In this document: one piece after another, positions 1 through 20,774 of the stretch
Position numbering within the stretch: the first letter of the stretch is position 1
Layout: every line of letters starts with the position of its first letter
Source: an uncultured Rubrobacteraceae bacterium
GTDB lineage: Bacteria; Actinomycetota; Rubrobacteria; Rubrobacterales; Rubrobacteraceae
NCBI GenBank assembly: GCA_902806015.1
Contig: CADCUZ010000159.1
Coordinates: 1-20,774, forward strand
Direction of reading: 5' to 3'
DNA: 20,774 nucleotides
Notes under the pieces: model-generated
Told to the model about the DNA's origin: nothing
Database searches by the model: none
Seen by the model: the letters and a program-made list of their open reading frames with translations, nothing else
Program-made: the position numbers and the translations under genes

Positions 1-74
1 TGTCCCCCCTTGTCCACCAACCGGCGGGCCATGTTGAACCCCATCCGTCCCATGCCGTAGATGCCGATGTCCAT
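1..74 (-). CDS. gnd: 6-phosphogluconate dehydrogenase, N-terminal fragment (runs off the window)
   Basis: The first 24 codons read MDIGIYGMGRMGFNMARRLV and then run off the left edge. This is the NADP-binding Rossmann start of 6-phosphogluconate dehydrogenase, with the GxGxMGxNMARRL fingerprint. The enzyme oxidatively decarboxylates 6-phosphogluconate to ribulose 5-phosphate in the cytosol. The ATG is preceded by a clear GGGGAGGAG ribosome site. It lies directly downstream of tal on the same strand, so the pair probably forms a pentose-phosphate operon. The short family of beta-hydroxyacid dehydrogenases shares this fingerprint, so the assignment rests partly on the tal neighbour. Confidence 0.8.
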   Translation of the reverse strand, partial: MDIGIYGMGRMGFNMARRLVDKGG

Positions 75-116
75 GTGCCGCTCCTCCCCGTCGGTCGTCG
101 CTAGGCATCAGGTCTC

Positions 117-169
117 AGGCTTCAGGCATCAGCAAACACCTGACACCTAAACCCTGATGCCTGAAGCCT
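117..169. repeat. Inverted repeat between tal and gnd
   Basis: AGGCTTCAGGCATCAG at 117-132 pairs exactly with its reverse complement at 154-169, across a 21-base spacer. A further partial copy, TAGGCATCAG, lies at 102-111. The right arm overlaps the tal stop codon at 168-170. There is no T-run, so this is not a standard intrinsic terminator. It could limit read-through into gnd or stabilise the tal 3' end. Confidence 0.75.
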
Positions 170-1262
170 AGCTTACTAGCTGCCTGCCCTTGTTCTTGAT
201 CTCGTCGAGCATCTCGTTGAAGGGGTCGGCGAATTTCTGGATGCCCTCCCGCTCCAGGACGTCGGTCACCTCTTCGTAGTCGAGGCCGGCCTCCCGAAGG
301 TCGTCGAGGAGACGGACGGCGTCTTCGAGGCTCTCGGTCAGGACGGGCTGGATGTCGCCGTGGTCCATGACGGCCTCTATGGTCTTTTTGGGCATGGTGT
401 TCACGGTCTCGGGGCCGACGAGGTTGTCCACGTAGACGGTGTCGGGGTAGTCGGGGTTCTTGGTCGAGGTCGAGGCCCAGAGGAGGCGCTGGCGGGTGGC
501 GCCCTGCTCTTCGAGGGAGCGCCAGCGGGAGCCGGAGAAGACCTGGCCGTAGACCCTGTAGGCGAGCTTGGCGTTGGCTATCGCGAGCTTGCCCTTGAGG
601 TCGTCGCGGCCGAGCTTCTCGAGGCGGTCGTCGGCCTCGGCGTCTATGCGGGAGACGAAGAAGCTCGCGACGGAGCGGACGCCCGAGGGGTCGCCGCCGT
701 TCTCCACGAGGCGCTGGATGCCGCGGATGTAGGCGCGGGCCACTTCGCGGTAGCGCTCTAGGGAGAAGATCAGGGTGACGTTGATGCTCTTGCCGCGCGA
801 GATCATCTCCTCTATCGCCACGAGCCCCGGCAGCGTCGCCGGGATCTTGATAAAGAGGTTCGGCCTGTCGACCATGCCATGTAGCTTCTCGGCCTCGTCT
901 ATCGTGGCCTGGGTGTCGTAGGCGATGTCCGGCTGGACCTCGAGGGAGACGAAGCCGTCGACGCCGCCGGAACCTTCGTAGACGGGTGCCAAGACGTCGC
1001 AGGCCTCCTGGATGTCGGTGCCGGCGATCCCCCAGAACATCTCCTTCGGATCGTCCGTGTCCCTGGCGAGCTCCCGGAGCTGGTCGTCGTAGAGGTCGGA
1101 GCCCGCAACCGCCTTCTGGAAGATGGCCGGGTTCGAGGTTACGCCGACGATGCCGTCGTCGATCATGGCCTGCAGCCCGCCGTTTCTGGTGTCATCCCTG
1201 GAGAGCTCGTCCACCCAGGGCGCCTGCCCCAGCTCTCGCATCTTCCCCAAGCGCTCGTTCAC
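168..1262 (-). CDS. tal: Transaldolase
   Basis: Transaldolase moves a dihydroxyacetone unit from sedoheptulose 7-phosphate to glyceraldehyde 3-phosphate in the non-oxidative pentose-phosphate pathway. Visible family motifs are GVTSNPAIFQKA (residues 40-51), the Schiff-base segment NLFIKIPAT with the catalytic lysine at about residue 139, GKSINVTLIFSL, and ASFFVSRIDAEAD. At 364 residues it fits the longer actinobacterial/cyanobacterial Tal type. I chose the GTG at 1262 because a perfect AGGAGG sits five bases upstream (1268-1273); an ATG at 1307 would add 15 residues but has no ribosome site. The stop lies in the arm of the inverted repeat before gnd, which suggests a tal-gnd operon. Confidence 0.95.
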   Translation of the reverse strand: MNERLGKMRELGQAPWVDELSRDDTRNGGLQAMIDDGIVGVTSNPAIFQKAVAGSDLYDDQLRELARDTDDPKEMFWGIAGTDIQEACDVLAPVYEGSGGVDGFVSLEVQPDIAYDTQATIDEAEKLHGMVDRPNLFIKIPATLPGLVAIEEMISRGKSINVTLIFSLERYREVARAYIRGIQRLVENGGDPSGVRSVASFFVSRIDAEADDRLEKLGRDDLKGKLAIANAKLAYRVYGQVFSGSRWRSLEEQGATRQRLLWASTSTKNPDYPDTVYVDNLVGPETVNTMPKKTIEAVMDHGDIQPVLTESLEDAVRLLDDLREAGLDYEEVTDVLEREGIQKFADPFNEMLDEIKNKGRQLVS

Positions 1263-1448
1263 TTCCGCCTCCTCTGGAGCCCGCAGTGGGACCGCCTCGC
1301 GGCCCATCTAGACAGTCTACACCGCCCCGTATGGACGGGCGCCGTCACTGGGTGTCCTTACCTTGCCCGCCGCGCGGTCAAACACACCAGGCCGCGATAC
1401 CAGGGATAGCCTCAGGGTCGCTGGACTACCGCAGAAAGGTCTTGCCAC

Positions 1449-1494
1449 AAAAGAGAGGGGAACCAGGCCGCCCTCGCCCGGTCCCCCCCTCTTT
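1449..1494 (-). terminator. Intrinsic terminator of ssb
   Basis: Read on the minus strand, AAAGAGGGGGGGACC pairs imperfectly with GGTTCCCCTCTC and ends in TTTT. It begins 15 bases past the ssb stop. The GC-rich stem plus T-run is a standard Rho-independent form. Confidence 0.75.
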
Positions 1495-1508
1495 GCTAGG
1501 TGACCCCT

Positions 1509-1949
1509 CTAAAACGGGATATCTTCGAAATCGGATTCATTGATGTCCACGTCCTCGCGCTGCCCGCCGCGCCTGCCGCCACCACCGCTTCTGGCACCGG
1601 CGGAACCGTTGCCGCCGCCCTCGCCGCCCTCACCCCGACCGCCGAGGAACTGGACGTTGTCGGCGGTGATGTCCACCTTGCTCCTCTTGGAGCCGTCCTG
1701 GGCCTCCCAGGTACGGTACTGGAGGCGCCCCTCGACGAGGATGGGGTCGCCCTTCTTCTTGTAGTTGGCGATGGTCTCGCCGAGCTCGCGCCAGGCGGAG
1801 ATGTCGAAAAAGTCCACCTCTTCGCTCTTGGAGCGGACCCTGTTGACGGCGAGGCCAAAGGAGCAGACCGGCACGCCGTCGTTGGTGAACCGGAGCTCGG
1901 GGTCCCTCGTGAGGTTTCCGGCGAGAATGACGCGATTGAAGCTGACCAA
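1509..1949 (-). CDS. ssb: Single-stranded DNA-binding protein
   Basis: SSB coats single-stranded DNA during replication, repair and recombination. The protein has the OB-fold start FNRVILAGNLTRDPELR, the core segments DFFDISAWRELGETI and KKGDPILVEGRLQYRTW, a Gly/Arg-rich linker (about 103-131) and the acidic tail ending DFEDIPF, the tip that docks partner proteins. Length is 146 residues, normal for the family. The chosen start is TTG at 1949, eight bases after AGGAGG (1958-1963); upstream codons in this frame do not resemble SSB. It is not flanked by rpsF/rpsR, so this may be an accessory copy. It lies downstream of the helicase-loader cluster and has its own terminator. Confidence 0.95.
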   Translation of the reverse strand: MVSFNRVILAGNLTRDPELRFTNDGVPVCSFGLAVNRVRSKSEEVDFFDISAWRELGETIANYKKKGDPILVEGRLQYRTWEAQDGSKRSKVDITADNVQFLGGRGEGGEGGGNGSAGARSGGGGRRGGQREDVDINESDFEDIPF

Positions 1950-2264
1950 GGTTCCGTCCTCCTGTTCTTTGCCCTGCCCGCTAACTCTACAGGAACATGC
2001 TCGGTTCACAAGCTCCAGGGCATCAGCGGTGGACCTCAAGCCTTGGTGACGGCGACCTCAACCTCGGCGTCTTTTATGGTGGCGATCACCTCCCCATCCC
2101 CATCGTAGCGAAACACCCTGGCCCCGGCCCTCCTGGGCCTGTCCACGGTCACGGGGGTTGGGTGGCCGTGGGAGTTCCGCTCCCACCTGGATCACGGCTA
2201 TTGTCGGCCGGAACCGCCCAAAAGAGCGGCATCGATGAGGCGTCGGTCCCGTGGTGAGCGACCT
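1950..2264. other. Spacer between ssb and the recombinase remnant; no recognised gene
   Basis: I see no gene I can name. On the minus strand a 38-codon frame (GTG at 2152, stop at 2036) reads MTVDRPRRAGARVFRYDGDG and onward, with even composition but no ribosome site. It could be the tail of a decayed gene or chance. The ssb ribosome site is at the left end. No clear promoter was found. Confidence 0.4.
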
Positions 2265-2925
2265 TTAGGACGATGATGGTTCCAAACTGCAAAACGGTCC
2301 CGTAACCTCGTAACCCTCTCCGGCGGGCGAGCCCTCCAGGCGGGGCGTGCGGTAGGGATCGCTCCTCTCTTCGGGGGTGAGACGATTGAGGTCCTCAGGC
2401 GCGGCCTCCGACCAAGATGCTAGGAGGGCGTCGCGGTCGTGCTCTGGCCGCTCGATCTCCTCCCATCGCTCCCCTATGGCCTCCAACTCCCGCCCCGCTG
2501 TCCTGCGGACTTCGTTCAGCGCAGCGGGAGTCTTTTCGAGTTACTCCTCGCTCATGTGCCCCTTGGCGACGAGCCGCAGGTAGCCGCGCCTCTCCTGATC
2601 GACCTCCACGAGCCTTTCGAGCCCCAGGCCTTGGCCTCCCGATCGGGGTCCCCACGCGTCTCGGCACGCTGCTGCTCAATCATCGCGCTATGCCGGCGCG
2701 AATCCTCCCCGGGTCCTTTAAGACCCCGGAGACGAACTCCGACATTGTCGCCTCCGCGCCTTCGGCCCGGGACATCCTTTGGCCGCAGGGGTTCCGCCTG
2801 TAGTCCCCGCTGCGGTGGCACCTGTAGTAGTGGTAGAGCTTCTGGTCGCGCTTCGCCGCGTGCGTGGCCATCGCGCCCCCGCACGCCGGACAGGCCGGCA
2901 AGATAGCCTTCTCGAGTAGCCGAGA
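2265..2925 (-). pseudogene. Remnant of a large serine recombinase (zinc ribbon and C-terminal coiled coil)
   Basis: Three pieces in three different minus-strand frames join into one family. The first (about 2680-2925) has the recombinase zinc ribbon: CPACGGAM, then YHYYRCHRSG and a fourth cysteine in NPCG. The second (about 2620-2680) reads MIEQQRAETRGDPDREAKAW, a coiled-coil arm. The third (2265 to about 2625) contains LERLVEVDQERRGYLRLVAK and LTPEERSDPYRTPRLE, typical of the recombinase C-terminus. Lesions: two frameshifts, an in-frame TAA at 2541-2543, and a stop just upstream of the ribbon. The catalytic N-terminal resolvase domain is absent. Large serine recombinases integrate and excise phages and elements, so this marks an old integration event. 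Confidence 0.8.
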
Positions 2926-3046
2926 CGTCTACCACGAGATCCAAACCATGGCGACTTTAGCCCTGACTGGCAACCTCTCTCGCCCCCAACAACACCACCA
3001 CGGCACCTAAGCTCACACGGCGAGGAGGGGTTCGGCCCCGTCGACC

Positions 3047-3068
3047 ACCCCGCCATTTGCGGCGGGGT
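3047..3068 (-). terminator. Hairpin after the helicase-loader operon
   Basis: ACCCCGCC (3047-3054) pairs perfectly with GGCGGGGT (3061-3068) across a 6-base loop, 47 bases past the stop of the gene ending at 3115. No T-run follows on either strand, so termination by this stem alone is uncertain. Confidence 0.45.
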
Positions 3069-3114
3069 CTCTGTTCCGCCCGAGCCGGCGGCCCCCGGGT
3101 ACGCCGCCGTCCGG

Positions 3115-3855
3115 CTACTCGCGGCCCTCGGGGGTGAGGCGGTCGATCCACTCGTCGGCCTCCGCGCGGTTCAGGTCGGTGAGCGGCTTGCCGATGCGCT
3201 TCTCCAGGCGTCCCACGCCTCCGTCGCCGGCCCACTCGACGGCCAGGGTCCTGAGCAGGTCCACTTGGCTCTTGCGCGCCTTCGCCCCGGCCCTACTCCC
3301 GCCCCCCTTGCGGGCGGCCGTGGACGAAGTCGGCGACGATGCCGCCTCTTCAGCCTGGCCGTTCGGGCTGCCCGCGTCCGCCTCAGCGGCGGACTCCGGC
3401 GCGGGGGCGTTTCGTCGGGCCCTAGGTTGTTCGTTCTGGCGTTCGCCCCCGGAGCGGATGGGGGTCGGCCTGGCCGAGGCCCCGCCGGAGCCCCGCGAGG
3501 ACCTGTCGTGGCCGGCGGAGGCCGGGGGGGCATCGTCTCCTTCGGAGAGCTCTTCGAGGGCGGTGGCGCCGACGTTTACCGCGTCGCGCAGCGCCCGGGC
3601 CTTGGCCCTGGTTTCGGCCATCCGGATCACGTGCGGCGCTATGTTCCGCCCGACGTTCTCGGGACTCGCGTCGCCTATGCCGGAGAACCTCCGCCCGTCC
3701 TCCATTTCGCAGATGGCCTTCACGATCGCCACGTTGCCGTTCTCCGAATCGGGGACCTGCAGGAGCTCGGTGTCTATGCCGCGCAAGCCCTGGCCGTGCG
3801 CTTCGTCCAGGAGGCCCTGGAACAAGACGTACTGCTTGCCTTGCCGGGTGATCAT
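3115..3855 (-). CDS. Probable Rad52-like/annealing-type DNA repair protein
   Basis: The N-terminal 105 residues form a compact domain: a start [20 protein letters not shown], then [20 protein letters not shown], then [17 protein letters not shown]. This recurring pattern is one I associate with bacterial and phage proteins linked to single-strand annealing and Rad52-type repair; the link is from memory, not a search. Residues about 106-195 are a low-complexity Ala/Pro/Ser/Arg linker. The last 50 residues form a small helical module of the type KxQxxxLRxLA...[19 protein letters not shown], often found at the end of such proteins. ATG at 3855 is preferred (GAGGGAAG upstream); a GTG at 3870 overlaps the previous stop. 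It follows the helicase loader by 11 bases. Confidence 0.6.
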
Positions 3856-3866
3856 GAACTCTTCCC

Positions 3867-4730
3867 TCACAGCCCGTGCCTCACTTCGGCCTCGCGGTAG
3901 TCCTCACCTTCGAGGGAGATCCAGTCGCACATCGAGATGATCCTGCTGGCCGTCCTCTCCCCGAGCTGGGCGGCGAGGTCCTTGGGCCCGGTGTTTGACG
4001 TAAAGATGGTCGGCAGCTCCTCCCTGTAACGGTGGTTGACGATGACGAAAATGCGCTCCCTGACCCAGTCGTTGGCCCTCTCGGCCCCGAGGTCGTCTAG
4101 CAGGAGCAGGTCGGCGTTCTTTACGGAGTCCATCCACTCGTCGATGTTCCGGCCCGGGTCGTTGTACGTCCCGCGCATGTTGTCCAGAAGCTCGGGCACC
4201 GTGACGAAGAGCGCGGGCACCCGCTTGCGCGCTATAAGCTCGTTCATTACAGCAACGGCGAGGTGGGTTTTGCCGGTCCCCACGTCGCCACAGAAGTACA
4301 GCCCGTGTCCGGCGCTCCGGTTCTCGTCCCACTCCTTGAGGTAACTTTCGACCTTCTCCGTGGCCCTGGCGGCGGCGGGACTGACGTAGGGCTTGAAGCT
4401 GGCGAGGGTGTAGGCCTTCATTCGCTTGGAGAGGCCGCTCTTCTCCCTGAGGGCGCCCACGCGGGCGTTGCGGCGCATCAGCTCCCACTCGCGCCGGTCG
4501 TTCTTTCCCTCGCACTCGGGGGTGCAAGGGTGATAGTACCATTCGCCGCCCTTGCCGTACTTTTTCCGGAGGGCCGGGGGGAACTCGACCCACTCAGCGG
4601 TCAGCTCCCGTCCGCAGTGGGGGCAGATCTGGTCGTCCAGCCTAAGTACCTCCGCGGGCTTACCCCTCTTCCCCAAAGAGCCACTCGTAGCCTTCCCGGC
4701 GCCTGGCAGCAGATTGTCTATCCGTTCCAC
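3867..4730 (-). CDS. DnaC/DnaI-like AAA+ helicase loader
   Basis: AAA+ ATPases of the DnaC/DnaI/IstB group load the replicative helicase onto single-stranded DNA. The protein shows Walker [12 protein letters not shown] (148-158), Walker [11 protein letters not shown] (208-217), sensor-1 segment TIFTSN (241-246) and a candidate arginine finger in GERTASRI (258-264). The N-terminus carries a zinc-ribbon pattern with cysteines at about 36, 39, 69 and 73, as in the helicase-binding domain of DnaI-type loaders. No transposase is adjacent, which argues against IstB. The GTG start at 4730 overlaps the upstream DnaD-like gene by 71 bases; GGAGG lies upstream but the spacing is loose, and a TTG at about 4676 is an alternative. 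The two genes are surely co-transcribed. Confidence 0.85.
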
Positions 4731-5451
4731 CCCTCACCCCCCCTCCGGCCGCGCTATGCCGTACCTTGAGCGCCCCGCCCTTGACGGCCCCGCTCTCCTC
4801 GACGAGCCTGAGCTTGCGGTCCTGCTCGAAGCGCTCGACGTCCTCGACAGACTTGACGCCGCGCTCGACCCAACGCTCGAGGATGCTCCTGACGTAGCCG
4901 ACGCGCCGGGCGTCCCGCTCGCTGGCGATCTTGAGCGCCTCCCGCACCGCGTCGGGCGTGAGCCCGTCCCGCCCGCAATAGCCGTTCAAGAACTCCAGGA
5001 TATGCGGCGCGGGCAGGGTCCCCATGAACCGGAAGTAGTCATCCGCGGAGACCCCCTCCGGCTCCGCCCGCACGACCTGCACGTCCCGGACGGGCGCCTC
5101 GGCCTTCTCTTCCCGGACGACCTCGCGGGGCCGTTCGCGCCCGGTTTCCTTGGGCCGCGCCGCCCCCGCCGGCGGATGCTCGGCGACCTCCAGCCACCCC
5201 TCCCTCTCGACGACGAAGCCGGCACCGACCAGCGCCCCGAAGGCCTCCTCGACGCTCTCGGGCGTGGAGCGCATGAGCTCGGCCAGCTCCTCGGCCCCGG
5301 CTGCGTCGTGCCCGACGTCCGGCAGGATGCGGAGCAACTCGTAAAGGGCGACGGCCTCGGCACCTATGTGGGGCATCCAGCGCACGTACAGCCGGGCGCG
5401 GGCTCCCCGCGCCCCCGTCTCGCCCGGCGGTGTGAGCCTGAGCCTCTCCAT
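4660..5451 (-). CDS. DnaD-like replication initiation protein
   Basis: DnaD-family proteins remodel DNA and help the loader bring the helicase to origins or restart forks, mainly in Firmicutes and phages. Residues about 27-90 look like a winged helix (ALYELLRILPD, then MRSTPESVEEAFGALVGAGFV). Residues about 138-211 match the DnaD C-terminal domain: YFRFMGTLPAPHILEFLNGY, then VGYVRSILERWVERG, with the Y-xxx-I-xxx-W signature at 187-194. The linker is charged and variable. Length 263 is ordinary. The ATG at 5451 has no ribosome site, but a -10 box sits ten bases upstream, suggesting a leaderless message. Its 3' end overlaps the loader gene, giving a DnaD-DnaC pair. Confidence 0.8.
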   Translation of the reverse strand: MERLRLTPPGETGARGARARLYVRWMPHIGAEAVALYELLRILPDVGHDAAGAEELAELMRSTPESVEEAFGALVGAGFVVEREGWLEVAEHPPAGAARPKETGRERPREVVREEKAEAPVRDVQVVRAEPEGVSADDYFRFMGTLPAPHILEFLNGYCGRDGLTPDAVREALKIASERDARRVGYVRSILERWVERGVKSVEDVERFEQDRKLRLVEESGAVKGGALKVRHSAAGGGVRGGTDRQSAARRREGYEWLFGEEG

Positions 5452-5461
5452 CCTGGACGCC

Positions 5462-5490
5462 AGTATAAGAGCTAGCCGGCACGCTGACTA
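5462..5490 (-). promoter_or_regulatory. Promoter of the dnaD-like operon, probably leaderless
   Basis: On the minus strand, TAGTCA (5485-5490) and TATACT (5462-5467) are separated by 17 bases. The -10 ends ten bases before the ATG at 5451, so transcription would start within a few bases of the start codon. No ribosome site exists in between. Confidence 0.55.
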
Positions 5491-5495
5491 CGCCA

Positions 5496-5551
5496 GCTTT
5501 CGGCGCGCTCCGGCTGCGCCTCCGTTTTCGGTACGCTCTGGCTGCGGCCCT
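5496..5551. repeat. Two tandem degenerate 28-bp units
   Basis: Unit one (5496-5523) and unit two (5524-5551) match at about 21 of 28 positions, sharing TTTCGG, CGCTC and GGCTGCG blocks. They fill the space upstream of the dnaD-like promoter. The GCTCCGGCTGCG core looks like a dispersed intergenic repeat of GC-rich genomes. A T6 run follows at 5555-5560. Confidence 0.5.
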
Positions 5552-5637
5552 CGGCTTTTTTGGTCTATGGCAACGTTCGGAGCGCGGGCGCAGACGGTCC
5601 AAAGGCGTCGGTTCGACAAGTTGTCCCCGGCAGCGGG

Positions 5638-6030
5638 CTACTCGGCCGCCGGCTCCTTGGCCGGGAGGCCGCGGTCCGAGGCGTCTATGCCGGGTATGAG
5701 GCCCTGGCTGGCGGCGAGGCCGAAAAAGAGGGCGGCGACACACAGGAGCACGGTGAAGGTGCCGAGTCTCCGGGAGCCGAGGAAGTAGCCCAGGATGCCC
5801 AAAGCGGCCCCGACGGCGCCGACGGAGGCGTTGGCGCTTCCGCCGAGCAGGGCCGCCACTATGCCGCCGACCCCAAAGAGGATGCCGACAACGCAGGAGA
5901 TCCTACCGGCCAGGAGCTTGACCTGGTCCTCGCGCGCGGGCCTCATCGACGCGCCGTCTCGCCCCTGTCCTTCGGCTTCCGGATCCCTGTTCTCGCTCAA
6001 GAGTCGCCCCCGCCCGATGGCCATGTGCAA
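5638..6030 (-). CDS. Small membrane protein, unknown function
   Basis: The protein has a charged N-terminal tail (about 40 residues), then three hydrophobic segments at about 42-62, 66-86 and 90-110, with a polar C-terminus. The pattern SCVVGILFGVGGIVAALLGG followed by GILGYFLGSRR resembles the small DUF4190-like membrane proteins of actinobacteria, but I cannot name a family. Start: TTG at 6030 has AGGAG seven bases upstream (6038-6042); ATG at 6024 and ATG at about 5946 are alternatives. It is divergent from the ATP-grasp gene, with only 29 bases between the two starts. Confidence 0.65.
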   Translation of the reverse strand: MHMAIGRGRLLSENRDPEAEGQGRDGASMRPAREDQVKLLAGRISCVVGILFGVGGIVAALLGGSANASVGAVGAALGILGYFLGSRRLGTFTVLLCVAALFFGLAASQGLIPGIDASDRGLPAKEPAAE

Positions 6031-6044
6031 GATCCGACTCCTAG

Positions 6045-6050
6045 TATAAT
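6045..6050 (+). promoter_or_regulatory. -10 box of the ATP-grasp gene
   Basis: A perfect TATAAT lies nine bases before the GTG at 6060, and no ribosome site precedes that GTG. This spacing implies a leaderless transcript. No convincing -35 was seen. The same bases read TATACT on the other strand, but that reading would leave out the ribosome site of the divergent gene. Confidence 0.55.
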
Positions 6051-6059
6051 GCCCGTTCT

Positions 6060-7478
6060 GTGAGGTTCGAGCGCGCGCTGCCGGGCACCAACGAGGTTTT
6101 CGGACCCGCCGGCCTGCCGCGCCCGATCTACGAGGGCATCTTCGACGAACTCGCGGGCGCTGGCCCCGCGCGTTGGGACGGGAAGAGGGCCCGGGCCCAC
6201 GAGGCGCTCCTCGAAGAGCAGCACTCCTTCGGGATGCTCAAAGGGGACAAGACGCACCCGACCGATTGGATCCCGCGCGTCGTCCCGGCTGCTGACTGGG
6301 CCCGCCTCCGCGACGGCCTCGAACAGCGCCTGCGCGCCATAAACGAGTTTCTCCGCCGCCTCGAAGCCGGCAAGGAGGAGGTGGTTCCGCAAGAGATCCT
6401 CCGGAGCAGCATCCTTTACGATGCGGGCACCCCCAACCGGTTCGGCCCGGTGCCGGTGCGCCAGATCGCCTTCGACGTCGTCGCCGTCGAGAGCCGCAGG
6501 GCCGGGCAAACCGGCGGCTGGGAGTACCTCGTTATAGAAGAGAACGCCAAGATGCCCGTCGGCCTCGCGGCCATGACCCGCCGGCGCAGGATGAGTGAGG
6601 AGATCTTCTTCCCCAAAACCTACGAAAACTTGCCGGTCTACCCCCTCGACGGCTGGCTCGCCCGCCTCGGAGGCTCGTTGCGGGCGGCCTCCTCGAAGGG
6701 GCCCGAGGCGACGCTCGCCGTCGTCTCCAGCGGCCCCGCGGACCAGTTCTACTTGGACCACCACATCTACGCCCACGAGATGGGCGCGATCCTGGCTGAG
6801 ACAAAGGAGTTGGGGGTTGATGGGGGCGTCCTCGTCCACCGTCCGACCGAGAGGCTGATAGACGTCATCTACGAACGCGTGGACGAGGACACGCTCTACA
6901 CCGAGGTGCCTGGCCTCCTGGAGTGCCACCTGGAAGGCGGGGTCCACGTCCTCTTCGCGCCGAACTCGGAGGTTGTAGACGACAAGGGCATCGGCGTCTT
7001 CGTCCCCGAGATGGTCCGCCGCTACCTCGGGGAGGAGCCCCTGATAGAAAACGCCCGCACCTGGTCTCTCGCGGTCGAGGAGGAACGGCGTTACGTCATG
7101 GACCACTTCGACGAGCTCGTCGTCAAGAGCCGGGGCGGCTACGGCGGCAAGGAGGTCATGATAGGGCCGGAGGAGACGAAACCGGGCGTCGAGAAGTTCC
7201 GCCGAATGGTCGAAGAGAACCCCATCGAGTACGTCGCCCAGGAGACCATAGACTTCTCCACCCACGTCCTCTGCGAGACGGGCGAAGCCGGCGAAGGTTT
7301 TCTCCTGCGAGACTCCTACGCCGACTACCGGGTGCTCGTGCTCGCGCCGGACCCCAAAGACCCGGGCGTAGTCCAGGCCGTGCCGGGGTCCCTGAGCCGG
7401 GTGGCGGCGCCGGGCAAGCACGTCGTCAACATTTCCAGCGGGGGCAAGATGAAGGACACCTGGGTGCTCGAAAGGTGA
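6060..7478 (+). CDS. Circularly permuted ATP-grasp family protein
   Basis: Family proteins of the CP_ATPgrasp_2 type (formerly DUF404/DUF407) are thought to form amide or peptide bonds using ATP; no substrate is firmly known. Matching landmarks in order: DWIPRVVPAADWARLRDGLEQ (shown in part, 69-88), EENAKMPVGLAAMTRRRRM (160-178), RLIDVIYERVDED (265-277), and the ATP-binding glycine loop KSRGGYGGKEVMIGP (356-370). Length 472 is normal. Start is GTG 6060, fixed by TATAAT nine bases upstream. These genes usually sit with an alpha-E (DUF403) and a transglutaminase gene; neither is here. Instead the last bases overlap a membrane protein gene, suggesting translational coupling. Confidence 0.85.
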   Translation: MRFERALPGTNEVFGPAGLPRPIYEGIFDELAGAGPARWDGKRARAHEALLEEQHSFGMLKGDKTHPTDWIPRVVPAADWARLRDGLEQRLRAINEFLRRLEAGKEEVVPQEILRSSILYDAGTPNRFGPVPVRQIAFDVVAVESRRAGQTGGWEYLVIEENAKMPVGLAAMTRRRRMSEEIFFPKTYENLPVYPLDGWLARLGGSLRAASSKGPEATLAVVSSGPADQFYLDHHIYAHEMGAILAETKELGVDGGVLVHRPTERLIDVIYERVDEDTLYTEVPGLLECHLEGGVHVLFAPNSEVVDDKGIGVFVPEMVRRYLGEEPLIENARTWSLAVEEERRYVMDHFDELVVKSRGGYGGKEVMIGPEETKPGVEKFRRMVEENPIEYVAQETIDFSTHVLCETGEAGEGFLLRDSYADYRVLVLAPDPKDPGVVQAVPGSLSRVAAPGKHVVNISSGGKMKDTWVLER

Positions 7479-8440
7479 ACTACGGGGAGGTCATCAGAGA
7501 CGCGTTCCTGATCTCCTGGCGCAACAAGTTTCTGTGGTTTTTCGGCTTCTTCCTGAGCGCCGCCATAAACTCCATCGTCATCCCGTCGAGCTTCGGCGAG
7601 CTGACCCCTGGCGCCGCGGACGTGACCGCGGGTCAGCCGCCAGGCTGGGTCACGAGCCTCGGGCAGACAGTAGAGAGCAACCCCTTGCCCCTGATCGCGG
7701 GCATCTCGCTGATCGTGCTTGCGGTGGTCTTGATTTGGATCTTCTTCCACGTGCTCTCGCAAGGGGCTCTCAACGAGAGCGTGGCGGCAGTGGACCGGGG
7801 GGAGGAGAGGCGTTTCGGCCTCGCGTGGCGGGCCGGGCTCGCCCGCTTCTGGCGCGTGCTCGGGCTGATCGGCGTCATGGGCCTGATCTGGCTCGTCGCG
7901 ACGCTCGTCCTCTTCGCGGTGGCGGGCGTTATCGGGGTGGGTGCCTTTCTGGTCACGGAGTCGGTCGCGCTTAGGGTGCTGGTGGTCGTCCTGGTAGGCC
8001 TGATTTTCCTGCCCCTCGCGATAGCCATCACGGTATTCTTCGCCCTGCTCGGCAGGTACGCCCTTAGGGAGGTGGTAGTGGGCGACGAACGCGTCTTCGC
8101 CTCGATCGAGGGCGGCTTGCGCCTGCTGCGCCGGAACGTCGGGCGGAGCCTGGTGCTGCTCCTGATCCAGCTAGGCCTCGTCGCGGCCTTCGGGCTGCTC
8201 ATGTTCTTCGCCACCCTCGTCGCCGGTCTGCTCCTCAGCGCGCTGATGACGGCGCTGTCCTCCGCCGAACTCGGGGCGCTCGCTGTAGCGGTTGGGCTCG
8301 TGGCGAGCGTGATCCTGAGCCTCCCTTTGGTCCTCGTGACCTGCTTCGCCGGCGCTTTCCATCAGGCCTACTGGACGCTGGCGTATCTCAGGCTCACGGG
8401 GCCGACCCGCGAATCGGTCCCCTCTCCCGACCCGGTATAA
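7475..8440 (+). CDS. Polytopic membrane protein, unknown function
   Basis: The 321-residue protein begins MNYGEVIRDAFLISWRNKFL and carries about six hydrophobic helices, near residues 18-38, 72-98, 122-155, 162-190, 212-245 and 252-285. The opening (amphipathic helix with SWRNKFLWFFGFF) and the RYALREVVVGDERVFASIEG loop are typical of DUF7544-like or glycerophosphodiesterase-type membrane domains found beside many actinobacterial genes; that label is tentative. GTG 7475 overlaps the preceding TGA in the sequence GGTGA, so it is translationally coupled to the ATP-grasp gene. The same frame is open upstream to 6923, but that part is only an alternate reading of the ATP-grasp gene. Confidence 0.8.
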   Translation: MNYGEVIRDAFLISWRNKFLWFFGFFLSAAINSIVIPSSFGELTPGAADVTAGQPPGWVTSLGQTVESNPLPLIAGISLIVLAVVLIWIFFHVLSQGALNESVAAVDRGEERRFGLAWRAGLARFWRVLGLIGVMGLIWLVATLVLFAVAGVIGVGAFLVTESVALRVLVVVLVGLIFLPLAIAITVFFALLGRYALREVVVGDERVFASIEGGLRLLRRNVGRSLVLLLIQLGLVAAFGLLMFFATLVAGLLLSALMTALSSAELGALAVAVGLVASVILSLPLVLVTCFAGAFHQAYWTLAYLRLTGPTRESVPSPDPV

Positions 8441-8477
8441 GATGGACCGGCTCGCAGGCACCTAGAAAGGCTCTTCT

Positions 8478-8843
8478 ATGACGAAGCTCGAAGGCAAGGC
8501 GGCGATGGTGGCGGGCGCCTCAAGCGACATCGGCGCGGCGACGGCCGATACCCTGGCGGCGGAGGGCGCGGCGGTCGTCGTCGCGGCCAGGCGGGAGGAC
8601 CAGCTCGCGGACCTGGCAAAAAGGACAGAGGGCAACGGCGGCCGGGGGCTGGCGGCGGCCTGCGACGTAGCCGACGAGGGCCAGGCGCACGGCTTGATCC
8701 GCAAGGCCGAGGGGAAGTTCGGCCGCGTGGACATCCTTGTCAACAACGCCGGCGTCATGCTCCTCTCCAGCGTCGGCAAGGGCCTCTCCGAAGCGTCGTG
8801 GCGCCGCATGTTCGACGTGAACGTGGCGTGTACATGGGCATAA
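8478..8843 (+). pseudogene. Truncated short-chain dehydrogenase (N-terminal half only)
   Basis: It begins with a good ribosome site (AGAAAGG, seven bases before the ATG) and follows the SDR fold for about 115 residues: a changed cofactor loop VAGASSDIG where TGASSGIG is expected, a CDVADEGQAH strand, and VDILVNNAGVM. It then stops after MFDVNV with the unrelated tail ACTWA. The catalytic Ser, Tyr-xxx-Lys and substrate half are missing, so it cannot be an active SDR. It is a close paralogue of the intact SDR that follows, most likely a tandem duplicate that lost its 3' half. Confidence 0.85.
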
Positions 8844-8844
8844 A

Positions 8845-8952
8845 CTGTTGGGGTTCCGCATCGTCCTCGCGCCCGACGGCGGCCAGGAGACGGAGTTCGC
8901 TATGGGTAACGAACCCGATTTGTCGGTGAACCTACGAAGACTGGGAAGGTGA
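8845..8952 (+). other. Short coding-like remnant between the two SDR genes
   Basis: Directly after the truncation point an open frame reads LLGFRIVLAPDGGQETEF and on to a TGA at 8950-8952. The GFRIVLAP ending resembles the C-terminus of formylglycine-generating-enzyme/SUMF-type proteins. It has no start or ribosome site of its own. It suggests that a deletion or insertion fused the first SDR to the end of another gene. The link is weak. Confidence 0.25.
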
Positions 8953-8957
8953 TGTAG

Positions 8958-9707
8958 ATGGCGCGCAGCTTGGACGGCAAGGTGGCGGTGGTTACCGGGG
9001 CCTCTAGCGGCATCGGTGAGGCCACGGTGCGCTCGCTCGCCGCCGAAGGAGCCGCGGTGGTGGCCGGGGCCCGACGCAAGGAGCGCCTCGACGGGCTCGT
9101 CGAAGAGGTCACCCAAGGGGGCGGGAAGGCGATCGCGGTCGAGTGCGATGTCACCGACGAGGGTCAGGCCCACGACCTCGTTCGGAGGGCGGTCGAGGAG
9201 TTCGGGCGCATCGACATCCTGGTCAACAACGCGGGCGTCATGCTCCTCTCGGCCGTGGGCAAGGGCCTCTCCGACCAGTGGAGGAACATGTTCGGGGTGA
9301 ACGTGCTCGGCCTCCTCTATGCCACCGATGCCGCCATAGAAGCGATGAGGCGGCAGGACGGCGGGCACCTCGTCAACATCTCCAGCGTCGCCGGACGCAA
9401 GGTAACGCGCGACTCGAGCGGGGTCTACGCCGGGACCAAGCACGCCGTCGGCGCCATCTCCGAGGGTCTCAGGCAGGAGTTACTCGCGGACAACATCCGC
9501 GTGACGATCGTGGAGCCCGGGGCGGTGGCCACGGAATTGCCCGACCACATCACGGACGAGGACGCCAGGGAGGGCTTGAGCGGTCTTCTCAAGCTCGAGA
9601 TCCTACGGGCGGAGGACGTAGCCAACGCGATCGTCTACGCGGTTACGCAGCCGCCGCGGGTGAGCGTGAACGAGATCCTGATCCGGCCCACCCAGCAGCC
9701 CGTCTAG
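8958..9707 (+). CDS. Short-chain dehydrogenase/reductase (SDR family)
   Basis: An NAD(P)-dependent oxidoreductase of the classical SDR type. Visible: cofactor loop TGASSGIG (13-20), Asp64 in ECDVTDEG, NNAG (90-93), Asn115, the catalytic Ser in NISSVAG (140-146), and Tyr157-xxx-Lys161 in YAGTK. The ARR after the second beta strand suggests NADP preference. Length 249 is standard. Residues such as EPGAVATELPDHI near the C-terminal third match the clavaldehyde/YdfG-like group often annotated as SDR NAD(P)-dependent oxidoreductase; the substrate cannot be told. AAGGTG lies upstream of the ATG. It follows the broken paralogue and is closed by a strong hairpin. Confidence 0.92.
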   Translation: MARSLDGKVAVVTGASSGIGEATVRSLAAEGAAVVAGARRKERLDGLVEEVTQGGGKAIAVECDVTDEGQAHDLVRRAVEEFGRIDILVNNAGVMLLSAVGKGLSDQWRNMFGVNVLGLLYATDAAIEAMRRQDGGHLVNISSVAGRKVTRDSSGVYAGTKHAVGAISEGLRQELLADNIRVTIVEPGAVATELPDHITDEDAREGLSGLLKLEILRAEDVANAIVYAVTQPPRVSVNEILIRPTQQPV

Positions 9708-9719
9708 CTGTCGAGAAGA

Positions 9720-9762
9720 CGGGTACCGCTCGTGCCCCGGTCGGGTGCACGAGCGGTACCCG
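9720..9762 (+). terminator. Perfect 16-bp hairpin after the SDR gene
   Basis: CGGGTACCGCTCGTGC (9720-9735) pairs perfectly with 9747-9762 across an 11-base loop that itself holds CCC/GGG. It lies 12 bases after the SDR stop. There is no T-run, so it could act as a strong 3'-end stem with factor-dependent termination. Confidence 0.6.
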
Positions 9763-10194
9763 CTAGGTCAGGATCTTCACTCGAATGCTTGCTTAACGCT
9801 TCTAAGGCCACGAAGGCCGTCGCGGGCACGCTCAGGGACTCCCTACAGCAGTAATCAACACGGTTGAACCGCAGCACGGTATCCGCAGCGCTCGAAGCAG
9901 CCCCCTTGCCCCGAGCGCTGACCGTCGAAAACCTCGAAGAGTACAATGAAGTCCTGCGTGATGCCTGACAGAGCTTGGTGAAGGGGGGATGAACTTCGAC
10001 GGGAAGCTTCGTTGGCAATGCAGTCTCGCGTTCTTCCCTTGACACAACGTCGTAGCGTACGAAGTGAACGTCGAGATCTTCGAGCGGACCGAGAGCCGGC
10101 TCCACTGGCACTCACTTGATCGTGGCGGCACCTCCTCCTTGCCACCAATGAAACGCAGCCGCTAACCCCGGCTTCAACAAACTACCCATATAGA
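9763..10194. other. Gene-poor stretch with no recognised product
   Basis: Several overlapping minus-strand frames are open here, but none resembles a family I know. The most protein-like piece starts at about 10111 and reads MPVEPALGPLEDLDVHFVRY, later LPVEVHPPFTKLC, then turns to low-quality sequence. An AAGGAGGAGG stretch at about 10131-10141 (minus) looks like a ribosome site for a GTG near 10131. It may be a decayed gene. A TTGACA-like box lies at about 10039 on the plus strand without a matching -10. Confidence 0.3.
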
Positions 10195-10234
10195 CTTCTG
10201 GGAATTACTCTTCCATGCCCTCGGGTGAATAGGG
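10195..10234 (+). repeat. Intergenic repeat, copy A
   Basis: Left block CTTCTGGGAA, then five bases, then CTTCCATGCCCTCGGG and TGAATA. The ends CTGGG and CTCGG can pair with two G-U wobbles. It lies at the 3' end of the cold-shock gene and supplies its stop codon in the corrected frame. Confidence 0.75.
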
Positions 10235-10686
10235 ATGGGGATCACTGCCCCACGCCCCGGAATTTCGGGTGGTGCTCAACCGGACGAACGCAACCTTAGG
10301 GGCCTGATCTGCAGGGCCAGCGGTCCCTGCGCTCTCCCTGCGCACCTCGAACTCCAGCGGCAACCCTCTTCGAACTCGGCGGGATCGCACAGCAGGCCCG
10401 AGCGGTGAAAGAAGCGGTCCTCGCCCGAGGGGCTCTCGATGAACCCGTAGCCCCTTTCCTCGCCGAACCACCTCAGGCGACCCACCTCCCTCCTGGGCCT
10501 GTCAGGCCCCTGCTCAGGGCGGCCTTCCGGGCGTGTTGCGGGAGCAGAATCGGCGGGCTCGACCACGAGGGAACCCCTCCCGACCCTGACCGTCACCGAC
10601 TCGACCCCGGCCCAGTACCACGGCCATACGGGTTCCTGGGCGACCAAGGGGGGCAGCCCCCAGCCTTCCCGCTGGCCGTGGTCCAA
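10205..10686 (-). pseudogene. Cold-shock-domain protein with a frameshift
   Basis: A single cold-shock domain: GRLRWFGEERGYGFIESPS, with RNP1-like ERGYGFI (77-83) and RNP2-like DRFFHRS (90-96). These proteins bind single-stranded RNA or DNA. About ten codons later the frame is wrong (CRWSSRCAG); deleting one base near 10362-10372 from the comparison, the next minus frame continues properly with LPLEFEVRRESAG and PKVAFVRLS, then ends at 10205 inside repeat copy A. As written, the uncorrected frame stops at 10276. An unusual N-terminal extension of about 65 residues, including VWPWYWAGVESVTVRVG, precedes the domain. The TTG start at 10686 is uncertain. One missing base could also be a sequencing error. 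Confidence 0.7.
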
Positions 10687-10735
10687 GTACGCTCTGTGTC
10701 CGCCACGTGGATGTGGCGCTACCTGTAGCGCTCCC

Positions 10736-11272
10736 TTACGCCGGGGCTTCGGTCTGGGCCATGGTGCGGTCGTAGAGCAGCGCGGCCAGCACCCCCCCTA
10801 CTATCGGACCCACTACGTACACCCACACGCTCGTCAGGTCCCCGGCCACGATCATCGGGCCGATGGCGCGCACCGGGTTGACCGCCCCCCCGGTCACCGG
10901 CCCGGCGATGAAGACCCCCACCGCCAAAGCGAAGCCCACGGCTATGGGGGCGATCGCGGCAGGCGCCCTGTCGTCCGTGGCCACCGCCATCACCACGAAG
11001 ACCAGGATGAAGGTGCCCACCAGCTCGGCGATCCCCGCGCCGACCATGTGCGAGTCGTCTATCTGGCTGCCGTACAGGCCGCCGCCCCCCGACTCCTCCT
11101 GTTCCTTCTGGTCCATCGCCCGCCTGGTGGCGCGGCGGACGGTCTCTTCCATCCTGGCCTCTTCTTCCAGGCCGACCCCGCCACGAGCGCCACCGGAAGA
11201 GGCGCGCCGGGTTGCCATCCGCGCGTCGTCCGCCCCGTACACCTCGCCGCCCAAGCGAGGATCGGCCGGCAC
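10736..11272 (-). CDS. Half-length aquaporin (MIP family), single NPA-type motif
   Basis: The last 100 residues match the C-terminal half of MIP channels: AELVGTFILVFVVMA, then GPVTGGAVNPVRAIGP with NPV in place of the second NPA, then VYVVGPIVGGVLAALLYDR. Full channels have six helices and two NPA loops; here only three helices and one loop exist. The other half is replaced by a charged, Gly-rich N-terminus (MEETVRRATRRAMDQ, then GGGGLYGSQIDDSH). It may form dimers of half-channels or be non-functional. Start is unclear: GTG 11272; ATG about 11152 with AAGAGG five bases upstream is the best-supported; or ATG 11336 (MSTDFERDKREAEQRR) if a seven-G run at about 11285-11291 is one base too long. 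Confidence 0.75.
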   Translation of the reverse strand: MPADPRLGGEVYGADDARMATRRASSGGARGGVGLEEEARMEETVRRATRRAMDQKEQEESGGGGLYGSQIDDSHMVGAGIAELVGTFILVFVVMAVATDDRAPAAIAPIAVGFALAVGVFIAGPVTGGAVNPVRAIGPMIVAGDLTSVWVYVVGPIVGGVLAALLYDRTMAQTEAPA

Positions 11273-11387
11273 GCCTCGTTCGGCCCCCCCGTCTCTGCTC
11301 GGCTTCCCTCTTGTCCCTCTCGAAGTCCGTACTCATGCCTGCCGATATGGGTCTTCGTGGAGACCCCGGGACCTCTCAAAGGGCTCC

Positions 11388-11449
11388 AGACCCTCGAACG
11401 AAGGGCGGAGGAGGACCCGGGTCCTCCTCCGCCCTTCGTTCGAGGGTCT
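11388..11449. terminator. 62-bp perfect palindrome, probable two-way terminator
   Basis: AGACCCTCGAACGAAGGGCG (first 20 bases of the arm) begins a 31-base arm (11388-11418) that is followed at once by its exact reverse complement (11419-11449), with no loop. It starts 12 bases after the stop of the DUF2382 gene. It would form a very stable stem in RNA from either strand. There is no T-run. Confidence 0.8.
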
Positions 11450-11461
11450 CTCTAGAGAAGT

Positions 11462-12679
11462 TTAGTCGCCGCGCTCGGTGGCGTCCTCTATGTCTACCTC
11501 CTCGCGCCTGACGTCCTCCTCGACGACCTCGGTGCCCTCAACCACGTCCTTGCGGATGCGGATCTCCTCCTTGACCACGGCCCTCTTTGATACCACCACC
11601 TCGTCCTCGGCCAACGGCACGACGATCTCATCCTCGCCTATCTCGGCCCCCGAGGCCCCCCCGGAGACCGGCACCCGCTCCACGCGAGCCTCCTCCCGCC
11701 TAACGGGCACCTCCACCCTCTCGCGGTCGGTGCGCACGCGCTTGCGCACCCGTAAGGCGCCGGCCTCGCGCTCCCTGGTGCCGACCCTGAGCTCCTCCTC
11801 GCTCCTTTGCACCCTGATCTCGTCCTCGCCGGTGGCGCCGGGGGAGCCGGTCGTCGTGCCCGGGCCTTCCGTCCCGGCCGTCCCTACGCCGGCGCTTCTC
11901 TCTGGTGGATCGCCGTGGTAAGAGCCGTGGGCGCCGCCGTGCCCGCCGGCGGTGCCCGTTGGGCGCTTCAACCCGTAGTGGAGGCGGACCCGCTCCTCAA
12001 ACTCGGGCGTCATCTCCTCCTCCGCGAGGGTAGGGCCCTGCTCGACCACGTTGCTTGACCGTGCGACCACCATGCGCCCCCGCCGATCGTCGACCGTGAG
12101 GACCTCGGCGGGTACGAGCGCGGCCCTGGCGCCCAGGAGGTCCGTTTTGACCCCAACGTACTCGAGCTCGTCGTCCTCGTCGAGAAACAGGGCGTCCACC
12201 CCGCCAAGCTTCTTGCCGAGCTGGTCGTAGACCCCGTATTTTGCGTAGCGCTCTTCGTAACCCAAATCGCCTGTCTCCTCGTCCGTTTCGTCTGCGCCTC
12301 TGCCAGGCGCTTTGCTATCCTGGGTGGCGCCTTGCGTCGCCTGTCCGAGGCGGTCGACCGCCCCTCCAACGATCCCGGAGGCCAGGTCGACGGCCCCGCC
12401 CGTCGCCCGAGCCGCCGCGCCTGCTACGCCGGCAACGGGGCCCTCAGGTTGTTCCTTACTCGGCGGGCTAGGATCCTCGCCGTAGCAGCTGCGCTCGCGG
12501 ATGCGCCCGTCCTTGGCGTGGAGCAGGAACTCGGCCCCGTCCTTGCGGGCTATCTCCCGGCCCGCCTTGGCCGCCTGCGCCTGGGTGGGGTGGATGGAGG
12601 TGGCCCGCTCTTTGCCCTCGCGCACCACCGCCCAACCATCGTCGCGCGAAAGGACGTGCACCGGTCTATTGTTCGCCAA
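11462..12679 (-). CDS. DUF2188 / PRC-barrel / DUF2382 stress protein
   Basis: Three domains are visible. Residues 1-67 match DUF2188 (VHVLSRDDGWAVVREGKERA, then ATSIHPTQAQAAKAGREIA). Residues about 150-232 look like a PRC barrel (YDQLGKKLGGVDALFLDEDD). Residues about 286-398 are DUF2382, the YsnF-type domain: RSEEELRVGTREREAGALRV, then EDEIVVPLAEDEVVVSKRAV, ending VVEEDVRREEVDIE. Between them are Ala/Gly-rich linkers. Such proteins are tied to general stress responses; their biochemical role is unknown. The TTG start at 12679 lies four bases after the csbD stop with no ribosome site, so translation is probably coupled to csbD. Confidence 0.9.
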   Translation of the reverse strand: MANNRPVHVLSRDDGWAVVREGKERATSIHPTQAQAAKAGREIARKDGAEFLLHAKDGRIRERSCYGEDPSPPSKEQPEGPVAGVAGAAARATGGAVDLASGIVGGAVDRLGQATQGATQDSKAPGRGADETDEETGDLGYEERYAKYGVYDQLGKKLGGVDALFLDEDDELEYVGVKTDLLGARAALVPAEVLTVDDRRGRMVVARSSNVVEQGPTLAEEEMTPEFEERVRLHYGLKRPTGTAGGHGGAHGSYHGDPPERSAGVGTAGTEGPGTTTGSPGATGEDEIRVQRSEEELRVGTREREAGALRVRKRVRTDRERVEVPVRREEARVERVPVSGGASGAEIGEDEIVVPLAEDEVVVSKRAVVKEEIRIRKDVVEGTEVVEEDVRREEVDIEDATERGD

Positions 12680-12683
12680 GATA

Positions 12684-12926
12684 CTAGCGACCGGTCAGGG
12701 TGTCCGTGAGACCGCCCAGGCCCCCCTTGGCCTTGCGCCTCTGCCTGTCTCGCTCCTTCTCCGCCCGTTTGGCCTCGGCCTCGGCCTGCCTGGTCTTCTC
12801 CCTCTGCTCGGCCTCCTCCTCCGCTTGGGCCTTCTTCTGCTGGGCGCGGCCCTCTGCCTTCTTGGCCTCATCGCCTATCAGGGCGCCGTAGGCCTCCTTG
12901 GCTTTCCCCTTGACTTTATCCGACAT
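12684..12926 (-). CDS. CsbD-family stress protein
   Basis: The start MSDKVKGKAKEAYGALIGDE is the CsbD hallmark; the rest is a long, highly charged helix rich in Lys, Glu, Arg and Ala (KKAEGRAQQKKAQAEEEAEQ), probably a coiled coil, ending in GGLGGLTDTLTGR. CsbD of Bacillus is under sigma-B; its function is unknown. ATG 12926 has GGAGG six bases upstream. The 80 residues are longer than the usual 60-70 because of the Arg/Glu-rich tail. It is directly followed by the DUF2382 gene, forming a two-gene stress operon. Confidence 0.92.
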   Translation of the reverse strand: MSDKVKGKAKEAYGALIGDEAKKAEGRAQQKKAQAEEEAEQREKTRQAEAEAKRAEKERDRQRRKAKGGLGGLTDTLTGR

Positions 12927-13091
12927 CTTTGGCCTCCTCCGGATGCGGGTTGCCTTCTCGGGACGTTGGACGCACAAGAAGGCCGGGTTCGTTACACCCA
13001 GGCCACGCGGCGAGGGTTCGAACCGAGTCTGTCGGGCCCCGGCTCGTTGCTCACACCGGTCTGGTGGCGGCTAACCGCTACTTGCCAAGCC

Positions 13092-13175
13092 CTAAATAAG
13101 CCGGGAAAGCAACAGGAGCGCGACTATCACCAGGATGATAACTACCAATATGTAAACCAGGTTATCCGACCTCAC
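13092..13175 (-). CDS. 27-residue single-pass membrane peptide
   Basis: GTG 13175 opens a short frame starting MRSDNLVYILVVIILVIVAL, continuing hydrophobic to SRLI and a TAG stop. It has a polar start, one clean membrane span and a basic residue near the end, as in real single-span microproteins. A weak AGAGAGG lies about eight to fourteen bases upstream. It lies between csbD and the truncated TolB-like gene, both on the same strand. No family known to me. Confidence 0.55.
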   Translation of the reverse strand: MRSDNLVYILVVIILVIVALLLLSRLI

Positions 13176-13253
13176 GTCCCTAACCTCTCTCGCGTACCTC
13201 TCTATATCGGGTGCGCAGTCAATATGTTGAGAAACAACCACTGGCGCAACTTC

Positions 13254-13694
13254 TTAGAACCCCATCAAGGCGAAGTTCGCAGGACAACCCTTCCACGCAC
13301 CCGGGTGGATATATTCGGAGGAGCTGCTACTACGGACGACCCCCCAGGAAGGATAGACACCCTCAGTAACTTTAGACTCACCCCCACCGCCTACGTTGAC
13401 CGTATAGATCTCGGGGTTAAATCCACCGCCCCCTGTGTAGGCGATCTTCTTACCGTCGGCCGAGTAGTCGAGAGGGATGCCGCCAGCCCGGGTGTTGGTG
13501 ACTTTGGTCTTAGCGCTCCCATTGGCGTTGATCGTGTAGAGAACGCCGGAGTAGTCCACATAGGCTATCTTGCCGTTTTGTCCCGAGAAGGTAGCCTTAG
13601 CCTTCTTCGAGACCGCTAAGACCGCCACCATACAAGCCACCAACACCGCCGCGACCAGCAGCGCCGGTAAATAGAGCGTCCGTCTCCTTGTCAT
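13254..13694 (-). pseudogene. Truncated secreted TolB/PD40-type beta-propeller protein
   Basis: An N-terminal signal anchor (MTRRRTLYLPALLVAAVLVA and on to about residue 30) is followed by two propeller-type repeats: NGKIAYVDYSGVLYTINANG and GIPLDYSADGKKIAYTGGGG, with a third starting at PEIYTVNVGGGGESKV. Normal family members have five to seven repeats, about 300-400 residues. Here the repeat series ends at VYPSWG and the last 28 residues are unrelated; part of that tail is encoded by intergenic repeat copy E. The start ATG 13694 has GGGAG four bases upstream. Either the 3' part was deleted or the repeat inserted. Confidence 0.7.
13275..13313 (+). repeat. Intergenic repeat, copy E (most diverged)
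   Basis: AGTTCGCAGGACAACCC, then TTCCACGCACCCGGG and TGGATA. The right block matches the other copies almost completely; the left block is diverged. It lies inside the 3' coding tail of the truncated TolB-like gene. Confidence 0.6.
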
Positions 13695-13745
13695 GGCGCT
13701 CCCGTTTCTGTGGCGGAGGAAGAAGAGACCGCCCACCCCTGTCAT

Positions 13746-14045
13746 GTAACAACGGCATCATAATTCCCGCCTGGGAACGACGCATCCGTCCAGCGGCACA
13801 TCTTAAGGGACGCTCAGGGAACTGCCACTGGCCCGAACTACTTCCAAGACCCCCTCTCAAGGCGAGGTCCACAGGAGGGCAGGCATTCGGTCACCATGAG
13901 CCCCATCTGTTCCCTCCCTCTTAGGGCAGCCTCACCCTCCCAGACTTCCGGGAACTCCTCTTTCCACGCACTCGGGCGAATAAGGGCAAGAGGGCCAGGG
14001 CGGTCGTCCTGACCCTCTCGTAACGATGGTCGGGCGTCGCTTCTC
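13746..14045. other. Spacer between the TolB-like remnant and the phasin-like gene
   Basis: I see no gene in these 300 bases on either strand. Repeat copy B lies at 13945-13984. The remainder (13750-13940) has no ribosome site with a usable frame and no clear promoter. Confidence 0.5.
13945..13984 (+). repeat. Intergenic repeat, copy B
   Basis: CTTCCGGGAA, seven bases, TTCCACGCACTCGGG, then CGAATA. CCGGG can pair with CTCGG using one wobble. It lies 62 bases after the stop of the phasin-like gene. Confidence 0.75.
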
Positions 14046-14654
14046 TTAGGCAGCCCTTATCTTGCGATCCATCTGCTCGAGAAGCGTCTCGCGCTTCTTG
14101 TTGCGCTCCTCGTAGTCGCGAACCAGCTGCAGCTCCTCCACGGAGAGGTCGTCGAGGCGTTTTGAGGCCTCCTCGACGTTCATCTCGTCGTAGCCCTCTA
14201 TCGGGAAGGTGGCCGCCTCCGCAGCCCGTTCGGCGCCCTCGACGGTGGCGCCCACCGCCCCGGTCGCGGTGCCCAACAACCCCGTGGTCGTCTGCGTGAG
14301 GGTGCGCATGCCCTCCCGGGCGCTTTCTGTGGCCCGCTCGGTGCCGGACTGGTAGCGGGAGAAGGCGTCGTCCAGGAACTCCGCGTAGGCCTCGACGGAC
14401 TCCCGGGCCAGCGCCTGCCCGGTCTCCTGCTGCCTGGCGGCCTGCTCGGAGAGCTGCTGGGCGTTTGCGCGGCCTGCCTCGGTCTGCCCCCTGAGGTTGC
14501 CTGCCACGAGATCGGAGAACTCCTGGGCGCGTTGTCGCTGGCGCTCCGCCGACTCGGCGGCCTGCCCGTAGACGAGCCTGTATGAGTCGGCGAGGGTCTC
14601 GGCGAAGCGGGCGGCCGCCTCGTTGACGTCGCGCGCCTTTCCTCGGTCCATCAT
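14046..14654 (-). CDS. Phasin-like coiled-coil protein
   Basis: This 202-residue hydrophilic protein has long Ala/Glu/Gln-rich helices (about 8-125; for example QRQRAQEFSDLVAGNLRGQ), a Gly/Thr-rich turn (TTTGLLGTATGAVGATVEG, in part) and a separate C-terminal motif FPIEGYDEMNVEEASKRLDD followed by LSVEELQLVRDYEERNKKRE. That end motif recurs in actinobacterial helical proteins with phasin- or histone-like regions; its role is unknown. No signal peptide. ATG 14654 has AGGAG seven bases upstream. A hairpin with arms AAGGCACAAG lies in its leader. Phasins coat storage granules, but that function is only a guess here. Confidence 0.7.
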   Translation of the reverse strand: MMDRGKARDVNEAAARFAETLADSYRLVYGQAAESAERQRQRAQEFSDLVAGNLRGQTEAGRANAQQLSEQAARQQETGQALARESVEAYAEFLDDAFSRYQSGTERATESAREGMRTLTQTTTGLLGTATGAVGATVEGAERAAEAATFPIEGYDEMNVEEASKRLDDLSVEELQLVRDYEERNKKRETLLEQMDRKIRAA

Positions 14655-14671
14655 GCTTTTGCTCCTTCCCT

Positions 14672-14695
14672 AAGGCACAAGGCGTCTTGTGCTTT
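14672..14695 (-). promoter_or_regulatory. Leader hairpin before the phasin-like gene
   Basis: AAGGCACAAG (14672-14681) pairs with CTTGTGCTTT (14686-14695), with one wobble, around a 4-base loop. It ends six bases before the ribosome site on the minus strand, so it could regulate translation or end transcription from the gene upstream. Confidence 0.45.
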
Positions 14696-14733
14696 ATGCT
14701 TTGTACCCCGGTGGGGAGGGCGATACACCCGAA

Positions 14734-14772
14734 GTTCCGAGAATGCACCTTCCACGCACTCGGGTAAATAGG
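14734..14772 (+). repeat. Intergenic repeat, copy C
   Basis: GTTCCGAGAA, five bases, CTTCCACGCACTCGGG, then TAAATA. CCGAG and CTCGG pair perfectly; the preceding ACCCGAAG can also pair with CTCGGGT. It lies between the DUF4239 stop (14805) and the phasin-like leader. Confidence 0.75.
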
Positions 14773-14804
14773 TGTAGCCTGTGGCGGATGGGTAGGGCGA
14801 TGGG

Positions 14805-15611
14805 TCACCGGAGGTCGCTGAGCCTGCTAGTCTCGAACCTCTCCAGTATCAGCTCGAAGGCTCCCGTGCTGATACGCGCTCCTCCGGAGAAGGGGTGCTC
14901 CATGGCCCCAACGGTGAACAGCACCAGCCCTATCACCCCAGCCAACGCCGCCACCATCAGCCTGTGCGCCCACGTGCTCTCCAGCCCGAACAGGTACGTG
15001 AAGCCCACCACCGCCACCCCCGCCATGACCAGAACGACCCACAAGACGGCGGGTATGCCCTCGTGGGCGGCGACTAGGCGCATCCTCCTGGCGTCCGCCA
15101 GCTCCTCGACCTGGTCGAGCCCTTCGGCGTAGAGCGCCTCCTCGGCCGGCGCGCGTGGCTCGAACCCTTGAAGGGTCGCCCGGATGTCGTCGATTAGCAC
15201 CCACCCGGTCGGGGTCGCTTGCCCCTGCTCCATCAGGGGCGCTTGCCCCTCCCTCATCAGGGGCCACTCTTTGTGGACTACCTCCCGGGCGTAGGATCGG
15301 GCGAGCTCCTGCACCTGGCGGCGCTCGGGTTCGGGGAGCCGGTGGGCGAGCCAGAAGATCTCGGCCGTGGCGTTGGCCTCGCCCTCAACCGTCTCGCGGG
15401 CCCGCCCGAAGTCCTCCCACACGGCGATGACCACCAGCGCCAGCAGCACGGCATAGATGACGCCCAAGACGGCGTAGATGAACCCGGCCACGTCGTTGTG
15501 CTGCTGGCGGGAGGCGGTGGGCACCAGGAACTGGACCAGCGTGAGCCCCCCGACCGCGGCGAGGCAGACCCCGCCGACCACCAAAACGCCGTAAACGATG
15601 CTCGTCGCCAC
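14805..15611 (-). CDS. DUF4239 (bestrophin-like) membrane protein
   Basis: The 268-residue protein has two N-terminal membrane helices (about 5-30 and 43-66), a cytosolic helical middle with paired acidic and basic residues (RARETVEGEANATAEIFWLA), and two C-terminal helices (about 186-206 and 211-236). The signature RRMRLVAAHEGIPAVLWVVL, and AMEHPFSGGARI near the end, fits DUF4239, which is distantly related to bestrophin anion channels; function unproven. GTG 15611 follows a G-rich stretch that can serve as ribosome site. The broken NTF2-like gene ends four bases upstream, so both were probably co-transcribed. Confidence 0.85.
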   Translation of the reverse strand: MATSIVYGVLVVGGVCLAAVGGLTLVQFLVPTASRQQHNDVAGFIYAVLGVIYAVLLALVVIAVWEDFGRARETVEGEANATAEIFWLAHRLPEPERRQVQELARSYAREVVHKEWPLMREGQAPLMEQGQATPTGWVLIDDIRATLQGFEPRAPAEEALYAEGLDQVEELADARRMRLVAAHEGIPAVLWVVLVMAGVAVVGFTYLFGLESTWAHRLMVAALAGVIGLVLFTVGAMEHPFSGGARISTGAFELILERFETSRLSDLR

Positions 15612-15614
15612 GGG

Positions 15615-16165
15615 CTATCCCCCCTTAGCGCGCCGTATGAGGGGCTCCGAGGGCACGGAAGCGGGATCCATAAGCTTCCGCACGCCTTCGGCGCCCGCCA
15701 CGGGCAACGCCTCGGCGTCGAGCAGCCCGACCTGCACCAAGACCGAGGCCTGGTCCCAGTAGATGTGCTCGGAGGCTATCTTGCCCTCCTTGAGCTCCAC
15801 GACTCCCACCGTGGGCACCTCGGCCCTCCTGCCGGGGGGACGCCGGGCAGCATCCAGTCCATCTCAGTGGTGTAGGTGAAGCTGAGAATCATCTAGTCGA
15901 CCAGCCGATCCTCGCCGACGGTGCACGAGAGGAGGGCGACGCGCGTGTCCGGGGGGTTTGGGGTGGAGTGCTCTGAGTAGTACCTGCGCACCTCCTCTAG
16001 CCCCACGCCGCCGCTGAGCAGCAGGACGTTGATGTTGACCGGATCAGCGGTCATGATGGCCAGGGTCTTCTCTTTGGTGTGGTGCTCGAACTCGTGGGCG
16101 GCGTGCTCCTCCCACAGCTCGACCATGGCCCGCTGGGATGGCGTGTAGCCGCTTTCTTCGGACAC
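15615..16165 (-). pseudogene. Broken NTF2-like (SnoaL-type) protein
   Basis: N-terminal part (16165 to 15893): ELWEEHAAHEFEHHTKEKTL and GGVGLEEVRRYYSEH, a SnoaL/NTF2-like alpha+beta start. It ends with GEDRLVD then TAG at 15893-15895, but the same frame continues MILSFTYTTEMDWMLPGV; a one-base loss in the C-run near 15831-15840 then shifts to the frame reading GRRAEVPTVGVVELKEGKIA and SEHIYWDQASVLVQVGLLD. So one nonsense change (most simply GAG to TAG) and one frameshift disrupt a protein of about 183 residues. Start: GTG 16165 after AAGGAGG. Family members are small hydrolase- or isomerase-like folds of mixed function. Confidence 0.85.
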
Positions 16166-16291
16166 AGAAACCGTTAACCTCCTTGACCTCGTAGTTGGGG
16201 CGGTACCTACGTCAGTGAAGCAACGGTAACACCCGGGGACACAAGCTCGCATCCCCTAAATGGGCTAGTCACGAACCTCTTTCTCGACGAG

Positions 16292-16330
16292 CTTCCGAGA
16301 AATTCCCTTCCAAGCACTCGGGTGAATAAG
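16292..16330 (+). repeat. Intergenic repeat, copy D
   Basis: CTTCCGAGAA, five bases, CTTCCAAGCACTCGGG, then TGAATA. CCGAG/CTCGG pair perfectly. It lies between divergent genes: the broken NTF2-like gene on the minus strand and the zinc-ribbon gene on the plus strand. A CCGGCC/GGCCGG hairpin follows at 16341-16355. Confidence 0.75.
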
Positions 16331-16379
16331 CTCAGCAGGACCGGCCTCCGGCCGGGCCGGGGAGGTAGACTCCAGGGCT

Positions 16380-16604
16380 ATGGGCATGGAGAACCTCTAC
16401 GGATGCTGCCCCGTGTGCGGCCCGAACGACGGTTATCTGGGCGTCGGACAGGAGCAGTGGTTCTACTGCTCGGTGCACAAGAAGAGGGGGCTTTTCGGGT
16501 TCGGCTCCTTCGGCGCCGCCCACCGAGCGACGCGATCCGGGGTCCCCGCCCAAGAGTTCCTCGCCGACTTGCACCCCGTGCCCATGAAGAGGAGCCGTTC
16601 CTAG
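16380..16604 (+). CDS. Small zinc-ribbon-like protein, altered C-terminus
   Basis: The first 37 residues, MENLYGCCPVCGPNDGYLGV then GQEQWFYCSVHKKRG, match a common small bacterial protein of about 75 residues with pattern CPVCG...DGY...W..C..HK. Two CxxC-type pairs and a His suggest metal binding. In the relatives I remember, HK is followed by a tryptophan-rich SNLFSSW segment; here it is GLFGFGSFGAAHRATRSGVP instead, so the second half may be frameshifted or diverged. ATG 16386 has AGGG eight bases upstream, while ATG 16380 lies two codons earlier. It is transcribed away from the broken NTF2-like gene. Confidence 0.6.
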   Translation: MGMENLYGCCPVCGPNDGYLGVGQEQWFYCSVHKKRGLFGFGSFGAAHRATRSGVPAQEFLADLHPVPMKRSRS

Positions 16605-16623
16605 CACACCAGCATCCCGCGGC

Positions 16624-16896
16624 TCATGTCTCCGCCCGCTCGTCGTCCTCGGCCAGGCGTATCCAGCCCACCACGCTCCAGGGGTAGAAGTAGCGCGAGA
16701 AGCTGCCCTGATCTCGGTGGCGCGTCACCAGCATGACGATGCCCCGCTCGTTGACGTCTTCGAGGTACACGGGGGCGGCGGCCCGCAGGTCGCTGGGAAG
16801 CGTCTCGGTGGTCTCGAGCATGACCCCCTGCCCGATCCACGCCTCGGGGATCCTGCCTTCCGGGTTCGAGGCACCAGGCCGCTCCCTATCCATCAT
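16624..16896 (-). CDS. Small protein, possible Sm-like barrel
   Basis: This 90-residue protein has an excellent ribosome site (AGAGGAGG, five bases before the ATG at 16896). After a polar N-terminus come short beta-type segments: AWIGQGVMLETTET, then APVYLEDVNERGIVMLVTR, then FSRYFYPWSVVGWIRLAEDD. The order (variable strand, acidic turn, ERGIVML strand, FYPWS then a final hydrophobic strand) resembles Sm-like RNA-binding barrels such as the Hfq/LSm superfamily. This fold is inference. It ends convergent with the zinc-ribbon gene, 19 bases apart. Confidence 0.6.
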   Translation of the reverse strand: MMDRERPGASNPEGRIPEAWIGQGVMLETTETLPSDLRAAAPVYLEDVNERGIVMLVTRHRDQGSFSRYFYPWSVVGWIRLAEDDERAET

Positions 16897-16935
16897 AGCT
16901 TCCTCCTCTGATCACTCTCTTCCCGCAAGTGTAGA

Positions 16936-17331
16936 TTACCTTTGCCGAAGGCTCCGCTCCCCTCGGCAGCCTTTCGGCTGACCGGGGCCGCGACCGAAAA
17001 AAGCTGATAGGCGAACCCGAGAGGCTCCGCCGTCTGACAGGTCCACCGGCGTCCCGTTGCTGCCGGACACCGCTCCGGGCGTCGTCAGCGCCTCCAGGAT
17101 GCACTCGTGGGCCGCGCCGGGCTCAAGCGGTGACGGGGGCGTCGCGGTACGGACGGCCTTTGCAAGCATGATCCGGTTTTCGAAGACGTCGGATCGGGGG
17201 GTCGGTACCGCCTCAGGATAAACGCGCTGCCCTCCGACAGCAGCGCAAGAGTGCTATGCGTACTTAGCATTCGGGTCGCCTAGGCGGCCCCAACGGAAGC
17301 TGTCGGTGCCGTCGGCGTCGTCTTTTTCCAT
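16936..17331 (-). pseudogene. Unknown gene interrupted by an in-frame TAG
   Basis: ATG 17331 has AGGGGG six bases upstream and opens MEKDDADGTDSFRWGRLGDP; after 25 codons there is TAG (17254-17256). The same frame then stays open another 105 codons, reading YPEAVPTPRSDVFENRIMLA and LTTPGAVSGSNGTPVDLSDG before a TGA-type stop at 16936. Composition on both sides looks coding. No family recognised. Either a nonsense mutation or a very short ORF followed by a chance open frame. The hydrolase gene lies just upstream on the same strand. Confidence 0.5.
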
Positions 17332-17429
17332 CGTGGTCCCCCTCAGGGGTGCGCCGCGAGGCTATAGACGTACCCGTCTTGCACCTCCGCCGACGCGTCC
17401 TTCATTCGCCGCGCAAGCGTCAAGAAGTC

Positions 17430-18158
17430 CTACGTAGAGCCCGGGTCCTTTCCCCCGCGCTCGTCCAGCGCGAACCGCCCGGCGGCCTCGAGGGCTATTT
17501 CGGGAGGCACCGTATGGCCGCCATCGAACTCCCTGTACGTCACCCCGTAGCCCATCCTCTCGAGCTGGGGGACTATCCTGCGGCTGCACCGCTCGATCGG
17601 GAGCACGCCGTCTCGCGTGCCGTGTGAGACGAAAAAGCGCGGGGCGCCTACGCGCAAGGCCGGCGCCATGAAGCCCGGCGAGAAAGCCAGGACGTCGGTG
17701 AAGAGGTCGCCGTTGTTGATCCCTAAAGAGAGCGCGTAGGAGGCCCCGTCGGAGAATCCCCCGACGGCCAAGCGCGAAGGATCGACCGCGTAGCGGGAGA
17801 ACGTCACTTGCAGGGCGCTGTCGATGGCCTCCACGTCCGGTCCGTACCCACCGACGATGACGTCCCAGGTGTAATCGCGCGAAGTCGGGGCAAGCAGAAT
17901 GATGCCGCTCGCGTCCGCCAGGTCCCGGAGGAGGTCCAGGGTGGCGCGCGCGTCTCCGCCCGCCCCGTGCAGCAGGATCGACATTGGTGCGGGACGCCAC
18001 GCCCGGTAGCCCCCCGGTACGTACAGGTGGTGGTCCCCGCGTGCGGGGGCTCCGGCCCCCAGCGACCGCAATCCCACAGCTGGCCCCTCACCGATCGGCT
18101 CTGCCGCCACCGGTCGCGCCCGCAAACGTCCTCTTGCCGATTCCGTGTTGCTTGCCAT
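17430..18158 (-). CDS. Alpha/beta hydrolase, PHB-depolymerase/LpqC-like esterase
   Basis: An alpha/beta hydrolase with oxyanion segment ILLHGAGGDA (61-70), nucleophile elbow GGFSDGAS (133-140, Ser136), acid residue Asp183 in SHGTRDGVLP, and His215 in FDGGHTVP. The compact size (242) and GDHHLYVPGGY start fit the LpqC/phospholipase-carboxylesterase group, which cleaves short esters; substrate unknown. No clear signal peptide. ATG 18158 has only a weak upstream GGATGG. The TAG stop at 17430 is followed in frame by 29 more open codons (DFLTLARRMKDASAEVQDGY and on) that end at a TGA just before the ribosome site of the next gene. Confidence 0.85.
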   Translation of the reverse strand: MASNTESARGRLRARPVAAEPIGEGPAVGLRSLGAGAPARGDHHLYVPGGYRAWRPAPMSILLHGAGGDARATLDLLRDLADASGIILLAPTSRDYTWDVIVGGYGPDVEAIDSALQVTFSRYAVDPSRLAVGGFSDGASYALSLGINNGDLFTDVLAFSPGFMAPALRVGAPRFFVSHGTRDGVLPIERCSRRIVPQLERMGYGVTYREFDGGHTVPPEIALEAAGRFALDERGGKDPGST

Positions 18159-18245
18159 GCGCGTCCATCCGTTCCCCGGTTCTCGCCGGGCTACACCTCG
18201 AGAAGACGCTCGACAGCAGCCGTTAACCCAAGACCGTTCGCCTTT

Positions 18246-18602
18246 TCACCGCGTTCTGGTCGCCACCGCGGCCACCACGTCCGCCGTGCCCATCAAGACG
18301 TGCGGCAGCCAGTAGCGGGTACCGTTCTTCGCGAAGCCGAAGAGCCACGGCGATAACGCCATGAAGAGGCCCTTCGCGGCGTCGAGCGCCAGGTGCGCGG
18401 GCATAGGCAACGCCTTCAACACGCCGAGCTCGTAGTCGGTGACTAGGCTGTAACCCACGCCCGCTACGCCGTCGATGCGGGGAACGATCGTCGCCCATGG
18501 CGCGTCGTACAGACCGAGCAACCGCGGGAATGCGAGGTTGACCCCGCTCGCCAGGTAGTCGAGTACCCCGTGTATCTGGGTGGGGAGTATCTTTACGTTC
18601 AT
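18246..18602 (-). CDS. SPW-repeat-type membrane protein
   Basis: The 118-residue protein opens MNVKILPTQIHGVLDYLASG and contains TDYELGVLKALPMPAHLALD and LSPWLFGFAKNG. The SPW motif, the conserved HGVLDY start and four membrane helices are typical of SPW/DUF-type integral membrane proteins, whose function is unknown. Helices are near 12-32, 40-58, 66-88 and 95-115. ATG 18602 is preceded by GGGAGGAG, four bases away, a strong ribosome site. It ends 87 bases before the hydrolase start. Confidence 0.85.
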   Translation of the reverse strand: MNVKILPTQIHGVLDYLASGVNLAFPRLLGLYDAPWATIVPRIDGVAGVGYSLVTDYELGVLKALPMPAHLALDAAKGLFMALSPWLFGFAKNGTRYWLPHVLMGTADVVAAVATRTR

Positions 18603-18725
18603 CCGGCTCCTCCCGTTTCAGGGACCTGCTGCGGCTTCTGTCCGGTCGGCTCGAGCCCGGGCCGCGCCCTTCACGAGCCCGACGCCGAGCGGCTTGCGGC
18701 CTACCCCATCGAATAGCACGACAGC

Positions 18726-19169
18726 TCAAAACCTCTGCACGAGCACGACCCCAGCGATGATCAGCGCGGCACCGACGATCCTCGGAGCGGTGAGTTCGTG
18801 CACCGCGACGCGGAGCAGGCCGAGGTGATCTATGATGATCGAGGCCAGGACCTGACCGGCCAGCACCAGCCCGATCGTGGCGGCGGCCCCAATCCTGGGT
18901 ACGAGAATGATGCTGCTCACCACCACGAATGCACCGAGCATACCCCCCGTCCATGTCCACCACGGAGCCTCGGTAACCGTGTTCCCAAGCGGCAGGGGCT
19001 GGCGTCCAATCAACGAGACTGCCAGGAGCGCTACGGCCCCCACCCAGAACGAGACAGTTGCCGCAGCCAAGGGGCTGCCTATGAAGTTACTGAGCTGGGC
19101 GTTGACTCCGAATTGGACGGCGAAAGCGACGCCCGCTATGAACGCGATGGGCAGCAGGATCCAAGCCAT
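18726..19169 (-). CDS. YdcZ-type DMT transporter (DUF606 half-size)
   Basis: A 147-residue, very hydrophobic protein with about five helices: FIAGVAFAVQFGVNAQLSNF at the start, then SFWVGAVALLAVSLIG, a polar loop containing PWWTWTGGMLGAF, RIGAAATIGLVLAGQVLASI, and IVGAALIIAGVVLVQRF at the end. The order NAQLSNFIGSPLAAATVSFW and the WWTWTGGMLGA segment are typical of DUF606/YdcZ, small half-size members of the drug/metabolite transporter family that may pair. ATG 19169 has AGGAAGG eight bases upstream. It lies upstream of the SPW gene, probably in one operon. Confidence 0.9.
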   Translation of the reverse strand: MAWILLPIAFIAGVAFAVQFGVNAQLSNFIGSPLAAATVSFWVGAVALLAVSLIGRQPLPLGNTVTEAPWWTWTGGMLGAFVVVSSIILVPRIGAAATIGLVLAGQVLASIIIDHLGLLRVAVHELTAPRIVGAALIIAGVVLVQRF

Positions 19170-19269
19170 GCCTTTTGCCTTCCTGTCACTCTGTATGGCC
19201 TCCTAACGCCGCGAAACGTGCTCTCCAGATCGCCTCCCATCCCGATTCGGTTTGCCAAGATCCGTGGGG

Positions 19270-19520
19270 GACCATGAGGGGTACGCCGTGGCCAGCCATT
19301 ACCACGGCCTTCCTCGCCAGCCCCCCTGGGTCCGTGCATAGGTCGCGGTTGTCGTTAACCTCATGGAATCGTGAAAGAGGGCGAACAGGAACACGAGCGC
19401 CGGGTCGGCGTGGGGTACTTGGCGAAGGGGGGCGAGACCTGATGCGGCGACCTACCGCCAGTGGCTTTGGCCGTGAACAGAAGAATTCTTACCCCTGGAC
19501 CTCTCGAGGACGGCGTCCAC
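19270..19520 (-). pseudogene. Decayed HD-type phosphohydrolase fragment
   Basis: From about 19520 the minus strand reads LERSRGKNSSVHGQSHWR, then TAG (19452-19454), then VAASGLAPLRQVPHADPALV and FLFALFHDSMR. These match a family I know as small HD-type hydrolases: an HGxxHWRRV start and a FALFHDSMR metal-binding HD motif. The next block NDNRD is one frame off, and MHGPRGA, the expected continuation, is one frame further. So one stop and two single-base losses disrupt it. No sensible C-terminal part follows. Family members hydrolyse phosphate esters of unknown identity. Confidence 0.65.
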
Positions 19521-19959
19521 GATAGGCCCGGCCTCCGGTATGGAGACGCGTGCGCCGGAACCCACCCTAGGCACCCGAGGTTCCGACGCCGGAATTTGCG
19601 ACCAGAACAACGGTTGGATCATCCGCCGTGAGGCAGCGGGTAATTCGGGAGGGTCTGCTCGAAGACATGGTTGCGCCCCGCGCCCCGAGAAGGGACTTCG
19701 ATCTCCCTCACAGTTCCTGTCCTCTCATGCCTGCTCGCATCCGCGATACTTATGCTTCCGATCGAGCGGCACCCTGAGGGGGCAGCGGCGCACCGCGGAT
19801 TGCGTCCGTTTGTATCCCAAACCTCCTCGGGTAGTCGGTTCATGCCGGTAGATTCAAAATTCTATCGTCCTGATATGGCGGTCGAGGCCCCCTCTTTGCA
19901 CCGCGGACGGCTTCTCATTCGGCCAGAAGTATAGGCGCCGCCCGGGGGCGACGCCCGCT
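19521..19959. other. Gene-poor stretch before the Prim-Pol gene
   Basis: No recognised gene. A plus-strand frame contains a short hydrophobic piece, LTVPVLSCLLASAILMLPIE, followed by RHPEGAAAH, possibly a decayed membrane protein such as an ion channel end, but this is weak. The AT-rich spots (CAAAATTCTATCG near 19855) suggest older, non-coding sequence. No tRNA or attachment site seen. Confidence 0.3.
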
Positions 19960-20007
19960 GTGTACAATCGGCGAGGGTTGGGAGAGAAGAGGCACGGATC
20001 GGCCCCT

Positions 20008-20529
20008 ATGCTGCTCGGTGCGGCGCTGGCCTACGCGAAGCGCGGCGCGCCCGTGTTCCCCTGCGAGCCGGGTGGTAAGAGGCCGCTCACATACAACGGC
20101 TTCTGGGACGCCACCACGGAGACGCGTCGGATAATGGCTTGGTGGAGCCGCTGGCCCGCCGCTAACGTGGGCGTCCCTACCGGGCGGCGCAGCGGCCTGC
20201 TGGTTTTGGACGTAGACCCGAGGGGGGGCGGCTTCGAGAGCCTCGCGGTCCTCGAGCGCAAGAACGGCCTGCTCCCCACGACGGCGAGGGTCCGCACCGG
20301 TGGCGGCGGGGTGCACGTTTTTTTCAGGTATCCGATGGAGGAAACGATCCGCAACAGTGCCGGGGCGCTGGGGACCGGGCTCGATGTGCGCGGCGAGGGA
20401 GGCTACGTGGTGGTGCCGCCGAGCAGGACGCGAAGAGCCTACGCATGGATCGACAGGTCGCCTCCCGCCGAGCCACTGTGGCTCCTTTTGCGACTCAGGG
20501 AGCAGTTAGGCGAGCAGACCCTGTTCTAA
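20008..20529 (+). CDS. Stand-alone Prim-Pol (bifunctional primase/polymerase N-terminal) domain protein
   Basis: Prim-Pol domains of the archaeo-eukaryotic primase superfamily synthesise primers and extend DNA in plasmids, phages and integrated elements. Expected motifs are all present: the start LGAALAYAKRGAPVFPCEPG, WWSRWPAANVGVPTG (45-59), the metal-binding DxD in LLVLDVDP (64-71, Asp68/Asp70), GGGGVHVFF with His103, and LDVRGEGGYVVVPPS (125-139). At 173 residues it is only the N-terminal domain; usual proteins add a helicase or C-terminal domain. The stop is natural in position, so it may be a stand-alone minimal form. ATG 20008 fits the family start; GTG 19960 would add 16 odd residues. 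A TACAAT box lies at 19963-19968. Confidence 0.85.
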   Translation: MLLGAALAYAKRGAPVFPCEPGGKRPLTYNGFWDATTETRRIMAWWSRWPAANVGVPTGRRSGLLVLDVDPRGGGFESLAVLERKNGLLPTTARVRTGGGGVHVFFRYPMEETIRNSAGALGTGLDVRGEGGYVVVPPSRTRRAYAWIDRSPPAEPLWLLLRLREQLGEQTLF

Positions 20530-20774
20530 CGCGGCACGTATCCGGGCGACGAACGCGGCAGGCCCGACCAAGGTAGGAAGCGCGCCTCTACCCAAAATGA
20601 GGTCGTGGCCGAGAAGCAAGCCGATGTTCATACGGGCGTAGGGGCAAGGGTCCCGTTGATGGCAGTTGCCGACGATCGCCTCGGCCCCTCGCGGTGCTCC
20701 GAGCGCCTGCGCCCGTGAGGCCGCCGGGCGACCCCCCGGTCCTCAGGCGCCCAAGTAGCTAGGGGGTACACCCG
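20506..20774 (-). other. Right edge; uncertain minus-strand frame overlapping the Prim-Pol end
   Basis: A minus-strand frame open from about 20740 to a TAA at 20506 reads EAIVGNCHQRDPCPYARMNI and LLLGHDLILGRGALPTLV. The cysteine-rich piece (CHQRDPC) and even composition could mark a real gene, but no family is recognised and no ribosome site precedes its only ATG (20631, 41 codons). It would converge on and overlap the Prim-Pol gene by 24 bases. Nothing else is evident here. Confidence 0.25.

Follow-up and report, generated by a model that had tools for sequence, protein, structure and literature searches.

A directional intergenic repeat as the probable recombination site of an integron-like gene-cassette system in Rubrobacteraceae

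Results

Overview

An intergenic repeat in an uncultured Rubrobacteraceae bacterium is probably (about 0.73 by our estimate) the site at which a gene-cassette system resembling integrons recombines; so far the system has been found in some members of the Rubrobacteraceae. Among systems that gather individual genes as exchangeable cassettes, integrons are the best known. In the system proposed here, a cassette would usually comprise one gene, its flanking DNA and a site at its right-hand end, as read on the plus strand of the window (the whole 20,774-nucleotide stretch of DNA analyzed). Class-1 sites would separate cassettes, as attC sites do, while class-2 sites would stand at the start of an array, as attI does. 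The window, on this reading, is part of one cassette array of the system. No description of the repeat stood among the literature matches listed, in the portions of text that these offered.

Five copies of the element in the window

The original prediction placed five copies in the window, all on the plus strand, and a combined pattern and profile scan bore this out. Allowing up to three mismatches, the conserved right block matched five times, against 0.25 matches expected by chance, and none of 100 shuffles of the window reached five. Scored with a position weight matrix built from copies in other genomes, the window yielded those five copies and no others, with the next-best place at -12.1 bits and the best score in 40 first-order Markov random sequences at 6.2 bits. 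The left block that had been predicted is present, but its sequence and spacing required correction: it is a TTCNNNGAA arm, most often separated by 5 bases from a core of 22 bp, CTTCCACGCACTCSGGTGAATA (132 of 231 copies). Element A (10196-10231; 45.8 bits) comprises the arm TTCTGGGAA at 10196-10204 and a core at 10210-10231. Element B (13251-13311; 50.9 bits) carries a first arm, TTCTTAGAA, at 13251-13259, an imperfect second arm, TTCGCAGGA, at 13276-13284, and a core at 13290-13311. The spacer of element C (13946-13982; 20.6 bits) is one base longer, between the arm TTCCGGGAA at 13946-13954 and the core at 13961-13982. Elements D (14735-14770; 59.2 bits) and E (16293-16328; 53.4 bits) share the arm TTCCGAGAA, at 14735-14743 and 16293-16301, with cores at 14749-14770 and 16307-16328, respectively. 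No Rfam family matched the window above its gathering score.

The DNA between these elements consists of minus-strand units, several of which recur elsewhere. Unit A-B (10232-13245), at 3 kb and with several genes, exceeds the usual length, perhaps through loss of an element; it holds an ORF (10719-11336), a DUF2188/PRC/DUF2382 protein (11462-12679) and a CsbD-like protein (12684-12977; below the curated cut-off), and one 203-bp stretch is 80% alike to a unit in locus L036. Unit B-C (13312-13945) contains a short ORF (13254-13745) with weak, below-cut-off similarity to TolB propellers, the 3′ end of which runs through element B, and is 73% alike over 260 bp to a unit of L107; the unit to the right of element B also occurs at L107:2602. 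Unit C-D (13983-14734) carries a single gene of 202 amino acids (14046-14654) and resembles units in L048, L058 and L186 of genomes G001, G022 and G023, with 76-84% of the DNA identical over 499-638 bp; the unit to the right of element C was also found at L048:3139. Unit D-E (14771-16292) opens with a bestrophin-like gene (14805-15611; PF14023), followed by short ORFs at 15615-15818, which has a weak ketosteroid-isomerase-like match below the cut-off, and at 15893-16252; the two are possibly pieces of a broken gene. This unit is 66-73% identical over 410-754 bp to units in L002, L073 and L095, and the unit to the right of element D was also found at L073:543 and L002:7407. Beyond element E, the start of a further unit (16329-16920) holds ORFs on the plus (16380-16604) and minus (16624-16896) strands and shows homology to part of a unit in L141 and to the DNA on the left of element L059:958. 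Because no element follows E in the window, the far end of this unit is approximate. Copies A and E had been thought to supply the 3′ coding tail of a damaged gene. In a list of ORFs of at least 60 amino acids this held for A, in which the ORF at 10205-10471 ends, but not for E, the second case being B.

Copies in relatives form one-direction arrays

The repeat extends well beyond the five copies of the window. Relatives hold up to 122 copies per genome (G022, 122; G024, 62; G001, 60; G021, 56; G023, 47; G018, 34; G002, 18), and the same pattern read backwards occurs only once in G001 and not at all in G002. A sample of 357 genomes from elsewhere in the phylum contained none, and a virus collection had no exact match of the core. 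Elements were weakly enriched at contig ends (12 of 169 within 150 bp, against 6.9 expected), an enrichment too slight for us to use as evidence.

Across 121 loci, most of them in regions chosen for having at least two copies, neighboring copies 50-4000 bp apart shared an orientation in 176 of 188 pairs; the corresponding figure for adjacent pairs in the first 81 loci was 161 of 171. The genes between them, identified with a home-made caller in mostly draft assemblies, follow no such rule: 98 run with the element and 131 against it, and the gene strand differs between neighboring one-gene units in 12 of 33 cases. The prediction that copies face against the genes is thus true of the window but does not generalize to relatives, and a role as an mRNA 3′-end element, also put forward originally, is contradicted because the direction of the element is kept and that of the genes is not. 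Elements rarely fall within a called gene (2 of 304). Among 176 intervals, 105 contain one gene, 34 two, 22 none and 15 three or more, and the scanned units are functionally mixed. In two cases a unit flanked by elements on both sides occurs at two loci: L058/L072 (91% alike over 678 bp) and L057/L064 (86% over 680 bp).

Homology at junctions stops at the element

To be counted as a strict junction pair, two loci had to reach 72% identity or more over the 100 bp adjoining the element in a gapped comparison. Twenty-seven pairs qualified, with the left flank shared in 13 and the right flank in 14, and in all 27 the unshared flank was 42-53% alike, which is background (random 47%, s.d. 4). Element identity averaged 76% in the left-shared pairs, 8 of 13 exceeding the random 95th percentile, although three of these 13 pairs consist of class-2 sites with their own extension in common, and pairs overlap in membership. 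In right-shared pairs element identity averaged 63%, equal to the random value, and none of 14 exceeded that percentile. Judged from these alignments, the site was shown to travel with its left-hand DNA and not with the right-hand DNA. Left-shared elements are often less alike than the flank itself, as in L056/L103 (flank 92%, element 67%). A looser, ungapped comparison that included weak pairs (63 pairs, 60 of them one-sided) linked the element to neither side; about 7 of its 21 left-only alignments lacked clear homology near the element, and the stricter gapped count supersedes it. The window contributes to none of the 27 strict pairs, its units matching others at 66-84%, with homology beginning 37-214 bp from the window elements.

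Two further ideas about these junctions were discarded. L056/L103 could not be read as an insertion/deletion pair, as its right-hand units match at no more than 68%, and then for just part of their length; and a target-duplication model, by which a single target would have been copied to give both flanking elements, was rejected because adjacent elements are hardly more alike than random (largest z, 2.2). Taken with the one-direction arrays, the mostly single-gene intervals and the distinct start site described below, the one-sided homology gives good support to the proposal, made at the outset, of a recombination site that bounds single-gene cassettes.

Two site classes share a core

Class-1 sites consist of up to two TTCNNNGAA arms and the 22-bp core, whereas class-2 sites have one arm, a TATGCAnGATCCTGCAT block on the left and the same core; four window copies score as class 1 and element D falls between the classes. 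Two exact arms are present in 72 of 243 class-1 copies and in none of 42 class-2 sites. When class-2 sites with at least 4 kb to their left were considered, 25 of 27 had no upstream element, as against 24 of 117 class-1 sites and 1 of 9 sites with an intermediate score. Cassettes would be added at class-2 sites.

Within the core, CTTCYASG and GGTGAATA flank a 6-bp centre that falls into classes, CACTCS, AGGTTG and ACGTAC. We propose that the site is bound by a protein as double-stranded DNA and that this protein would be a site-specific recombinase; these flanked, class-forming centres make a tyrosine recombinase the most likely type. Crossover would take place close to, or at, the 3′ end of the core. 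Putative cleavage and crossover in the core by a tyrosine recombinase are suggested, on sequence grounds, by the centre classes, the flanking half-sites and a breakpoint located where the core ends on its 3′ side.

Pairing within the element is at background

A conserved stem between CCGRG and CTCGG had been predicted. Among 184 distinct copies, 74.5% of its five pairs can form, compared with 75.5% when the halves are shuffled, and a helix between the two arms fared no better (89.7% against 89.1% shuffled; 57 copies). The covariation list from 136 copies contained no helix, only a few column pairs with some pairing excess. Both helices were therefore rejected as pairing at the shuffled level, and the suggested selection on RNA or cruciform structure, which depended on the stem, is likewise unsupported; the lack of RNA-like covariation had itself been named as a result that would tell against the prediction, whereas the other two such results, a total of five copies and an origin from one duplicated gene, were not borne out.

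Candidate enzymes do not track the element

Among 39 family genomes, many of them draft, no protein exceeded the cut-off of the integron integrase model TIGR02249 in the element-rich genomes; the single genome with a hit, G031, is not element-rich and its gene has an internal stop. Nor did any of 15 proteins beside class-2 sites at 12 loci belong to a recombinase or transposase family. A tyrosine recombinase gene adjoins the class-2 site of L040, and a remnant lies beside that of L100. The L040 gene encodes a phage-type integrase whose family occurs in all 39 genomes and so does not track the element. Among 34 recombinase loci with flanks of about 1.5 kb, elements occurred only at the L040 integrase's own locus. 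Elements occur in 11 of 25 tyrosine-recombinase regions, mostly at a distance of 2-6 kb, but several of these regions had been chosen for that reason and their proteins are of mixed kinds. Another family of tyrosine recombinases (L075, L124, L125) was set aside because it is strong in genomes that lack a strict core match and reaches only a 27% match in G001, as were the serine recombinases, which are present in 35 of 39 genomes and absent from element-bearing G020. No tyrosine recombinase, serine recombinase or integron integrase candidate in the family genomes thus tracks the element as a dedicated enzyme would.

Discussion

Alternative explanations

A dispersed non-autonomous transposable element, or its single ends, could have settled between genes, with homologous recombination among the copies shuffling the genes. 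This role, one of those originally suggested, is unlikely as we weigh it, yet it stays in view as a weaker rival because two pairs of array-start sites bound short units: the class-2 pairs in L036 (1857-/2428+) and L054 (5933-/6502+) face outwards from units of 593 and 591 bp without a called gene. The two ends of the L036 unit form inverted repeats (about 119-148 bp; 78-79% alike), although no target duplication was seen there by eye, and insertion-sequence-like ends adjoin some cores. Among the loci listed, 8 neighbor pairs face outwards, against 176 same-direction pairs. Independent insertions, however, would yield neither the strong bias towards one direction among neighbors whose genes run both ways (176 of 188 pairs) nor a class of array-start sites. 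The difference in exact arms argues that class-1 sites are not truncated class-2 sites, and crossovers spread over a repeat do not predict linkage of the element to its left flank alone. A far less likely explanation, that the copies are what is left of a single duplicated gene or of a tandem duplication, can draw on the ORF 3′ ends formed by copies A and B; we consider it scarcely credible, given that in every strict pair one side loses its similarity at the element and that hundreds of copies separate mixed genes.

We regard it as very unlikely that the arrays are a diverged true integron, that is, a CALIN made by an integron integrase encoded elsewhere in the genome. The array architecture, the site at one unit end and the attI-like start site would fit, and we also counted in its favor that a few CALIN are reported in Actinobacteria in the available portion of a survey (PMC9024848). 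The integrase model, however, exceeds its cut-off only in the interrupted gene of G031, 1 of 39 genomes; GTTRRRY, which together with the inverse core RYYYAAC defines attC in the excerpt available of an earlier study (PMC3053210), occurs in 20 of 300 cores (19 of 287 in another count); and neither a conserved fold nor covariation was found, unlike in attC sites, which the same part of the survey describes as variable in sequence and kept by structure (PMC9024848). A regulatory element of the transcript (promoter or operator, terminator, or 3′-end RNA element of co-regulated genes) is marginally less likely again. It would account for the window copies, which all face against genes and lie between or at gene ends, and for a GC-rich inverted repeat just past the core in several relatives. 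The mixed gene orientation in relatives speaks against it and led us to reject a promoter or terminator role, and the copies mark junctions of unrelated, functionally mixed units.

Relation to known systems

The preferred reading, a recombination site of gene cassettes, is best set beside sedentary chromosomal integrons, with their attI, gene-attC arrays and IntI. Shared features are mostly single, mixed genes between same-direction sites, a site at one unit end with a different site at the array start, and units common to several genomes beside other neighbors. Integron genes are biased towards the direction of the site, whereas genes here face both ways about equally. There are also several array starts per genome without a common integrase beside them, and the sites conserve neither GTTRRRY nor a folded strand. 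We call the system integron-like but not an integron, since the element-rich genomes have no integrase above the cut-off and the attC motif is so infrequent. CALIN likewise are cassette arrays without an adjoining integrase, but the sites here do not have the attC core motif or its structural conservation.

Whether the system arose independently of integrons is, to us, close to an even call. Under such an origin, conserved double-stranded sites instead of folded attC sites, a separate start site and an as yet unrecognized enzyme would shuffle single genes in soil Rubrobacteraceae, each genome having dozens of such loci, and the centre classes may act as compatibility groups. The IntegronFinder 2.0 survey, in the portion available, reports no complete integron in Actinobacteria (PMC9024848). 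An independent origin, if true, would mean a second, unrelated route to building arrays in a phylum from which integrons are nearly absent, and more than one evolutionary origin of cassette platforms; it would bring a new recombination site and, once the enzyme is found, a new enzyme, and would explain accessory-gene exchange among these bacteria through sites that are easy to search for.

Other repeat families resemble the element in part. REP/BIME sequences with RAYT transposases also occur as dozens of intergenic copies per genome, and insertion-sequence-like ends adjoin some of the sites here, but the core lacks a conserved palindrome, orientation does not alternate and the sites coincide with junctions between gene units. 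The two class-2 pairs around 591-593 bp units, one with clear inverted ends, recall MITEs, whereas most copies are same-direction sites with a gene between them. Xer/dif modules are likewise single-gene-sized and bounded by tyrosine-recombinase sites, which are putative here; pdif sites alternate in orientation, and the sites of this system keep one direction.

Sequence and distribution of the repeat

The five intergenic copies claimed by the original prediction were confirmed by direct search and by a profile built solely from copies in other genomes. Under this profile, elements A–E (10196..10231, 13251..13311, 13946..13982, 14735..14770 and 16293..16328, all on the + strand) scored 20.6–59.2 bits; the next best window position reached −12.1 bits, and the maximum over 40 random sequences was 6.2 bits. 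Read along the window's + strand, the repeat comprises arm(s) TTCNNNGAA, a spacer of usually 5 bases and a 22-bp core CTTCCACGCACTCSGGTGAATA, with conservation falling off immediately past the core's last A. The spacing was exactly 5 bases in 132 of 231 copies (core with at most 4 mismatches). A second arm, approximately 25 bp further left, was common, and 72 of the 243 class-1 copies (classes defined below by site score) carried two exact arms. The predicted stem was rejected, as its five pairs formed at 74.5% versus 75.5% in shuffled sequences (184 copies); an arm–arm helix likewise showed no excess (89.7% versus 89.1% shuffled, 57 copies). Selection is on sequence rather than fold.

The hexamer at the core's centre fell into classes, with counts biased because the search was for the commonest core form: CACTCC (98), CACTCG (91), AGGTTG (14), CACTTG (13) and rarer forms among 300 elements; ACGTAC occurred in 4 of 295. 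The flanking CTTCYASG and GGTGAATA were largely conserved. The core thus appears to resemble tyrosine-recombinase half-sites around an overlap region, an analogy from which we infer the recombination chemistry.

The window's bestrophin-like protein placed it in Rubrobacteraceae, the closest of five loci being AVDCRST_MAG58 (72% identity). Allowing up to 2 mismatches, the pattern matched 29 of the 39 family genomes, with a backwards control itself yielding up to 2 per genome. Twelve genomes held at least 7 matches: G022 (122), G024 (62), G001 (60; control 1), G021 (56), G023 (47), G018 (34), G002 (18; control 0), G009 (15), G019 (12), G010 (11), G035 (8) and G020 (7). A stricter pattern matched 15 of 396 phylum genomes, every one within the family and none among the 357 others (G040–G396). 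No exact match was found in the virus collection, and a literature search covering few subscription papers or preprints returned no description of this repeat.

Elements probably delimit gene cassettes

We examined 121 loci from eleven family genomes, mostly picked for at least 2 copies or a recombinase, with genes called by a home-made codon model. Elements were present in 107 loci, and only 2 of the 304 lay within a called gene. Neighbouring elements 50–4000 bp apart shared orientation in 176 of 188 pairs, and these 176 intervals held one gene (105), two (34), none (22) or three or more (15). Genes lay on the element's strand in 98 cases and opposite in 131, and strands differed between neighbouring one-gene units in 12 of 33; a first pass had given 161 of 171 same-direction pairs at any distance, with 80 genes on the same strand and 112 opposite. 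Element direction is constant and gene direction is not, as expected of a cassette array. This contradicts the mRNA 3′-end role listed as a possibility in the original prediction, as well as a promoter or terminator role. Scanned array genes included cupin, SnoaL, Crp-type regulator, MFS, methyltransferase, formate transporter and sulfatase families, and several without any family match.

Homologous DNA blocks shared between loci stop at elements; those of L058/L072 (91% over 678 bp) and L057/L064 (86% over 680 bp) are flanked by an element on either side at each of the two loci. In a loose count, which includes some weak and many non-independent pairs, 63 element pairs shared a flank. Sharing was one-sided in 60 of them, on the left in 21 and on the right in 39; the remaining three are tandem copies on a single contig. 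Under a strict threshold (at least 72% identity over 100 bp beside the element, gaps allowed), the left flank was shared by 13 pairs and the right flank by 14. The opposite flank was 42–53% alike in every one of these 27 pairs, with a random level of 47% (sd 4). Element identity averaged 76% in left-shared pairs, 8 of 13 exceeding the random 95th percentile (75%), and 63% in right-shared pairs, of which 0 of 14 did so (random mean, 63%); three left-shared pairs (L036/L108, L036/L110 and L054/L176) are class-2 sites with a common extension of their own. Because identity was raised in left-shared pairs only, the site travels with its left-hand DNA. Right-hand homology begins directly past the core, and we infer from these comparisons that the unit is a gene plus its right-hand site, joined at the core's 3′ end. 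In one exception, L056:308/L103:2198, left flanks were 92% alike and elements just 67%, indicating that left-edge exchange or subsequent replacement occurs as well. Together, the same-direction arrays and one-sided junctions support one of the roles offered in the original prediction, a recombination site bounding cassettes.

After two different elements near contig ends in G024 (L076:38 and L081:9672), the right flank was 99% identical, perhaps reflecting strain variation inside the assembly.

A second site class marks array starts

The score for block TATGCAnGATnnTGnATnCGAACTTC left of the core was bimodal, dividing 300 elements into 42 class-2 (at least 15), 243 class-1 (below 13) and 15 intermediate sites; window copies scored 9, 11, 10, 13 and 11, none being class 2. 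Where 4 kb or more of left-hand sequence was available, no upstream element was present for 25 of 27 class-2, 24 of 117 class-1 and 1 of 9 intermediate sites. Class 2 therefore takes the position of attI, at the start of arrays. The system works like an integron but departs from one in defining features that were tested: the integrase, an integrase beside the start site, conserved structure and the attC core motif, which only 20 of 300 cores carry.

Outward-facing class-2 pairs bound L036:1857-2449 (593 bp) and L054:5933-6523 (591 bp), which contain no called gene and from which the array leaves on one side only. The L036 unit ends in inverted repeats of about 119–148 bp (78–79% alike); in L054 the inversion is limited to the site blocks themselves. 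These units may be a carrier unit or transposon remains. Separately, three kinds of shared insertion-sequence-like ends adjoin the core's left end at about the same place, in the arm's stead (L047:3658, L049:7407, the same as in L002, and L052:5098; L047:4031 and L044:3992; L048:1929 and L179:7191). The ORF following this end in L002 is presumably an IS701-like transposase, and we suspect site-targeted insertion sequences at cores.

Search for the recombinase

No enzyme that tracks the element emerged in the family genomes from integron integrases, tyrosine and serine recombinases or class-2 neighbours. The integron integrase model exceeded its cut-off in 1 of 39 genomes, G031, which is not element-rich; this match (C12:2896-3827, locus L192; 300 bits) has an internal stop, and its contig may be contamination. 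Elements occurred in 11 of 25 tyrosine-recombinase regions, mostly 2–6 kb away, several regions having been picked for elements and the proteins being mixed, many phage-like. A tyrosine recombinase lies 264 bp from the class-2 site of L040, but all 39 genomes carry members of its family, and across 34 loci with short flanks (L192–L225) elements lay only at this recombinase's own locus. A second tyrosine recombinase family was rejected, being strong in G025, G029, G031 and G032, all without a strict core match, and matching at only 27% in G001; serine recombinases, found in 35 of 39 genomes and absent from G020, were also rejected. Fifteen proteins adjoining class-2 sites (12 loci) included no recombinase. 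The enzyme may be encoded on unbinned DNA, or may be a host Xer protein.

Units in the window

Between successive window elements, unit C-D has relatives in G001, G022 and G023 loci (76–84% DNA identity), D-E in L002, L073 and L095 (66–73%) and B-C in L107 (73% over 260 bp). By the looser criteria, each of elements B, C and D shares a single flank with those loci; the matches begin 37–214 bp from the window's elements, so that no window element is among the strict pairs. The DUF2382 gene is separated from the ORF at 10719-11336 by a perfect, spacerless 31-bp inverted repeat (11388-11449), possibly a terminator. Two adjacent short-chain dehydrogenase genes (8478-9707) have a common 155-nt stretch at 77% identity, possibly a tandem duplication with a short first copy.
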